Source: Thermodesulfobacteriota bacterium (GTDB lineage: Bacteria; Desulfobacterota; Desulfobacteria; Desulfobacterales; Desulfosudaceae). Taken from it: a stretch of DNA of 64,000 nucleotides. Numbering within the stretch: position 1 is the stretch's first letter; every line of letters starts with the position of its first letter. A program made the position numbers and the translations under genes. Location: assembly GCA_040753795.1 (NCBI GenBank), contig JBFMDX010000009.1, forward strand, positions 1 to 64,000, in the 5' to 3' direction. Positions 1 through 64,000 of the stretch are shown here, piece after piece. The notes below the pieces were generated by a model. The model did no database searches and was not told the origin of the DNA. It saw only the letters and a program-made list of their open reading frames with translations.

Positions 1-104
1 CTCCCAGCGGCAAAAAAGCCTGGCGTCGGAGATGTTTTAAACAAATTTTCAAAGAGCAGGCGATCAACTAACGAAATCGGATCGCAAAAAGTCAAAAATA
101 TATA

Positions 105-136
105 GGAAGGCTGCGAGACAGCCTGTTCAGCCTTCC
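105..136. promoter_or_regulatory. Inverted repeat in leader of acyl-CoA dehydrogenase gene
   Basis: GGAAGGCTG (105-113) is the exact reverse complement of CAGCCTTCC (128-136). A shorter alternative hairpin, GGCTG (109-113) with CAGCC (119-123), uses the same left arm, so two mutually exclusive folds are possible just before the ribosome binding site at 143-147. The element could be an mRNA structure or a protein site; no T-run follows, so it is not an intrinsic terminator. Confidence 0.3.
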
Positions 137-153
137 AGAACCAGGAGATGCTC

Positions 154-1356
154 ATGTCTTTCCGTGATATCGATATTCTTCCGGACGAAACTTCCCGGGC
201 CATCATAAAAGAGCTGGAAAAATTTACCGCCACGGTCATGCGGCCGGCCGCCATGGAACTGGACAAGAGCCATGCCCCAGCCGAAGTGTTCGCCGAAACG
301 TCCCCTCTGTGGAACGTCTTCTCCTCCTTCCGCGGGCTGGACCTTCATCTGACCGGCATCCCCGAAGCCCTGGGCGGCATCGGCCATATGGACGCGGTCA
401 CTTCCGTCATGATGGCCGAGCGCCTGGGATACGCCGACGCCGGGCTGGCCATCGGCCTGACCGCGGCCGGGACACCCTTCTGCCTGGCCGCGCAGCTTCA
501 GACTCCAGCCATGGAGGCCCTGGCGCGGAATTTCTGCCAGGACAGGGAAGGCCGGATGATCGGCTGCCGTTCCCTCGGCCGCCGGCGGAAAACACCGGCC
601 GGCGGGAATGGGACCGGAACCGCGGGCCCGAGCCCCTTTCTTTCGGCTCGGGAGGACGGAAGCGATGTTATCCTCTCCGGAAAACTCTCCGGCATCGTCA
701 ATGCCCCTATCGCCACCCACGGGGCCTTTGAGGTGATATTATCTCCGGAAAGAACAGGGTTGGCCGTTATCCCGCTTGATCAGCCGGGCATAACCCGCCA
801 GACCCCGGCCGTCGTCGTCAGCCAGAAATCGGCTCCCCGGGGTTCGCTGCGGTTTGAAGCGGTCCGCGTTCCCGGTGAATGTGTCATTACGGAAGACAAC
901 ACGTCCCTGGCCGGAATCCGCGAAACGTTCACGGCCGGCCTGAATCTTTTCCTGAGCGGAATTTATGCCGGCACGGCCCGCGCCGCCCTGGACGAAGCCC
1001 TGCGGTATGCGAAAAACCGGGTGCAGGGAGGCGTTCCCATTTTCGAGCACGGCAACATCCGCCTGCAGCTGTTTACCATGTTCAAGATGGTCGAGGCCGC
1101 CCGCGCCGCCGCCCTGCGCCTGGCCGGTTATCAGGACCGTCAGGGCACGGCCGGAACCTGGCCGCACACGGTGGCCGCCCGCTGTCTGGCCGTGGAGGCC
1201 GCCTGCCAGGTGACCAGCGACGCCATCCAGGTATTCGGCGGCTACGGTCTGGCCCGGGAATTTCCACTGGAAAAATTTTTTCGGGACGCCCGCCTGGGGC
1301 TGGTGGAAAACGGCGTCAACGAGGACCTGGCCATAGAGGCTATGCTTGAGGGTTGA
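154..1356 (+). CDS. Acyl-CoA dehydrogenase family protein, atypical active site
   Basis: Acyl-CoA dehydrogenase-like flavoprotein of about 400 residues; the family oxidises acyl-CoA thioesters and passes electrons to electron-transfer flavoprotein. The fold is recognisable from the PEALGGIGH segment in the N-terminal helical domain and the C-terminal stretch with QVFGGYGLAREFPLEKFFRDAR. An ATG at 148 is also in frame, but AGGAG at 143-147 is correctly spaced only for the ATG at 154. The middle domain lacks the usual TEPxAGSD flavin motif. In the C-terminal helix the residue aligning with the catalytic Glu of short-chain enzymes is Asn386, with a Glu one position earlier (LVENG), and no Glu is visible at the alternative position used by isovaleryl-CoA dehydrogenase. 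It may be a non-catalytic partner subunit or act on an unusual substrate. It stands alone here; the next gene is unrelated. Confidence 0.85.
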   Translation: MSFRDIDILPDETSRAIIKELEKFTATVMRPAAMELDKSHAPAEVFAETSPLWNVFSSFRGLDLHLTGIPEALGGIGHMDAVTSVMMAERLGYADAGLAIGLTAAGTPFCLAAQLQTPAMEALARNFCQDREGRMIGCRSLGRRRKTPAGGNGTGTAGPSPFLSAREDGSDVILSGKLSGIVNAPIATHGAFEVILSPERTGLAVIPLDQPGITRQTPAVVVSQKSAPRGSLRFEAVRVPGECVITEDNTSLAGIRETFTAGLNLFLSGIYAGTARAALDEALRYAKNRVQGGVPIFEHGNIRLQLFTMFKMVEAARAAALRLAGYQDRQGTAGTWPHTVAARCLAVEAACQVTSDAIQVFGGYGLAREFPLEKFFRDARLGLVENGVNEDLAIEAMLEG

Positions 1357-1440
1357 GAGGGTTAGCCCGTAACACCTTGTTTAAGAAGGGTGCTCCGGGT
1401 TTGTCGGATAAAATAAAACGCTTAAAAAAGGAGAACGGTT

Positions 1441-1725
1441 ATGAGAAAACTGATGGTCGCCGCGGCTTGTATCTTTCTGGCGGTAACGCTGATGTCCTGC
1501 GCCACTTACCCCATTCCCATCACGGCCACGGGCAACCCCATGGGGCCCAAGGTGGGCAAGGCTTCCGACAATATTTACTTCGGCTTTTTCGGGGATGCCT
1601 CGGACGCCAGCATTCCCAATGCCGCCAGAGCCGGCAATATCACCAAAATCTCGACGGTCGACGTTCAGGTCGAAAACTTCCTGAACATCGTCCAGACGGT
1701 TACCTGCGTTGTAACCGGAGAATAA
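1441..1725 (+). CDS. TRL-like family lipoprotein
   Basis: A 94-residue lipoprotein. Residues 1-19 form a signal peptide with lipobox LMSC, so Cys20 is the likely lipidated residue. The mature part (PITATGNPMGPKVG, then YFGFFGDAS and a segment with TKISTVDVQVENF) resembles the TRL-like family of small envelope lipoproteins of unknown role, where a short peptide repeatedly returns to a cell-surface-type sequence. A strong ribosome binding site (AAAGGAG) lies upstream of the ATG. A palindromic repeat follows directly. Family assignment is from memory of the pattern; lipoprotein status is secure. Confidence 0.8.
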   Translation: MRKLMVAAACIFLAVTLMSCATYPIPITATGNPMGPKVGKASDNIYFGFFGDASDASIPNAARAGNITKISTVDVQVENFLNIVQTVTCVVTGE

Positions 1726-1731
1726 AAATCC

Positions 1732-1830
1732 GGGGACAGTATACTGAAGTAATTCCAGGGACAGTATATTGATTTCTTCTGTGTCGGAGAGAGCCCGGGC
1801 ACGCGTTTATGAAATCAATATACTGTCCCC
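1732..1830. repeat. Palindromic GGGACAGTATA repeat element (MITE- or REP-like)
   Basis: Two 19-base arms, gggacagtatattgatttc at 1758-1776 and its exact reverse complement at 1811-1829, enclose a 34-base centre. A third, direct copy (ggggacagtatactgaag, 1732-1749) precedes the left arm. GGGGACAG-type palindromes are known near REP-associated IS200-like transposases in Proteobacteria; no transposase is present here, so this would be a non-autonomous or remnant copy. The element fills the space between the lipoprotein gene and the histidine kinase gene and could also act as a transcript hairpin. Confidence 0.75.
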
Positions 1831-1854
1831 CGTTTTTTGTTGAAAGAGAGCAAC

Positions 1855-4149
1855 GTGCCCGAAAGACCGGTTTACGAAGAGATTGAGTCGATCGTCCGGA
1901 AACATGACCGCCTGAAAAAGAGCCTTCAGCGGATTTTCGATACCTCTCCGGATCTGATCGGCTTTGCCGATCTGCAGGGATACTTTAAACAAATCAACGG
2001 CTCCTTTGAAAAAATTCTCGGATACAGTCCGGAAGAATTCTGCAGCAAGCCTTTCCTCCATTTTGTGCACGAGGATGATCGCGAGAAGACCGCTGAAGCG
2101 CTGGCCAGCGCCTCGACCGGCGCCAAACTGATTGAAATCGAAAACCGCTATCGCTGTAAAAACGGGGAATGCAAATGGATCGACTGGAAGGTCTGGGATA
2201 CGGAAGCTGGCGGCCAGTACATCGCGGTGGGAAGGGACATCACCGATCGCAAACAGCTGGAAGAGTTGCTGCGGAACCGGACCGAAATACTCAACACCAT
2301 TCTTGACAATATTCCCGCCATGATCGTTGTGATCGACCAGCATCGGGCCCCCCAGTTTATCAATCGCTGTTTTCAGAATACCCTTTGCTGTCAGCCGGAC
2401 ATGGCCCGGGGCGTCGATATTTGGGCAGAGCTTTATCCGGACCCTGAGGAATTCCAACGGGCAATTGATTTTATTGATTCCTCCAGCGGCGACTGGGAAG
2501 AGTTTACAACCCGGGCCCTGGATGGTCGAATGCTTGATTTGCTGTGCGCCAGCATTTCATTGAGGGACGGAACAAAAATAGGCATCGGGATCGACCTGAC
2601 CGAAAAAAAACGGTTGAAAAAAGCGCTGACGGCCAGCGAACAGCGTTATGCGGCCATTGCCGCGGCGGCCCAGGACTGCATCTTCATCAAAAATGAAAAC
2701 AGGCAGTATGCCTTCCTGAATCCGGCCGCTATCAAGCTGTTCGGACGGAAACAGGAGGCTTTGCTCGGGAAAACGCCGGAACAACTTTATGGACCCCGAT
2801 ACGCGGCGGTGATCAATGCGGTAGACGACAGAACCTTCCAAGGAGAGACGGTCAACGAAATCAGGCCCCTGTCGATCGACGGCAGGGAACACATTCTTCA
2901 TACCATTCAATTTCCCCTGGAACGAAAGGACGGAAAGGTCATCAGCATCAGCGGCATTGTCCGTGATATTACCGATAACGTCAGGCAGCGGGAACGCAAG
3001 GAAGAGATAGAAGCCCAGCAGCTCCAGATCCAGAAACTGGAATCCCTGGGGACCCTGGCCGGCGGTATCGCCCACGATTTTAACAACATGCTGGGGGTAA
3101 TTCTCGGCAATGCCTCCTATGGCCAGTCTCTGCTTACAAAAGAAGACCCTCTGGTTGATATCCTGTCCAGTATTCAGACCGGCGCATCTCAAGCCCGGCT
3201 CCTGACCCAACAGCTCCTGACCTTTGCCAGAGGCGGCGCGCCCATCAAACAGTCAACCGACCTGAACCGGCTCATCGAAGAATCCGCCCGGTTTGTAACC
3301 CGCGGCTCCAAATGCGGATGCGCGTTCGAATTATCAACCGATCTGTGGCCGGGAGACGTTGACCCGGGCCAGGTCAATCAGGCCATCGGCAACCTCGTCA
3401 TCAACGCCTGCCAGGCCATGCCCGAGGGAGGCACCGTTACCATAACGACGGCAAACGCGATCATTAAAGACGACACCGCCCTGCCCTTATCTCCCGGGCG
3501 CTATGTGAAAATAGTCGTCGAGGATCAGGGAATGGGCATTGCTCCGGAAGACCTGCCCCGAATTTTTGATCCCTATTTTTCGACCAAGGAAAAAGGAACC
3601 GGTCTGGGACTGGCCACCACTTTTTCAATCATTAAACGGCACGGCGGCCATATCACCGTCCGCTCGGCGCTTCAAAACGGCACGGCGTTTACCCTTTTCC
3701 TGGCGGCTTGTTCCGAAAAACACGCACAGACGGAAGAAAAACAGACAAAGCATCAGGGCCGCGGTAAGGTACTGGTCATGGATGATCACAACCAGATTCT
3801 GATCATGGCGGGCATTATGCTCGGCGAGATGGGATATGAGGCCTTTTCAGCCACGGATGGTCTTCAGGCGGTGGAGATGGTTCGGCAAGGCCTTCAGTCA
3901 GGAGCGCCCTATGACCTGATCATCCTCGACCTGACCGTTCCAGGAGGCATGGGCGGGGCAGAAGCCATGCGGGAGATCCTGAAGATCGATCCCGGGATCA
4001 AGGCCATCGTCTCCAGCGGATATTCCAATGATCCGGTCATGGCTGATTACAAAGCCCATGGTTTCCAGGGTATTCTGCCCAAGCCCTACACCCGGGACCA
4101 GCTGGCAGGGGTGCTGAACAGCGTTTTCGGCCGGGATGGACAGCCTTAA
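1855..4149 (+). CDS. PAS-domain hybrid sensor histidine kinase with C-terminal receiver
   Basis: A soluble hybrid sensor kinase of about 764 residues with no membrane segments, so it probably senses a cytoplasmic signal. Order: three PAS-type domains (about 25-135, 145-250 and 260-380, the first and third ending in typical DITD motifs), HisKA with the H-box GGIAHDFNNM (phosphorylated His about 407), an HATPase domain with the N, G1 (DQGMGIAPEDLPRIFDPY) and G2 (GTGLGLA) boxes, and a receiver domain with KVLVMDDH, phospho-acceptor Asp about 692 (ILDLTVPGGMGG) and Lys in LPKPY. The GTG at 1855 is preferred because of the AGAGAG ribosome site; a TTG at 1837 is in frame but lies against the repeat element. 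No response regulator gene is adjacent. Confidence 0.9.
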   Translation: MPERPVYEEIESIVRKHDRLKKSLQRIFDTSPDLIGFADLQGYFKQINGSFEKILGYSPEEFCSKPFLHFVHEDDREKTAEALASASTGAKLIEIENRYRCKNGECKWIDWKVWDTEAGGQYIAVGRDITDRKQLEELLRNRTEILNTILDNIPAMIVVIDQHRAPQFINRCFQNTLCCQPDMARGVDIWAELYPDPEEFQRAIDFIDSSSGDWEEFTTRALDGRMLDLLCASISLRDGTKIGIGIDLTEKKRLKKALTASEQRYAAIAAAAQDCIFIKNENRQYAFLNPAAIKLFGRKQEALLGKTPEQLYGPRYAAVINAVDDRTFQGETVNEIRPLSIDGREHILHTIQFPLERKDGKVISISGIVRDITDNVRQRERKEEIEAQQLQIQKLESLGTLAGGIAHDFNNMLGVILGNASYGQSLLTKEDPLVDILSSIQTGASQARLLTQQLLTFARGGAPIKQSTDLNRLIEESARFVTRGSKCGCAFELSTDLWPGDVDPGQVNQAIGNLVINACQAMPEGGTVTITTANAIIKDDTALPLSPGRYVKIVVEDQGMGIAPEDLPRIFDPYFSTKEKGTGLGLATTFSIIKRHGGHITVRSALQNGTAFTLFLAACSEKHAQTEEKQTKHQGRGKVLVMDDHNQILIMAGIMLGEMGYEAFSATDGLQAVEMVRQGLQSGAPYDLIILDLTVPGGMGGAEAMREILKIDPGIKAIVSSGYSNDPVMADYKAHGFQGILPKPYTRDQLAGVLNSVFGRDGQP

Positions 4150-6038
4150 GGCGATGAATTGGTAAAGAGTATCGCCTGGTCGAAGAACACCTCACCGTCC
4201 GGGGGGCCGGTCACGGAAAAGTAACTGCCGTCCCGGACATCGCCCGGCCAGGGCCCGACGGTGGTCAGCCGGTCCACGTATATCCGGAATCCCATGAAGA
4301 CCGTGTCCCCGTTGTTGTGACCGGTAAAGGAGCCATCCGGGTTGTAGGGGATGGCGAAAGTGTTTTCATCCAAGGCGGTCCGGGCGAATTTGTAGACATA
4401 GAGCATGTTCGACCGGTCCGGGTCGGCGTCGGGCAGGTCGCGCAGATAGGCCGGGGCCGTGCCGAAATAAGACCTGCGTCCAGGGGCCTCCGGCGACCAG
4501 GGGGTACTGACGATGCCGCCGACGCCGTTTTCGGCCAATCCATAACAGCTCACGTTGGAGTAGACGGATTTTCCGGTCAGGTCGTGGTTGGCGCCAAAGA
4601 CCACGATGAGATCATCCTCATGAAGGATGAACTCCCTGGTTTTCAGATACAAGGTGTCGTTGGTCTCCCCCAGGACGTCTTCGGCTTCGGCGATGGCCAC
4701 GTCACCTCCCGGAAACATCCAGGTGCCGGTCCCCAGCTCCCTGACGTACTGGTAGTCTCCGCCGTGGGCGGCGATGATTTCCGTTTTCAGTTCTTCCAGC
4801 ATTTCCGCCAGTCCGGGCGTGTCCTGTTCCCGGACGCCGGTGCGGCGGTCCCGGGAGTCTTGCCGTTCCATGGGGTTTGACGCCAGTTCCGTCATGGGGG
4901 TGACGCGCAGGATTTCCAGGGTGGGATCGGCGGTATAGGCATCCTCATCCACCTCACTGGCAAAAACCGAGGCCCGGTGGAGAAAATTAAAACTGTCCGC
5001 CGCAAGATCCAGACCGAACCGGATGGGCAGGTCCGGTTCGGTCCGATTCGGGATAACCAGGGAGAGGATGCGGCCCGAATCAATTCCGGCGGCCAGGACC
5101 GCCCGCTCCACCGCGTCGCAGGTGCTGCGGTTACCGGCGATGATCAGCACGAAAAACTGCTCAAACGGATCATTGCTGAAGGGGAAGTTGTAGCTGTTGA
5201 CGGCATCAGCCAGCCGGGCATAAAGCTTTTTCACCGTCGGCGTTCCCTCATCCGCGTAGAACCGGTTCATCAGATATAACTGGTAGCTGAAATACCGGGT
5301 TTCCGGCGGGGTGCGGCCTATCCAGACAAAAGCCTCGTCCTGATCCATTTTCAGAATCATAGGGACAGTGGATAGCTCTCCGGACCGGGGCGAGGGTGGC
5401 ACCTGGGTGACCAGATAAGAGGCCCCGGCGTTGTTGCCGTTGCAGTCCTCCACGTATCCCGCGGCATACAGCCGGATAGGATCGGTCCGGCAGATTTCTC
5501 CCGGCTGGACAATAAAATCGTTTTTCAGTTGGCCGGCGATCATCCCGGCTTCCGGAAATTTGTCCCCGATTTCTCCCGGTGGTGGCATGGTGACCGTGAT
5601 GATTCGCTCGTCTTCCGAAAGCTGAATGTCTCCGGACACCGCCTGCGCGAAGAAGTTCAATGGTGCCCAGTAGATGCCGGCGGCGGATTCCATCGGCGGG
5701 GTCATGGCGACTTCCCGGGCCGAACAGAAACCCGAAGCGAACCCGACGGAGGCAAAGGAAACGGACTTGCCGTACTGAAGGGCGATGCCGGCGTTGAGCG
5801 GGTTGTTCATGGGGTAGAGCCGCATTCCTGGCAGCCTGGAGGCCAGACCGCCGGCGTCCGCCACCAGGCCGCCGGCCGTGTTCCGGGTGACGACCCGGCC
5901 GGGCTGCATGACGCCGTTGACGCAGACCCGGTACTCATCCGGATTGCGACCGTGACCATTATCATCGCACCCGGCCAAGCAGAGTATCGTTGCCGCGAAG
6001 ATATAAACCGCTGTTGTTGAGAAAAAAGAAGATCTCAT
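4146..6038 (-). CDS. Large uncharacterised lipoprotein
   Basis: A 630-residue predicted lipoprotein of unknown function. The start at 6038 gives a clean signal peptide ending in the lipobox LAGC (Cys24); an upstream ATG at 6065 would bury it. No catalytic motif is recognisable. The mature protein has several acidic segments, an ordinary mixed composition, and no repeats or further membrane spans. The C-terminal third contains DLIVVFGANHDLTGKSVYSN and a NMLYVYKFAR segment. Its stop overlaps the stop of the convergent histidine kinase gene by 4 bases, so the two are separate transcripts. It is probably an outer-membrane or periplasmic protein; I do not recognise a family. Confidence 0.75.
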   Translation of the reverse strand: MRSSFFSTTAVYIFAATILCLAGCDDNGHGRNPDEYRVCVNGVMQPGRVVTRNTAGGLVADAGGLASRLPGMRLYPMNNPLNAGIALQYGKSVSFASVGFASGFCSAREVAMTPPMESAAGIYWAPLNFFAQAVSGDIQLSEDERIITVTMPPPGEIGDKFPEAGMIAGQLKNDFIVQPGEICRTDPIRLYAAGYVEDCNGNNAGASYLVTQVPPSPRSGELSTVPMILKMDQDEAFVWIGRTPPETRYFSYQLYLMNRFYADEGTPTVKKLYARLADAVNSYNFPFSNDPFEQFFVLIIAGNRSTCDAVERAVLAAGIDSGRILSLVIPNRTEPDLPIRFGLDLAADSFNFLHRASVFASEVDEDAYTADPTLEILRVTPMTELASNPMERQDSRDRRTGVREQDTPGLAEMLEELKTEIIAAHGGDYQYVRELGTGTWMFPGGDVAIAEAEDVLGETNDTLYLKTREFILHEDDLIVVFGANHDLTGKSVYSNVSCYGLAENGVGGIVSTPWSPEAPGRRSYFGTAPAYLRDLPDADPDRSNMLYVYKFARTALDENTFAIPYNPDGSFTGHNNGDTVFMGFRIYVDRLTTVGPWPGDVRDGSYFSVTGPPDGEVFFDQAILFTNSSP

Positions 6039-6145
6039 GGCACGTTTGTCCCCATCGCAGATCAATAATTAATGCCCTAAACCCGATATATAAAAACCGA
6101 CCGGGAGCGTCAATGCGGAAAACAGGACCGTCCGTATCCCGTTTT

Positions 6146-6215
6146 CAAATCAAAGATGATCTCAAGGCGGCCAGGAGGAGGCGACGCAGCCAACGTTTAA
6201 GAGCGCTTTGATTTG
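6146..6215. repeat. 10-base perfect inverted repeat element
   Basis: CAAATCAAAG (6146-6155) and its exact reverse complement CTTTGATTTG (6206-6215) bracket a 50-base GC-rich centre. It lies in the gap between livF and the lipoprotein gene, both read on the minus strand, just past the livF stop. It could be a small dispersed repeat, a long-range hairpin ending the liv transcript, or a processing site. There is no T-run, so a simple intrinsic terminator is unlikely. Confidence 0.5.
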
Positions 6216-6223
6216 GACCGGAA

Positions 6224-6931
6224 TCACATGCCCAGGTAGGCCTTCCTGACTTCCGGGTTCTCCAGCAGGCGCCGGGCCGAATCGGTCAGGGTGACGCATC
6301 CGTTTTCCATGACATAGCCCCGGCCGGCAACCTTCAACGCCAGGTTGGCGTTCTGCTCCACCAGAAAAATGGCGGTGCCGTTTTCCACGTTGATCTTGCG
6401 GATAATGTCGAAGATATGCCGGATCATGATGGGCGCCAGCCCCAGGGACGGTTCATCCAGCAGCAGGAGCCGGGGCCGGGCCATCAGGGCCCGGGATATG
6501 GCCAGCATCTGCTGTTCGCCGCCGCTCAAGGTTCCGCCGGCCTGGTGCCGCCGCTGCTGCAGAATCGGAAACAGGTCAAAGATGTAGTCCAGGTCCTGGC
6601 GGATACCCGCCCGGTCTTTACGTAAATAGGCGCCCATATCCAGGTTCTCCTGCACGGTCAGGCGGGGGAAGATGCGCCGGCCTTCCGGGACCTGGGAGAT
6701 GCCCAGGGAGACGATCTTTGCGGCGGGCAGGCCGGTGACGGCCCGGCCCAGGAAACGGATCTGCCCTTTTTGCGCCGGCACCACCCCGCAGATGGTCATG
6801 AGGGTGGTGGTCTTGCCCGCGCCGTTAGCGCCGATGAGGCTGACGATTTCACCCTCGATGATCTTGAGGGAAACATCCCGCAGGGCGGTGATGTTGCCGT
6901 AAGCGGCGCAGACGTTCACCAGCTCAAGCAT
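6224..6931 (-). CDS. livF: Branched-chain amino acid ABC transporter ATP-binding protein LivF
   Basis: One of the two cytoplasmic ATPases that power a LIV/HAAT-type importer. Walker A is GANGAGKTT (about residues 34-42), the signature is LSGGEQQ and Walker B with the catalytic Glu is LLLLDEPSLGLAP. The 235-residue length and the C-terminal RKAYLG are typical of LivF. It overlaps livG by 8 bases and is the last gene of a five-gene operon (binding protein, two permeases, two ATPases). LIV-type systems import leucine, isoleucine and valine, but homologues carry other amino acids, amides and urea, so the substrate is inferred only. Confidence 0.93.
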   Translation of the reverse strand: MLELVNVCAAYGNITALRDVSLKIIEGEIVSLIGANGAGKTTTLMTICGVVPAQKGQIRFLGRAVTGLPAAKIVSLGISQVPEGRRIFPRLTVQENLDMGAYLRKDRAGIRQDLDYIFDLFPILQQRRHQAGGTLSGGEQQMLAISRALMARPRLLLLDEPSLGLAPIMIRHIFDIIRKINVENGTAIFLVEQNANLALKVAGRGYVMENGCVTLTDSARRLLENPEVRKAYLGM

Positions 6932-7721
6932 CGAAATCCTCCCCCAGGTAGGCCTTGATCACTTTCGGGTCGGACCGGATCTGCTCCGGCCGGCCGTCGG
7001 CAATCTTTCGTCCGTAATCTAAAACATAAATCCGGTCGGACAGGTTCATGACCAGTTTCATGTCATGCTCGATCAGCAGGATGGAGACATTCTCCATGTC
7101 GCGCAGCCGGACGATGAGTTCGTCCAGTTCCTGCGTCTCCCTGGGGTTCATGCCGGCGGCGGGTTCGTCCAGGAGCAGGAGGAAAGGCCCGGTGGCCAGG
7201 GCCCGGGCGATTTCCAGCCGGCGCTGGGCGCCGTAAGGCAGGTTCTTCGCCGGTTCGTTGACGTATGCGGTCAGGCCGATCTTCTCCAGAACGGCATAAC
7301 TGTCATGGACCACCTTTTCCTCTTCGGCCCGCGTCCGGCGGTCGCGGCAGATGGCGCCCAGGATGCCGGAGGTGAGCCGGCAGTGCCGGCCGATCATGAC
7401 GTTTTCCAGGACCGTCATGCCGGGGAACAACCGGATGGTCTGGAATGTCCGGGCCAGCCCCTTCTCGGTGATGCGGTTGGGCGCCAGGCCGTTGATCCGC
7501 TGGCTCTTTTCCCCGGGAGGGATGATGACGATGTCGCCGCCGGTGGGGGTGACGATGCCGGTGAGGCAGTCGAAGAAGGTGGTTTTGCCGGCGCCGTTGG
7601 GCCCGACCAGGGCCACGATTTCGTTCCGGCGGATTTCCAGATCGACGCCGTCCAGGGCGCGCAGTCCGCCGAAATCCATGCGCAGGCCGGAGACTTTCAG
7701 GACTGGTACGGCGGCGCTCAT
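6924..7721 (-). CDS. livG: Branched-chain amino acid ABC transporter ATP-binding protein LivG
   Basis: Second ATPase of the LIV-type importer. Walker A GPNGAGKTT lies at about residues 39-47, the LivG-type signature reads LPYGAQRRLEIARAL, and Walker B is LLLLDEPAAGMNP. The protein is 265 residues and ends in KAYLGEDFDA, as in other LivG proteins, which carry the extra segment between Walker A and the signature that distinguishes them from LivF. It overlaps livM by 4 bases upstream and livF by 8 bases downstream, indicating translational coupling. Confidence 0.93.
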   Translation of the reverse strand: MSAAVPVLKVSGLRMDFGGLRALDGVDLEIRRNEIVALVGPNGAGKTTFFDCLTGIVTPTGGDIVIIPPGEKSQRINGLAPNRITEKGLARTFQTIRLFPGMTVLENVMIGRHCRLTSGILGAICRDRRTRAEEEKVVHDSYAVLEKIGLTAYVNEPAKNLPYGAQRRLEIARALATGPFLLLLDEPAAGMNPRETQELDELIVRLRDMENVSILLIEHDMKLVMNLSDRIYVLDYGRKIADGRPEQIRSDPKVIKAYLGEDFDA

Positions 7722-8923
7722 CCGGTTTCCCCCTTGAAGTGGTAGGTGCGCCGACGGTCCGGGAGGAGACCGCCCGGCCGGAAGATCATCATCAGTACCA
7801 GGAGGAGGCCGAACAGCAGGACGCGATACTCGGAAAAGGCCCGCAGGTATTCCGGCAGCAGGATCAGGAACAGGGCGCCGACGACCACCCCGATGATGGA
7901 ACCCATGCCGCCCAGGACCACGATGCAGAGAATGAGCATGGACTCCCAGATGGTGAAGCAGGCCGGATTGATGAAGGTGGTCCGGGAGGCGAAGAGCACC
8001 CCGCCCAGCCCGGCCCAGGTGGCGCCCAGGGCGAAGGCGGCCAGCTTGATCCGGGTGGTGTCGATGCCCATGGCCTGGCAGGCGATCTCGTCCTCCCGCA
8101 GGGCCACCCAGGCCCGGCCGATCCGGGAGTGCTGGAGCCGCGTCACCACGAAGACCGTCAGGGTCACCATCAGGAGCATCAGAAAATAGAAAAAGACGGT
8201 GCTGGCTTCCAGGGACATGGAGATCCCGAACAGGGGCGGCCGGGGGATGTCGGCGATGCCGCTCGGCCCGAAGGAAAAGCCGCTCCAGTTTTCCAGCACC
8301 AGCCGGATGATTTCACCAAAAGCCAGGGTGACGATAGCCAGGTAGTCGCCCCGCAGGCGCAGCACCGGATAGCCCAGGGCGATGCCGGCCAGGGCGGCCA
8401 GCGAGGCCCCCAGGGGCAGGGCCAGCCAGAAGTTCAGGCCGTAATGTAGATGCAGCAGGGCGTAGGAGTAGGCGCCGACCGCGTAGAAGGCGACGTAGCC
8501 CAGGTTCAGGAGGCCGGCCAGGCCGACCACGATGTTCAGCCCCAGGCCCAGCATGATGTAGATCATGGCGGTGATGAGGATGTTAACCTGGTAAAGGGAG
8601 GAAAAAAACGGCAGGGCCGCCAGGCCGGCTGTCAGCAGGAGGATCCCGGCCGGGCCAAACCGCCGGAAGCGGGACAGGCGATGCCCCGGGGCGATACCGC
8701 CCGGGGTTTTCCGTCCGGCGCCGGTCTGGCGCCGCTGCCCCCGCGCCAGCATACGCCCCCAGACGATATGGAGCGCAAAGGCGGCCGCGCCCACCATCAG
8801 CATGTTCCGCCAGCGCCACTCAACGGTGTTTTCCACCGTGTTGACCCGGATGACCAGGATGGGGAAGGTCAGGAACATGAACCAGAGGCTGACCAGCAGG
8901 GCTTTGGAGAGTTCCTTCATCAT
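7718..8923 (-). CDS. livM: Branched-chain amino acid ABC transporter permease LivM
   Basis: Inner-membrane permease subunit that pairs with LivH. The 401-residue protein has an extra N-terminal region (about 1-105) with two hydrophobic segments, like the N-terminal extension of Escherichia coli LivM, before the core with the characteristic GLNIVVGLAGLLNLGYVAFYAVGAY segment and the cytoplasmic EAA-like region (ALREDEIACQAMGID) that contacts the ATPases. It ends six bases from the livH stop on its upstream side and overlaps livG downstream. Confidence 0.92.
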   Translation of the reverse strand: MMKELSKALLVSLWFMFLTFPILVIRVNTVENTVEWRWRNMLMVGAAAFALHIVWGRMLARGQRRQTGAGRKTPGGIAPGHRLSRFRRFGPAGILLLTAGLAALPFFSSLYQVNILITAMIYIMLGLGLNIVVGLAGLLNLGYVAFYAVGAYSYALLHLHYGLNFWLALPLGASLAALAGIALGYPVLRLRGDYLAIVTLAFGEIIRLVLENWSGFSFGPSGIADIPRPPLFGISMSLEASTVFFYFLMLLMVTLTVFVVTRLQHSRIGRAWVALREDEIACQAMGIDTTRIKLAAFALGATWAGLGGVLFASRTTFINPACFTIWESMLILCIVVLGGMGSIIGVVVGALFLILLPEYLRAFSEYRVLLFGLLLVLMMIFRPGGLLPDRRRTYHFKGETG

Positions 8924-8929
8924 TATTAA

Positions 8930-9838
8930 TTACGCCTTTTTCGTTTCCGGCCGGCCCAGAAGACCGGACGGCCGGAAAATGAGCACCAGCACCAGGAAGA
9001 CAAAGGCGAAAACGTCCTCGTAGTCGCTGGAAACGGTTCCGGCGAAAACGCTTTCCGCGCAGCCCAGCACCAGGCCGCCCAGGACCGCGCCGGGGATGCT
9101 GCCAATGCCGCCCAGAACGGCCGCCACAAAGGCTTTGATGCCGGCCAGAAAGCCGATGTAGAAATTGATCTGGCCGATGTGCGAGGCGATCAGCACGCCG
9201 CCCACGGCCGCCGTGGCCGACCCCACGATAAAGGTGACGGAGATGACCTGGTTCACGTCCACCCCGACAAGGGCGGCCATGGTTTTGTCCTGGGCCGTGG
9301 CGCGCATGGCCTTGCCCACGCGGGTGAAGCGGATCAGGAAGGTGAGCAGCACCATGATGACCGCCGTCGTCGCCAGGATCACCATTTCCGTGGAGCCGAT
9401 GATGTGGGCGTAGGGTTCCCAGAAGGCGAAATCCGGGATGAGGCTGGGGAAGGGGAGGTAGTCGGACGTCTGGGCCAGCAGGACGTAGTTCTGAAGGAAA
9501 AGCGACATGCCGATGGCGCTGATCAGGGCCGAGAGCCGCGGGGCCCGGCGCAGGGGCTTGTAGGCGATTTTTTCGACGGTAAAGCCGTAGGCGCAGGCAT
9601 AGACCACGGCCAGGGAGACGGCCAGCAGGATGACGGCCGCCTCATTGACGCCCATCATGTTCAGCACGCTGGCGGCAATCAGGGCGGTGAAGGCGCCGAT
9701 CATGTAGATCTCGCCATGGGCGAAGTTAATCAGTTCGATGATGCCGTAGACCATGGTGTAGCCCAGGGCGATGAGGGCGTATATGCTTCCCCGGGTCAGC
9801 CCGCCCAGAAAGAGCTCCAGGAAGTACGGGGCGTCCAT
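8930..9838 (-). CDS. livH: Branched-chain amino acid ABC transporter permease LivH
   Basis: Inner-membrane permease subunit of the LIV importer, 302 residues with about eight hydrophobic segments. The N-terminal GLTRGSIYALIALGYTMVYG and LINFAHGEIYMIGAF segments and the cytoplasmic loop FTRVGKAMRATAQDKTMAALVGVD are diagnostic of LivH. The gene begins two bases past the stop of the substrate-binding protein gene and is followed by livM after six bases, so it sits firmly inside the operon. Confidence 0.93.
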   Translation of the reverse strand: MDAPYFLELFLGGLTRGSIYALIALGYTMVYGIIELINFAHGEIYMIGAFTALIAASVLNMMGVNEAAVILLAVSLAVVYACAYGFTVEKIAYKPLRRAPRLSALISAIGMSLFLQNYVLLAQTSDYLPFPSLIPDFAFWEPYAHIIGSTEMVILATTAVIMVLLTFLIRFTRVGKAMRATAQDKTMAALVGVDVNQVISVTFIVGSATAAVGGVLIASHIGQINFYIGFLAGIKAFVAAVLGGIGSIPGAVLGGLVLGCAESVFAGTVSSDYEDVFAFVFLVLVLIFRPSGLLGRPETKKA

Positions 9839-9840
9839 GT

Positions 9841-10971
9841 TTACGGCTGCTCTTTGAAAGCGCCCTGCTCCACCCGGTAAACCGTGAACCCGATGCCGGT
9901 GGCGTCGCCGTTTTGGTCAAAGCCGATCCGACCCAGGGGGGTTTCCACGGTTTCGGCTTTGAGCGCGTTCGTCACGGCGGCGTAATCCGTGGAGCCGGCT
10001 TTCTCTATGGCGTTGAGCAGGGCCAGGGTGGCGGCGTAGGCGTTGTCAAAGAAGGCGCCGGGGTCCGACTTGTAGGCTTCCCGGTGTGCTTTCCAGGCGG
10101 CAATCGTCATGGGGTTCTGCGACACGTCCCGGGGTCCGGTGGCGTAAACCCCTTCGGCCGCCCCGCCTGCCACCTTGATGAAGGTGTTGTCCTTGACGCC
10201 GTCGGCGCCCATGAAGGGCGTCTCCATCCGTTTCTTGCGCATCAGGGTGACGATCTTGGAGGCCTCGGGATGGTACCCGCCCCAGACCACCAGATCCGGC
10301 TTGTTGAGTTTGACCTTCTGGACGATGGCCGTGTAGTCCACCGCTCCGGGCGTGACGCCCTCAAAAAGCGCCACCTCAACGCCGGCCTTTTCAAAGTGCT
10401 TCCGGGCCAGTTCCGCCAGGTCCTTGCCGTAGTCGCCCTTATCGTGAAGAATGACGACTTTCTTCGCCTTGAGGGTCTCGACGGCAAATCTGGCCTGAAG
10501 CCGGGCCTGGGTGTCGTCGTTGGCGATGGTCCGGTAGAAGTTGGGGTAATCGCCGCTCAAGGTCAGATCGGCCTTGGTGGCCGACGGGGACACGCAGATG
10601 ATGTTGGCGCCCTTGTAGATGCTCATAGCCGCCTTGGTGGCGCCGCTGCAGATGTGGCCGATGACGGCGCACACCCCCTGGGAAACCAGCTTGGTGGCGG
10701 TGTTGGTGGCCAGCTCGGGTTTGCAGGCGTCATCTTCGGTCAGCAGCACCACCGGCTTGCCCAGCACGCCCCCCCTGGCGTTGATCTCCCTGACGACCAG
10801 TTCGGCGGCCTTGACCGTGGGCAGGCCGTAGGAGGCCAGGTCGCCGCTGTGGGCCCCGGCCACACCGATTTTGATGACATCTTCCGCCAAGGCGGCGGTT
10901 GCCGCGAAAAAAAGGACAATCATCACAGACGTCAACAGGATCAGCCGCTTTCCCGGACCGTTCTTTTCCAT
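9841..10971 (-). CDS. livK: LIV-type periplasmic amino acid-binding protein LivK
   Basis: Periplasmic substrate-binding protein of the importer, about 376 residues. Start 10971 is chosen because AGAGGA precedes it and it gives a normal signal peptide (MEKNGPGKRLILL, hydrophobic core, cleavage near ALA-EDV). The mature protein starts with IKIGVAGAHSGDLASYG, typical of the Leu/Ile/Val-binding family, and includes the VCAVIGHICSGATKAA and SPSATKADLT segments that line the ligand pocket. It is the first gene of the liv operon and lies 165 bases downstream of the KaiC-like/XRE/cupin regulator gene, in the same direction. Ligand identity is not shown by the sequence. Confidence 0.92.
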   Translation of the reverse strand: MEKNGPGKRLILLTSVMIVLFFAATAALAEDVIKIGVAGAHSGDLASYGLPTVKAAELVVREINARGGVLGKPVVLLTEDDACKPELATNTATKLVSQGVCAVIGHICSGATKAAMSIYKGANIICVSPSATKADLTLSGDYPNFYRTIANDDTQARLQARFAVETLKAKKVVILHDKGDYGKDLAELARKHFEKAGVEVALFEGVTPGAVDYTAIVQKVKLNKPDLVVWGGYHPEASKIVTLMRKKRMETPFMGADGVKDNTFIKVAGGAAEGVYATGPRDVSQNPMTIAAWKAHREAYKSDPGAFFDNAYAATLALLNAIEKAGSTDYAAVTNALKAETVETPLGRIGFDQNGDATGIGFTVYRVEQGAFKEQP

Positions 10972-11005
10972 GTTTCCTCTTTTATAATAAGGTTGTGTTT
11001 TTTGT

Positions 11006-11034
11006 ATATTTACAGCTTGCACAGGCTGTTTCAA
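11006..11034 (-). promoter_or_regulatory. Possible promoter of the liv operon
   Basis: On the minus strand TTGAAA (11034-11029) is followed after 17 bases by AAATAT (11011-11006). The spacer contains an inverted repeat, ACAGC (11012-11016) with GCTGT (11025-11029), that could be a regulator site. The -10 match is weak, so this is tentative. A separate liv promoter is plausible because the gap to the upstream regulator gene is 165 bases. Confidence 0.25.
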
Positions 11035-11136
11035 GAAAATTCTGCATCAGACAGGAGAGAGAAAAAATCCAAAACGGCCATATCCGGGGGCCACGCCCTG
11101 AAATGTCGAAAACAATGCAACCAAAGCCGGCGGAAA

Positions 11137-12441
11137 CTACTTCTGAATAATCCATAGCAGACGGGCCGGTTTCCGCCCCCTGTTCTCCCACTGGGAGGGA
11201 ATTTCCGAGGTCAGCAGAATAAAATCGCCGGCATCGATCTCCTGCCGCTCGTTTTCAATGGTCAAGGCCAGTCGGCCGGACAGCAGGCACCCGGCTTCGT
11301 CCTTCTTGTGAACCAGAAAATGGCCCGTCAGCATGGCTCCGGGAGAAAATTCAATCAAATAGGGGATCATGGGCGTTTCCATCCCGCTGGGCAGTAATTG
11401 TTTTACGGTGATATCCTGCCGGTTCATCCCCGGCAGCATAACGGGGATGGCATCGTCCGGCGAAAACACCGCCGCCGGCTTGCTGCCCCCGGCCTGATCA
11501 AAAAAATAACTGATATTCACCGAAAAAATCCCCGCCAGCCGCATCAGCATGGGAATGGACGGAAAAATCAGGCTGTTTTCAATCTGGGAAATATTGCTGG
11601 ATGTCACACCGACCTGCCGGGCCAGGTCGTTCTGGGATATGCCTCTCTGGTTGCGCAGGTCCCTGATCCGCCGGCCCACGTCAATCGGTCCTGCTCCCGA
11701 CCGCCCGGCGTCAAAGGTCACCACCATACCCTTGGTCCAGTAAGCAACGGGATTGTTCAATATTGTGGTATCCCGGCCTTCGGCCTTTTCCACGGACAAA
11801 TAGGTTTTCCCCCGCCGGATGGACAGATCAACGGCCACCTGGGTAACTTTGTTGAAATGAGCCTTCAGCCGGTCGGTGTGCGCCTTTTTTTCCACGACCC
11901 AGTAAGCGACCGTATTCAACTCATACAGCCGGGGACAGGCGCTGGCATAAAATTTTAATATCTGTTCCTCACCGCCCCACAGGGACTGCATCCCGGTCAG
12001 ACTTTCGAACACGAACCGGACATCGCCGGGCAGTTTCCGGTGTATTCCGTAAAACGCCTCCGAAAGGCGTTCCATGTTCCGGGGCTCTTCGACGCAGACA
12101 AGCCGGCATTTTCGTTCGGCCTTTTTCCGCTTGTAAAAATCCAGAAAGACGTCGGATGATTCGCCCAGGCCGTGGGTAAAACAGTCAAGGATGATCACGT
12201 AAGGGCTGTCCGCCATTTTGCCGAGCCGCTCCAGCAGATTCTTCGGGCTGCGATCGACACTGACGTAGATGATGTATTTACCGCCTTCAGCCGAGGCCTG
12301 AATGAGGTTGAGGCTGAAGACAGACGCCAGCAGGCCCTCCTCGTCATACCAGACGACATTGTCACCGATAAAAACGCCCCTGCCCAGAAGCCGGTCAAGG
12401 TCAGGAACGCCCGTTGTAACCGCTGTTTTATGCATGCCCAT
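11137..12441 (-). CDS. KaiC-like / XRE helix-turn-helix / cupin regulator
   Basis: A 434-residue three-part protein. Residues about 5-245 resemble the RecA/KaiC/RAD55 fold (opening TTGVPDLDRLLGRGV, later YIIYVSVDRSPKNLLERL and VIILDCFTHG), but the P-loop position reads WYDEEGLLA rather than GxxGxGKT, so ATP binding is doubtful. Residues about 256-310 are an XRE helix-turn-helix (RIRDLRNQRGISQNDLARQ, then VTSSNISQIENS). Residues about 340-430 form a small cupin like those of sugar- or amino-acid-responsive XRE-cupin repressors. The start at 12441 has the ribosome site GAGGGG; an ATG at 12504 is upstream without one. It is divergent from a glutamate-synthase-like gene and precedes the liv operon, so control of amino acid uptake and nitrogen metabolism is a reasonable inference. 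Confidence 0.8.
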   Translation of the reverse strand: MGMHKTAVTTGVPDLDRLLGRGVFIGDNVVWYDEEGLLASVFSLNLIQASAEGGKYIIYVSVDRSPKNLLERLGKMADSPYVIILDCFTHGLGESSDVFLDFYKRKKAERKCRLVCVEEPRNMERLSEAFYGIHRKLPGDVRFVFESLTGMQSLWGGEEQILKFYASACPRLYELNTVAYWVVEKKAHTDRLKAHFNKVTQVAVDLSIRRGKTYLSVEKAEGRDTTILNNPVAYWTKGMVVTFDAGRSGAGPIDVGRRIRDLRNQRGISQNDLARQVGVTSSNISQIENSLIFPSIPMLMRLAGIFSVNISYFFDQAGGSKPAAVFSPDDAIPVMLPGMNRQDITVKQLLPSGMETPMIPYLIEFSPGAMLTGHFLVHKKDEAGCLLSGRLALTIENERQEIDAGDFILLTSEIPSQWENRGRKPARLLWIIQK

Positions 12442-12536
12442 AGTCCCCTCTCCTGTTTTTCCCGCCGATATCTGATTTTTAAAACAATAAACGACAACCT
12501 TCATGCGGAATCAAGAGCAATTCCGGATTTTTTTGC

Positions 12537-12594
12537 TTGACACAAGTTTTAGTATATCTTAACTTTATCAAGTTTTGTAAAACACACTTAACTT
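12537..12594 (+). promoter_or_regulatory. Promoter with repeated CAAGTT/AACTT boxes
   Basis: TTGACA (12537-12542), 17-base spacer, TAACTT (12560-12565) is a good vegetative-type promoter reading toward the glutamate-synthase-like gene. CAAGTTTT occurs at 12543-12550 and again at 12569-12576, and the inverse AACTT/TAACTTG occurs at 12561-12565 and 12589-12595. These boxes, inside and just downstream of the promoter and next to the divergent XRE-cupin gene, are candidate operators for that regulator. Confidence 0.5.
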
Positions 12595-12684
12595 GCCGCA
12601 CGACGATGTGCGGCGGGACAGAAAAGACAAAGACGTCTGTTTCCCGGCAAAGGTAACCCTGCCGGGAGTCAGACGTTTTTTTTT
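12595..12684 (+). terminator. Two leader hairpins, the second resembling an intrinsic terminator or attenuator
   Basis: Hairpin 1 is perfect: GCCGCAC (12595-12601) with GTGCGGC (12608-12614). Hairpin 2 is larger: outer arms ACGTCTG (12633-12639) and CAGACGT (12670-12676), inner arms CCCGGC (12643-12648) and GCCGGG (12661-12666), followed by a run of T residues to 12684. Both lie downstream of the promoter at 12537 and before the ribosome site AAGGAGAGA at 12707-12715, so transcription of the gene must read through a terminator-like structure. This is the layout of an attenuator or riboswitch expression platform; I recognise no known aptamer in it. Confidence 0.6.
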
Positions 12685-12720
12685 GCGCCAACAACAATAC
12701 ATAATGAAGGAGAGAAAGAA

Positions 12721-14385
12721 ATGGAGCAGATGAGATTCGCAAAAAGCAATGACGTGCTGGGCACCGCCAACCGGGGAAATCCCGCCGAATCCGGTTTATG
12801 CACTCTGTGCCGGGCGGATTGCCAGGGAAAATGTGAAACCTGGCTGTCCAGCCTGATCGGCCGGAAAATAATCTATCCCAGAGATTTCGGCATGGTCACC
12901 GCCGGCGCCAACAACACCACCCATGTGGGCGTTTCCTACAACTCTCTCCGGATTCAGGGATATGCCTACGGCGCTCAGGGCCTTTCCAAGGGGCTGAGCA
13001 ACGACCCGGACGACTGCATCTTTCCCAACGTCAGCCTGGAAACCCAGTTCGGTAAAACCGTCAAAACCAAGGTCCGTGTGCCCCTGATGACCGGTGCCCT
13101 CGGCTCCACATTTGTCGCCGAGCGGTACTGGAATTCTTTTGCCATCGGCGGCGCCCTGTGCGGTATCCCCATCGTCATCGGCGAAAACGTGGTCGGCGTT
13201 GACCGTAAATCCCAGATCGGTACCGGTAAGTCCAAAAAAGGAAAGATCAAGGGCGCGCCGGAACTGGAACGCCGCATCGACGGCTATCTGCGCTATGCCG
13301 ACAAGGGCTACGGCGCCATCATCGTTCAGATGAACGTGGAAGACACCCGCAACGGCGTGGCCGAGTTCGTGGCCGAAAAGTACGGCAACAAGTGCATTCT
13401 CGAGCTCAAATGGGGCCAGGGCGCCAAGGACATCGGCGGTGAAATTCAGGTCACCACCCTGGACTATGCCCTGTTCCTGAAAAACCGCGGCTATGTGGTC
13501 GATCCGGATCCGACCAAGCCGGAAGTTCAGAAGGCGTTCAAGGAAGGCGCCATCCGGTCCTTCGCCCGTCACAGCCGCCTGGGCGGAACCAACCTGGACA
13601 CCGTCGATCAGGTCCGGGAAGACTTCATGAGCAGCGTGGAATACCTGCGATCCCTCGGCTTCAACCGCATCTCCCTGAAAACCGGTTCCTACGGCATGAC
13701 CGAACTGGCCATGGCCATCAAGTTCGCCACCGACGCCGGTCTTGACCTGCTGACCATCGACGGTTCCGGCGGCGGCACCGGCATGAGCCCCTGGAACATG
13801 ATGCAGAGCTGGGGCGTTCCCTCCATCAACCTCCACTCCAAAGCGTACGAATACACCGCCATGCTGGCCGCCAAGGGCGCCGACGTCGTCGATCTTTCCT
13901 TTGCCGGCGGCTTTGCCCTGGAAGACCATATCTTCAAGGCCCTGGCCCTGGGCGCGCCTTACGCCAAATTGATCTGCATGGGCCGGGCCGTCATGATTCC
14001 GGGATTCCTCGGCTGCAACATCGAAGGCGCCCTGCATCCGGAGCGCCGGAAAGCCCTCTGGGGCAACTGGGACGCCCTGCCGAAAACGGTCTCCAGCATC
14101 GGCAGCAAGCCCGAGGAAATTTTTGCCGCCTACTTTGACGTGGAAAAGAAACTGGGCAAAAAGGAAATGGCCAACATCCCCTATGGCGCCATCGCCTTCT
14201 GCACCCTGGTCGACAAACTTTCCTGCGGCCTGCAGCAACTCATGGCCGGCGCCAGAAAGTTCTCGCTGAAGCAGATCGCCCGTACCGATCTGTTCGCCGC
14301 CAACCGGGAAACCGCCCGGGAAACCGGCATCACCCATGTGGCCGACGCCAATGACGAACTGGCCAAGAAGATCATCAATTCGTAG
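12721..14385 (+). CDS. FMN-binding glutamate synthase-related protein
   Basis: A 554-residue protein related to the FMN/synthase domain of glutamate synthase (archaeal-type, stand-alone). The TIM-barrel core is clear from the segments around GGEIQVTTLDYALFLKNRGY, RISLKTGSYGMTELAMAI, LDLLTIDGSGGGTGMSPW and ADVVDLSFAGG. The N-terminus carries a four-cysteine cluster, C27-x2-C30-x3-C34-x3-C38, that could bind an Fe-S centre or zinc. The usual C-terminal cysteine motif for the [3Fe-4S] cluster of glutamate synthase is not visible near LGCNIEGALHPERR, so glutamate synthase activity is uncertain. It is divergent from the XRE-cupin regulator and has its own terminator. The role is probably in amino acid or nitrogen metabolism, but the reaction is unproved. 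Confidence 0.85.
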   Translation: MEQMRFAKSNDVLGTANRGNPAESGLCTLCRADCQGKCETWLSSLIGRKIIYPRDFGMVTAGANNTTHVGVSYNSLRIQGYAYGAQGLSKGLSNDPDDCIFPNVSLETQFGKTVKTKVRVPLMTGALGSTFVAERYWNSFAIGGALCGIPIVIGENVVGVDRKSQIGTGKSKKGKIKGAPELERRIDGYLRYADKGYGAIIVQMNVEDTRNGVAEFVAEKYGNKCILELKWGQGAKDIGGEIQVTTLDYALFLKNRGYVVDPDPTKPEVQKAFKEGAIRSFARHSRLGGTNLDTVDQVREDFMSSVEYLRSLGFNRISLKTGSYGMTELAMAIKFATDAGLDLLTIDGSGGGTGMSPWNMMQSWGVPSINLHSKAYEYTAMLAAKGADVVDLSFAGGFALEDHIFKALALGAPYAKLICMGRAVMIPGFLGCNIEGALHPERRKALWGNWDALPKTVSSIGSKPEEIFAAYFDVEKKLGKKEMANIPYGAIAFCTLVDKLSCGLQQLMAGARKFSLKQIARTDLFAANRETARETGITHVADANDELAKKIINS

Positions 14386-14413
14386 CTGACGGGGTCAAAG
14401 GATCCCGGTGATC

Positions 14414-14457
14414 GAGGGCTCAAGGGGCCAAACATCCCCTTGAGCCCTCTTTTTTTC
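14414..14457 (+). terminator. Intrinsic terminator of the glutamate synthase-related gene
   Basis: A perfect 14-base stem, GAGGGCTCAAGGGG (14414-14427) with its complement at 14436-14449, and an 8-base loop are followed by a T-rich tract. It lies 28 bases past the stop codon and cleanly ends this transcript before the next promoter. Confidence 0.92.
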
Positions 14458-14527
14458 TGAAACCAGCACCGAACACCGCTTGTAAACTATAGAAGCGCCC
14501 TTAAATTCATGCTGGTTATATGAAAAA

Positions 14528-14579
14528 TTGACTTGTAATACAGGAAATGTTATAAAATGAAATTATACCGATTTCCTGT
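14528..14579 (+). promoter_or_regulatory. Promoter and inverted repeat upstream of the PKD-repeat gene pair
   Basis: TTGACT (14528-14533), 17 bases, TATAAA (14551-14556) is a near-consensus vegetative promoter. ACAGGAAAT (14540-14548) and its exact complement ATTTCCTGT (14571-14579) flank the -10 box and would suit a repressor or a 5' hairpin. A looser pair, AACCAGCA (14461-14468) and TGCTGGTT (14510-14517), lies just upstream. The transcript would serve the two tandem paralogues at 14649 and 15712. Confidence 0.6.
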
Positions 14580-14648
14580 TGCAGCCTCACCCGTTTGTCC
14601 GAATGAAGACAACAGCGGTTCGAAACAAAAAGTATTGAGGAGGATAAA

Positions 14649-15674
14649 ATGCTTCAAAAACGTTTTTTACGCCGCGGCCATGAAAAATTGTTCTGCTGGG
14701 TTTTGCTGATTCTGTCCGGCTTTTTTCTGATGATGCCTGGATCCGTTGATGCGGCATGAGGTTTTCCAACGCTGACCGTGAATGTCAGCCCGGCAGACGG
14801 CGGAACAGTTACCTCTCCTCAATTTGAAACACCGATAGCGGATTACCCGGCGAGTTTTACCTGCAGCGATACATATGACCTGACCGCCGTACCCAATGCG
14901 AATGAAGGGTATGAATTTGTCGACTGGGTCGTTAACGCGACAACACAAGCCGAAAACCCCTTAACGGTGGACGTTTCCGAAGAAGCGAAAGCCGTTACCG
15001 CTTTCTTCCGCATAGCGGGCGCCCCCAACACCGCCCCCACGGCGGACGCGGGTGATGATCAGGCCGTTGACGAAAACGCCTTTGTCATATTAAACGGCTC
15101 CGGTTCGTTTGATCCGAATAACGACATCCGGAAATATCAATGGCAGCAGACATCCGGGACCGCGGTTACCCTGTCCAACCCGGCCGCCATCAACCCGACG
15201 TTCTCCGCTCCGGCGGTTTCGGCTGCCGAAAGCCCGATCATACTGATCTTTCAACTGACCGTTGAAGACGTGCCCGGTGAAACCGGCACCGACACCGTCG
15301 CCATTACCGTTGCAGACTCCGGCAATGACCCGCCGGTCGCGAACGCGGGCCTCGACCAGACGGTTGAGGAAGGCGATCTGGTAACACTGGATGGTACCGG
15401 CACCGCTGACCCCAATGGAAGTAACGATATCAAGAGCTACACCTGGGAACAATTGGAAGGCAAGGAAGTCATCCTGTCCAACAATTTACTGGTTAACCCT
15501 ACCTTTACCGCTCCGGATGTGGAAGTGGTCGAAGATCCGTTATATCTGGTGTTCAAGCTGATCGTTGAGGATTTCGCGGGGTTGGAATCCGAGGACACCG
15601 TAACCATTAAAGTCAAGCGCGGCCCCATCGGGGGATCCAGCGCCGGATGTTTTATTACCGAAGCCGGCCGGTAA
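14649..15674 (+). CDS. Secreted InlB-type/PKD repeat protein with in-frame TGA after the signal peptide (possible pseudogene)
   Basis: The ATG at 14649 has a strong ribosome site (GAGGAGGA) and encodes a 36-residue signal peptide ending SVDAA. The next codon, at 14757-14759, is TGA, after which the same frame continues for 305 codons. The continuation matches the paralogue at 15712 domain for domain: a divergent InlB B-repeat-like domain (LTVNVSPADGGTVTSP), two PKD/Ig-like repeats beginning TADAGDDQAV and VANAGLDQTV, and a Cys-containing tail GGSSAGCFITEAGR. A GTG at 14778 could start a leaderless protein but has no ribosome site. Options are a recent nonsense mutation, TGA readthrough (selenocysteine or otherwise), or a sequencing error. 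The paralogue has Thr at the aligned position, not Cys, which argues against selenocysteine. Confidence 0.65.
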
Positions 15675-15711
15675 CCGTTTCATACCGGTATATTAACAGA
15701 GGAGGGGAGGT

Positions 15712-16731
15712 ATGGTTCATCATCATTTTCTGTACGGCCGCCTTGAAAAAGTTTCCGGTTGTGTCCTTCTTTTTCTGTTCTGCCTGTCGGTTATGCTGAC
15801 CGGTCCCGCGGCCGCGACCTGTTATGATAGACTGACCGTAAAGGTCGACCCGGCAGGAAGCGGTAATATCACTTCTCCTCAGTTTTCAACCAACCCGAGC
15901 GTTTATCCGTCGGTTTATGTGCTGCAAATCAGCTACACGCTTACGGCCGTGCCCAATCCCGGATATGAGTTTGTCAACTGGACCGTAAATTATACGACGG
16001 TAACCGGCAACCCGATAACCGTATCCGTGGCTGACGGGCAGAAGACAGTCCGGGCCAATTTTAAAATAGCGGAACCGAACATCCCGCCCGCGGCAGATGC
16101 CGGCGAAGACCAGTCCGTTATGGAAGATGCGCGGGTTTTTCTGGATGGTTCCGGATCGTTGGATCCGGATGACGGTATCATCGGCTACCACTGGCAGCAG
16201 ACCGATGGCCCCGTGGTCATCCTGTCGTCCCCAACCGTGGCCGCGCCTTTTTTTACCGCCCCGCAAATCCAGTCCGGGCAGCAAGCGCTTTTGTTCCAGC
16301 TCACCGTAACGGACACTGACGGAGCAACCGACACCGACACCGTTTCCATAACTGTTCAGGATACCGACGAGGATAATATTAACGATCCGCCTTCGGCCGA
16401 TGCCGGCGACGGTCAAACGGTCCACGAAAGAAGCCTGGTGACGCTGGACGGCTCCGGCTCCTTTGATCCGGATGACGGCATTCGGAGCTACAGCTGGCGG
16501 CAGACGGAAGGCCCTGTTGTAACCCTGTCCGACCCGTCCGCGGCCGGCCCGACGTTTACCGCACCCGGGATAAACGCTGATACCCTGACCATGGAATTCA
16601 CCTTGACCGTGGAGGATTTTTCCGGCGCAGTGGCGATGGATTCTGTTTATATTGTCGTCCAGAAAGGATCCGGTAGCGGTAGCGGGGGCGGGGGCGGGGG
16701 CGGATGCTTCATCTCCGGCACCGTGCGCTGA
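15712..16731 (+). CDS. Secreted InlB-type/PKD repeat protein with CFI C-terminal motif
   Basis: A 339-residue secreted protein. The signal peptide (about 1-34, ending GPAAA) is followed by a divergent InlB B-repeat-like domain (about 40-120), two PKD/Ig-like repeats (starting AADAGEDQSV and SADAGDGQTV, each with DGSGSxDPDDGI), a Gly/Ser linker and the tail GGGCFISGTVR. The GGGCFI sequence is the start of the CFI-type C-terminal signal common in deltaproteobacterial surface proteins, but it stops eight residues from the end instead of continuing as CFIATAAYGS. The ribosome site GGAGGGGAGG is strong. It is a tandem paralogue of the preceding gene, 37 bases downstream, and probably co-transcribed. 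It is likely a surface or extracellular adhesive protein. Confidence 0.85.
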   Translation: MVHHHFLYGRLEKVSGCVLLFLFCLSVMLTGPAAATCYDRLTVKVDPAGSGNITSPQFSTNPSVYPSVYVLQISYTLTAVPNPGYEFVNWTVNYTTVTGNPITVSVADGQKTVRANFKIAEPNIPPAADAGEDQSVMEDARVFLDGSGSLDPDDGIIGYHWQQTDGPVVILSSPTVAAPFFTAPQIQSGQQALLFQLTVTDTDGATDTDTVSITVQDTDEDNINDPPSADAGDGQTVHERSLVTLDGSGSFDPDDGIRSYSWRQTEGPVVTLSDPSAAGPTFTAPGINADTLTMEFTLTVEDFSGAVAMDSVYIVVQKGSGSGSGGGGGGGCFISGTVR

Positions 16732-16779
16732 ACTTCCGGACTCCCCGTTTTTGAGTCTGATAAGAAGGGTTCCGCCTCT

Positions 16780-18129
16780 TTGAAAAATGCCACCAAAAAA
16801 ATCCCCGCTCTAATCTCCGGCGGCAGAAACTTTCTTACCACCGACCTGTGGCGGATCCGGCTCAAAGACCTGGAAGGGAAAAAAGGCTTTTCCGTCCGGA
16901 GTCTGAGAATCCTCCTGGTGGCGGCGTCAAAGTTCATCAGCGATCAATGCCCCCTGCGGTCATCGGCACTTACTTTTTATTCCCTTCTGTCCATTGTTCC
17001 GGTCATGGCCATGGCCTTTGCCGTGGCCAAGGGGTTCGGCGTCCAGAACATGCTGGAGAAAGAATTGCTGGAGCAGTTTGCCGGGCAGCAGGAAATTATA
17101 AACAGGATCATCGAATACGCCCGCGCCATGCTGGAGCAGACCCGGGGCGGGTTACTGGCCGGGATCAGCGCCGCCGCCCTGATCTGGGCCGCCCTCAAGG
17201 TCATGGACAACATCGAGCGCTCCCTCAACGACATCTGGGCCGCCGCCGCGGGGCGGCCGTTGAGAAAGAAGTTCAGCGATTATCTCGCCATCCTCCTGAT
17301 ATCGCCGCTGCTGCTGATTATGTCCGGCAGCGCCACGGTGCTGATCATCAGCCGGATCACCATGATCACTGAAAAAGTCGCGGTGCTGGGCATCTTCAGC
17401 CCGGTCATCATGGGGCTGTTAAAACTGCTGCCCTATGGGGTAATCTGGATCCTGTTCACTTTTATTTATGTGTTCATGCCCAACATCCGGGTCGCCGTCA
17501 AGTCGGGTCTGATTGGGGGAATCGTGGCCGGAACGGCCTTCAAACTTCTGCAGTGGGCCTATATCTATTTTCAGGTGGGCGTGTCCCGCTACAACGCCAT
17601 CTACGGCAGTTTCGCGGCCCTGCCCCTGTTTCTGATTTGGCTGGAGTTGAGCTGGCTGATCGTCCTGTTCGGGGCCGAACTGTCGTTTGCCCACCAGAAC
17701 GTGGATGAATACGAACTGGCGCCGGACAGCCGGAATATCAGTGATTCCCTGAAAAAATCCCTCAGCCTGTCCGTTCTCCACCTGATGGTCAAAGCCTTTC
17801 AGCGGGGAGACCGGCCGTTGACAGACCGGGAGATATCAGAGGCCCTTGACATTCCCATCCGCCTGGTCAAGTCGATCCTGTCCGCCCTGTCCGCGGGCAA
17901 CCAGATTAACCGGACAGAATGCCGGGAAGGCGCCGCATCCGCCTGGCAGCCGGCCCGTGACATCAACACCATCACCGTCGCCGCGGTGCTGGAGGCCCTG
18001 GACAAAAGCGGGGTGAACGAACTGCCGGTGGAGCGGTCCCGGGAGTTTGACGTTATTTCAGGCGCCGTCAACGCCGTTTATGACGCCGTCCGGAACTCAC
18101 CGGCCAACGTGGCGTTAAAAGATATCTGA
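16780..18129 (+). CDS. YihY/BrkB family inner-membrane protein
   Basis: A 449-residue integral membrane protein of the YihY/BrkB (UPF0761, formerly mis-called RNase BN) family. The core, about residues 45-310, has six hydrophobic segments and family landmarks: RSSALTFYSLLSIVPVMAMAFA near the start, then YGVIWILFTFIYVFMPN and SRYNAIYGSFAALPLFLIWLELSWLIVLFGAELSF. The last 120 residues form a soluble tail resembling a winged-helix (TDREISEALDIPIRLVKSILSAL). The function of the family is not settled. Translation seems to start at TTG 16780, as no ATG or GTG is suitably placed. It converges on the adenylate cyclase gene. Confidence 0.88.
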   Translation: MKNATKKIPALISGGRNFLTTDLWRIRLKDLEGKKGFSVRSLRILLVAASKFISDQCPLRSSALTFYSLLSIVPVMAMAFAVAKGFGVQNMLEKELLEQFAGQQEIINRIIEYARAMLEQTRGGLLAGISAAALIWAALKVMDNIERSLNDIWAAAAGRPLRKKFSDYLAILLISPLLLIMSGSATVLIISRITMITEKVAVLGIFSPVIMGLLKLLPYGVIWILFTFIYVFMPNIRVAVKSGLIGGIVAGTAFKLLQWAYIYFQVGVSRYNAIYGSFAALPLFLIWLELSWLIVLFGAELSFAHQNVDEYELAPDSRNISDSLKKSLSLSVLHLMVKAFQRGDRPLTDREISEALDIPIRLVKSILSALSAGNQINRTECREGAASAWQPARDINTITVAAVLEALDKSGVNELPVERSREFDVISGAVNAVYDAVRNSPANVALKDI

Positions 18130-18135
18130 TACCGG

Positions 18136-20169
18136 CTACTTGGTGTCCGCGACGTAAACCCCGGCCCATCCCTCTTCCGGCGGATGAATTTCATAATGAT
18201 CGATGCGCCGGCTATACAGATCATGCAGCCGCCCCTGGTCCGGCGCCAGCTCCCGGCATGCCGCCAGCGCTGTCCGGGCCGCCGCCCACTCCTGCTTACG
18301 GAAACATCCCAGCAGCCGGTTGTGCCGCTCCTGAAGCCTGCTGAAGGCTTCACCTCTCCTTAACTCCGGCCCGCCCATCAGGGCAAAAACATGCATAGCC
18401 CTGGTTTTGCCTTTGACGGCGATCAGGTCCAGTTCGAGAAACGCCATATCCGCCGCGGCGGCCGCTGTCTCCGGGCCGACGACAATGCGCGTACCGTAAG
18501 TTTTGGATTGTCCCTCAAGCCGTGAGGCCAGGTTGACGGGGTCGCCCAGCACGGAATAGTCAAAACGCTGTTCGGCGCCGATGTTGCCCACCACGCACGG
18601 TCCGGTATTGATGCCGATGCCCACATCCAGCTTAGGAGCCGGGTTGCCGGCAGGCGCCGGTTCAGCGGCAAACTCATCGTTCAGGCGGCTAACGGCGGCT
18701 ATCATGTCCAGGGCGGCGGCGCAGGCCCGGGCCGCGTGGTCGGAAACCTCCAGGGGAGCGTTCCAGAAGGCCATGATGCAGTCGCCGATGAATTTGTCCA
18801 CGGTGCCGCCGTGTTTTAAAATAACGGCGGTCAGCGCCGAGAATAGCCGGTTCATGACATGAACCAGTCCCTGGGGATCTTCCGCGAAGCGCTCCGACAA
18901 GGCCGTGAACCCGCGGACATCGCAGAACATGAGGGTCATGTCCCGGATTTCGCCTCCCAGAACCAGGCGGGACCGGTCAGCGGCCAACTGGTCCACCAGA
19001 GCCGGGGCCAGGTAGCGGCTGAAGGCCAGCCGGATATGGCGGCGCGCGGCCTGCTCCGCGACAAAGGCGGTCCCGCCGGCACCGACGTAGATCATCAGCG
19101 CCGCCAGCACAAACAGCGACGGCGAAATCCAGGCCCGTCCATAACGCAGCAGTAAAAAGCTGGCGGCAGTCATAACGACAATGAGAGCGATCATGGTGAT
19201 GGTGGCGGACCGCGGCCGCCAGGGATGAAGGACCAGGCCCAGGAGGACGACAAACACGGCCAGCGCTGCCAGAACCATAAACCCGGGCGCGGGCCGGATA
19301 AAAAGCCCCAGCCGCAGATTGTCGAAAATTGTCGCCTGGACTTCCACACCGGCCATGACCGTGCCCGCGGACCGCGTATAGGGCGTGGCAAAGGCATCTG
19401 TTTCGCCTGCCCGCGTCTCCGGGGAGGCTTTGACCGCTTTGCCGACCAGGACCACCCGGTTTTTGAAAATACCGGGGGGGAGAAATTCCTCCGGCACCAG
19501 GGCCTGGTAATAAGAAACCGTGGGATAACTCCGGGCCGGGCCGACAAACTGCAGATAGTACGGCGATCCGGTAGGGATTGCCGGCAGCTTGACCGAAGGC
19601 TTCCGGCTGGCCGTCAGCCACAGATTCAGGGCCGTCACGGCAAATCCGTCCGGCCGGAGGGGAAGCGCTCTTAAAATGCCGTCGCGGTTCAGCGTGACGG
19701 CGGCCACACCCGGGACAGCCCCGGCAGCCAACAGCAGGTCCAGCGGGTCCGTCCGGATGATCTGGGTGACATGGGGCGTTTCTTCCAGAGTTTCATCGGC
19801 GGCCAGGACTACCGGCGGGGCTTTTTCGATGGCATCGGCCAGGAACCGGTCGGATTCCGGATTCGTGGGTTCGGCGAAAAGGATGTCCAGGGCGATCACG
19901 GCGGCGCCCGCCCGGGCCAGGGACTCGATCAGGGCACCGTGAATTTCTCTCGGCCAGGGCCACTGCCGCTCCAGTTCCCTGAAACTTGACTCATCAATGG
20001 CCACTATTATCACCGGCGAGTTTACAGGAACGGGGGCGGCGGTTGTGGAAAACCAGTCAAACAGCCGGTCGTCGATCATCCGATAGTCACGGGAAAGCGA
20101 AATCATCGCCAGCGTCATAAAGACCGCCAGCCCTAAAAGCCACGACCGCAGGTTTGGTTTCGTTATCAT
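18136..20169 (-). CDS. CHASE2-domain adenylate/guanylate cyclase
   Basis: A 677-residue membrane signalling enzyme that would make a cyclic nucleotide in response to an extracytoplasmic cue. Residues 1-25 form the first membrane span, about 30-290 a periplasmic CHASE2 sensor (VAIDESSFRELERQWPWPREIH, then LDILFAEPTNPESD), and about 295-372 contain three membrane spans. A class III cyclase domain at about 400-590 has metal-binding Asp417 (FCDVRGFT) and Asp463 (DKFIGDCIMAFW), and GDPVNLASRLEG supplies the purine-specific Asp and catalytic Asn/Arg, so it should be active and probably makes cAMP. A C-terminal 80-residue extension ends with a short helical region. The gene starts two bases after the stop of the FecR-TPR-barrel gene, indicating one operon. 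Confidence 0.92.
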   Translation of the reverse strand: MITKPNLRSWLLGLAVFMTLAMISLSRDYRMIDDRLFDWFSTTAAPVPVNSPVIIVAIDESSFRELERQWPWPREIHGALIESLARAGAAVIALDILFAEPTNPESDRFLADAIEKAPPVVLAADETLEETPHVTQIIRTDPLDLLLAAGAVPGVAAVTLNRDGILRALPLRPDGFAVTALNLWLTASRKPSVKLPAIPTGSPYYLQFVGPARSYPTVSYYQALVPEEFLPPGIFKNRVVLVGKAVKASPETRAGETDAFATPYTRSAGTVMAGVEVQATIFDNLRLGLFIRPAPGFMVLAALAVFVVLLGLVLHPWRPRSATITMIALIVVMTAASFLLLRYGRAWISPSLFVLAALMIYVGAGGTAFVAEQAARRHIRLAFSRYLAPALVDQLAADRSRLVLGGEIRDMTLMFCDVRGFTALSERFAEDPQGLVHVMNRLFSALTAVILKHGGTVDKFIGDCIMAFWNAPLEVSDHAARACAAALDMIAAVSRLNDEFAAEPAPAGNPAPKLDVGIGINTGPCVVGNIGAEQRFDYSVLGDPVNLASRLEGQSKTYGTRIVVGPETAAAAADMAFLELDLIAVKGKTRAMHVFALMGGPELRRGEAFSRLQERHNRLLGCFRKQEWAAARTALAACRELAPDQGRLHDLYSRRIDHYEIHPPEEGWAGVYVADTK

Positions 20170-20171
20170 TA

Positions 20172-23100
20172 TTAAAAAAGGACCTTACCGCTGACGGTGA
20201 CCACCCGGCCGGGACCGGGCATGTCCGTGGCCTGGTCAAAATTTGCGTCAAGCAGATTGGTGACGGAAAGGCCGATATCCAGATGCCGGTCAAGGGGCTG
20301 CCAGGAGAGGGCCAGGTCGGTGGTGACATAATCATCCAGGTCGGCGGTTCCGGCGACGACAGGCCGCTCACCGATAAAGCCGGCCGTCAGGCTGGCCCGG
20401 ATCCGGGAAGGGTGTACCCAGGCCAGACCGGCCTTCAACTCGCGTTCCGGGACCAGGGGCAGTTCCGGCCGGCCCGCGACGCCGCTGCTGCGGTTGGCGG
20501 TATCCCGGACCACTCCATCGGTGATGATGCCGATGCCGCCCCGGACCCAGAGGTTGACGGCCAGGCCCAGGGAGTTAATCCGGCCGTCATCCACCGCATA
20601 GGTTTCAAAGCTGTTCTCAGCGGCGCTGACGTCAAACCGGTGAATGTCCTGGCACCCCAGCCTCAGCGCCGTAAACAGATGGGAGAACCACTCCCTGTCC
20701 CAGCGGGCCTGATAGAACGTGCTCCGCCCGCCTTCGCCGACCCGGGTCATGTCATTGAACAGGCCCACCGTAGCCGTCGGCGCCAGGCTGGCCAGTCCGG
20801 GCAGGGCGAAATCCCTGCGGGCCATGAGCCGCAGCCAGTCCCTGTCATCCACCTGCCAGGCGATTCCGGCACGGGGCCCCATGCGGGTAAAGCGGGTGCC
20901 GGCGTCATCATCATAACGGTAAAAAAAGTTTCCGCCTTCGACCCAGAATGACTTGTCGATGCGCCACAAGGCGTTGACATGGCCATTGCCGTCCAGTCCG
21001 TGCTGCCGGGTTGTCTGCTTTTGCGGCAGCGGGTCGCCGAAAACAAACGGCAGGGACTGGTCCGCGCCGAAAATATACCCCACCCCCGGGTCGCGCTGGA
21101 AAAATTCCAGCCATCGCGCCCGGTTCTCGGTGCGGTCGGACGCCATATCCAGTCCATAACTGAAGTCCACCTCGTCCACCGTAAACAGGTGCTGGCAGGA
21201 AACGCCGAGAAAGTTGTTGTCGATTTCGGTCAGGGAGGCGGATTTGGTGTCCAGGACATCGGGGATGGTGCTGGTCAGGCTGGATTCGGATTCGCCGACC
21301 AGCAGCAAAGGCGTGCCCGGGTTTTCCGGGTCGGTCACGTCCGTCAGTCCGGCGGCATAAAGCAGCCGGGACGCATCCGGCCCGAAATTGCTGACCAGGG
21401 AATAATCAATCGCCGAAAGGCCGGTGCCGAACGGATCATCGTTGCGTATGGTTTTTTGCGCCCGCGTGGCCGTGACCAGGCTCATAAACACATTGCGGGC
21501 CCCGAAGGAATGGGAGTAGCCGATGGCGCCGACCGCCCCGTCAGCCTCCATATCATCGTCCCTGTCCGGGACCGATCGTGTTCCCGGCAGGCCGGTTTCG
21601 CTGTCCGAACCGCTGATGTTGACAATCACGTGATCATGAGGGGTCAAATTCATTCCGGCCATGCCCAGACCGTATGCCGGCCGGGTCTCGGCGTTTTCAA
21701 CGTCTCCGGGGAAAGCCGCCGCCTCGAAACTGAAGTAGTACGACATGGGCAGGCGGGACTGATCAAAGCCCTGGATATCACCGGCCAGGCTGTAGCCCGT
21801 ACCCTCGTCCGGGCGGCTGACCGTGCCGCCAAGCGAAAAATCCGTAAAGGGACGGCGGTAAAAATCCGTCTGCCGGTTGCGGGCGGAAACCGCCAGCGGT
21901 TCGAGCATCAGCCCCTGGTAAAGCGAGGAATAATCATCAAACTGAAGGGCCCGGTAAAAATGGCTGTCCGCCGAATAAGGGTCAAACGAAACCTCGTTGT
22001 AATAATCGGCCCAGTTGTTTAAAGACAAATCCATGAAGGCGCCGCCCAGGGTGTTCTTGCCCCCTCGGTTGGCGGCCAGGCCGGAAACGCCGACGCCTTC
22101 CACCCGGCGGTATTTTTCAATGGCCTGACGGGCATAGGCAATGGCGTCGTCCGACCGGTCCTGGTCCAGGGCCATGGTCGCTCCCACCAGGGGGATATCC
22201 GGATCATTGGGATCCAGGCGGGCGGCGTTGGCCAGGGCCTGCTCGGCCAGGGCCTGTTCGCCGTTCTGATAATAGGCGATAGCCAGCCCCAGGGAGCCGG
22301 TGGGCATGCCCGGGTTGACGGTGGTGGCCTTGAGGAAATCATCCCGGGCCGTGGCTATCCGCCCGGTCTGCAGATCCTGTCGGCCCTGGAGAATCATGGT
22401 GATTTCCCGGGAGGGTTCGATGGCGACCAGTTGCTGAAGGGTGTCGGCGGCTTCGCCCATGCGGTTCTGATCCAGCAGCAGCATGGCGTAGTTGCACAGA
22501 AAAACCATGTCCCGGGGAGCGATGGAAATGGCTTTCAAGAGGGCTTCTTCGGCCAGCTGCATTTCATCGATCTCATAATACGTCAGTCCCAGGGCGCCCC
22601 AGAGATCAGGATCGCTGGGGTTGAAGCCGAGGCCCTGCCGGAAGGTGCGGATGGCGGTCTCCTTGTCCATGCGGAAGTCACTCTGACAGGTGCCGAGAAC
22701 AAAAAAACCAAAAGCCGCTTCCGGATCAATGGCCAGGGTCCTGGCGGCGGCTTTTTCCGCCGCTTCCTCCCGGCCCAGCAGCAGGTCCAGCGCGCCTTCC
22801 ATGCCCGGGAAGCCCGCCTCATCGGGAAACTGAACGCTGTATTGCCGTGCCATGTCCGCGGCCAGGGGCAGATCGCCGGCAAAGGCGGTCAGCACCACCT
22901 GAAACTCCAAAAACCGGGGTTCGGCCCCGTATTCCGCCGTCATCTGTTTGATAAGGGCTTTGGCCGGATCCACATCCCGCGTGAGCAGCAGGACGCCGGC
23001 CCGGCCGATCATGGCCGCCAGTCGCCTGGAAGGGTCAAGCTTATCCTGGGCCGCGCCCAGCAGTTCATCGGCCCGATCCAGTTCCAGGTCGGCGATAGCC

Positions 23101-23996
23101 AGCAGGCCTCGGATCAGATTCGCCCGGGCGGACAGTCGGGCGTCGTTTTCAACCCGGGCCGCCGCAAGGCACTGCCGGACCCGATCGCTTTCATGGTCTT
23201 CACAGGCGAGTTCGGCCAGATCCAGCCACTGGACGGGAGTCCGCTTCTCGCCCTCCACAGCCTCCAGCTCCGCTTTGGCCTGGCGGCGGTCACGGGTTTT
23301 AAGATCGTTCAGGGGAATCAGCCCCAGGGCCTGGGCCAGGCTCATGTTGTAATAAATCAGTTCGCGGTCGTCCGGCGCCACCATGATCATTTTACTGGGG
23401 GCTTTACCGATCTCGGCCACGGCCATCTCTCCCCGGGAGACAGCCACCCGGCCGAACTCATTTTCCAGTGATACGGTTCCGTCGAGAACGACCAGAGTGG
23501 TCCGGCCGGCTTCATCCACCTGAAGGGACCAGTCGGTTCCCCGGATGGCGGCGGTAGCCGACGGCGTTTCAATGCTGACCCGCGAATCATCCCGGGCGGC
23601 TCTGGACCATGCCCCGCCCTGGTTGAGGCGGAAGATGCTGCCCCCGGGATGAACCTCCCCGGCCACGGCCTTGACGGTCAGCGAAGAGTTGCGGTGCACC
23701 CGGATCTGGGTCCGGTCGGCAAACAGCAGGGCCATTGCCCCCAGGGGACCGGTGCGCAGGCTGTCTCCGGTCAGCAGGTCCTGATCACTGTCGGCCTGAA
23801 TCCACTGGCTTTCCCGGACAAGGCAGATCTGGGCATCGCCACTGGCGCTGGCAATAACGCCCACCGCCGGCTGCTGACGGGGGACGGCAGCAAAACCGGG
23901 AATCGTGGCTGCCGATAAAATCATTAGTGCCAGTGACAGAACAGTGAAAAAGCCGGTGAGGAGAAAACAGGCCTGGGAATTTTTTTGATCGGCCAT
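20172..23996 (-). CDS. FecR-domain / TPR / C-terminal beta-barrel fusion protein
   Basis: A 1274-residue envelope protein. A signal peptide (about 1-37, cleavage near GFA-A) is followed by a FecR-like domain (about 60-185, with LLTGDSLRTGPLGAMALLFADRT, then SIETPSATAAIRGTDWSLQVDEAG), a helical linker, a long TPR array (about 270-650; EAAFGFFVLGTC, SDPDLWGALGLTYY and LDPNDPDIP are repeat pieces), and a 600-residue beta-rich region with alternating aromatic/polar strands, ending in Phe (VVTVSGKVLF) like outer-membrane barrels. The late region (LALSWQPLDRHLDIGLSVTNLLDANFDQ) resembles TonB-dependent receptor barrels, but no plug domain is seen. It is co-directional with, and two bases from, the CHASE2 cyclase gene, so it may relay an outer-membrane state to it. 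This role is inference. Confidence 0.85.
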   Translation of the reverse strand: MADQKNSQACFLLTGFFTVLSLALMILSAATIPGFAAVPRQQPAVGVIASASGDAQICLVRESQWIQADSDQDLLTGDSLRTGPLGAMALLFADRTQIRVHRNSSLTVKAVAGEVHPGGSIFRLNQGGAWSRAARDDSRVSIETPSATAAIRGTDWSLQVDEAGRTTLVVLDGTVSLENEFGRVAVSRGEMAVAEIGKAPSKMIMVAPDDRELIYYNMSLAQALGLIPLNDLKTRDRRQAKAELEAVEGEKRTPVQWLDLAELACEDHESDRVRQCLAAARVENDARLSARANLIRGLLAIADLELDRADELLGAAQDKLDPSRRLAAMIGRAGVLLLTRDVDPAKALIKQMTAEYGAEPRFLEFQVVLTAFAGDLPLAADMARQYSVQFPDEAGFPGMEGALDLLLGREEAAEKAAARTLAIDPEAAFGFFVLGTCQSDFRMDKETAIRTFRQGLGFNPSDPDLWGALGLTYYEIDEMQLAEEALLKAISIAPRDMVFLCNYAMLLLDQNRMGEAADTLQQLVAIEPSREITMILQGRQDLQTGRIATARDDFLKATTVNPGMPTGSLGLAIAYYQNGEQALAEQALANAARLDPNDPDIPLVGATMALDQDRSDDAIAYARQAIEKYRRVEGVGVSGLAANRGGKNTLGGAFMDLSLNNWADYYNEVSFDPYSADSHFYRALQFDDYSSLYQGLMLEPLAVSARNRQTDFYRRPFTDFSLGGTVSRPDEGTGYSLAGDIQGFDQSRLPMSYYFSFEAAAFPGDVENAETRPAYGLGMAGMNLTPHDHVIVNISGSDSETGLPGTRSVPDRDDDMEADGAVGAIGYSHSFGARNVFMSLVTATRAQKTIRNDDPFGTGLSAIDYSLVSNFGPDASRLLYAAGLTDVTDPENPGTPLLLVGESESSLTSTIPDVLDTKSASLTEIDNNFLGVSCQHLFTVDEVDFSYGLDMASDRTENRARWLEFFQRDPGVGYIFGADQSLPFVFGDPLPQKQTTRQHGLDGNGHVNALWRIDKSFWVEGGNFFYRYDDDAGTRFTRMGPRAGIAWQVDDRDWLRLMARRDFALPGLASLAPTATVGLFNDMTRVGEGGRSTFYQARWDREWFSHLFTALRLGCQDIHRFDVSAAENSFETYAVDDGRINSLGLAVNLWVRGGIGIITDGVVRDTANRSSGVAGRPELPLVPERELKAGLAWVHPSRIRASLTAGFIGERPVVAGTADLDDYVTTDLALSWQPLDRHLDIGLSVTNLLDANFDQATDMPGPGRVVTVSGKVLF

Positions 23997-24143
23997 TGTG
24001 GTCGTCGCTCCGGGTTTGGGCGTTAAGATAAGAGACTGTTTTTATGATCGTTATTTATATCAGCGCCGGTCCAGGGTGTCAATGGCCTTCAGGGTCGCTG
24101 CCGTATCCGCCGCGTATCCTCTATCTTGATTCGTTACCCGCCG

Positions 24144-24590
24144 CTACTCGCTGATGGCGTCAAGCCGGGAAAGAGCCGCGGCGCCGGTAGCGAACATCAG
24201 GTGTCGCGGATTCTCGACAAACATCCAGCCCAGTTTTTTATCCGCCACGGCATAGGCGGGAATGAACGGGCAGGCATGGATGAGGCGCGAGGCCGCCTCG
24301 GGAAGGGCGTCATACACGCCTTCCTGTTCACCGATAGGAACAAACCAGACCTTCTTGCCCTCGTTGGGACAAAGTTCGGGTAGAAGCAGGTGCGGTTGCC
24401 GCAGCCTTCGGCTGTCGGAAGCGTACCGGAAACACTCCCACCAGGAGGCGGTTCTGGCGTCGGCCAGAAAGTGCCGCTTCACGTCTTGAAGCACCTTATG
24501 CTCGCGATGCTCGTCCAGACGCCGGAACCGGTCACTGCCCAGGCCGATCTGCCTGGCGACGGTTCTGATTTCCTTGTGAATGGTCCACAT
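24144..24590 (-). CDS. Hypothetical protein
   Basis: A 148-residue soluble protein with no signal peptide. It contains KVWFVPIGEQEGVYDALPEAASRLIHACPFIPAYAVADKKLGWMF in separate conserved-looking blocks, then NPRHLMFATG near the end, a pattern suggesting a small alpha/beta protein of the kind often annotated only as a DUF. I do not recognise the family. It lies 36 bases downstream of the start-proximal region of no other gene: upstream on its strand is the DUF763 gene, whose stop is 36 bases away, so the two are probably co-transcribed. Confidence 0.65.
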   Translation of the reverse strand: MWTIHKEIRTVARQIGLGSDRFRRLDEHREHKVLQDVKRHFLADARTASWWECFRYASDSRRLRQPHLLLPELCPNEGKKVWFVPIGEQEGVYDALPEAASRLIHACPFIPAYAVADKKLGWMFVENPRHLMFATGAAALSRLDAISE

Positions 24591-24626
24591 TGGTCCGTCC
24601 GCTATCGTATCGGTGCAGCCACGGAT

Positions 24627-25709
24627 TCAGCCTGCGCGCTGAAACTCCGCCAGCCGCCTTAAAGCCTTCACCTTTTCCGTATAGTCGATTTTGCCTTTGT
24701 CCAGGGCCTTGCGCAACACCTCAATGGACAGATCATAGCTCTTCCGGTCAACGGGATAGGGGGTTCCATCCTTGCCGCCGTGCGCGAAGGAATAGCGGGC
24801 CGGGTCACGAAAACTCGGTCTGGCGCCGTAAACGATATCGGCAATCAGCGACAGCGCCCGGATGGTTTTGGGTCCCACCCCCTCCAGTCCCAGCAGCCCG
24901 GCGAAATCCGCAGGCTGGCCTTCATAGACTTTTAAAAACGTTTTTTCCAGATACTTAGGATTGATGTCCCTGGAACGGTTGATCCAGTGATCGGCCGTCA
25001 TGTCCAGCGTAAGAATTTTGTTTAGTTCCGTCAGCAGCTTTTCCGGCTGCTCGCGGGAAATCTGGCAGGAGACCTCGCGGCACGGCTCGCTTTCCCCGGC
25101 GACCAGGTTCAGCGTGGCCGCTTTTTGCTGGGCGCACACGGCGGCATGGGGTTCGTTGACAAAACTGGTCACGCCGGCACCAAGCCAGTGATACCGGCGG
25201 GCGTAATGATTGGCGTCATTCATGCCCTGCTGGACGACGCACCATTTGTTGGTCCGGGTGAAGAAAAACCCGTGGTGATACAGATGATAACCGTCCTGAA
25301 CCGCCGCCGAATCGACTTTGGCGGACATGCGGCTGGCATACACCAGCGCATCCGGGGAAATGGAGGAGATTTTTTCCGCCCAGCCTGCTATCTCCGCCGG
25401 GGTTTTCCGGGATGTGGCGCCTTTTCCGCCGGCGGCAAAAAAACCCAGTTCTTTTTCCATGCCCCTGATACCCTCCTTGACGGCCCCGCACACGGTGGTG
25501 GTCACGCCGCTGGAATGCCAGTCAAAACCCAGCACGCAGCCGAAACACTGGAACCAGAATGGATCGGAGAGCTTGTTGAGCACCTCCTCGGGCCCGAACT
25601 CGTAGGTGATGAATCTGACGATTTCACCGGCCAGCTTCCGCATGCGGTTAAAGAGCCAGGCCGGCGCTTTGCCGCCGTGAAGGGGAAGGTTGGCGATACC
25701 GGTACGCAT
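24627..25709 (-). CDS. DUF763 domain-containing protein
   Basis: About 360 residues, starting MRTGIANLPLHGGKAP, the typical opening of DUF763 proteins found in archaea and diverse bacteria. Further landmarks are GFDWHSSGVTTTVCGAVKEG, the aromatic-rich segment with YHLYHHGFFF and WCVVQQGM, and a helix-hairpin-helix-like LLGLEGVGPKTIRALSLIADIVYG near residue 270, a DNA-binding style motif. The biochemical role is unknown. An ATG at 25763 is in frame, but the conserved N-terminus begins at 25709. It is followed after 36 bases by a small hypothetical gene and is divergent from the B12-radical SAM gene. Confidence 0.85.
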   Translation of the reverse strand: MRTGIANLPLHGGKAPAWLFNRMRKLAGEIVRFITYEFGPEEVLNKLSDPFWFQCFGCVLGFDWHSSGVTTTVCGAVKEGIRGMEKELGFFAAGGKGATSRKTPAEIAGWAEKISSISPDALVYASRMSAKVDSAAVQDGYHLYHHGFFFTRTNKWCVVQQGMNDANHYARRYHWLGAGVTSFVNEPHAAVCAQQKAATLNLVAGESEPCREVSCQISREQPEKLLTELNKILTLDMTADHWINRSRDINPKYLEKTFLKVYEGQPADFAGLLGLEGVGPKTIRALSLIADIVYGARPSFRDPARYSFAHGGKDGTPYPVDRKSYDLSIEVLRKALDKGKIDYTEKVKALRRLAEFQRAG

Positions 25710-25928
25710 ATCGTGTTGATCGTTAGGGGGTTTTAAACCATACCCGGATCCGCATGGAATCAAGTATAATGAAAAAATTCCATTCCCGCCATATTTTCAG
25801 GGTGCCCTCGACAATTTGACAGACCCCGGCGGCCCTGATATGAAACAATGATAATAACGGGTTCATTATGCGCCGGGCCTTGCCCGGCCAGGACGCTATC
25901 GTCAGTGCCCGTACCGGCGATTTCGTTT

Positions 25929-27605
25929 ATGAAGATTCTTCTGGTATATCCCTGCTTTCTTGACAACCGGATGGACGCGACCGACATCAGCGCCGTTCCC
26001 ATGGGCCTTTACTATCTTGGCGCCCTGCTGTCCGAGCACGGACATTCGGTTCAACTGTTGAATATGTTCGCGCCCGGCACTCCGGCCGACAACATGGATA
26101 CGTTTGTAAACGATTTCAAACCGGATATCGTCGGGTTCTCGATTGTTCACGCCAACCGCTGGGGCGGCATCGACATGGCCGGCCGGGTCAAAACAATCGA
26201 CCCGGCCATTGTCACCGTGTTCGGGGGCGTCGGCGCCACCTTTTTATGGCGTCACCTGCTGGACCATTTTCCCCAGATCGACTATGTGGTGGTCGGTGAA
26301 GGCGAATACGCCTTTCTGGGCCTGGCAGAATCACTGGCCGGCGGCGGGAAACAATCCCTGTCCGGCATAAAAGGACTGGCTTATAGAAAAGACGGGGAAA
26401 TCGTTCATACCGGCCCGCCGGTATTGATAGAAGACCTGGACCGCCTGCCCAACCCGGCCCGCTATTTCTCCTATCAGCATGTGGCCATCAGCCGGGGGTG
26501 CCCGCAAAACTGCACCTTCTGCGGTTCACCGGCCTTCTGGGGCCGACGGGTGCGGTTTCATTCCGCGGACTATTTTGTGCGGCAGCTCCGTTTGCTGTAT
26601 GAAAAAGGGGTCCGTTTTTTTTATGTTTCCGACGACACTTTTACCTTGAAAAAAGATCTCGCCATAACCGTCTGCCGGACCATTGTCGCGGAAAAACTGC
26701 CCATCACCTGGGCGGCCATTTCCCGGGTTGATCTGGTGGACGCGGAAATCCTTTCCTGGATGCGGCGGGCCGGCTGCATCCAGATCAGCTACGGCGTGGA
26801 AAGCGGATCCGAAGCCATCCGCGGCGTTTTAGACAAACGCATTTCCCGGACGCGAATCATAGAGGCATTTGAGCAAACCATGCGCCACGGCATTCTGGCC
26901 CGGGCCTATTTTATTTACGGTTCTCCGGGGGAAAACGACGACACCATTGAGGCCTCCCTGGACCTGATCGAAGAGATAAAACCGCTGAGCGTCGTTTTCT
27001 ACATGCTCACCCTTTTCCCGGGAACCGCCCTTTATCGCGATTACCTGGAAAGGACCGGCCGGACCGATGAGATCTGGATGCGGCGGATGGAAGATATCCC
27101 TTATTTTGAAACCGACGCCAGCCTGTCCCGATCGGCGGTAATGGAATTCGGTCGACGGTTGCGGACCTTCTTTTATGAGCGCCTGCCGGATTTCGCACGG
27201 GCCTGCTCCCTGACGGAAGACCCCTGTCTTTCCCCCGGCCAGGCCGATTTTTACTCCCGACTGGCCATGACCTTTACCCATGGCGATTACGCCGCCAATC
27301 CCCATATCCAGGACAAGCCGGGACTGGCTGAGGAACTCTACCGCCGAGCGCTGTCGTACCACCCGGACCACCGGGCCTTTCTGGGCCTGGGCATGCTTTA
27401 CCAGCAGCAGAACGACAGCCGGGCTTCCGCCGATATATTAACCCGGGGCCTTGACTGTTTTCCCGACAGCGAGCCCCTGACCCTCTGCCTGGGGACATCT
27501 TATCTTAACCTGGACCGAATCGACCGGGCCAGGGAGTGCTTCAACCGGTTTCCGGATTCTCCCCAGGCGCGGCGCTATATTGAAGAATGTGATCGACTGG
27601 CATAA
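25929..27605 (+). CDS. B12-binding-domain radical SAM protein with C-terminal TPR
   Basis: A 558-residue radical SAM enzyme. The N-terminal B12-binding-like domain (about 1-140) has MKILLVYPCF, MGLYYLGALL and VFGGVGATF. The radical SAM domain carries the iron-sulphur motif C191-x3-C195-x2-C198 (RGCPQNCTFCG) and a downstream YGVESGSEAIR segment that fits SAM binding. The last 80 residues contain at least two TPR-like repeats (YRRALSYHPDHRAFLGLGMLY). Enzymes of this class methylate or rearrange diverse substrates, including lipids and cofactors, and the substrate here is unknown. The start at 25929 gives the canonical N-terminus; an ATG at 25848 would add unrelated residues. It is divergent from DUF763. 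Confidence 0.88.
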   Translation: MKILLVYPCFLDNRMDATDISAVPMGLYYLGALLSEHGHSVQLLNMFAPGTPADNMDTFVNDFKPDIVGFSIVHANRWGGIDMAGRVKTIDPAIVTVFGGVGATFLWRHLLDHFPQIDYVVVGEGEYAFLGLAESLAGGGKQSLSGIKGLAYRKDGEIVHTGPPVLIEDLDRLPNPARYFSYQHVAISRGCPQNCTFCGSPAFWGRRVRFHSADYFVRQLRLLYEKGVRFFYVSDDTFTLKKDLAITVCRTIVAEKLPITWAAISRVDLVDAEILSWMRRAGCIQISYGVESGSEAIRGVLDKRISRTRIIEAFEQTMRHGILARAYFIYGSPGENDDTIEASLDLIEEIKPLSVVFYMLTLFPGTALYRDYLERTGRTDEIWMRRMEDIPYFETDASLSRSAVMEFGRRLRTFFYERLPDFARACSLTEDPCLSPGQADFYSRLAMTFTHGDYAANPHIQDKPGLAEELYRRALSYHPDHRAFLGLGMLYQQQNDSRASADILTRGLDCFPDSEPLTLCLGTSYLNLDRIDRARECFNRFPDSPQARRYIEECDRLA

Positions 27606-27657
27606 GAAACAAAAGTATTTTGTAACCGCCGTAACGGCAACTAATGTGAGGTGAACA

Positions 27658-28506
27658 ATGGAAATCAGGACTTTCGGCGTCATCGGCGCCGGACAGATGG
27701 GCAATGGCATCGCCCAGGTCGCCGCCATGAGCGGCTTGAACATCATTATGCACGACATCGAAGAACGGTTTGTCAAAAAAGGATTGGACACCATCACCGC
27801 CAACCTTAAAAAATCAGTGGAAAAAGGGAAACTGGCCCAGGAGGTCATGGATGCGACGCTGAAAAGAATCGAAACATCCATTGATCTGAAAAACATGGCC
27901 CGGGCGGATTTCGTGGTCGAAGCCGCCACCGAGAACGAAACCCTCAAACTCAATATCTTCCGGGAACTGGATAAAATCTGCGGCAAAGGCGTTATCCTGG
28001 CGACCAACACCTCATCGATTCCTATCGGCAGAATCGCCGCCTGCACTTCCCGTCCGGAGCTGGTGATTGGCATGCATTTCATGAACCCGGTGCCGGTCAT
28101 GAAGCTGGTGGAAGTCATCCGGGGCCTGGCCACGTCGGACGAGACATTTAAAACCACCTGGGATCTTTCGATAAAATTCGGAAAAACGCCGGCTGAAGCC
28201 AATGACTATCCGGGATTTATCGCCAACCGGATCCTGCTGCCCATGATCAACGAGGCCGTTTTCTGCCTGTATCATGGCGTCGGCACCCGGGAAAGCATCG
28301 ATACCGTCATGAAGCTGGGCATGAACCACCCCATGGGGCCCCTGGCCCTGGCCGACCTGATCGGCCTGGACACCTGCCTGGCGATAATGGAAACCCTGTA
28401 TAACGGGTTCAAGGATTCCAAATACCGGCCCTGCCCCCTGTTAAGAAAATATGTGGAGGCCGGCTGGCTGGGCCGGAAGACGGGCAGGGGTTTTTATACA
28501 TATTAA
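27658..28506 (+). CDS. 3-hydroxybutyryl-CoA (3-hydroxyacyl-CoA) dehydrogenase
   Basis: A 282-residue NAD-dependent L-3-hydroxyacyl-CoA dehydrogenase of the short Hbd/PaaH type. The Rossmann motif is GVIGAGQMGNGIAQ (residues 5-18). The catalytic His lies in GMHFMNPVPVMKLVEVIRG and the substrate Ser in ATNTSSIPIG, with the C-terminal domain marker GFIANRILLPMINEA. It catalyses the third step of beta-oxidation or the reductive direction in butanoyl-CoA synthesis. The ribosome site GTGAGGTGA precedes the ATG. No other beta-oxidation gene is directly adjacent, so the pathway is not set by context. Confidence 0.95.
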   Translation: MEIRTFGVIGAGQMGNGIAQVAAMSGLNIIMHDIEERFVKKGLDTITANLKKSVEKGKLAQEVMDATLKRIETSIDLKNMARADFVVEAATENETLKLNIFRELDKICGKGVILATNTSSIPIGRIAACTSRPELVIGMHFMNPVPVMKLVEVIRGLATSDETFKTTWDLSIKFGKTPAEANDYPGFIANRILLPMINEAVFCLYHGVGTRESIDTVMKLGMNHPMGPLALADLIGLDTCLAIMETLYNGFKDSKYRPCPLLRKYVEAGWLGRKTGRGFYTY

Positions 28507-28652
28507 GAAAAAGCCGGGGGTCTTTTTTGCGCTGCCTTTAGACGAACTCACGCCGCGGGGAACGACCACCTTTCACGAGGGATTCCGGACGGAAAGCTGA
28601 CCGGAGGTCTGACCGTCGGACTGATACTTTTTTACACCAACCGGAGGGAAAA

Positions 28653-29072
28653 ATGGATTACAGGCAAATGACCGCGCCGTGCGGCCTGGACTGTTTTAAC
28701 TGCATCTGCTATCTGGCCGGTGACAACCCTGATTTGAAACCCGTTATCGCCGCCGCCTTCAACATCTCCAGCGAGGAAGCGGAAAAAGTGGTCTGCCGGG
28801 GCTGCCGCAACCATGGCGGCAACATTCCCTTTCTTCCCGTGAAATGCCGCGTTTATCCCTGCGTGGAAAGCAGAAACATTTCCTTCTGCTGCGACTGCCC
28901 GGACTTCCCCTGCGACCTGCTTCACCCTTACGCGGATAAAGCCGCAAAAGTACCCCACAACACCAAGGTATTCAATTTATGCCTGATCAAAAAAATGGGG
29001 CTGGAAGAATGGGCAAAAGATAAAGCCGGATCCGTCAAAGAGACCTATTTTAATAAAAAATGGACGCTTTAA
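28653..29072 (+). CDS. DUF3795 cysteine-rich protein
   Basis: A 139-residue cytoplasmic protein rich in cysteine. The order CGLDCFNCICYL near the start, CRGCRNHGG in the middle and CCDCPDFPCDLLHPYADKA further on matches the DUF3795 family, thought to bind zinc or an Fe-S cluster. The family is common in anaerobes and its function is unknown. The ribosome site GGAGGG stands eight bases before the ATG. It is followed after 11 bases by a small membrane-anchored protein gene. Confidence 0.85.
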   Translation: MDYRQMTAPCGLDCFNCICYLAGDNPDLKPVIAAAFNISSEEAEKVVCRGCRNHGGNIPFLPVKCRVYPCVESRNISFCCDCPDFPCDLLHPYADKAAKVPHNTKVFNLCLIKKMGLEEWAKDKAGSVKETYFNKKWTL

Positions 29073-29083
29073 GGAGACCGATC

Positions 29084-29443
29084 GTGAAACAGGCCATCAT
29101 TATTATCGTTTTAGTTATTGCGGGCTATTTTGCCTATCAGCATTTTTTCGCCGGGTCATCGGATGATGTTGCCGTGGAAGAAGAGGCTGCGGTCGAAAGC
29201 GACGCGTCCGCCATTGAACAGCCGCCGCCCATACCCGAAAGCTGTAAGATGCTGGCTGGAAATCTTGAAAACGCCATTTATGGAAACATTAAAGGCCAGA
29301 CGTCCTTTGCCCAACGCAACACCGCCTACCGCAAGTTCCACTCCTGCTTAAGCGACGCCGGCTTTACGGATCCGCAGATAAACGGAGCGGCGGCTGAAAT
29401 CGAAGCGCGCGCGAAGCGGTATGCCGGCCAGGACGGCGGATAA
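29084..29443 (+). CDS. Small membrane-anchored hypothetical protein
   Basis: About 119 residues starting at GTG 29084, chosen because AGGAGA (29072-29077) is correctly spaced and the protein then begins VKQAIIIIVLVIAGYF, a single N-terminal membrane span. An acidic linker (VEEEAAVESD) follows, then a soluble domain with a disulphide-compatible pair of cysteines (ESCKMLAGNLENAIYG and FHSCLSDAGF). No family is recognised. It is probably anchored in the inner membrane with a periplasmic domain, and lies 11 bases past the DUF3795 gene and 25 bases before the M15 peptidase gene. Confidence 0.7.
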   Translation: MKQAIIIIVLVIAGYFAYQHFFAGSSDDVAVEEEAAVESDASAIEQPPPIPESCKMLAGNLENAIYGNIKGQTSFAQRNTAYRKFHSCLSDAGFTDPQINGAAAEIEARAKRYAGQDGG

Positions 29444-29468
29444 CGCGGCCGCGCCGGGTTTATGTTCG

Positions 29469-30125
29469 ATGAAGAAGACGGTCCCCAGACTACCGGCGGT
29501 ACTTATCATTTTTGCCGTCCTTCCGGCGGCGGGGGTTATCTATTTCTATTTTTTCGATCAGTTCTGGACCCATCTGGATCTGACCGGAGCGAACCACCTG
29601 AGGGAATATGCTTCGGACAGCATCCGCGGATATCGCGGCCAACAGATCCTGGTCCATCGGGATTTTCTGGAGCCCATGCGGCGGCTGGACGGATATGCCC
29701 GGGCAACCGGGGTAAAAATTTTGGTGGTTCACAGCTTCCGTCATCCCGAGGCCGTATTAACAGACGCCAAAGTCGTGCCGGGGAAGCGATCCAACCATCT
29801 GGCCGGTCATGCCGTAGACATCAATGTACGCAGCGGCCTGTGGCTTTACATGTTTGAAGATATGAAAAAAACGTCTCTTCCGGATCAGCCTTCTCCGGTA
29901 CAGGATTTTATCCGGCTTATCCGTGAGGATCCCGGGATGCGTTGGGGCGGCGACTTTGAGGATGAGGATCCCGTTCATATTGACGACGGCCTGAATCTTG
30001 CTGATTATCAGCAATGGCAGCAACACGCCGAGGCGTGCGCCCGGGATGTCATGTCCGCCCCGCCGAAGTGGAAACGCCGGGTTCATCTCCTGCTCGACCA
30101 CTGGACAAACGGCATATTCCGGTAG
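29469..30125 (+). CDS. M15-type (VanY/DacB-like) peptidase
   Basis: A 218-residue protein with an N-terminal membrane span (about 8-30) and a zinc D-Ala-D-Ala-carboxypeptidase-like domain. The SxHxxGxAxD signature is Ser108-Asn-His110-x6-Asp117, and the third zinc ligand is His170 in EDPVHIDD, preceded by MRWGGDF as in M15 enzymes. These enzymes trim peptidoglycan stem peptides in the periplasm. The start at 29469 gives MKKTVPRL before the span; an ATG at 29421 lies inside the previous gene. It is followed by a class D beta-lactamase-like gene. Confidence 0.83.
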   Translation: MKKTVPRLPAVLIIFAVLPAAGVIYFYFFDQFWTHLDLTGANHLREYASDSIRGYRGQQILVHRDFLEPMRRLDGYARATGVKILVVHSFRHPEAVLTDAKVVPGKRSNHLAGHAVDINVRSGLWLYMFEDMKKTSLPDQPSPVQDFIRLIREDPGMRWGGDFEDEDPVHIDDGLNLADYQQWQQHAEACARDVMSAPPKWKRRVHLLLDHWTNGIFR

Positions 30126-30186
30126 ATTTAATGCTGCGATAATAATGTAGGGACAGCCTTCAAGCCGCCCGTGGGGAGATTAGACT

Positions 30187-30987
30187 TTGAAACCATTTCC
30201 AGCGATAGCGGTTACCATCGTCTTCAGTCTGTTGGCCTGCGGACCGAACCTTCGCCCGACTGACGACATCGCCGCTCGGGCCTTTGCCGGTCGCGACGGC
30301 GCCCTGGTCATCATTGACTGCGCCACGGGCGCGGTCAATGACTTCCGGCCGGCGGCTTCCGGCGAAAAGCTTCCCCCCTGCTCGACCTTCAAGATCTGGA
30401 ACACCCTTATCGGCCTTGAGTCCGGGATCATTTCATCCCCCGACCAGGACTTTTATCGATGGGACGGGGTGACCCGCTCTTTACCGGACTGGGACCGGGA
30501 TCTTACCCTGAAGGAGGCCTTCCGGGTCTCCTGCGTGCCCGCTTTTCAGGATCTGGCCAGGAGGATCGGTCCCGACGTCATGCGGTCCTGGCTGGACCGG
30601 ATCGGTTATGGCGACCGGGACATGTCGGCCGGGGTCGACTGTTTCTGGCTTCCGGTCAGGGGACGAAAGACCATTCTGATTTCACCCCTGGAGCAGGCCC
30701 GGCTGATCGACCGTCTGGTGTCGAAAAAGCTGCCTTTCGGAGAAAGATCCCTGGCCGTACTCCGGGACGTCATGATGGTCCGGAAGACCGATCGCGGAAC
30801 ACTTTTTGGCAAGACCGGCTCCGGGGCTGACGATTCCGGAAAATACACGCTGGGCTGGTTCGTGGGGTATATCGAAGCCGGCGGGGAAACCCATGCTTTC
30901 GCCGGCACGGTCAAAGGTGATAATGTCATGGGCAAAGACGCCCGGGGCGTGGTAGAAAGCGTTTTTGAACGACAGGGCCTTCTATAA
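30187..30987 (+). CDS. Class D beta-lactamase family protein
   Basis: A 266-residue serine hydrolase of the class D (OXA) family. Motifs are STFK at 66-69 with the nucleophile Ser66 and general-base Lys69, SCV at 115-117 (SxV), FWL near 153-155 (the Trp that packs on the carbamylated Lys) and KTG at 209-211. The signal peptide has a lipobox-like LLAC (Cys18), so it may be a lipoprotein. Start is TTG 30187 with GGGGAG upstream. Class D relatives either hydrolyse beta-lactams or act as penicillin-binding or sensor domains; all catalytic motifs are intact here. Codon use looks native, so recent transfer is not indicated. Confidence 0.9.
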   Translation: MKPFPAIAVTIVFSLLACGPNLRPTDDIAARAFAGRDGALVIIDCATGAVNDFRPAASGEKLPPCSTFKIWNTLIGLESGIISSPDQDFYRWDGVTRSLPDWDRDLTLKEAFRVSCVPAFQDLARRIGPDVMRSWLDRIGYGDRDMSAGVDCFWLPVRGRKTILISPLEQARLIDRLVSKKLPFGERSLAVLRDVMMVRKTDRGTLFGKTGSGADDSGKYTLGWFVGYIEAGGETHAFAGTVKGDNVMGKDARGVVESVFERQGLL

Positions 30988-31021
30988 ATTTTGATTGTTT
31001 CCGGAAAAGGAGACGCTGAAA

Positions 31022-31354
31022 ATGACCGACGATATCATCCGGACAGACGCCATCGCCATCAACGAGGTCCAATTGATCCTGGCCGAGAAACGCACCTCCC
31101 TGGCGGTGATGCGGACAGGTATCGCGGTGTTGGCCCTGCCCCTGTCGGTCATGAGCGTTCTGATCGCCACTTCAAGATATTACAGCGTTCTGAATGTGCT
31201 GCATCTTCTCCTCCCCCTGGCCCTGATCAACCTGGCGCTGATCATCATCGGCGTTTACCTGATTTTCCGCTCCATCAGGCGCATGCGGCGCCATGACCGC
31301 CTTATTCACGAAATCAAGCTCAAACACAGCCTCATCAAAGATTTTCTGGATTAA
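31022..31354 (+). CDS. Small membrane protein, DUF202/YidH-like
   Basis: A 110-residue protein with two predicted membrane spans (about 27-48 and 58-82) and charged ends. AEKRTSLAVMRTGIAVLALPLSV resembles the DUF202/YidH family opening, where an Arg/Thr-rich start precedes the first span. The C-terminal RRMRRHDRLIHEIKLKH helix is basic and cytoplasmic. Start 31022 has AAGGAG upstream. It sits 21 bases before the activase gene and may be co-transcribed with it. The function is unknown. Confidence 0.7.
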   Translation: MTDDIIRTDAIAINEVQLILAEKRTSLAVMRTGIAVLALPLSVMSVLIATSRYYSVLNVLHLLLPLALINLALIIIGVYLIFRSIRRMRRHDRLIHEIKLKHSLIKDFLD

Positions 31355-31375
31355 CTCATAAAACGAGGGAGAAAA

Positions 31376-32143
31376 ATGATCACGGTCGGCATTGATATCG
31401 GCTCCATCACCACCAAGATCGCCGTGATGGACGGGAACAGGCTGGTTTATACCGATGTGGACTTCAGCGGCTACGACATGAATCTGGCCTGGCGGAATAT
31501 CTACACGAAGATGCTGGGAAAAACCGGAAAAAAGGAGGCCGATATCGCCGCTGTCGTGTCCACCGGATACGGCCGGAAAAGCGTGGTCATCGCCGGCCGG
31601 CAGATCACCGAGATCTCCTGCCACGCGGCCGGGGCGCGCTATTTCTTCCCCAAAGTGCGGTCGGTCATCGATATCGGCGGTCAGGACAGCAAATGCATCA
31701 AGATCGGCGAAACCGGTGAGGTATCGGACTTTGTCATGAACGACAAGTGCGCGGCCGGAACCGGTCGGTTTCTGGAGGTCATGGCCCGGGCCCTGCAGGT
31801 AAACCTGACCGATTTTGCCGCCATGGCCGGCAAGGCGAAGAAACCCGTGATTATCAGCAGCATGTGCACGGTCTTTGCCGAATCCGAGGTCATCTCCATG
31901 ATCGCCCGGGGAGAAAGCCGGGAGGACATCATCGCCGGCATTCACGATTCCATTGCCTCGCGCCTGGCCTCCATGATGCACCGGACCGGCGTGGCTGAGC
32001 CGGTGGTCATGACCGGCGGGGTGTCCAAAAACGCCGGCATGCGGACGGCCATTGAGAAACGGATGGGGGTCAAGCTCCAGGTGCCGGAAGAGGCCCAGTC
32101 CTGCGGGGCCATCGGAGCGGCGATATTAGCAGCTAAAAAATAA
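31376..32143 (+). CDS. BadF/BadG/HgdC-type acyl-CoA dehydratase activase
   Basis: A 255-residue ATPase of the acetate kinase/Hsp70 fold that activates 2-hydroxyacyl-CoA dehydratases or benzoyl-CoA reductases by ATP-driven single-electron transfer. The phosphate loop GIDIGSITTK is at the start. The two cysteines that each subunit gives to the bridging [4Fe-4S] cluster are Cys125 (NDKCAAGTGRF) and Cys164 (SSMCTVFAESEV). The adenosine-site MTGGVSKNAGM is near the C-terminus. The length and the single-domain form match HgdC. No dehydratase or reductase subunit gene is present in this window, so the partner is elsewhere or the gene is solitary. Confidence 0.93.
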   Translation: MITVGIDIGSITTKIAVMDGNRLVYTDVDFSGYDMNLAWRNIYTKMLGKTGKKEADIAAVVSTGYGRKSVVIAGRQITEISCHAAGARYFFPKVRSVIDIGGQDSKCIKIGETGEVSDFVMNDKCAAGTGRFLEVMARALQVNLTDFAAMAGKAKKPVIISSMCTVFAESEVISMIARGESREDIIAGIHDSIASRLASMMHRTGVAEPVVMTGGVSKNAGMRTAIEKRMGVKLQVPEEAQSCGAIGAAILAAKK

Positions 32144-32322
32144 AGGGGGAAAAAGGTGTCATGCTTTATTCGGCCGAATTCAGCATAACAGTTTTCAGGC
32201 ATTAATGAATTAAGTATGGTATTCCCCTTGACTCTCCGGCCCTTCCCTGCTATAAATAACTGATGTAAAACAGATTTTTTTGATTACCCGTCTTCCGTCA
32301 ACCCCATGATCGCGAGGCACAC

Positions 32323-33978
32323 ATGACTCTTCACGAACTGGCGGGCAAGCCGGCGCCCGCGTCCATACTGGAAAATATCCCCCGACTGATAACCGCATAC
32401 TACACCCGCAGGCCCGTCCCGTCCGATCCGGCCCAGCAGGTGGCCTTCGGCACCTCCGGCCACCGGGGCACGTCGACCAACGGCAGCTTCAATGAAGACC
32501 ATATCCTGGCCATCTCCCGGGCCATCTGCGAATACCGCCAGGCCGGCAACATCACCGGCCCGCTGTTTCTGGGGATCGACACCCACGCCCTGTCCGAACC
32601 GGCCATGGCCACGGCCCTGGAGGTTTTTGCCGCCGAAGGCGTGGTCGTCATGATCGATCACAACCTGGGGTATACGCCGACCCCGGTCATTTCCCACGCC
32701 ATTCTGACCTACAACAACCGCAAGGACCGGCGGGGGAAGGCCGACGGCGTCGTGGTCACCCCGTCGCACAACCCGCCCAAAGACGGCGGCTTCAAGTACA
32801 ACCCGCCCCACGGCGGACCGGCGGACAGCGCCGCCACCGCCGCCATCGCCGACCGGGCCAATGCCCTCCTTTCAATCGGAACCGGCAGCATCCGGCGCGT
32901 TCCCTTTGAAAAGGCCATCAAGGCCGAAACCACCGTCCGCTACGACTACATCACCCCGTACGTGGCCGACCTGGCCAATGTCATCGATATGCCGGCCATC
33001 GCCGCCGCGGGACTGAAAATCGGGGTGGACCCGCTGGGCGGCTCGACCGTGGGGTTCTGGCAGCCCATGGCTGAAAAATACGGCCTTTCCCTGGAGCTGG
33101 TCAGCGACCGCACGGACCCGGCCTTTTCCTTCATGACCGTGGACAAGGACGGCAAGATCCGCATGGACTGCTCGTCCGCCTGCGCCATGCAGCGGCTGCT
33201 CGGGCTCAAAGACAAATTTGACATCGCTTTCGGCAACGATCCGGACGGCGACCGCCACGGCATCGTGACAAAAAGCGCCGGCCTGCTCAACCCCAACCAT
33301 TACCTGTCGGTAGCCATCTGGTACCTGTTCCAGAACCGGCCCGGGTGGCGCCCGGACGCGGCCGTGGGCAAGACTCTGGTGTCCACCTCCATGATCGACC
33401 GGATCGCCGCCCACCTGAAACGGCCCCTTTCCGAGGTACCCGTGGGCTTTAAATGGTTCGTGGAAGGGCTGGTCGACGGCTCCTTCGGGTTCGGCGGCGA
33501 GGAGAGCGCCGGGGCCTCTTTTTTACGAAAAGACGGCACGGCCTGGACCACGGACAAGGACGGCATCATCATGGACCTATTGTCCGCCGAGATCATGGCC
33601 CGGACCGGCAAGGACCCGGGCGAGATCTACCGGGACCTGGAGGAAAAGTTCGGCTGCTGCGTGTACGAACGGATGGACGCCCCCGCCGACGCCCGGGAAA
33701 AGAAAATTTTGTCCAACCTGTCCCGGGAGGCCATCACCGACAATACCCTGGCCGGAGAGCCCATCCGGGAAGTGCTGACCCGGACGCCCTACAAAAATTC
33801 GCCCATCGGCGGCCTCAAAGTGACGGCGGAAAACGGCTGGTTCGCCGCCCGACCCTCCGGCACGGAAGACATATACAAAATCTACGCCGAAAGCTTCAGG
33901 GGCAAAGACCACTTAAAACAGATCCAGCAGGAAGCCCGGGAGATCGTCGGCCGTGCTTTGAAAGCCGGCGCCAAATAA
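32323..33978 (+). CDS. pgm: Phosphoglucomutase (alpha-D-glucose phosphate-specific)
   Basis: A 551-residue enzyme that interconverts glucose 1-phosphate and glucose 6-phosphate for glycogen and sugar-nucleotide synthesis. The phosphoserine is Ser148 in [11 protein letters not shown], the metal loop is DPDGDRHG and the sugar-binding loop is GGEESAGAS. The phosphate-binding end [12 protein letters not shown] is complete. The length matches the Escherichia coli Pgm type rather than the shorter phosphomannomutase type. It is preceded by 179 bases with no visible gene. Confidence 0.96.
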
Positions 33979-34041
33979 GCCGTGACAGGGCCGCGCTTAT
34001 AGTTCGGACAAAGGCATTTTTCTATAGCACGGAGAAAAAAG

Positions 34042-35361
34042 ATGATAAAAAACCGGTCTCTGCATCTGATGCTCATCACGCGGCTGGCGGCGGTGACCCT
34101 GATCGTTTCCGTGCTGGTCGCCATTCTGGTCGTCGGTAAAGAACGGGAACGCGTTTTCCAGAAGGCCAGGGAAAAAGCCCTGATGCGGACCGGCATGCTG
34201 CGAATGCTGATTCTGGAGAATCTCGATGCCCCGAACCTGGGCAGCCACGAAGCCATTCGAAAGATGGTCAAATCCATGGCCTACCAGGGGTCCGACCTTG
34301 ATGTCGGCCGCTATGTGTTCGCCCGGATCATCGATGCCTCGTTTACGGAGGTAGCCAGAGTCGTCAACGAAAACCATGATCAGATCAACGATCTGGTGCA
34401 ATATATCGAATCCGGACAACACCGGATCCCCGCCGGCGTCAGCCGGCCGGAAATGACCTGGGTCCGGGTTGGATCCCGACGATATGTTTACGCCATGGTG
34501 CCCTTTGCCAACAGCCGCGGCGACATCGCGGCTTATGTGGAGGGTTTTTACGCTTCCACGGAGCAGGAGGACCGCGCCGCCTTCCGGAACCTGCTTCAGG
34601 CTCTGGCCATTGCCATCGGAACGGTCCTGGCGACTTCCCTGCTGCTTTATCCCCTGATTGTCCAGCTTCTGCGCCGGGTGGAGCGGCTCTCCCTGCGGCT
34701 GCTGGATGCCAACATGGAAATGCTCCGCGTCATCGGCAGCACCATTGCCAAGCGGGACAGCGACACCGATATCCATAATTTCCGGGTAACGATCTACGCG
34801 GTGCGGATTGCCGAAGCCATGGGGTTGGACGCTTCGATGATACGCACCCTCATCAAAGGCGCCTTTCTCCACGATGTCGGCAAAATCGGTATCCGGGATA
34901 ATATCCTCCTTAAACCCGGAAAACTGGATGAAAATGAATTCACGGAAATGAAGAAACATGTTCATCACGGCAGAGACATCATCAACCGTTCTTCATGGCT
35001 CAAGGATGCCTTGCCCGTAGTCGAGAGCCACCACGAAAAGTTTGAAGGCCAGGGCTATCCGGATGGTCTGATCGGGACGGACATCCCCATCCTGGCGCGG
35101 ATTTTCGCCATCGCGGACGTGTTCGACGCCCTCACCTCCCACCGCCCGTACAAAAGCCCCCTGTCCTTTGAAGATACCATCGATATTCTCATCAAGGGGC
35201 GGACCATTCATTTTGATCCCGAGGTTCTCGATGTGTTCATCGGCATTGCCAAGCCGCTATACGACACTTATGGAAACAGAGACGACGATACGCCCCGGTA
35301 TGATCTGGATGAGATCGTCAAACGCTATTTCAGAGCCGATATTGCCGCATATTTAGATTAA
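34042..35361 (+). CDS. Membrane-bound HD-GYP domain protein (cyclic di-GMP phosphodiesterase-like)
   Basis: A 439-residue sensor. A first span (about 14-32) and a second (about 186-208) flank a periplasmic domain with an ordinary sensory fold, followed by an HD-GYP domain with His277-Asp278 (HDVGKIGIRDNILLKPGKL), the HHG at 308-310 and the GYP loop at 338-340 (EGQGYPDGL). Intact residues suggest active cyclic di-GMP hydrolysis. The ribosome site GGAG precedes the ATG. It is followed after 11 bases by an AI-2E-type transporter gene, so the two are likely co-transcribed. Confidence 0.92.
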   Translation: MIKNRSLHLMLITRLAAVTLIVSVLVAILVVGKERERVFQKAREKALMRTGMLRMLILENLDAPNLGSHEAIRKMVKSMAYQGSDLDVGRYVFARIIDASFTEVARVVNENHDQINDLVQYIESGQHRIPAGVSRPEMTWVRVGSRRYVYAMVPFANSRGDIAAYVEGFYASTEQEDRAAFRNLLQALAIAIGTVLATSLLLYPLIVQLLRRVERLSLRLLDANMEMLRVIGSTIAKRDSDTDIHNFRVTIYAVRIAEAMGLDASMIRTLIKGAFLHDVGKIGIRDNILLKPGKLDENEFTEMKKHVHHGRDIINRSSWLKDALPVVESHHEKFEGQGYPDGLIGTDIPILARIFAIADVFDALTSHRPYKSPLSFEDTIDILIKGRTIHFDPEVLDVFIGIAKPLYDTYGNRDDDTPRYDLDEIVKRYFRADIAAYLD

Positions 35362-35372
35362 GAGGGAACAAC

Positions 35373-36434
35373 ATGGCTGAAAAACACCAGCTTCTGCTCG
35401 AGCGGATCGCGGTCGTTACCTTTTTTCTGCTGATCGCCATTGCCTGTTTTAAAATTATCCTTCCCTTTTTAGGGCCCATCCTGTGGTCGGTCATCATCGT
35501 CGTGGCCACCTGGCCCCTGTATCTCCGGCTCAAGAACAAGCTGGGCTCCCGCTCGAAGCTGGCCACGCTGATCATGACCATCGCTCTGTCGCTGGTTCTG
35601 GTTCTTCCCCTGGTGATTCTGACGGTGTCGCTGTCGGAGCAGATCAGCAATACCAGAGACGTCATCAAGGACCTGTCTCAAGTCACCCTGCCGGAAAACC
35701 CGCCCGCCTGGATCAGTAAGATCCCCATCATCAGCACCCGGCTTGAAAAACTCTGGCATGAGGCCAGCACCGATATGCATGGGCTGGTGGAGCAGATCCG
35801 CCCTCAAATCCGGCAAGTCACCGCCTGGCTGCTGGCCCAGGGCGCTCATCTGGGTCTGGTGCTGCTCCAGTTTGTTCTGGTGCTGGTGATATCGGCGGTA
35901 TTATACGGCAGCGGCGAAGCCATGGCCGGCCAATGCCGGAAACTGGCCGTCCGCCTGGGAGGAGACGGGGGCTTGAGTTCGCTGGAGGCGGCGACTCAAA
36001 CCATCAAAAAGGTTTCCCTGGGGGTGATCTGCACGGCCGCCATCCAGGCGATATTGAGCGGTTTCGGGTTCTGGCTGGCCAGTGTGCCCGGTTGGGTGCT
36101 GCTGACCTTCTTCTGCTTCTTCCTGGCCATGTTACAGGTCGGCACCGGCCTGATCTGGATACCGGTGTCCGTGTGGCTTTTCTACCAGGATGCCAACGGC
36201 TGGGCGATTTTCACTATTGCCTGGGGCATTTTCATCAACATCGGCGACAATTTCATCAAGCCCCTGCTGATCAGCCACGGCGGCAAATTGCCCATCGCGC
36301 TGATTTTCCTGGGCGTCATCGGCGGCCTGCTGACCTGGGGCTTTATCGGTATTTTCCTGGGGCCGACCCTGCTGGCCATCGGTTATAACCTGCTGCATCT
36401 GTGGCTGGAACAGGAACCGGGCACGTCGCCTTGA
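35373..36434 (+). CDS. AI-2E family transporter
   Basis: A 353-residue polytopic inner-membrane protein with an N-terminal hydrophobic pair (FFLLIAIACFKIILPFLGPI), a soluble loop (about 85-150) and a later set of spans including GLIWIPVSVWLF and the family landmarks NFIKPLLISHGGKLPIALIFLGVIGGLLTWGFIGIFLGP in parts. AI-2E proteins export varied small molecules or sodium, and the name does not imply autoinducer-2 transport. It is the middle gene of HD-GYP, AI-2E, dinB, with 11 and 7 base gaps. Confidence 0.92.
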   Translation: MAEKHQLLLERIAVVTFFLLIAIACFKIILPFLGPILWSVIIVVATWPLYLRLKNKLGSRSKLATLIMTIALSLVLVLPLVILTVSLSEQISNTRDVIKDLSQVTLPENPPAWISKIPIISTRLEKLWHEASTDMHGLVEQIRPQIRQVTAWLLAQGAHLGLVLLQFVLVLVISAVLYGSGEAMAGQCRKLAVRLGGDGGLSSLEAATQTIKKVSLGVICTAAIQAILSGFGFWLASVPGWVLLTFFCFFLAMLQVGTGLIWIPVSVWLFYQDANGWAIFTIAWGIFINIGDNFIKPLLISHGGKLPIALIFLGVIGGLLTWGFIGIFLGPTLLAIGYNLLHLWLEQEPGTSP

Positions 36435-36441
36435 AATTTTT

Positions 36442-37596
36442 ATGATTCTTCACATCGACATGGACGCATTTTTCGCGTCCGTTGAACAGCTCGACAACCC
36501 CGGCCTCCGGAGCCGCTGCGTGCTGGTAGGCAAAGGTTCCGGCCGGGGGGTGGTGGCGGCCGCCAGCTACGAGGCCAGAAAGTACGGCGTCCAATCGGCC
36601 ATGCCCGTGACCCGGGCCCTGCGGCTCTGCCCGGCCGCCGTCGTGATATCCCCCCGCATGGAACGCTACAAAGAGGTTTCCGAACAGGTCATGAATATCC
36701 TGTCGACCATCTCTCCTTTGGTGGAGCAGGTTTCCATCGATGAAGCTTATATCGATATTTCCGGGTGCCAACGCCTGCTCGGAACGCCGGAAGCCATCGC
36801 CCGGGCAATTAAAGACAAAGTCCGCGGCGCCATCGGCATCACCTGTTCGGTGGGCGGCGCGCCCTTGAAATTTCTGGCCAAGATCGCCTCGGACATGAAC
36901 AAGCCCGACGGCCTGACCATCATTTCCCCGGAAACCATGCTCCGGTTCATCGAAACCCTGGCGATTGAAAAAGTACCGGGCGTGGGTCAGGTCACCCGCG
37001 ACCTGCTTGCTCTGCTGGGCATCAAAACCCTGGGCGACGTGGCCCGCTGCCCCGAGGATCTGCTGATGAAAAAAATGGGCAAGTTCGGAGCGCGTCTGAT
37101 CGCCCTGTCCCATGGCAAAGATGACGCCGCGGTGGTGCCATGGAGCCAGGCCAAGTCGGTCAGCACGGAAACCACCCTGTCCCGGGACACGACCGATCCG
37201 GTCCTTCTCAAACAGCACCTGCTGCGCCAATCCGCCCGGATCTGCCGGGAACTCCTGGATCTTGATGCCAAGGCCCGGGTGCTGTTCATCAAGATCAAGT
37301 ACGCCGACTTTTCGGAAACCAGCCGACAGATCACCCTGGACCCGGCCATCGCGTCATCGGACGCCATTTATCAGCAAGCCGTGTCCCTTCTGGAAAAGCA
37401 GAAGCTTCCCAAAAAGGTACGGCTGATCGGCGTGGGGCTGACAGGCCTTGTCTTTAAAACCACCGGTGTCCAGATGGAACTGTTTAACCCGGACAACCGC
37501 CGGCAGAACCGCTGGGAAAAGGTGGATCGCTCGGTTTCGGCCATCACCGAAAAGTTTGGGGAAAACGCCATCAAGCGCGGCTCGCTGACCGAATAG
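36442..37596 (+). CDS. dinB: DNA polymerase IV
   Basis: A 384-residue Y-family translesion polymerase. The first metal site is IDMDAFFASVEQ (Asp6 and Asp8), the second VSIDEAYID (Asp100, Glu101). The fingers motif VAAASYEARKYGVQSAMP and the helix-hairpin-helix (KVPGVGQVTRDLLALLGIKTLGD) are complete, as is the little-finger domain. It makes short error-prone patches opposite damage. It begins seven bases after the AI-2E gene. No LexA-type box is evident in the short gap. Confidence 0.95.
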   Translation: MILHIDMDAFFASVEQLDNPGLRSRCVLVGKGSGRGVVAAASYEARKYGVQSAMPVTRALRLCPAAVVISPRMERYKEVSEQVMNILSTISPLVEQVSIDEAYIDISGCQRLLGTPEAIARAIKDKVRGAIGITCSVGGAPLKFLAKIASDMNKPDGLTIISPETMLRFIETLAIEKVPGVGQVTRDLLALLGIKTLGDVARCPEDLLMKKMGKFGARLIALSHGKDDAAVVPWSQAKSVSTETTLSRDTTDPVLLKQHLLRQSARICRELLDLDAKARVLFIKIKYADFSETSRQITLDPAIASSDAIYQQAVSLLEKQKLPKKVRLIGVGLTGLVFKTTGVQMELFNPDNRRQNRWEKVDRSVSAITEKFGENAIKRGSLTE

Positions 37597-37659
37597 TCAT
37601 TGTAATTAATGCCAACCGCTTTACCTGTCTTTTGGCTTTATTGTTTTTCCCGCCAAGGA

Positions 37660-37965
37660 TCAGGCAGGGGGTACCTTTATAGTAAACATCGGATGGCGGA
37701 TACGAGTGCTTCTGCACAGCGGGCATTTCCCTGGCTTTTTAATTCTTGTCCGGTCTTTAAAAACAAAGCCGCAATCAGCGCACTTCGGCGGAATGATCGT
37801 GAGCAATCCGGAACGGCCGATCTGGTCCAGATGATCGGAGATTTCCTTTTCAGATTTTCCGACCTCCTTTGAAATGGCCCCGACAGGCAGCACCTGTCCG
37901 TCAAGCAGCTTTATTATAGCCTGCCGGACCGTTTCGGTTCTCGCCTGGGGAATCGGTTCTTTCAC
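37660..37965 (-). CDS. Small HTH and zinc-ribbon transcriptional regulator
   Basis: A 101-residue protein with an N-terminal winged-helix-like segment (RQAIIKLLDGQVLPVGAISKEVGKSEKEISDHLDQI, about 13-50) and a C-terminal zinc ribbon with two CxxC pairs (CADCGF near 62 and CPLC near 81). This layout matches a COG of predicted regulators with a zinc ribbon fused to an HTH. Its start overlaps the stop of the aldehyde dehydrogenase gene by four bases (ATGA), implying translational coupling and a possible role in controlling that gene. Confidence 0.82.
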   Translation of the reverse strand: MKEPIPQARTETVRQAIIKLLDGQVLPVGAISKEVGKSEKEISDHLDQIGRSGLLTIIPPKCADCGFVFKDRTRIKKPGKCPLCRSTRIRHPMFTIKVPPA

Positions 37966-39419
37966 CGCAGCATGATTTTATAGATCAGCCTGTGTATCCA
38001 CCGGCCGTATGGCGGATAAATCAATTTGCCGCTGTTGAATTTCGGTTTGAACAGCACCCCTTTTTCCTTGGAATACGTGAGAAATCCGGCATGTCCGTGA
38101 TATTGTCCCATGCCGGAGTGACCGATGCCGCCGAAGGGCATGTCCTCCTGGGTCACATGAACGATAACGTCGTTGATCACGACCCCGCCGGAATGGGTGT
38201 GTTTGATGATGAACTCGGCATTCTCCCGGTTATAATCAAAAAAATAAAGGGCCAGGGGCCGCGGCCGTTCGTTGACGTATTGGGCGGCGCCGGCCAGCGA
38301 CTGGTAGGGAATGACCGGTAAAACCGGACCGAAAATCTCCTTTTGAAGAAGGGCCATTTCGTCCGTTGCTTTCAGCACCAGATGAACCGGCATTTTGCGA
38401 GAACCGGAAAAGTCCTCGTTGGCCGGATTGACGACGATAATCTCGGCCCCTTTTTCCCTGGCGTCCCGGAGCAGTTCCAGCAGGTGCCGGTACTGCTGGT
38501 CGTTTTCGACGCTGGTGTAATCCGGGTTGTTCTTCAGGGAAGGGTACATGCGGCCGACCGACTCGCGAAAAGCCGCCACGAATTCATCGATGCGGTGCTC
38601 CGGGCAGAGCACGTAATCGGGCGATACGCAGGTTTGACCGGAGTTGAGCATTTTCCCCCAGGCGATGCGCTCGGCGGCGTCCTTCATGGGCACCTCCCGG
38701 CTGATGATGGCCGGCGATTTTCCGCCCAGTTCCAGGGTCACCGGCGTGAGATTGTCCGCCGCGGCCCGCATGACTTCTTTTCCGGCCGCCGTGGAACCGG
38801 TGAACATCATGTGGTCCCACGGCCGGGACGTAAAGTCGCTGCCGGAAACATCGTCACCCGTGAACAGGGCCACCAGGTCCTCGTTGAACGTTTCAGCGAT
38901 AAGCCGCTTCATGACCTCGGCCGTTTTCGGAGTACACCGGCTCATGCGCAGGATGGCCCGGTTTCCAGCGGACAGAGCGCAGATCAGCGGTCCCATGGAG
39001 AGATAGACCGGATAATTCCAGGGCGCGATGATGCCGACCACACCCAGGGGCTGATAATAGACAAGTGACGAAGCCGGCAGGTACAGCAGGGAAGTCCGGC
39101 GCCGGGAGGGCTTCATCCATTTTTTCACGTGGCGAATGGTGTATTTTATACTTTCAATAGTGGAGACCAGTTCGGCCAGCAGGGTCTCATCCCGGCAGCG
39201 GGCCCCGAAATCGGCGTTCAGCGCCCCGACAATATCCTCTTTACACACAACCAGGCTCTTCTTCAGCCGCGCCAAGTGAGCGATACGCTCCTCCGCGGAC
39301 GGACAGGGATTCTTTAAAAAAGCGGTTTTCTGAAACTGAAATGTTTTTTCAAAGTCGGATTTGGTTGCCTGGATATCGGAAGACGCGATTGCTTCGGAAT
39401 TGATCGTGGGTTGCGGCAT
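37962..39419 (-). CDS. Aldehyde dehydrogenase, class 3 / coniferyl-aldehyde type
   Basis: A 485-residue NAD(P)-dependent aldehyde dehydrogenase. Catalytic Cys264 (NSGQTCVSPDYVL) and base Glu230 (LELGGKSPAI) are intact, with PWNYPVYL at 133-140 and the nucleotide site MFTGSTAAGKEV at 205-216. The C-terminal PPYGRWIHRLIYKIM is a hydrophobic-basic tail like those of long-chain fatty aldehyde dehydrogenases that associate with membranes, so fatty or aromatic aldehydes are likely substrates. It is co-transcribed with a small HTH/zinc-ribbon regulator and is divergent from an MmgE/PrpD gene. Confidence 0.93.
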   Translation of the reverse strand: MPQPTINSEAIASSDIQATKSDFEKTFQFQKTAFLKNPCPSAEERIAHLARLKKSLVVCKEDIVGALNADFGARCRDETLLAELVSTIESIKYTIRHVKKWMKPSRRRTSLLYLPASSLVYYQPLGVVGIIAPWNYPVYLSMGPLICALSAGNRAILRMSRCTPKTAEVMKRLIAETFNEDLVALFTGDDVSGSDFTSRPWDHMMFTGSTAAGKEVMRAAADNLTPVTLELGGKSPAIISREVPMKDAAERIAWGKMLNSGQTCVSPDYVLCPEHRIDEFVAAFRESVGRMYPSLKNNPDYTSVENDQQYRHLLELLRDAREKGAEIIVVNPANEDFSGSRKMPVHLVLKATDEMALLQKEIFGPVLPVIPYQSLAGAAQYVNERPRPLALYFFDYNRENAEFIIKHTHSGGVVINDVIVHVTQEDMPFGGIGHSGMGQYHGHAGFLTYSKEKGVLFKPKFNSGKLIYPPYGRWIHRLIYKIMLR

Positions 39420-39584
39420 GATTGTCCCCCCGCCTGTCGAATGGAACGTTAAGATATGGTTTGGATTTGAAAAATCATTGACGATAAAATTCAGGAGGTT
39501 AATTATATCTCACAAATGGCGGATGAAGTCAAGTTTGTTGTCGCTGTTGCGGATAATCGGAATATCGGAATGCCCCGGGCGACA

Positions 39585-39613
39585 TTGACACCTGCTGCCG
39601 GGGCAGGTACCAT
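39585..39613 (+). promoter_or_regulatory. Promoter of the MmgE/PrpD gene
   Basis: TTGACA (39585-39590), 17-base spacer, TACCAT (39608-39613). The spacer is an imperfect palindrome with arms CCTGC (39591-39595) and GCAGG (39603-39607), a candidate operator. It lies about 94 bases before the chosen GTG start. The rest of the 287-base gap to the divergent aldehyde dehydrogenase shows an AT-rich stretch at 39475-39520 that may hold the other promoter, but no convincing -10. Confidence 0.5.
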
Positions 39614-39706
39614 CAAAAATATTATATGAACCGTCTTCCCTTTCGTCATTCCGGCAAACATCCTAACCCAAATGGCGCTTCATGCAAGCAGCAGGAGGTG
39701 AAAACA

Positions 39707-41296
39707 GTGGCAACATTGATCGAACAGATAGCCGAGTGGGCCATCGGGCTTCAGGAAACGGATATCCCCGAACGCGTTAAAGCCAAGGCCCGCCTGCAGC
39801 AAATGTCCGTCATCGCGGCCATTGCCGCCAGCGCCCGCCATGACATCGGCCTTAAAATTCTGGCCGGGCTGAAGCGGTGGGCGTCATCGGGCAAGTGCAC
39901 CCTCCTGCCGGCGGGCAAACGGGTGGATCTGTTGGCCGCGATCTACGGCAACGCCGCCCTGAGCCTGGCCCTGGATTATGACGACTACCTTTTATTCGGC
40001 CATACCGGCCACAGCGCCGTGTGCGTCTCCCTGGCAGTGGCCGAGCAGGAGGAGCGAACGACGGCCGAAGCCCTGACCGCCCAGATCATCGCCAACGAAA
40101 TCGAAGGCCGGCTGGGCGCCGCCATCGTCATCGGCCCGCACAACGGCCAGACCTGGTCGCCGATTCACCTGGCCGGATCGGCCGCGGCCGCTTCCCGGCT
40201 GATGGGTCTGGATGCCCGGCAAACGGCCCATGCCCTGGCCATTGCCCTGTATCAGCCGCCCTACCTGCTCTTTCCCGGCTTCATGGGCCCGGACTCAAAA
40301 GCCACCACCGCGGCCACGCCGGCCGTGACCGGGGTCCAGGCTGCCCTGCTGGCGGCGGCCGGAGCGACAGGGCCGTTGAGCCTTCTGGAACACCCCCAGG
40401 GTTTTCTGAAGCGCTTTAGCTTTGTGGACACCTCGTTTTTCATCTCCGGTTTCGGACGCGCCTGGGTCACCGACACCCTGGCATATAAGATTTATCCCGG
40501 CTGTGCCTATATCGACACCACCGTGGACGCCGTGCTGGCTCTGCGTCAGGAATACGAAAAAACGGCAGGCAAGGCCTTGATGCCGGAAGAGGTGACGGAC
40601 GTGCGGGTGGACGCCACTCTCCTGACCGTGGAAATGGACCTGCTCAGCCGCACGGGCGGCTCGTTTGACCCCTTAAATCCGGTCTCCATCAATTTTTCCA
40701 TTCCCGGAAACATTTCGCTGGCGCTGTTAAACGGCCGTCTGACCACCGATGACCTGTCCGAAGCGTCTCTGCGCGCCAACGCCGGCCGCATACTGGAGCT
40801 GTCCGCGAAAGTCCGGTTGCGCCATGACTGGCAATTGACCCTGGATCTGATGGCGGCCATGGACCGGACGCTGAATCTGCGAAAAGCGGTCCGGCAGATC
40901 GGGTGGCGACGACTGCTGGCTGCCCGCAATCAGATCCGGGGAAATTATAATCATCCGATCGGCCTTTCCCGGGATGATTTTCGCCAGTACGCCGGTATTC
41001 TTTTCAAAATCGCGTTAAAACTTCCGAAGAAACTCCTTAAGAAAAGTCCCGCAACCCCTTTCTCCCTCGCAGGGCATCGCCCCTATGATCTGGGCGACTG
41101 CGCCCTGGAACAATTCACCATGCCTTTCGCCAGCCGCGTTACAATCCGCACTCGTGACGGACAAATCCTGACCCGCTGCCAGGCCCTCCCTCTTGGCGGC
41201 CCGGGCCGGGACTGGCATGAAACCTTCCGGCTGGTGGAGGAAAAACTGACCCGGGAAACCGGCGCTGCCTTCGCGGGTCAGTCCCTGGAAACATGA
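39707..41296 (+). CDS. MmgE/PrpD family protein
   Basis: About 529 residues, related to 2-methylcitrate dehydratase (PrpD) and other MmgE-type dehydratases. The first 450 residues show the all-helical domain (YGNAALSLALDYDDYLLFGHTGHSAVCVSLAVAEQ) and the lid domain with DTLAYKIYPGCAYIDTTVDAVLAL. The C-terminal 80 residues (GHRPYDLGDCALEQFTMPFASRVTI) extend beyond typical PrpD. GTG 39707 is chosen because AGGAGG (39693-39698) fits it; the upstream ATG 39626 has none. Substrate unknown. Relatives act on methylcitrate, cis-aconitate or related acids. Confidence 0.85.
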   Translation: MATLIEQIAEWAIGLQETDIPERVKAKARLQQMSVIAAIAASARHDIGLKILAGLKRWASSGKCTLLPAGKRVDLLAAIYGNAALSLALDYDDYLLFGHTGHSAVCVSLAVAEQEERTTAEALTAQIIANEIEGRLGAAIVIGPHNGQTWSPIHLAGSAAAASRLMGLDARQTAHALAIALYQPPYLLFPGFMGPDSKATTAATPAVTGVQAALLAAAGATGPLSLLEHPQGFLKRFSFVDTSFFISGFGRAWVTDTLAYKIYPGCAYIDTTVDAVLALRQEYEKTAGKALMPEEVTDVRVDATLLTVEMDLLSRTGGSFDPLNPVSINFSIPGNISLALLNGRLTTDDLSEASLRANAGRILELSAKVRLRHDWQLTLDLMAAMDRTLNLRKAVRQIGWRRLLAARNQIRGNYNHPIGLSRDDFRQYAGILFKIALKLPKKLLKKSPATPFSLAGHRPYDLGDCALEQFTMPFASRVTIRTRDGQILTRCQALPLGGPGRDWHETFRLVEEKLTRETGAAFAGQSLET

Positions 41297-41412
41297 CCGG
41301 CGGATGCGGCGCAGGAAAAAGGCGGCGGTCTGGTCCGGAATTTTCTGGAAAAGTGGATTGTTACCGGATAATAATCATCATATTCATTCAGACAACACAT
41401 GGGGGGAATATC

Positions 41413-42534
41413 ATGAAACAGATCACCATCGTGGGCGCGGGCCTTTCAGGCTTGACCGCGGCCATCATCCTGGCCCGCCGGGGATATGCCGTCACCGTCC
41501 TGGAGCAGAAAAAAGCCGTCGGCGGCGCCTCTCTCCACGCCTCTGCCGTCAGCGGGTCCGACGTCTGCTTCGCGGACATGACGCCCCTGGATATTGAGGC
41601 CATGAGCCGTTATCTGGGTTTTCCCCTTTCTTCTTCCGGGGATCCCCGCTCCGCGACCTTCTGCAATCCCCTGCCGATGTTGCGATTCCGCATGTTCGGC
41701 AAGAAAATGGACCTGGCCCTTCCGGATGATGTCCACATGAAGATGGTTGAGCGCGGACAGCGGCCCTCGTCTCTGGACATGGTTCTTTACCGCCTGGCCG
41801 TGGAAAGCGGGGTGAATTTCTCCTTTGACACCCCCATCCGCACCCGCCAGGATTTCAGCGGTCTTCCGCCCGACGCCATCATTGCCACGGGCATGTTCCG
41901 CCACGCCTTTGACGCCCTGGACATCCCCTACAGCCGAGCTTACGGATATTTTGCCGGAGGTCCGGCGCCCGAAGGCCGCAGCCCCTTCTGCGTGGCCTAT
42001 TACCACGAGCTCACGCAGGACTATGCCTATTACGCCTCGGCCAACGGCGTCGGCGCCGCCGTCCTCTTTCAGCGGGGCAGACCCCTTTCGGTGGAAGCCT
42101 TGGAGTGGTTTCCCCGGCAGCTTCAGGAGGACGAAGCACTTTCCTTTCCCCAATGGAACATGATCGAAAACCTGGTGGGCACCCCCACCGGCACCCTGTT
42201 CAACCCTCGGCTTTTCTCCGGCCGTCTCATCCTCACGGGCACCCTGGCCGGCATGCAGGACCCCCTCATGGTCCTGGGCGTGCATGGCGCCCTGGTCTCC
42301 GGGAAGATCGCGGCCATGGCCGTGCAGGACCGGGCCGGGGCAGCGGCGGAATTCCGTCGGATGAACCGGTGGTGGCGTCTGGCCTACCTGACCCGTCGCC
42401 TGCTGTGGGCCACTCACCCCTGGGGTCCCCGGCGACTGGTTCCGCTGGTGCTGGGAATTCAGCCGCGAATCGACCAGCGCTACCTGTGGCTGCTCAATCC
42501 GGCGGTACCCGGCTGGATGCGCCTGCCGAAATAA
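41413..42534 (+). CDS. NAD(P)/FAD-dependent oxidoreductase
   Basis: A 373-residue flavoprotein with an N-terminal dinucleotide-binding motif (ITIVGAGLSGLTAAIILARRG, in the first 24 residues) and the acidic residue at the end of the second strand (VTVLEQKKAVGGAS), as in amine-oxidase, phytoene-desaturase and geranylgeranyl-reductase relatives. A GTLAGMQDPLMVLGVHGALVSGKIAAMAV segment (residues 276-305) forms the C-terminal flavin-contact region. It may act on a lipid or isoprenoid, but the substrate is not evident. The ATG at 41413 gives the canonical N-terminus; an ATG at 41293 adds unrelated sequence. It follows the MmgE/PrpD gene after 116 bases. Confidence 0.85.
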   Translation: MKQITIVGAGLSGLTAAIILARRGYAVTVLEQKKAVGGASLHASAVSGSDVCFADMTPLDIEAMSRYLGFPLSSSGDPRSATFCNPLPMLRFRMFGKKMDLALPDDVHMKMVERGQRPSSLDMVLYRLAVESGVNFSFDTPIRTRQDFSGLPPDAIIATGMFRHAFDALDIPYSRAYGYFAGGPAPEGRSPFCVAYYHELTQDYAYYASANGVGAAVLFQRGRPLSVEALEWFPRQLQEDEALSFPQWNMIENLVGTPTGTLFNPRLFSGRLILTGTLAGMQDPLMVLGVHGALVSGKIAAMAVQDRAGAAAEFRRMNRWWRLAYLTRRLLWATHPWGPRRLVPLVLGIQPRIDQRYLWLLNPAVPGWMRLPK

Positions 42535-42627
42535 CAGGATCGGATGCGAAAAAACATGGGATACTTTGATGGTTGGTTTTCGAAGTGGCTGCTCCGCATG
42601 ATTAGGGTATCCTCAACCAAAAGAATT

Positions 42628-43761
42628 CTAAAATTGTTCGTTTAACCCGCAACTAAGACCGGCCGAAGAGACCCCGCCTAAATAATAGTCCGGATTATCG
42701 AGAAATTTCTGGAAAAGGACGACGAAAGCGAGGGCGCTCTGGGTCATCAGTGATTTGTCCTGATAGAGCTTTTTGAGTTGGGCCTCGCGCAAATTTTTGT
42801 CGCCATGGTCAAAGTAGTTGGTGAGGAACCCGTCGAGGGGGTGGGTGGAAGAGGTCATGGTCACGCAATCAATCCCCCCGGTTACCGTGTATTTTATCGT
42901 TTTGAGAACCAATTCGCGCTGTTCCTGTTTGTCGGGCAGATGATACATGAAAATATGCAGCACAATCCGCTGGGCCTCATACATACAGGCTTTAGCCAGC
43001 GCATCGAAGAGGCGTTTGGCGCAGTCGTCCAGCGGAATGCGGCGTTGCCGGATCAGTGAGAGGATGACCGTGCTTTTGAAGAGGCGGTAAAGACGGTCAG
43101 CGCCATTAAGGGGGGATTCGGGCGGGTGCGGTTCCGTCGGCTGGTAACCTTGATAGTGCTTTTCGAAGAGGATCTTGAATATCGTTTCGTGGAATCGATC
43201 GACCGGCAGACGGTCGAAAACGTCGATGCGCAGGTCGAGCACGTTGTCGAGGCCGTCGGCGAGTTTGGCCCGCAAGATCTCCGGGGTCTGCACGGCATGG
43301 TCGAGCAAACGGCCCATGTAGTTGAAATAGGTTTCCCCGGGCCGACGGGTCAGCCAGTCGAGTCGCTCCATCAGGAACCATTCTGCATTGGGATCGATCC
43401 GTTTCAAAAGCGAGTGGAAACGGGCTTCCAATTCGGCCGTGTCCGGCAGATCCTCTCTTTTGTCATGGACCAACTCGGTGAGAATCTCCAGGAATTGGGG
43501 CTTACCGCGGGCGCGCACCAGAATGGCGGCCGCACGGAGGGGATGGAGAACGGCAAGCGAGCCGAGGCGCCGTCGTCTTCCCTGATAGGCTGCGTCAAGA
43601 TAGTCCAGCACATCAAGCAGCACGACCTGCTCCCTCTCGGGCAGCGGCTGCCGGTCGAGGATGAGGGCCAGGCAGTTGGGCCATTTGCCCTGGGTTGCGC
43701 CGAGCAGATAGTTCAGGCCGGACGAAAGGCTGATAAACTCGTTCAAATCGTATAAGTGCAT
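42628..43761 (-). CDS. Protein with RSH-like HD hydrolase signature
   Basis: A 377-residue protein. The N-terminal half carries the motif set of (p)ppGpp-hydrolase-type HD domains: His73 in LHPLRAAAIL, His99-Asp100-x2-Glu103-Asp104 (VHDKREDL), the LTRRPGETYFNYM stretch (137-149), and KLADGLDN (Lys166-Asn173, with Asp169). The spacing His to HD is 26 residues and HDxxED is exact. No synthetase, TGS or ACT domain follows; residues about 180-377 are unassigned and end in CGLNEQF. It starts 31 bases after the stop of the glycyl radical enzyme gene and would be co-transcribed with it. Function is inferred from motifs: a metal-dependent phosphohydrolase, possibly for an alarmone or another nucleotide. 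Confidence 0.7.
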   Translation of the reverse strand: MHLYDLNEFISLSSGLNYLLGATQGKWPNCLALILDRQPLPEREQVVLLDVLDYLDAAYQGRRRRLGSLAVLHPLRAAAILVRARGKPQFLEILTELVHDKREDLPDTAELEARFHSLLKRIDPNAEWFLMERLDWLTRRPGETYFNYMGRLLDHAVQTPEILRAKLADGLDNVLDLRIDVFDRLPVDRFHETIFKILFEKHYQGYQPTEPHPPESPLNGADRLYRLFKSTVILSLIRQRRIPLDDCAKRLFDALAKACMYEAQRIVLHIFMYHLPDKQEQRELVLKTIKYTVTGGIDCVTMTSSTHPLDGFLTNYFDHGDKNLREAQLKKLYQDKSLMTQSALAFVVLFQKFLDNPDYYLGGVSSAGLSCGLNEQF

Positions 43762-43792
43762 CTGAAAATCCTCCTCATACTGAATACCTTAT

Positions 43793-46141
43793 TTAAACCG
43801 TGTTGAAGCTCCGGGCGATGATCTCGTCCTTCATCTGCGGGGAAAGATCGTTAAAGTAGGCGGAATAGCCGGAAACGCGCACCAGCAGATAGGGATGAAG
43901 GCCGGGGTTGTCCCTGGCCTCCAGCAGGGTTTTCGGGTCGAGCATGTTGGCCTGGACCTGCATGCCGCCGCGGTCAAAGTAAACCCGCAAAATGCTGCCC
44001 AGGGCGTTTTGCCCGGCCTCGTCCTTCATGTTCATGGCATTAAACTTGATGTTGAAATTGATGCCGTTGGTCACGCGAGTGAAATCCAGACGGTTCATGG
44101 AGTTGACCAGGGCCGTGGGGCCCCGGCGGTCCATGCCGTTTTCCGGGGCCAGGCCCGAGGCAAAGGGTTCTCCCCGGCGCCGGCCGTTGGGCAGGGCACC
44201 CACGAATTTCGCAAAATGAATATGGGTGGTGTTGGAATAGATACCCGCGGTGTAAGGGCCGCCGCGGGTGTTGCTGCCCAGAGCGGTAACGGCCTCGACG
44301 TAATCGTCCAGCACAAACCGCGTCCATTGATCCGCGGCCGGGTCGTCGTTGCCGAACTTCTCCAGGCGACGAAGCGTCACGCGGATCTTATCATCGGTCA
44401 GACCACCGCGCAGTTGCTCTACCAGGGCCGTCAGGGTCATGGATCGGTCGATGAACACGACCTTTTCAAGCGCATAAAGTGAATCACCCACCGTGGTCAT
44501 GCCCACCCCTTGAATCCCGGAAAAATTGTAGACCGCGCCGCCGGCGGTGGAACATTTTCCTTTTTCAAGACAACCGTCGATGAGCAGGCTGGTCAGGGGC
44601 GTGGGATGGAAGGCGGCATGGGCTTTTTCAATGGCCTGGAGGTCGGCCCAGAGTTTGCCCAGCTGGCGCCGGAGCTGGATCCGATAGGCCGCGGTCACGT
44701 CCGCCATCGACTTCATTTGCGAGACCGGCGGCGTTTTGGCGCCGATGCGTTTGCGGGAGCCGAAGCATCGGCCTTCATTCAAGGCCAGTTCCAGGGCCAG
44801 GGGCAGGTTAAGGATGGCGGCGTCGGTGGATCCCAGGGTCTTGGCCTGGGAGGTGGGCTCCACGCACCCGATGGCCACGTAGTTACGGGCGTCGGCCAGG
44901 GAATAGCCGGCCTTGAGCATGGCGTCGATGATCGTTTCATCATTATAGAGGGCAGGCGCACTGCCGTTGCCGGTGGTCACCCGGACGATCCGGTCGAAAA
45001 ATTCCCGGGGCGTGTTTTTGTGAACCCGGATGTGGGAATTGGGCTGGCGCAGGCGCAGCTCGTCCATGAGTTCTAAAAGGATAAAACTCAAGTCGTTGGT
45101 GACGTCTTCGCCATTCTCGTCCAGGCCACCGATGGTGACCACCTGGTAGCTGGTCATGCCGCCCAGGGTCCTGACCAGAATGTCCGGAAACGCCGGCACG
45201 GTTTCGTTGAGCTTGATACAGAAGGCGGCCAGGATTTCCTTGGCCTGGTCACGGGTCAGGCAGCCTGCGGCCAGGTCCTTCTGATAATAGGGAAAGAGAA
45301 TCCGGTCCACCCGGCCCAGGCAGAGGCTTTCGCCCATGCTCTCCTGGAACAGGGCGATATGGGTCAGCAGCATGGACTGGACCGCCTCGAAAAAGGTCCG
45401 GGCGCCGAGACGGGGAACCTGCCGGCAGGCGTTGGCAATGCGCTCCAGGTCGGCTTTACGTCCGGAGTCGGGCTCGGTCCCGGCCTTGCTTGCGGCCAGG
45501 GCCGCGTAGCGGTCGGCCAAGGCGGTCAGGCCGTCGGCGGCGATCCCGGCGGCCCGGTAGAAATCCCGCTGCGCCTGCGCGGTTGCCTTTTCCTGAACCG
45601 CCTGCAGGTCTTTTATGTATCCTTCCAGACCGACGGCCAGTAACTTTTCATGGTTCGGCGTCAGATGGGAGATGCCGCCGGTCTCATAGATCTGATACTG
45701 ATCGGCCTTCATCTGGCCCCGTAGAAACGCCAGCCGCTTTCCGGCACCGTCAAAGGCCTGCCAGGGGATACACCGGGTCACCCAGAAAGGAATGATGGCG
45801 AAAAGCTTCCAGCGGTCGGCGGGCGTGCTTTCCAGGGGGTTGACCGGCCGCCGGTGAAACCGAAAAATCTCCGCCAGCGCGCTTAAGCCGTGAGACTCGG
45901 GATAGATGATGCCGCCCACGCGACGGGAGGTGTAGTTGCCGGCCAGGATTTCATCCGGGAAGATGGCAATACTTTTGTTTTCCAGCACGTGGCGCACGGC
46001 CCCGGCGATCTGAACGGCCATGGGGTCGGTCCGAACGGCTTTTTCCTTAAAATATTCCGTCCAGAGCAGGGCCCGCTCCGGGCAGACGCCCGGCACGGCG
46101 GATTGCACTGCTTCCTTTAAACGTTGGATACGATTGCTCAT
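43793..46141 (-). CDS. Glycyl radical enzyme (PFL2/dehydratase-type)
   Basis: A 782-residue glycyl radical enzyme. The radical loop RVSGYSAYF is at 755-763 with Gly758. The thiyl-radical site is GCVEP with Cys426 and Glu428, the Cys-x-Glu arrangement of dehydratases and C-N, C-S and C-O lyases (glycerol or propanediol dehydratase, choline lyase, isethionate lyase), not the Cys-Cys of pyruvate formate-lyase. An N-terminal NYTSRRVGGIIYPE segment is typical of PflD-like members. The substrate cannot be named. No activating radical SAM enzyme of this type lies in the window. It heads a probable operon with the HD-domain gene and has a strong promoter with a palindromic site. Confidence 0.92.
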   Translation of the reverse strand: MSNRIQRLKEAVQSAVPGVCPERALLWTEYFKEKAVRTDPMAVQIAGAVRHVLENKSIAIFPDEILAGNYTSRRVGGIIYPESHGLSALAEIFRFHRRPVNPLESTPADRWKLFAIIPFWVTRCIPWQAFDGAGKRLAFLRGQMKADQYQIYETGGISHLTPNHEKLLAVGLEGYIKDLQAVQEKATAQAQRDFYRAAGIAADGLTALADRYAALAASKAGTEPDSGRKADLERIANACRQVPRLGARTFFEAVQSMLLTHIALFQESMGESLCLGRVDRILFPYYQKDLAAGCLTRDQAKEILAAFCIKLNETVPAFPDILVRTLGGMTSYQVVTIGGLDENGEDVTNDLSFILLELMDELRLRQPNSHIRVHKNTPREFFDRIVRVTTGNGSAPALYNDETIIDAMLKAGYSLADARNYVAIGCVEPTSQAKTLGSTDAAILNLPLALELALNEGRCFGSRKRIGAKTPPVSQMKSMADVTAAYRIQLRRQLGKLWADLQAIEKAHAAFHPTPLTSLLIDGCLEKGKCSTAGGAVYNFSGIQGVGMTTVGDSLYALEKVVFIDRSMTLTALVEQLRGGLTDDKIRVTLRRLEKFGNDDPAADQWTRFVLDDYVEAVTALGSNTRGGPYTAGIYSNTTHIHFAKFVGALPNGRRRGEPFASGLAPENGMDRRGPTALVNSMNRLDFTRVTNGINFNIKFNAMNMKDEAGQNALGSILRVYFDRGGMQVQANMLDPKTLLEARDNPGLHPYLLVRVSGYSAYFNDLSPQMKDEIIARSFNTV

Positions 46142-46246
46142 GGGTTTGTTCCTTGAATCATGGCGAAGGGAAAAATCTTGTGTAAAGGCTGGGCCTGTTG
46201 CTTGATTAAAGTGTTGCTCGTCTTTGCGCTTGTTTATTTAATTCTA

Positions 46247-46274
46247 TTATTATCATAACAATGATAAGAGTCAA
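46247..46274 (-). promoter_or_regulatory. Promoter and palindromic operator of the glycyl radical enzyme gene
   Basis: On the minus strand TTGACT (46274-46269) is followed by 16 bases and TAATAA (46252-46247). A perfect palindrome, TTATCAT (46250-46256), four bases, ATGATAA (46261-46267), covers the spacer and edges the -10 box, an ideal repressor site. The start codon is 106 bases downstream. The AT-rich region also separates this gene from the divergent MtfA-type peptidase. Confidence 0.6.
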
Positions 46275-46336
46275 TCTTATGGGGCTGCTGAAGTGTGTAA
46301 TTTGCCCCGGATTTTTTATTTTCTTCAGGAACGTCC

Positions 46337-47173
46337 ATGCTGCCATGGTTCACCCGTCACCGCCGGAAGAAACTGACAGCGGCGGCGTTTCCCGCCGCCT
46401 GGGAGGAGATCGTCCGGCGCAATGTCGCTCACTACTGCCTGCTCGATGAAAACGACCGCGCCCGGCTGCGTGCCCTGATCCAGGTCTTCATTGCCGAGAA
46501 ATACTGGGAAGGGGCCGGCGGCCTGGTCCTGACCGACGAGATCCGGGTAACCATATCCGCCCAGGCCTGCCTGCTGCTTCTGGGCCTGGAGCACAACTAT
46601 TACCGGAACGTGATGACCATCATCGTCTACCCATCGACGGTAATCGCGCCCCCGAGGCAACCCGGCGTCTTTGAGGTCGTCCAGGCGCCGATCGAACCCG
46701 GCCAGCCGATTGTCGGGCAGGCCTTCCGGCAGGGGCCGGTCATCATCATCTGGAACGCGGCCCTGCGGGGAGGGCGCCATCCCGAACGGGGCCATAACGT
46801 CGTCTATCACGAGTTCGCCCACAAGCTGGACATGCTCGACGGCGCCGCCGACGGCACGCCACCCCTGCGGGACCGGGCCGAATACCGGGACTGGGTAACC
46901 ACCTGCTCGACGGAATATCTGCGGCTCAGACACGACGCCGAACAAGGACGAATCTCCTTTCTTGACGCTTACGGCGCTGCCAGTGAAGCTGAATTTTTTG
47001 CCGTGGCCACGGAGCAGTTTTTCGATCAGCCCCGGCAGATGGTCAACCAGGCGCCGGAACTTTACCGGGTACTCAAGGCGTATTACCACCAGGATCCGGT
47101 ATCGCGGCTGGAGCGAAACACCTGCGCCGGGGAAAACGTGAACGGTGATGCGGGCGGTACGGGACACCAGTAA
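46337..47173 (+). CDS. MtfA-like M90 family zinc peptidase
   Basis: A 278-residue protein with the gluzincin-like motif His158-Glu-Phe-Ala-His162 (VVYHEFAHKLDMLDG), and the downstream acidic ligand in EAEFFAVATEQFFDQP. The flanking RDRAEYRDW and EFFAVATEQFFDQP order matches MtfA (M90), known from Escherichia coli as a peptidase and regulator of the Mlc repressor. The N-terminal basic leader is cytoplasmic. No Mlc or glucose phosphotransferase genes are in the window. The ATG at 46337 has AGGAACG as a weak ribosome site. Confidence 0.87.
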   Translation: MLPWFTRHRRKKLTAAAFPAAWEEIVRRNVAHYCLLDENDRARLRALIQVFIAEKYWEGAGGLVLTDEIRVTISAQACLLLLGLEHNYYRNVMTIIVYPSTVIAPPRQPGVFEVVQAPIEPGQPIVGQAFRQGPVIIIWNAALRGGRHPERGHNVVYHEFAHKLDMLDGAADGTPPLRDRAEYRDWVTTCSTEYLRLRHDAEQGRISFLDAYGAASEAEFFAVATEQFFDQPRQMVNQAPELYRVLKAYYHQDPVSRLERNTCAGENVNGDAGGTGHQ

Positions 47174-47273
47174 CCGCGGAGAAACCCTTGAGATGGGTTG
47201 ATCCGGTTCCACCGACTCTGGGCCGTATTCCGGGGAAAACCGGCGAGATGATCTTCGCGCGCTTTATGAATCA

Positions 47274-47301
47274 TTGACAATATGTTAAAAAGACTTAATT
47301 T
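47274..47301 (+). promoter_or_regulatory. Promoter of the copper cluster
   Basis: TTGACA (47274-47279), 16 bases, TAATTT (47296-47301), in a strongly AT-rich stretch, about 90 bases before the microprotein start at 47391. No CueR- or CopY-type palindrome was obvious in the spacer. Confidence 0.5.
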
Positions 47302-47390
47302 ATTTATATATTACAACCTGTCATGCAACTCGTTTGGGCCGGATTCCCGCATGATATTATTTCCAGATTATCATCAGGGAGCGACAAACC

Positions 47391-47480
47391 ATGAAAGAAC
47401 TGATCATCGTATTTGCCATTGTGGCCGTGTATCTGCTCCTGCAGATCGTAATTCTGCCCCGGCTGGGGATTTCCACCTGA
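47391..47480 (+). CDS. 29-residue membrane microprotein of the copper cluster
   Basis: A small gene that ordinary length cut-offs miss. The ATG is preceded by AGGGAG with good spacing and encodes MKELIIVFAIVAVYLLLQI followed by VILPRLGIST and a stop. The first 23 residues are a single membrane span with an acidic-then-basic N-terminus, ending in a Pro-Arg-Leu-Gly motif. It sits between the promoter and the HMA-domain gene, upstream of the CopA ATPase, so a role in copper export or in stabilising the pump is inferred. Similar short proteins appear, from memory, near metal ATPases in related bacteria. Confidence 0.7.
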   Translation: MKELIIVFAIVAVYLLLQIVILPRLGIST

Positions 47481-47563
47481 ATGCGCCCTGCCTGTCAGTT
47501 GACAGACCAGAAAAGCGATCCACGGAAAGATGAACCGAAACAAATTACTAAATGAGGCAGCCG

Positions 47564-47767
47564 ATGGAAAAAGAGACCTTTTCCATACCCCGCATCACCT
47601 GCGGGCACTGTGTCATGACCATTAAGAATGAACTGATGGAAATGGCCGGCGTCAAGCAGGTGAAGGGTGATCCGGACGCAAAGACTATTACCGTCCAGTG
47701 GGAAGCCCCGGCCACCCGTCAGGCGATTCTCAATCTTCTTGCCGAAATCAACTACCCGGCCGCCTGA
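47564..47767 (+). CDS. HMA-domain heavy-metal chaperone (CopZ-like)
   Basis: A 67-residue ferredoxin-fold metal-binding protein. The metal motif is [10 protein letters not shown] (CxxC), slightly unlike the usual GMTCxxC, with Gly replaced by Ile and Thr retained. GAGG upstream at 47555-47558 fits the ATG at 47564 rather than the one at 47552. It would pass Cu(I) to the CopA pump encoded 46 bases downstream. Confidence 0.88.
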
Positions 47768-47813
47768 CGCCGGTATCCGCCGGACTTCGCCCTGGAAAGA
47801 AAGGCCGGCCGCC

Positions 47814-50072
47814 ATGACCGAAAAGCGCGTAACCCTGGCCGTTACCGGCATGACCTGCGCCAACTGCGCCGCCAACATTGAGCGGGCCCTGAACAAAAAA
47901 ACCCCGGGCGTGGTCAATGCCGCGGTCAATTTTGCCGCCGAGCGGGTCAGTGTCGCTTATGACCCGTCGGTCCTGTCCGAGGAAGGCATTGTCGCGGCCA
48001 TAAAAAAAGCCGGTTACGGCGCCCTGCCCATCGACACATCCGCGGCGGAAGGTGACCGCGAAGCCGCCGCCCGCCGGTCGGAAATCACCAACCAGACCCG
48101 AAAATTTTTAATCGGCGCCCTGTTCGCCCTGCCCCTGTTCCTGCTCAGCATGGGGCGGGATTTCGGGATCCTGGGCGCCTGGAGCCACGCGCCTTTAGTC
48201 AACTGGCTTTTTCTGGCCCTGGCCACGCCGGTCCAATTTTATACCGGATTCGATTTTTATACCGGCGGCTGGAACAGCTTGAGAAACAGAAGCGCCAACA
48301 TGGACGTGCTGGTGGCCATGGGTTCGTCCGTGGCTTATGGCTATTCCCTGGCGATCCTGCTTGTCCCGTCTCTCGGCCATCATGTCTATTTTGAGACATC
48401 GGCCGTCATCATCACCCTGATCAGGCTGGGCAAACTCCTGGAATCCCGGACCAAGGGACAAACCGGCAGCGCCATCCGCAAGCTGGCCGGTCTGCGGCCG
48501 AAAACCGCCGCCATCATCAGAGACGGGGTTGAAACGATGATGCCGCTGGCGGAGGTGATGATCAATGACATGGTAGTCGTCCGGCCGGGGGAACGGATCC
48601 CGGTGGATGGCGTCATTTCCAGGGGACGTTCGGCCGTTGACGAGTCCATGCTGACCGGCGAGCCGGTGCCGGTGGACAAGGAACCGGGCGACCGGGTGAC
48701 CGGCGGCACCGTCAACGGCCAGGGACTGCTGACGGTGACGGCCACGGCCGTGGGCGCCGAAACGGTCCTGTCCCAGATCATCCGCATGGTTCAGGAAGCC
48801 CAGGGCGGCAAGGCCCCCATTCAGGCCCTGGCCGACCGGGTGGCGGCGGTTTTCGTACCGGCCGTCATTCTCATCGCGATGATTACGTTTACCGCCTGGT
48901 GGGCGGCAACCGGCGATCCGGTGGCGGCCATGGTCCGGCTGGTGGCGGTGCTGGTCATCGCCTGCCCCTGCGCCCTGGGCCTGGCTACGCCTACGGCCAT
49001 AATGGCCGGCACGGGCCGGGCCGCGGAAAACGGGGTTCTGTTCCGGGGGGGAGAAAGCATGGAGGCGCTTTCCCGGGTCGATACGATTGTTTTTGACAAA
49101 ACCGGCACCCTCACCGAAGGACGTCCGTCGGTGGCGGATATCTTCCCTCATGCCGCTAACTGCTCTGGCGCCGATGAACTGCTGCGGATGGCGGCGTCCG
49201 CGGAAAAAGGGTCGGAACATCCGATCGGACGGGCCGTGGTCAGCGAAGCCGTCAACCGCTCCCTGGCTTTAACCGATCCGGAGGAATTCGCGGCCGTCAG
49301 CGGCATGGGGGTGACGGCCAGAGTGGCGGACCACAAGGTCATGGCCGGACGCCTGCCCTGGTTTTCGGATCAGGGACTGGATGGTTCCCCGCTTTCGCAA
49401 ACCGCCGCCCGTTTTCAGGCCCAGGGCAAAACCGTTCTGGCCGTGTTTGTGGACGGCCTGCCCTGGGGGCTGATCAGCGTCGCGGACAGAATCAAACCCG
49501 AAGCCCCGAAGGTCGTCGCCAAACTCAAGGCTTACGGACTGAAGGTGGCCATGCTGACCGGCGACAACCCTCAGACCGCCGGGCAGATAGCAATGGCTGC
49601 GGGCATCGACCGGGTCCTGGCCGACATCCGGCCTGAAGAAAAAGCCGGCGAAATCCAGCGGCTGCGGCAGGAGGGAGCAAAAACAGCCATGGTCGGCGAC
49701 GGCATCAATGACGCTCCGGCCCTGGCCCATGCGGACGCGGGCATCGCCATCGGCACCGGCACGGACGTGGCCATGGAGGCGGCCGACGTGATTCTATCCG
49801 GCGGCAGCCTGGAAGGCGTTCTCCGGGCCCTGGCCCTCAGCCGGGAGACCATGACCACCATCCGGCAGAACCTGTTCTGGGCTTTCGGTTATAACGTTGT
49901 GCTGATCCCGGTGGCGGCCGGGGCGCTTTACCCCCTGGCCATGGCGCCGGACTTCCTGCGGCACCTGCATCCCATCATGGCGGCCCTGGCCATGGCCGCC
50001 AGCAGCCTGTTTGTGGTCGGAAACAGTTTGCGGCTATATAGAAAAAGGCGGGTTGCGTCCAATGCGTTATAA
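47814..50072 (+). CDS. copA: Copper-translocating P1B-type ATPase
   Basis: A 752-residue Cu(I) exporter. One N-terminal HMA domain (GMTCANC, Cys15 and Cys18) is followed by eight membrane spans, the ion-site CPC ([12 protein letters not shown]), the phosphorylation motif DKTGTLTEG, the actuator TGEPVPVDK and the hinge [14 protein letters not shown]. The Cu(I)-type residues in the last spans, Tyr-Asn (GYNVVLIP) and Met-x2-Ser-Ser (AMAASSL), support copper or silver rather than zinc. The start at 47814 gives the canonical N-terminus. It is the last gene of the copper cluster. Confidence 0.95.
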
Positions 50073-50118
50073 AAAATAGAACCGATTCGATTGGACCGGT
50101 TGCAATATAATATTTTAA

Positions 50119-50149
50119 GTGGTTAAGTGTTACGTGTTACGTGGTTAAG
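50119..50149. repeat. Short direct repeats
   Basis: GTGGTTAAG occurs at 50119-50127 and 50141-50149, and between them GTGTTAC is repeated in tandem at 50127-50133 and 50134-50140. The block lies between the copA stop and the nitronate monooxygenase gene. It may be a remnant of a dispersed element or a regulatory site; nothing more can be said. Confidence 0.3.
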
Positions 50150-50209
50150 GGCCAAACGGATACGGATTGAAAGACGTTTTCGCTCAATTCATTATTTAAG
50201 GAAAAAAGG

Positions 50210-51358
50210 ATGGCCAGACGAATCCTGCGCACCCCCCTGTGTGACCTGCTGAATATTGAATACCCGATTATCAGCGCCGGCATGGGCCCGACCCTGATCG
50301 GCGAACCCAACGGCGCGCCGGTGGAACTGGTGGTGGCAGTTTCCGAGGCCGGCGGCCTGGGTGTCCTGGGCGGCGCCGGCTTCACCCTGGATCAACTGCG
50401 GGCCGCCATCCGCGACATCCGCTCCAGAACCAACAAGCCCTTTGGCGTGGACCTGCTCCTGCCCAAAAACCTGCCCGGCGCGGGCATGGCCGGCGGCGGC
50501 TCACTTTCCCTGGCCCAGGTGATTGACATGCTGCCCCCGGAGCACCTCAAGTGGTACCGAAAAATCGCCGATGAGATGGGTTTCCCGCCTTTAGACGACA
50601 TCAAGGTGCCCACGGACACCGCCACCATGAACCCCCAGGCGGCCGTGGCCATATGTATCGAGGAAAAAGTCCCCCTGTTTGCCGCCGGCCTGGGCGACCC
50701 CGGGTTCATGGTCAAGGAGGCCCACGCCGCCGGCATGAAGGTCCTGGGCGTGGTGGGCAACGCCAAGAACGCCGGCCGCATCGCCCGCTCGGGGGTTGAC
50801 CTGGTGGTGGCTCAGGGACATGAAGGCGGCGGTCACACCGGCCGGGTAGGAACCATGGCCCTGCTGCCCCAGGCCATTGACGCGGCCTACCCGGTACCGG
50901 TGCTGGCCGCGGGCGGGATCGGCGACGGCCGGGGGCTGGCCGCGGCCCTGGCCATGGGCTGCATCGGCGTCTGGGTCGGCACGCGCTTTCTGGCCACTGA
51001 CGAAGGCGGCGCCATGGCCCTGTGCAAGCAACGCATCCTTTCGTCGACCGACGAGGACACCCGGGTCAGCAAGCTGTTCACGGGCAAAACCTCCCGGGCC
51101 AACGTCACCCGCTTCCACGAACTCTGGGACGCTTCCGGCCTGCCAACCCTGCCCTTTCCCTTCCAGGTGCTGCTGGCCTCGGCCCTGCTGGCGGGATTCA
51201 TCCGCTCCGGTCACGATGACTGCGTCAGCGGCTTTGCCGGCCAGGTATCCGGGCTGATCCATGACATCAAACCCGCTGCCCGGGTCGTAGAAGAAATGGT
51301 GGAGCAGGCTGCGGATATCATAGCCCGGAGACTGCCGGAAACAGTGACGGTCCGGTAA
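50210..51358 (+). CDS. Nitronate monooxygenase family protein
   Basis: A 382-residue FMN-binding TIM-barrel protein of the 2-nitropropane dioxygenase/nitronate monooxygenase family, also close to enoyl-ACP reductase FabK-type enzymes. Landmarks are YPIISAGMGP near the start, the catalytic-region VAQGHEGGGHTGRVGTMALLPQ, VPVLAAGGIGDGRG and MGCIGVWVGTRFLATDEGG (phosphate of FMN). The oxygenase reaction is unlikely in an anaerobe, so an FMN-dependent reductase or isomerase role is plausible. It is monocistronic by spacing. Confidence 0.88.
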   Translation: MARRILRTPLCDLLNIEYPIISAGMGPTLIGEPNGAPVELVVAVSEAGGLGVLGGAGFTLDQLRAAIRDIRSRTNKPFGVDLLLPKNLPGAGMAGGGSLSLAQVIDMLPPEHLKWYRKIADEMGFPPLDDIKVPTDTATMNPQAAVAICIEEKVPLFAAGLGDPGFMVKEAHAAGMKVLGVVGNAKNAGRIARSGVDLVVAQGHEGGGHTGRVGTMALLPQAIDAAYPVPVLAAGGIGDGRGLAAALAMGCIGVWVGTRFLATDEGGAMALCKQRILSSTDEDTRVSKLFTGKTSRANVTRFHELWDASGLPTLPFPFQVLLASALLAGFIRSGHDDCVSGFAGQVSGLIHDIKPAARVVEEMVEQAADIIARRLPETVTVR

Positions 51359-51425
51359 CGTCTTTGCTGCCCGCCAGCCGGGCTCTAAGGCCGTGCGATC
51401 GCGCCCAACCCCATTACGAAACTGC

Positions 51426-51454
51426 TTGAAACAAATAATAAAATAATTTATACT
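51426..51454 (+). promoter_or_regulatory. Promoter upstream of the small hypothetical gene
   Basis: TTGAAA (51426-51431), 17-base AT-rich spacer, TATACT (51449-51454), a near-consensus -10. The ribosome site AAGGAGAG and the ATG at 51502 follow about 45 bases downstream. Confidence 0.65.
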
Positions 51455-51501
51455 GATTTTTCTTATACGGTACGGATCAATCTACAAGGAGAGATGTTTG
51501 G

Positions 51502-51825
51502 ATGAACCTGCAGCAATTCTGGTTGAAATATTATCCGGAAAACGGTCAGCAGATCTACATGGCTTCCAAAAACGGGCACCCTTACATGTGGATGCGCAAA
51601 ACCGCCGAATGGGTTTATCTGGCTGATGCCAACGGCGATTTTCGGGCGGCCAAGGCGAACGAAAGTCTGTTTAAAGTGATGGCCGAATGGCTGAACGCCA
51701 TCAAGGCCGGACAGGATCGGATCGACGATTTAAAACATGATATCGTTAAAGAAAACATCATGTTCGATGCCGTTCGGGGACGCTGGTCATACACCGGCGC
51801 ACCGGACCCGGAAAACGGTCGCTGA
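51502..51825 (+). CDS. Hypothetical protein
   Basis: A 107-residue protein without a signal peptide or membrane span, rich in aromatic residues in the first half (FWLKYYPENGQQIYMASK, then YMWMRKTAEWVYLADANG) and helical in the second (DDLKHDIVKENIMFDAVRG). The ribosome site AAGGAGAG and the strong promoter argue it is real. No family is recognised. It is followed after 68 bases by the DHH-CBS gene and may be co-transcribed. Confidence 0.7.
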   Translation: MNLQQFWLKYYPENGQQIYMASKNGHPYMWMRKTAEWVYLADANGDFRAAKANESLFKVMAEWLNAIKAGQDRIDDLKHDIVKENIMFDAVRGRWSYTGAPDPENGR

Positions 51826-51893
51826 GCCGAACGCCGATCACGCCGCTGTTTTCTTCCCTTTAAACCCCGCACCCCTGAATCACTTTCTTCTCT

Positions 51894-53192
51894 ATGGATG
51901 TCATCACCACTCACAACACCAGCGACTTTGACGCCGTCGCCTCATTGATCGCGGCCGGGGTTCACTACCCGGGTGCCATGATGGTGATTCCCACCCGGAT
52001 CAACGCCAATGTCCAGGCATTCCTCTCCCTGCATAAGGATGTGTTTAAGGTCAGCGCGCCCGGCGACATGGACCCGGAGGCGGTCACCCGCCTGATTGTC
52101 GTGGACACCAACCAGTGGAAACGGCTGGACCGCATGAACAGCCTGGCCAAAAAAAAAGATCTGGAGGTTCACGTCTGGGATCATCACGCCGTCGCCTCCG
52201 ACATTACCGCCAGTATGGTCGTTCAGGAGTCCGTGGGCGCCTGCACCACCCTGTTCGCTGAACGGTTTGAATCCGGCGGCGTCGAACTGACGCCCATCCA
52301 GGCCACTCTTTTTCTGGCCGGAATATACGAGGACACGGGTAACCTGTCTTTCCCGTCCACCACGGTCCGGGACGCCCGGGCCGTGGCCTATCTGCTGGAC
52401 AACAAGGCCGATCTGAACGTTTTGGGAAATTTTTTGCGTCCGGTTTACGGCGTTCGCCAGAAAGAAGTCCTCTTTGAGATGCTCCGGCACGCGGAACGGA
52501 TCAATATCGACGGACACCGCATCAGTATCTGTGAAATGGATCTGAAAGGGCATACCCAGGGGCTGTCGCTGGTGGTGCATATGTACCGGGACATCCTCAA
52601 CGTGGATGCCGCCTTCGGCATATTCAACGATCCGGAAAAAAAGCGCTGCGTCGTCATCGCCAGAAGCGGCGTGGACGCTTTGGACGTGGGCAAGATCATG
52701 CGGATCATGGGCGGCGGCGGGCACCCGGCGGCGGCCTCGGCCATGTTAAAGGACGTCGGCACCGGGGGCGTCAAGCAGTGGATCCTGGAGCTGATCCGGG
52801 ACAATCAGCGGTCATCCATCCACATCGGTGATCTCATGTCCTTTCCGGTAAAAACCATCGAGGCTTCGGCCACCATGAAAGAAGCGGCCGCCCTTTTAAA
52901 AAAGGAAAAAGTGTCGGGCATGCCGGTGCTGGAGGGCGAAGACCTGGTGGGTATCATTTCCATCCGGGACGTCAACAAGATCAAAAAAAACTCTCAGTGG
53001 CAGGCCCCGGTCAAATCGTTCATGGCCACCAGCATTATCACCGCCCCGCCGGAAATGACGGTTCCCAAGGCGGCCCGGCTGCTGGTCAAACATGACGTGG
53101 GCCGGCTGCCGGTCATCAAAAACAATAAACTGATCGGCATTTTCACCCGCTCGGATGCCATGCTGTACTACTATGATCAAATGCCGGAATAA
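51894..53192 (+). CDS. DHH/DHHA1 phosphoesterase with tandem CBS domains
   Basis: A 432-residue protein. The DHH domain (about 1-155) has THNTSDFDAVAS, LIVVDTN and the DHH box WDHHAV; DHHA1 (about 220-300) has GGGGHPAAASAML, an RNA or nucleotide-binding loop. Two CBS domains (about 305-360 and 375-430) follow. The same module usually forms the N-terminal half of about 880-residue deltaproteobacterial CCA-adding-enzyme fusions, but the polymerase half is absent: TAA at 53190 ends the frame and the next gene converges. It is probably a free-standing phosphoesterase regulated by adenine nucleotides. Confidence 0.87.
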   Translation: MDVITTHNTSDFDAVASLIAAGVHYPGAMMVIPTRINANVQAFLSLHKDVFKVSAPGDMDPEAVTRLIVVDTNQWKRLDRMNSLAKKKDLEVHVWDHHAVASDITASMVVQESVGACTTLFAERFESGGVELTPIQATLFLAGIYEDTGNLSFPSTTVRDARAVAYLLDNKADLNVLGNFLRPVYGVRQKEVLFEMLRHAERINIDGHRISICEMDLKGHTQGLSLVVHMYRDILNVDAAFGIFNDPEKKRCVVIARSGVDALDVGKIMRIMGGGGHPAAASAMLKDVGTGGVKQWILELIRDNQRSSIHIGDLMSFPVKTIEASATMKEAAALLKKEKVSGMPVLEGEDLVGIISIRDVNKIKKNSQWQAPVKSFMATSIITAPPEMTVPKAARLLVKHDVGRLPVIKNNKLIGIFTRSDAMLYYYDQMPE

Positions 53193-53197
53193 TCTCG

Positions 53198-53620
53198 TTA
53201 CTGGCCCATGGAGCGCATGACCGACGTCAGGCGGGCCTGGGCCTCCTGCACTTCCTTGCTTTCCATATAAGCCATGATTTTCATGAAGGCCTCTCCGAAC
53301 TTGCGGCCGACCTCCTCCATCTCCTTCTCGGTGGCTTTTATTTCTTCCGGCAGGTTTTCCGGGTTCTGCAGTTCCGGGTATTTGTCACGCATCGCCTTCA
53401 TTTGCGGCACCAGCTTTTCCATGCCGTCGGCCAACCGGTTGACGGCCCCGGCGGCGTCCGCGGCGCTGCCCGCGCCGGCCATATCATCCACGTAAGTCTG
53501 CATCAGTTTGACAAACTCCCGGTTGACTTTTATGACGTCCGCGTACTTGCCGCCGCATCCGACCGCCAAAATCATCAGGACCACCCCGATAACCGCCGTC
53601 ATCATCATTTTTTTCATCAT
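53198..53620 (-). CDS. Small helical lipoprotein
   Basis: A 140-residue lipoprotein. The signal peptide starts MMKKMMMTAVIG and ends in the lipobox LAVGC (Cys22). The mature part is highly helical and charged (NREFVKLMQTYVDDMAGAG, then EEIKATEKEMEEVGRKFGEAF) and may form a coiled coil. No family is recognised. GGGGGA lies four to seven bases before the start. It lies between two converging genes and 48 bases from the acyl-CoA dehydrogenase operon stop side, so it has its own transcription or reads from the upstream operon. Confidence 0.75.
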   Translation of the reverse strand: MMKKMMMTAVIGVVLMILAVGCGGKYADVIKVNREFVKLMQTYVDDMAGAGSAADAAGAVNRLADGMEKLVPQMKAMRDKYPELQNPENLPEEIKATEKEMEEVGRKFGEAFMKIMAYMESKEVQEAQARLTSVMRSMGQ

Positions 53621-53667
53621 TTTCCCCCGTGTCGTGAGTTCAGAGACATTCTTGGTTATTAGATCCT

Positions 53668-54813
53668 TCACAGACCGTCGGCAATATGGCGCACCAGCAG
53701 ATAGGGATTGGTTTCCCCCAGCACCTGCAGCACTTTGACGTCCCGCATGCCTTTTTCCAGGCCATACTCGTGCATGTAGCCGTACCCGCCGTGAATCTGA
53801 ATAGCGTCCATCAGGACATCCAGGGCCGCGTCGGTGCAGAAGGCCTTGACCAGCGAGGCGTCCGGCGAGAGAAATAACGGCCGCCATCTTTCAGTGTCCA
53901 GCAGATCCAGGTATCCGGCCGTTCCCATGTTCAGCTTCAGGCTCATGTCGCCCAGCAGGCGCTGAATCTCCTGATGCTGGATGATCATTTTTTTAAACTG
54001 GTAGCGCTGGCCGGCATAGACTTTGGCCTTGTGCAAAGCCGACCGGGCGCAGCCCATGGCCATGGCCGCGGCAAAAGCGTAAAAGGCCTTGGCGGCGGCC
54101 TTCATCATTTTTCCGGCCGCGTCCCCCGCCGCCAGAACGGCCTGGTCCTCAACCGGGACGTCATCAAGCGCCAGAGCGGCAAAGGTGTTCATCTTCAGGC
54201 CCGGCAGATGCAGCGGCTCGCCCGTGGACACGCCGGCCGCGGACGGATCGATCCGGACAGCCACCGGATCGCCGGGGTTGCCGTTCCTGCCGGCAAAGAC
54301 AATGACCGTTTTCGCCAGGCCCGCGTTTCCCATGGGCCTGCCGCTGCCGTTGATCACCCGACGGCCGTTTTTCTCCGTCACGGCAAAAGGCATGTCTTCC
54401 GGGTCCGACGGCAGGCAGAGGGCCGCCACTGGAATGGGGTCGTCTGTGGCGCCGGCCGGAGATGGAAAAAAGTTCCCGGATCCGGCCGCCATGGCCGCGG
54501 CGCAGGCGGCATAATGAAAGGCGAAAATGGAAGCAAACCCGGCGCATTCCATGGCCAGCCGGTCCAGGACCATGGCGCCGGTCAGCGGATTCATGCCGGC
54601 CCCGCCGCGGGACTCGGACACCAGCAGGCCGGGCAGATCCAGTTCGAGGGATTTGCGCCACAGCCCCCGGGCGACCTCCGGGTCCGGCGAAAGATCGGCG
54701 TCCAGAACGCAGGGCCGCAGTTCTTTTCTGGCGAACCGGTCGCACTCGCTGATAATTTCCGCGTAAACACTCCCCGCCCCGGGCGGTTTTTCGCTGTCGG
54801 TTGTCCGCGTCAT
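53668..54813 (-). CDS. Acyl-CoA dehydrogenase family protein, probable non-catalytic partner subunit
   Basis: A 381-residue protein with the acyl-CoA dehydrogenase fold (LLVSESRGGAGMNPLTGAMVLD in the N-terminal domain, IQIHGGYGYMHEYGLEKGMRDVK at the C-terminus). The canonical catalytic Glu position (E in IYEG of the partner) is Gly366 here (VLGETNPYL, Glu one place later), and the alternative Glu position used by isovaleryl-CoA dehydrogenase is also non-acidic (AKAFYAF). The TEPxAGTD flavin motif is missing. Its start overlaps the stop of the 478-residue acyl-CoA dehydrogenase by four bases. Together they resemble alpha2beta2 acyl-CoA dehydrogenases, in which one subunit lost catalysis. Confidence 0.88.
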   Translation of the reverse strand: MTRTTDSEKPPGAGSVYAEIISECDRFARKELRPCVLDADLSPDPEVARGLWRKSLELDLPGLLVSESRGGAGMNPLTGAMVLDRLAMECAGFASIFAFHYAACAAAMAAGSGNFFPSPAGATDDPIPVAALCLPSDPEDMPFAVTEKNGRRVINGSGRPMGNAGLAKTVIVFAGRNGNPGDPVAVRIDPSAAGVSTGEPLHLPGLKMNTFAALALDDVPVEDQAVLAAGDAAGKMMKAAAKAFYAFAAAMAMGCARSALHKAKVYAGQRYQFKKMIIQHQEIQRLLGDMSLKLNMGTAGYLDLLDTERWRPLFLSPDASLVKAFCTDAALDVLMDAIQIHGGYGYMHEYGLEKGMRDVKVLQVLGETNPYLLVRHIADGL

Positions 54814-56246
54814 AAAAACCGGCCAATTTCAAAGTTAAACAGGTCAATGCGGTTGGCCTGATTGCTGCCCTCATAGATCTGGGTAATCTTGGCATCCCGG
54901 AAGCACTTTTCCAGGCCGCAGCGGTGATCCATGCCCTCGAGCCCCACTATATCCAGCATCCGGGAGGCGGTCTTAACGGCCAGGTCGGTTCCCGTCACCT
55001 TGACCGCCGATCCGTGGGCGACAAACGCTTCCACCGTTTCGTCGCTGACCAGCCGGTTTTTAAGATAAGTCCCGGCCCGATCCAGAAAGGGCGTTCCGGC
55101 CAGGGCGGCCACCGGCTCGGAGAGCAGCAGACGCCCGGGAAGCAGGTTCAGAGACAGCTTGACCGGCGGGGCTTCAAACAACTGCCAGGCATGCCGGGTA
55201 TCCAGGGCCACGGCGAAATTATAACAGGCGTTTCTGGCCGCGGCGATGTCCTTGAGCGTGTCGGCGATGATGAATTGCACCCACTCCTCGTCGATCAGGC
55301 GATGGCCGCGGACCTTTTTTCCGGCAGCGTAGGCCAGGCAGCGCTCCAGGGCGCCCCGGGCCAGGCCCACCCCGGCCATACCGATGTATCCCCGGGTGAT
55401 GGAAAGGATTTCCCGGGTGTGGCGCAGCCCGCGGCCGGGCGGCTCCCACATGTTTTCTTCCGGCACGAAAATATCATTGAAAAACAATTCCGCGGTCTGG
55501 CTGGCCTTCTGCCCGCACTTTCGTTCCACCCGGCCCACGGAAAAACCCTTGGCATCGGCGGGGATCAGGAAGGTGGCCATGGTGTCGCGGGGAGCGGCGG
55601 GATCGACGGGAATATTGGCCAGCACGAAATGGGCCAGGCTGCCGTTGGTGATAAAGCACTTGGTGCCGTTGATGACGTAGCCGCCGGCCACCTTGCGCGC
55701 GGAAGTGGACGGCCGCATGGCCGCCATGGCCTCGCCTTCCTCCATGTCGGTGCCGGCGGAGGGCTCGGTAATGGCCCAGGACCAGAACAGGGGCTCTCCC
55801 TTTTTCTGGGCGTTCACCATCCGGCGGATGATCTTCAGAATGGTGCCGGTCCGGCACTCCACCATGGCGCCCAGCAGGCCGAAGGTGTTAAAGGCGATGT
55901 TGCTGGCCGAAGCCAGGCAGGCGCAGGACAGCTCCTCGACCATGACGGCATTGGCCAGGGCATGCCAGCCCAGACCGCCCAGCCGCTCGGGAATCGCGGC
56001 AATGGTCAGCTTCAAATCATTGGCCTTGCGCCAGAGGTCCCAGTCAAAAAAGCTCGGATCTTCGGCGCATTTCCGGTCCGTCGGCAATACAACCGGCAGC
56101 ATCTCCTGCCGGGCGAAACGGCGGGCCACGGCCTGGGCCTGCTCGGCCTTGGCGATATAGGCCGGACAATGTTTCTTCAGCCGACCGAGGGCCGGAACCG
56201 ATTTTAAGAGATCCGTCCCGATCCCGTCAGAGAACAGCGTCGTCAT
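54810..56246 (-). CDS. Acyl-CoA dehydrogenase, catalytic subunit
   Basis: A 478-residue acyl-CoA dehydrogenase with a long N-terminal helical region. The flavin/substrate motif WAITEPSAGTDMEE and the catalytic Glu459 (RDAKITQIYEGSNQANR) are intact. It oxidises an acyl-CoA and would pass electrons to electron-transfer flavoprotein. The gene is translationally coupled on both sides: TAATG with the upstream MopE/DUF1566 gene and a four-base overlap with the downstream partner. Substrate unknown; the pairing suggests an unusual or bulky acyl-CoA. Confidence 0.93.
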   Translation of the reverse strand: MTTLFSDGIGTDLLKSVPALGRLKKHCPAYIAKAEQAQAVARRFARQEMLPVVLPTDRKCAEDPSFFDWDLWRKANDLKLTIAAIPERLGGLGWHALANAVMVEELSCACLASASNIAFNTFGLLGAMVECRTGTILKIIRRMVNAQKKGEPLFWSWAITEPSAGTDMEEGEAMAAMRPSTSARKVAGGYVINGTKCFITNGSLAHFVLANIPVDPAAPRDTMATFLIPADAKGFSVGRVERKCGQKASQTAELFFNDIFVPEENMWEPPGRGLRHTREILSITRGYIGMAGVGLARGALERCLAYAAGKKVRGHRLIDEEWVQFIIADTLKDIAAARNACYNFAVALDTRHAWQLFEAPPVKLSLNLLPGRLLLSEPVAALAGTPFLDRAGTYLKNRLVSDETVEAFVAHGSAVKVTGTDLAVKTASRMLDIVGLEGMDHRCGLEKCFRDAKITQIYEGSNQANRIDLFNFEIGRFL

Positions 56247-57601
56247 TACTCCCCGCCACGGACCGGACGGACATAAAACTCACTCGACTTGGAGTATTCA
56301 AACAGGTCGCCGCTTTCCCCGAAGTAGGTGCTGTTTCCATAGGCGAAGTCAATCTTCCAGGCGCATCCCGGAAGCTGACTGGCCGAGGTAGACGTCCAGT
56401 ATCCGGAAGCCACCGTATCCGGGAAATAGCCGGTGTCAATAGCCGGGTTCTGCCTGCTCAAATCCACGATGGTGGCCAGTTCCTTGATGGTCGGCAGCCG
56501 CCAGTCATCGTGTCCGGCATAGACCAGACTTTCGCACCAGGCCAGGGCTTCCTGCCAGTTCAACTGATCCCGGTCGTCAATCATACCGTCGTTGTTCACA
56601 TCGGCGGTCCGCTGCAGCCACACCAGGCCGGTGTTATCGTCCGTAACCGTGCCGTTGCTGTTGCTGGCCAGGTTGTCCCATGCCCCGGACTGCCGTCCGC
56701 GCACCGCGATCGCGCTCCACTGATCACCTTTATTGGTAGCATCATCGACACCGTTATAAAAATAAAGGCGCCAGGCAAAATTCGTGTCAAAGGCCGCCGG
56801 CGAAGCCGTCCAGTGCCGGGACGACATGTCGGCCATGATCAGCGGAAAATAATAGCTGTCAACGCTGGGAATAAAATCACCGTAATTGACAATAGAACGG
56901 AGTTCCTCCAGGGTGGGCAGCCGCCAGTCCGTGTAACCGCCGAAACCGTCGGCATTCAACTGGGCGATAAAGACATCCTCGGCATCATGCCAGGTATACG
57001 CGTTGTCCTTGTCATGAATGCCGCCGTCATTGGTTTTGGTCTCCCAGATCAGCCCGGTGACGTTGTCCCTGACCATGGACCAGGAGGTGGCCCGGGAAGA
57101 CAGGACGTTGCCGCCGGCGTCGAGCTTGGTATAGGAAGGTTCGTTGATATCGTAGCAGGCATCCTGACCGTAAAACTCGTCTCCTTCGTACGGGCAGCGG
57201 TTGTAGGCATTGCCGGACAGATCATAGCAGGTGGTCTGACCGGTGTCGGGAACCCACGGCCCGCCGGTGGAACAACCTTCGTCGATCTGGCCGTTGCAAT
57301 CATTATCCCTGGCGTCACCACAGACTTCCGTCGCGCCGGGATGAACGGCCGCGTCCGCGTCATCGCAGTCCGTGTCATCGGTCACATACCCCTGGGGCCG
57401 GGAGGCGCTTTCCGTGGTGACATCCGGATCGCCGTATCCATCCCCGTCGCTGTCAAGATAATACGTATTTAACTGATTATTGTTGTTGTGAGACGAGCCA
57501 CCGCCGCCTCCGGTGCCGATGATGGAAACCAGTCCGAGCACAATGACTGACAGCAGCCCGGCAAAACGAAGCGCGTTAAAAAGTTTCTGGGGATGTTTCA
57601 T
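56246..57601 (-). CDS. MopE-like metal-binding and DUF1566 domain surface protein
   Basis: A 451-residue exported protein. The N-terminus has the hydrophobic segment ending GLVSIIGTGGGGG, a recurrent deltaproteobacterial export signature without lipobox Cys. Residues about 45-110 form a MopE-type metal-binding repeat (YYLDSDGDGYGDPD, then DDTDCDDADAAVHPGATEVCG and DNDCNGQIDEGC). Two DUF1566 (Lcl-type) domains follow with GLIWETKTNDGG and WRLPTLEELRSIVNYG, then GLVWLQRTAD and WRLPTIKELATIVDLS. The tail EFYVRPVRGGE is typical of the family. Its stop overlaps the start of the acyl-CoA dehydrogenase gene (TAATG). It is probably a surface protein; its link to the dehydrogenases is unexplained. Confidence 0.85.
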   Translation of the reverse strand: MKHPQKLFNALRFAGLLSVIVLGLVSIIGTGGGGGSSHNNNNQLNTYYLDSDGDGYGDPDVTTESASRPQGYVTDDTDCDDADAAVHPGATEVCGDARDNDCNGQIDEGCSTGGPWVPDTGQTTCYDLSGNAYNRCPYEGDEFYGQDACYDINEPSYTKLDAGGNVLSSRATSWSMVRDNVTGLIWETKTNDGGIHDKDNAYTWHDAEDVFIAQLNADGFGGYTDWRLPTLEELRSIVNYGDFIPSVDSYYFPLIMADMSSRHWTASPAAFDTNFAWRLYFYNGVDDATNKGDQWSAIAVRGRQSGAWDNLASNSNGTVTDDNTGLVWLQRTADVNNDGMIDDRDQLNWQEALAWCESLVYAGHDDWRLPTIKELATIVDLSRQNPAIDTGYFPDTVASGYWTSTSASQLPGCAWKIDFAYGNSTYFGESGDLFEYSKSSEFYVRPVRGGE

Positions 57602-57630
57602 GGCGTGCTCCTTATTCTGTATTTACCGAT

Positions 57631-57668
57631 AAAAAAGCCGGACTCTCTTTGCTCCAGAGAAATCCGGC
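57631..57668 (-). terminator. Terminator-like hairpin in the leader of the MopE/DUF1566 gene
   Basis: Read on the minus strand, TCCGGC-type arms (GCCGGA at 57637-57642 with TCCGGC at 57663-57668) extended by CTCTCT/AGAGA enclose a seven-base loop (57649-57655) and are followed by six T residues (57636-57631). It lies about 170 bases downstream of htpX and 30 bases before the MopE/DUF1566 start codon. It may end the htpX transcript or act as an attenuator for the operon. Confidence 0.7.
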
Positions 57669-57839
57669 GAAAACCGATTCTTTTCTGACAGATCGACAGC
57701 CTTTTCATCTAAAGACCCGTCTCTTGTCATCCTCCGCTTACGCGGGCTCTGACCTTATGTGTAATGGTTTGTTTTGCTGTGGAAATTATCCTTTTTTAAT
57801 CATACTTTTGATCACAAGTCAATGGTTTCCGTAAGATGA

Positions 57840-58766
57840 TCAGGAGAGGTTGTCCCAGAAGGCCTTACCCTTCTCATAATTCACGCCCCCGCCGCTGTCG
57901 TTTCGGCCGGAAGGCCGACCGGTCGGGGAGGCTCCCCGCAGGCGGGCGATCCGGTCCTCCAGTGGCGGATGCGTAGAAAAAAGGCTGAGCAGGCTGCCGC
58001 CGGAGAGGGGGTTGACGATGAACATGTGGGCCGTGGAGGGATTGGCGTTCATGGGCAGACGGCCGGAATAGGATCCGATCTTGGCCAGGGCGCTGGCCAG
58101 GCCGGTGCTGCTGCCCGCGAACGAGGCGCCGGAAGCATCGGCCAGATACTCCCGGGAGCGGGAGATGGCGGTTTGAATCAGGACCGCCGCCAGCGGCGCC
58201 AGAAAAGACATGATGATCAAGCCCAGGCCGCTCATGCCGCCCTCCTCGTCGTCCCGCCCGCCGCCGAATATCGCCGACCACCGGGCCATGTTGGCGATCA
58301 TCATGATGGCGCCGGCCATGGTGGCGGCAATGGAGCCGATGAGGATGTCGCGGTTTTTGACGTGGGCCAGTTCATGGGCCAGAACGCCGGCCAGTTCGTC
58401 CCGGTTCATCAGCCGCAGCAGTCCTTCGGTAACCGCCACCACCGCGTGCTCCGGGTTCCTTCCCGTGGCAAATGCGTTGGGTGAATCCTGGGGAATAATA
58501 TAGACTTTCGGCATGGGCAGACCGGCCTGACGGGCCAGTCCTTCCACAATCCCGTAAATCTCAGGCGCGTCGGTGACCGTGACTTCCCGGGCATTGTACA
58601 TGCGCAGGACGATTTTATCCGAATACCAGTAACTGATAAAATTCATGCCCGCCGCGAACACGAACGCGATCATCATGCCCTGGCGTCCGCCCAGAAGCTG
58701 ACCGATCACCATGATCAGCACCGTCATCAGCGCCAGCAACAGGGTGGTTCGAATCTGATTACCCAT
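57840..58766 (-). CDS. htpX: HtpX-type M48 metalloprotease
   Basis: A 308-residue inner-membrane zinc protease of quality control. Four hydrophobic segments (two at about 5-45, two at about 145-205) and the active site His131-Glu132-Leu-Ala-His135 ([10 protein letters not shown]) match HtpX, which degrades misfolded membrane proteins facing the cytoplasm. [21 protein letters not shown] precedes the site, as in the family. The C-terminal tail is Gly/Ser-rich. It is divergent from a WHy-domain lipoprotein gene. Confidence 0.95.
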
Positions 58767-58902
58767 GTTTTCAATTCCTTATTTAAAGTTCCGCCGCCAC
58801 ACGCACCAGCTTTTTTTTAAAATATAAGAAGGCTTATGATAACTGGCAAGATTCAGCAAATATTTTTTGACAAATTCACCCCTTGAGGTGATGATCAATC
58901 TC

Positions 58903-59439
58903 ATGAATATCTCTTCACCATGCTTCCGAATAATCGCCGGCTTTATGGCCACCATGGTCCTCTGCCTTGCCGGCTGCGCCACCCTGTCCGGCATGAAGAC
59001 CCCGGAAATCAAACTGGCGGGGCTCCGGGCCGCGGAAATCAAAGGACTGGAGGCCGTCTTCGAGGTGGACCTGCGCGTTATCAACCCCAACAAAACGCCA
59101 CTGGACATCCAGGGCGTCGACTGCGAGCTGGCTTTCAACGGCCGTCACCTGGCCAGAGGCGTGGCCGGTCCGCAAACAGAGGTCCCGGCTTACGGCAGCG
59201 GCGTCGTCTCGGTCACGATCTATGCCTCCCTGCTGGACCTGTTCGGCGCGGCCCGGCGGATGGTGGAAAGCGCCAACAGCGACGCCCCGGACGAACGCTG
59301 GACCTATGCCGTCAAAGGCAGCCTGGACCTGGGCAATACCTGGTTTACCAGCATCCCCTTTGAGTCCGGCGGAGAAATCGATCCCAGAGAACTCATGGAC
59401 ACGCAATCTTCCAGAAAACCCGAAATAAAGCAGGAGTGA
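58903..59439 (+). CDS. LEA14-like WHy-domain lipoprotein
   Basis: A 178-residue lipoprotein with lipobox LAGC in the signal peptide (MNISSPCFRIIAGFMATMVLCLAGC in parts). The mature domain (KLAGLRAAEIKGLEAVFEVDLRVINPNKTPLDIQGVDCEL) is the beta-sandwich of LEA_2/WHy proteins, with the NPN motif typical of the family. GAGGTGAT at 58885-58892 fits the ATG at 58903; earlier starts at 58867 and 58891 lack spacing. It ends six bases before the esterase start and is probably co-transcribed with it. Confidence 0.83.
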   Translation: MNISSPCFRIIAGFMATMVLCLAGCATLSGMKTPEIKLAGLRAAEIKGLEAVFEVDLRVINPNKTPLDIQGVDCELAFNGRHLARGVAGPQTEVPAYGSGVVSVTIYASLLDLFGAARRMVESANSDAPDERWTYAVKGSLDLGNTWFTSIPFESGGEIDPRELMDTQSSRKPEIKQE

Positions 59440-59444
59440 AACCC

Positions 59445-60371
59445 ATGTTGAGCCGCAACGCGAAGATATTAAACTTTGTTCTCAAATACGGCCTCAAGCC
59501 GCCCCAGGCCATCATGCCCATGAATCCCGGCGTGATGATCGGCTTGAGAAAAATCGTGGATGCCGGCGTCCGGCTGATCGACCGGGTGCCCGGCCACGTC
59601 TCCATCGAAAAGACGGCAGCCGGCGGCGTTCCCGGAGAATGGGTCATCTGCGGCGACGCCGTTGACCGGAACAAGGTGATTCTTTATCTGCATGGCGGCG
59701 GTTATTTCTTCTGCTCCCCGGTCACCCACCGGCCCCTCACCTGGCGCCTTTCCCGGGAAACCGGAACCCGGGTGCTGAGCCTGGATTATCGCATGGTGCC
59801 GGAATACACCATGGCCGACTGCCGCGAAGACGCGGTCAGCGCCTACCGCTGGCTGATGGACCAGGGCATCGCGCCCGCCGACCTCTTTATCGGCGGAGAC
59901 TCGGCCGGCGGCGGATTGACGCTGCTGACTCTGCTGGCCCTTAAAGACAGGGGCATTCCCCTTCCCCGGGCCGCCTTCTGCCTTTCTCCGTTCGCGGATT
60001 TAAGCGGAACCAGCCCCACTTTCATTTCCAACGCCCGCAAAAGCGACATGTTTCATCCCAGACTTTTAAAGAAGACGGAGGCGTATCTGACCACCGGCCG
60101 GGACCCCTATGACCCGGACCTTTCCCCGGCCTTCGGGGACTATCAGGGCCTGCCGCCGCTGTTTATCCAGACGTCGGACGCGGAACTGCTGATGAACGAC
60201 TCCCTGCTGACAGCGGAAAGCGCGAAAAAAGCGGGCGTCGAAGTGGAATTGAAAATCTGGCACGATCTGCCCCATGTGTTCACCCTTTTTGCCGATTTCG
60301 TCCCGGAGAGCAAACAGGGCATAAAGGAGATCGCCGGCTTTATCCTCAGGCAGATGTCAGCGCCGGCATAA
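59445..60371 (+). CDS. HSL-family alpha/beta hydrolase (esterase)
   Basis: A 308-residue serine hydrolase of the hormone-sensitive lipase family. The oxyanion motif HGGG is at 83-86 (YLHGGGYFF), the nucleophile Ser153 is in GDSAGG, and the late catalytic Asp (TSDAELLMNDS) and His (LPHVFTLFADF) are visible. It should hydrolyse short- to medium-chain esters in the cytoplasm or at the membrane. The start at 59445 has CAGGAG upstream; an in-frame GTG at 59436 overlaps the lipoprotein stop. Confidence 0.92.
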   Translation: MLSRNAKILNFVLKYGLKPPQAIMPMNPGVMIGLRKIVDAGVRLIDRVPGHVSIEKTAAGGVPGEWVICGDAVDRNKVILYLHGGGYFFCSPVTHRPLTWRLSRETGTRVLSLDYRMVPEYTMADCREDAVSAYRWLMDQGIAPADLFIGGDSAGGGLTLLTLLALKDRGIPLPRAAFCLSPFADLSGTSPTFISNARKSDMFHPRLLKKTEAYLTTGRDPYDPDLSPAFGDYQGLPPLFIQTSDAELLMNDSLLTAESAKKAGVEVELKIWHDLPHVFTLFADFVPESKQGIKEIAGFILRQMSAPA

Positions 60372-60395
60372 AAATGTTATAAGATGCGAGCCGTG

Positions 60396-61562
60396 TCATG
60401 AAAAAATCCGCGGCATGTCCTTCCAGCCGAGGACCCGGCCGGAAGCCCGGTCATACCCCTTTGCCCCACCGTATATCAGAAAACAGTTGTCCGCCGTCAG
60501 GCCGGATATCCTGCTGAAAAAGTCCAGCCCTTTGAAAAAGTCGGAGGCCAGCGTTTCTCCGGACTTGATCTCAACCGCCCGGAACGTGTTCCCCTCCTCA
60601 ATCAGCAGGTCAATCTCATGCCCGGTGCTGTCCCGCCAGAAAAAGGCGTTTGATCGGGCGCCGGAATGAAACCGGTGCTTGACGTATTCCGCCACGACAA
60701 AGGTTTCAAATATGCTGCCTCTCAGATAGTGGGAACGAAGTTGATCGGGGGATTGGATATCCAGCAAAGAGCACAACAGCCCCGTGTCGAAAAAATAGAG
60801 CTTGGATTGTTTGACGACGCGCTTATTGAAATTCTTGTAATGAGGCTTGAGCAGAAAAACGATAAAACTGGCCTCCAGAATAGATATCCATGAACTGACC
60901 GTTTTATAATTGATGCCCAGTTCATCGCCCAGGCTGGAAAGATTCAGCAACTGGCCGGTCCGTCCCGCGCACAGCCTTACACATCGCTGAAACGCGGCCA
61001 GGTCGCCGATATTTTTGATGCTCCGGACATCCCGCTCGATGTAGGTCTGAATATAGGACGGATAGTAATCCGGCGCCGCCACCTGCCGGTCATAAAGAAC
61101 GGGATAGGTCCCGGCAAAAAGGAGATTGTCCACCTCGGATGTCAAAAGTCCGGCCTGATCCAGTTCCTTCAAGCCAAAAGGCATCAGGTGAAACACCGCC
61201 ACCCGGCCTGCCAGCGACTGGGAAATGTTTTCAAGCAGAAGAAAATTTTGCGAACCGGTCAGGATAAACCGGCCCATCTTTCCGGATTCATCCGCCACCA
61301 CCTGGAGATAGGAAAACAGTTCGGGCAGTTTCTGCGCTTCATCAATAACGACCCCTTTTTCAGCAAAGGCCTTCAGAAACCGGACAGGATCTTCTTGCGC
61401 GGCGGCACGGTCATTCAGGTTCTCAAGATTAACGTACGCGTATTGCGGAAACAGAGCCCGCGCCAGTGTTGTCTTTCCGGATTGCCGCGGCCCTGTCAGG
61501 GAAACCACCGGAAACTTTTTTGCCATGGATACGATTTTTTTGCCCAGAGCCCGATCTATCAT
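60396..61562 (-). CDS. AAA-type ATPase with DUF4143 domain
   Basis: A 388-residue protein. The N-terminal AAA_14-type ATPase has Walker A GPRQSGKTT (24-32), Walker B VVIDEAQKLPELF and sensor ILTGSQNFLL; the C-terminal DUF4143 domain contains a nuclease-like VVAEYVKHRF, FFWRDSTGHEIDLLIEEG and VEIKSGE, recalling the D-ExK of restriction-like folds. Such proteins are widespread, mobile, and of unknown role. A palindrome sits within its promoter. It has no partner genes on either side and its third-position base use looks lower in GC than its neighbours. Confidence 0.9.
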   Translation of the reverse strand: MIDRALGKKIVSMAKKFPVVSLTGPRQSGKTTLARALFPQYAYVNLENLNDRAAAQEDPVRFLKAFAEKGVVIDEAQKLPELFSYLQVVADESGKMGRFILTGSQNFLLLENISQSLAGRVAVFHLMPFGLKELDQAGLLTSEVDNLLFAGTYPVLYDRQVAAPDYYPSYIQTYIERDVRSIKNIGDLAAFQRCVRLCAGRTGQLLNLSSLGDELGINYKTVSSWISILEASFIVFLLKPHYKNFNKRVVKQSKLYFFDTGLLCSLLDIQSPDQLRSHYLRGSIFETFVVAEYVKHRFHSGARSNAFFWRDSTGHEIDLLIEEGNTFRAVEIKSGETLASDFFKGLDFFSRISGLTADNCFLIYGGAKGYDRASGRVLGWKDMPRIFS

Positions 61563-61588
61563 TTTTTCTCCCCGGATAAATATGGACC

Positions 61589-61630
61589 AGGATATATTTA
61601 CAAATTAGGAATGTCAATCCTAATTTGTAA
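61589..61630 (-). promoter_or_regulatory. Promoter with embedded 13-base palindrome upstream of the AAA/DUF4143 gene
   Basis: On the minus strand TTGACA (61617-61612) is followed by exactly 17 bases and TATCCT (61594-61589). A perfect inverted repeat, TTACAAATTAGGA (61598-61610) and TCCTAATTTGTAA (61618-61630), has the -35 box as its seven-base centre and covers the spacer, so a bound protein would block the promoter. The start codon is 27 bases beyond the -10. Autoregulation by the ATPase or a dedicated repressor is a natural inference. Confidence 0.8.
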
Positions 61631-61944
61631 TAATTGCGGGTTGGGAGCGGTGGCCCCCGATCACTGAGCGGGCCGCATCAAACCATACCGCACCATGTCA
61701 TCTTCCGGCACGGTTTTTCGGAGCGTCCACCCCCTTCTGGATTTTTGAATCGGTTTCCGGTATGGTAAAAATTCCCTAATCCGATTTTCACAATTTTTTT
61801 TCTCGTATCTGGATTCCGGGTCGGGGGCCGGAATGACGGGCAAGAAAACATGGCCCCGGAAAAAGGATAAGCTTAATAAAACATCATGAATAATGATAGA
61901 GAATCAACAGACGGGATAAAATCTTCTAAATCGTAAGGAAGACC
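61631..61944. other. Intergenic stretch without a gene
   Basis: No open frame here has a convincing start and composition. It holds ACCATACCG (61682-61690) and its complement CGGTATGGT (61758-61766), a T-rich tract near 61790-61800, and ATTCCGG (61813-61819) with CCGGAAT (61828-61834) inside GGATTCCGG...GGAATGACGGG, the style of a dispersed palindromic repeat in Proteobacteria. The ribosome site AAGGAAG for the next gene lies at the right end. These look like decayed repeats rather than genes. Confidence 0.5.
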
Positions 61945-62952
61945 ATGACGACCATTTATGTTACCGGAGCAACGGGGTTTATCGGCGGTCATCTGGTTCA
62001 GTCCTCTCTTGCCGCCGGGCACGCGGTCCGGGCCCTGACCCTGGCCGGCGATCCGGGCGCCGAGGACCTGCGCCGGGCCGGGGTCGAGGTTTTTAGCGGA
62101 GATATCCGCGACGGCGATGCCGTGGCCAGAAGCATGGCCGGGGCCGACATCGTCTATCACTGCGCCGCGGTGGTGACCGACTGGGCGCCGAAGAAACTGT
62201 TTGCCGAGGTCACGGTGGGCGGCACTGAGAATGTGTGCCGGGCGGCCCTGGCCGCCGGGGTAAAACGGCTGGTGAAACTCAGCACCAACGACGTCTTCGG
62301 CCTGGATGAATCGACGGTCCTGACCGAAGAAAGCCCGCTTTCGCCCTGGGGCGAACCCTACCCGGATTTTAAAATCCAGGCCGAGGAAGTCGCCTGGCGC
62401 TATCATCGCGAGAAAGGCCTGCCGGTCACCATGGTCTACCCCTGCTGGGTCTTCGGCCCGGGAGACCGGACCTTCGTGCCCCTGCTGGCCGACGCCATTT
62501 TAAACAACGAGATGGTCTTCTGGCGCAAAGACGTCCTGGTCTGGCCGGCCTACATCGACAACCTGGTGGACCTGCTGACGCGCATCGCCGTGGACGACCG
62601 GGCCGTGGGCAACGGCTACCTGGTTCATGACGGGGAGTCGACCACCCTGCAGTCCTTCTGCGCCGCCATCGCCGAGGCCCTTGGCGCGCGGCCGCCGCGC
62701 CGGCACATCCCGTACGCCGCCGCCTATGCCGCGGCCGCGGTCATGGAGGCCTTCTGGAAGCTGACCGGCCGGACTTCCCGGCCGCTGCTGACCACCTACA
62801 CGGTCAAGAACCTGGGGTCCCGGCTGCGGTTTTCCATCGACAAGGCCGCCCGGGAGCTGGATTGGCGGCCGCCGGTGTCATACCCGGAAGGCCTGCGGCG
62901 GACCCTGGACTGGCTGCTGACCCTGGATCGGAAAACCCTTAAAAGTAAATAG
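61945..62952 (+). CDS. NAD-dependent epimerase/dehydratase family (3-beta-HSD-like) protein
   Basis: A 335-residue extended SDR. The Rossmann motif VTGATGFIGGHL is at residues 6-17, IYHCAAVV-like VYHCAAVVTDW is at about 70, and the catalytic pair is Tyr-x3-Lys in PYPDFKIQAEEVAW with Ser upstream (LSTNDVFG). It resembles 3-beta-hydroxysteroid dehydrogenase and the bacterial CerR/NAD-epimerase types acting on lipids. A classical SDR gene follows after 12 bases and a membrane protein gene after that, so a lipid-modifying role is possible. Confidence 0.88.
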   Translation: MTTIYVTGATGFIGGHLVQSSLAAGHAVRALTLAGDPGAEDLRRAGVEVFSGDIRDGDAVARSMAGADIVYHCAAVVTDWAPKKLFAEVTVGGTENVCRAALAAGVKRLVKLSTNDVFGLDESTVLTEESPLSPWGEPYPDFKIQAEEVAWRYHREKGLPVTMVYPCWVFGPGDRTFVPLLADAILNNEMVFWRKDVLVWPAYIDNLVDLLTRIAVDDRAVGNGYLVHDGESTTLQSFCAAIAEALGARPPRRHIPYAAAYAAAAVMEAFWKLTGRTSRPLLTTYTVKNLGSRLRFSIDKAARELDWRPPVSYPEGLRRTLDWLLTLDRKTLKSK

Positions 62953-62964
62953 GGGACGTGTGAC

Positions 62965-63798
62965 ATGATAAAAAGTTCAGACCTGTTTGACGGCAAGAAC
63001 GTGTACATCACCGGCGGCTCCAGCGGCATCGGTTTGGCTATGGCCGAACAGGCGGCCGCGGCCGGCGCCCATGTGCTGATTTTCGCCCGGGACGAAGACC
63101 GCCTGCGCCAGGCGGCCGAAAAAATCCGGGCTGCCCGGCGGGACGAAAAGCAGAACGTTGCCTGGCATGCCCTGGATGTGACGAATGTGGCCGTGGTTTT
63201 GCCGACGTTCTGGAGAAACGTCGAGCAATTCGGCCCGCCCGACATCCTTATTAATAGCGCCGGCCAGGCCAGGCCGAATTATTTTGAAAAGATAAACGCC
63301 GAACAGTTCGACGCCACCATGAAACTCAATCTCTACGGCACGCGCCACGCCATTGCCGCGGCCCTGCCCCACATGAAACCGGGCGGCTATATCGTCAACG
63401 TCTCCTCGGTGGCCGGCCTGATCGGCGTGTTCGGCTACACCGACTACAGCGCCTCCAAGTTCGCCGTGATCGGTTTTTCCGAGGCCCTGCGGGCGGAGCT
63501 CAAGCCCAGGGGCATCACCGTGTCGGTGCTCTGCCCGCCGGACACGGACACCCCCGGCCTGGAAGCCGAGAACGTCACCAAGCCGGCCGAGACCCGGGCC
63601 ATTTCCGCCAACGCCCGCACCATTCCGGCCGAAACCGTGGCGCTGGCCCTGATGCGCGGCATGGCGAAAAAGCAGTTTCTGATCATCCCGGGCTTTGACG
63701 CCCGCCTGTCGGTGCTGGTCAAGCGGCTGGCCCCGGGCCTGGTGGAGTGGATCATGAACCGCACCATCGCCCGCATCCATCAATCATCCGCAAAATAA
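62965..63798 (+). CDS. Classical SDR oxidoreductase, 3-ketodihydrosphingosine reductase-like
   Basis: A 277-residue short-chain dehydrogenase. NADP site TGGSSGIGLAM (residues 13-23), NxSS catalytic Ser (NVSSVAGLIG), and Tyr-x3-Lys in YTDYSASKFA are intact. The long C-terminal region with LCPPDTDTPGLEAENVTKPAETRAIS resembles 3-ketodihydrosphingosine reductases, including eukaryotic KDSR. With the preceding extended SDR this hints at sphingolipid-like or ketolipid reduction, but no serine palmitoyltransferase gene is seen in the window. Confidence 0.88.
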   Translation: MIKSSDLFDGKNVYITGGSSGIGLAMAEQAAAAGAHVLIFARDEDRLRQAAEKIRAARRDEKQNVAWHALDVTNVAVVLPTFWRNVEQFGPPDILINSAGQARPNYFEKINAEQFDATMKLNLYGTRHAIAAALPHMKPGGYIVNVSSVAGLIGVFGYTDYSASKFAVIGFSEALRAELKPRGITVSVLCPPDTDTPGLEAENVTKPAETRAISANARTIPAETVALALMRGMAKKQFLIIPGFDARLSVLVKRLAPGLVEWIMNRTIARIHQSSAK

Positions 63799-63810
63799 GG
63801 AGACTTTCGC

Positions 63811-64000
63811 ATGCAACGATCCGCTGTCGTCATATCCTGGCTGATGATCCTGACCGGCGCCGGTATTATCCTGTTCTGGATCGCCTTTTTCTCCGTCAAC
63901 CTGGTCCCGGAAAACGCGCCGGCCTGCTACCTGGCCTTCGAGCGCTCCTTCCCGCCGCCGGACGCCCTGCTGGCCCTGGGCCTGATTGTTGCCGGCGTGC
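63811..64000 (+). CDS. Membrane protein, N-terminal fragment
   Basis: The start of a gene that runs past the window edge. The ATG 12 bases after the SDR stop has AAGGAGA upstream and encodes a first hydrophobic segment (about 5-30, WLMILTGAGIILFWIAFF), an external loop with a Cys, PENAPACYLAFERSFPPP, and the start of a second span. The family is not recognised. It is probably in one operon with the two SDR genes. Confidence 0.75.
   Translation, partial: MQRSAVVISWLMILTGAGIILFWIAFFSVNLVPENAPACYLAFERSFPPPDALLALGLIVAGV

Follow-up and report, generated by a model that had tools for sequence, protein, structure and literature searches.

An NsrA–CyaK-type pair of a predicted outer-membrane receptor and a CHASE2 nucleotide cyclase in a Thermodesulfobacteriota genome

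Could two adjacent genes relay a signal from the outer membrane to a cyclic nucleotide, and would such a relay be a new kind of system? The question is raised by a stretch of 64,000 nucleotides (positions 1 to 64,000 of contig JBFMDX010000009.1, i.e., the whole stretch of DNA that was analysed, hereafter the window) from a Thermodesulfobacteriota genome, the host being probably a bacterium of the sulfate-reducing type without a plant host. According to the list of open reading frames (ORFs), two genes follow each other on the reverse strand: a receptor ORF of 1274 amino acids (23996..20172) and a cyclase ORF of 677 amino acids (20169..18136), with an intergenic gap of two bases (20170..20171) between the stop side of the former and the latter. 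An earlier note had described a single polypeptide joining FecR, a TPR array and an outer-membrane-type barrel, whose gene ends two bases before that of an intact CHASE2 cyclase, and had proposed that the pair forms a little-described signalling relay. The ORF coordinates agree with this spacing, and the architecture is borne out by the Pfam matches to FecR and TPR and by a 22-strand barrel model, both detailed below.

Homology gives the first part of the answer. The receptor aligns with the nsrA product of Sinorhizobium meliloti 1021 pSymB (identity 30.4%, query coverage 97%, E = 1e-127) and the cyclase with S. meliloti CyaK (46% identity over 603 aligned positions, E = 3e-157), while the two homologous genes of record CP140934.1 are named nsrA and cyaK. 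In both organisms, a FecR–TPR–barrel protein is directly followed by a CHASE2 class III cyclase, in the same order and with similar sizes, the homology extending essentially from end to end in each protein and the barrel being net acidic. The window receptor thus has FecR, TPR and barrel in one chain, in the NsrA order and with end-to-end homology, upstream of a CyaK ortholog. Judged from sequence, S. meliloti NsrA–CyaK is the closest characterised pair, from which the window pair differs by its moderate identity (~30% and 46%), its phylum and the presumed absence of a plant host. The S. meliloti system was reportedly the subject of Garnerone 2018 in J Bacteriol. According to later papers, NsrA is an outer-membrane receptor that, like CyaK, is needed for the cAMP response to Medicago signal 1 (PMC7529298, PMC10463352, PMC13001267); genetically, NsrA is required for this response, and the signal is an external protein (PMC7529298, PMC10463352). 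In a bioassay, purified ribosomal protein uL2 of either Medicago or E. coli serves as a signal, and the NsrA barrel (aa 600–1200) has outer loops rich in acidic residues (PMC7529298).

We therefore regard an NsrA–CyaK-type trans-envelope receptor signalling to cAMP as the probable nature of the window pair. The C-terminal barrel would lie in the outer membrane, with its acidic loops facing outside, and would bind a ligand from outside the cell, for which the analogy with NsrA makes a protein or peptide the most likely kind. From there, the signal would travel along the periplasmic TPR superhelix and the FecR domain and reach, at the inner membrane, the CHASE2 domain of the partner cyclase; the cAMP made by this enzyme would act on CRP-family regulators. 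That the function is the same in this genome, that NsrA directly contacts CHASE2, what class the ligand belongs to and that the output goes through CRP are all steps that we infer; a search of later papers on NsrA found no report of direct NsrA–CHASE2 contact. As the receptor shares only ~30% identity with NsrA and its host probably does not live in symbiosis with plants, it may bind an entirely different ligand. By this analogy, the outer-membrane-to-cAMP relay of the earlier note is most likely correct, since receptor-dependent cAMP signalling is strongly backed by homology to NsrA–CyaK and by the genetic requirement of NsrA for CyaK signalling, but it is not new: genetic work in S. meliloti has already demonstrated its core, and the single chain taken for a novelty, like the order of the genes, is what is usual for NsrA. 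The kind of system being known, what is new is the host lineage and the likely signal.

The N-terminal half of the receptor (20172..23996, reverse strand; identified from its ORF and its homology to nsrA) is consistent with a periplasmic location. Its sole hydrophobic stretch by hydropathy lies at the N-terminus (residues 7–39), so that the protein is expected to be exported, and a putative signal peptide spans residues ~1–37 (23886..23996), with a cleavage site (GFAA/VPR) placed by eye. The FecR domain, predicted to be periplasmic, occupies residues 79–175 (23472..23762; Pfam PF04773, E = 1.4e-12), and its motif A-A-I-R-G-T-D-W is invariant across 45 homologues. In the structure model of this part (pLDDT 84.3), a beta domain is followed by 23 TPR-type helices, i.e., a superhelix of ~11 repeats (residues ~234–633; 22098..23297) that Foldseek matches to TPR folds, Pfam recognising TPR families at roughly residues 444–630. 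No sigma factor, as in the FecR anti-sigma/ECF/FecA arrangement, occurs among the annotated neighbouring genes examined.

The C-terminal part does fold as a barrel in the structure prediction that the earlier note had proposed. Residues 600–1274, modelled with 44 homologues (pLDDT 83.9, pTM 0.81), show 22 long strands, whose connections are short turns at one end of the barrel and longer loops at the opposite end. The barrel itself covers residues 717–1274 (20175..21848, reverse strand), so that the C-terminal barrel announced for residues 650–1274 is recovered but its first strand starts at 717. The terminal Phe is kept in 84 of 85 aligned rows, the predicted outside loops hold 32 D/E against 9 K/R, and the net charge of the barrel is −30, for a family median of −33. 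Since the barrel of the window receptor has no Pfam match at E ≤ 1, its fold rests on the model; NCBIfam yields a weak TonB-hemin match only (residues 1184–1274, E = 7e-6). Among the matches listed, the best PDB hits of the barrel model are all TonB-dependent transporters or receptors (Foldseek E = 2e-23; VIA Z ~22), and the likeness to transporters such as FecA, BtuB and FhuA lies in this modelled 22-strand fold. In contrast to them, the window receptor has FecR and TPR modules in front and no detected plug: Pfam finds no plug domain (PF07715) in the window protein or in 45 scanned members, and the model secondary structure places a short, mainly helical linker (residues 634–716, ~83 aa; 21849..22097, reverse strand) at the plug position. 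A transporter-like barrel with its plug undetected offers a structural hypothesis on the passage of a signal across the outer membrane.

The same evidence bears on an alternative in which the barrel is a transporter or an export porin, the cyclase merely monitoring the traffic and reception being secondary. Its modelled fold is indeed that of transporters (e.g., siderophore TonB transporters), and the order TPR then barrel recalls the polysaccharide porins BcsC and PgaA, even if these match the receptor weakly and in the TPR region only (NCBIfam search). Against this, neither the window receptor nor its homologues give a plug match, the immediate neighbours that were identified (a BrkB-like gene downstream and a DUF763 gene upstream) include no gene for transport or for polysaccharide synthesis, and the literature treats S. 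meliloti NsrA as a receptor, so that we hold this alternative to be unlikely. The suggestion of the earlier note that the barrel transports is left unsupported, since no plug domain was detected.

The partner gene encodes a CyaK-like CHASE2 class III nucleotide cyclase (18136..20169, reverse strand; Pfam and homology to CyaK) that is intact, as had been claimed. It comprises, in order, an N-terminal CHASE2 periplasmic sensor domain (residues 21–311; 19237..20109; PF05226, E = 8e-41), a cluster of transmembrane helices located by hydropathy (residues ~287–372; 19054..19311) and a class III catalytic domain (residues 409–596; 18382..18945; PF00211 Guanylate_cyc, E = 9e-25), as in CyaK. All six catalytic positions (D417, K459, D463, S539, N546 and R550) are present, and they are invariant among 80 aligned cyclases, except for a Thr in place of S539 in one of them. 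Taking their roles from class III cyclases generally, we assume that D417 and D463 are the metal-binding aspartates, while K459 and S539 are presumably the Lys/Ser purine pair of the class IIIb type, the basis for product specificity; the predicted product would be cAMP rather than cGMP. Seven loci for cNMP-binding proteins exceed the cut-off in the genome, and cAMP therefore has possible receivers.

The cyclase is not alone in its genome: over the cut-off, there are five proteins with CHASE2 and eight cyclase domains of class III. One other CHASE2 cyclase (L129, contig C8) lies beside FecR and SpoIID-TPR genes, two more (L130 on C2, L131 on C12) beside genes for an M48 peptidase and SH3-domain proteins, and a further CHASE2 domain (L132 on C1) is fused to a Ser/Thr protein kinase and adjoins a PP2C phosphatase gene. 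On sequence grounds, the first three represent a barrel-less type of CHASE2 neighbourhood. As these neighbourhoods look cell-wall related, the window pair might be conceived as an envelope-integrity sensor, in which the FecR–TPR part would report barrel assembly, or peptidoglycan or envelope spacing, to CHASE2. Yet the paralogous cyclases are only 27–31% identical to that of the window and have no barrel partner, and NsrA responds to an added protein signal (PMC7529298), which makes this sensor slightly less credible still than the transporter.

Receptor signalling by the two products also presupposes that their genes belong together, and a survey of homologous loci, another check suggested beforehand, indicates that they do. 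In a tblastn search of plasmids, 83 records, nearly all of them rhizobial, matched the receptor query along 80% of its length or more. When the collection genome_contigs was searched with the single receptor sequence, no match was obtained, whereas a four-row alignment retrieved 358 stretches encoding relatives; the survey used the best 80 of them. Because these homologues were selected by similarity to the receptor alone, pairing was not built into the survey; a CHASE2 cyclase nevertheless lies directly downstream in 76 of these best 80 (truncated by the contig end in one case), mostly with a one-base overlap or a gap of 1–2 bases between the two genes. As for the four unpaired homologues, one (L089) has only 666 bases left before the contig end, and for each of the others (L048, L054 and L055) the genome contains another copy that is paired (L023, L091 and L028); such nsrA-like copies may serve distant cyclases, since S. 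meliloti NsrA also serves CyaD1/D2. The pairing spans Alphaproteobacteria and Thermodesulfobacteriota, and the observation cannot be due to chance, as conservation extends over the full length in over 80 genomes. That the genes are neighbours by accident, or co-transcribed yet uncoupled, is accordingly very improbable in view of this two-phylum survey, which already contradicts chance, and of NsrA–CyaK genetics, even though coupling and direct interaction are presumed for this particular pair.

The nearest relatives of the window proteins come from two Thermodesulfobacteriota MAGs (L014, L015) and from one labelled as alphaproteobacterial (L016), neighbours by which the window itself can be placed in Thermodesulfobacteriota. 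More distant FecR–TPR proteins of the same phylum (1173–1228 aa) adjoin CHASE2 cyclases in three loci (L134, in convergent order, L136 and L137), while a fourth (L135) has no CHASE2 cyclase within 3 kb and a fifth (L133) reaches the contig end. Among 58 related genomes searched, only one weak match, to the FecR region, was found besides the window's own, and the pair is thus patchy in its own order. Moreover, the genes flanking it in the window are not shared with the loci of its relatives, so that only the pair itself is conserved. One full NsrA–CyaK pair (L092) occurs in a record named Mycobacterium sp. KBS0706, an organism name that is probably wrong, as this pair groups beside alphaproteobacterial sequences and has an outer-membrane barrel.

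Related combinations of modules are known elsewhere. In a Campylobacterota cluster, compared here by description, the same modules stand beside a CHASE2 cyclase and the paper proposes a single signalling pathway, the difference being that the FecR outer-membrane protein and the TPR protein are encoded by separate genes, with a phosphodiesterase in addition. In magnetotactic bacteria, a gene for a CHASE2/adenylate cyclase comes after mtxA (PMC4439547), a likeness again drawn from description. A Burkholderia operon also places a FecR protein beside a CHASE2 sensor, but its LysM-FecR protein has no barrel and its output is a histidine kinase (PMC5192318).

What the window adds is a Thermodesulfobacteriota branch outside symbiosis, a barrel model resembling TonB transporters and an observation on PycTM-like neighbours. 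NsrA–CyaK is known for receiving a plant signal in a nodule symbiont; the occurrence of an orthologous pair in a member of Thermodesulfobacteriota that probably lives outside symbiosis suggests a design more general than symbiosis, and free-living relatives could serve the search for a general ligand class. Pushing this further, the whole family might be a general danger or contact sensor, whose acidic loops would catch basic proteins from lysed cells (such as free uL2) and whose cAMP would trigger a protective response, possibly via a PycTM-like effector in Rhizobiaceae, symbiosis being a special case; we offer this as a speculation with a low chance of being right.

In 43 of 84 nsrA–cyaK loci, the nearest upstream neighbour of nsrA is a divergently oriented gene of the PycTM family (PF18967, 44 bits; PADLOC PycTM), mostly in Rhizobiaceae and including S. 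meliloti 1021 (e.g., L010:5250-5795 and L013:5355-5894, both on the reverse strand). In this respect the window locus differs from that of S. meliloti, having no such divergent neighbour, and no PF18967 protein was found in its genome. The window cyclase domain matches PADLOC PycC models, but we rejected a reading of the window as a Pycsar defence system, as no PycTM was found in the genome. No literature linking Pycsar or DUF5706 to Sinorhizobium was found; a link between the NsrA family and a Pycsar-like effector is possible. Elsewhere in the window (14778-16731, forward strand), two neighbouring genes, whose products carry InlB-like and PKD domains, resemble tandem duplicates of a surface protein.
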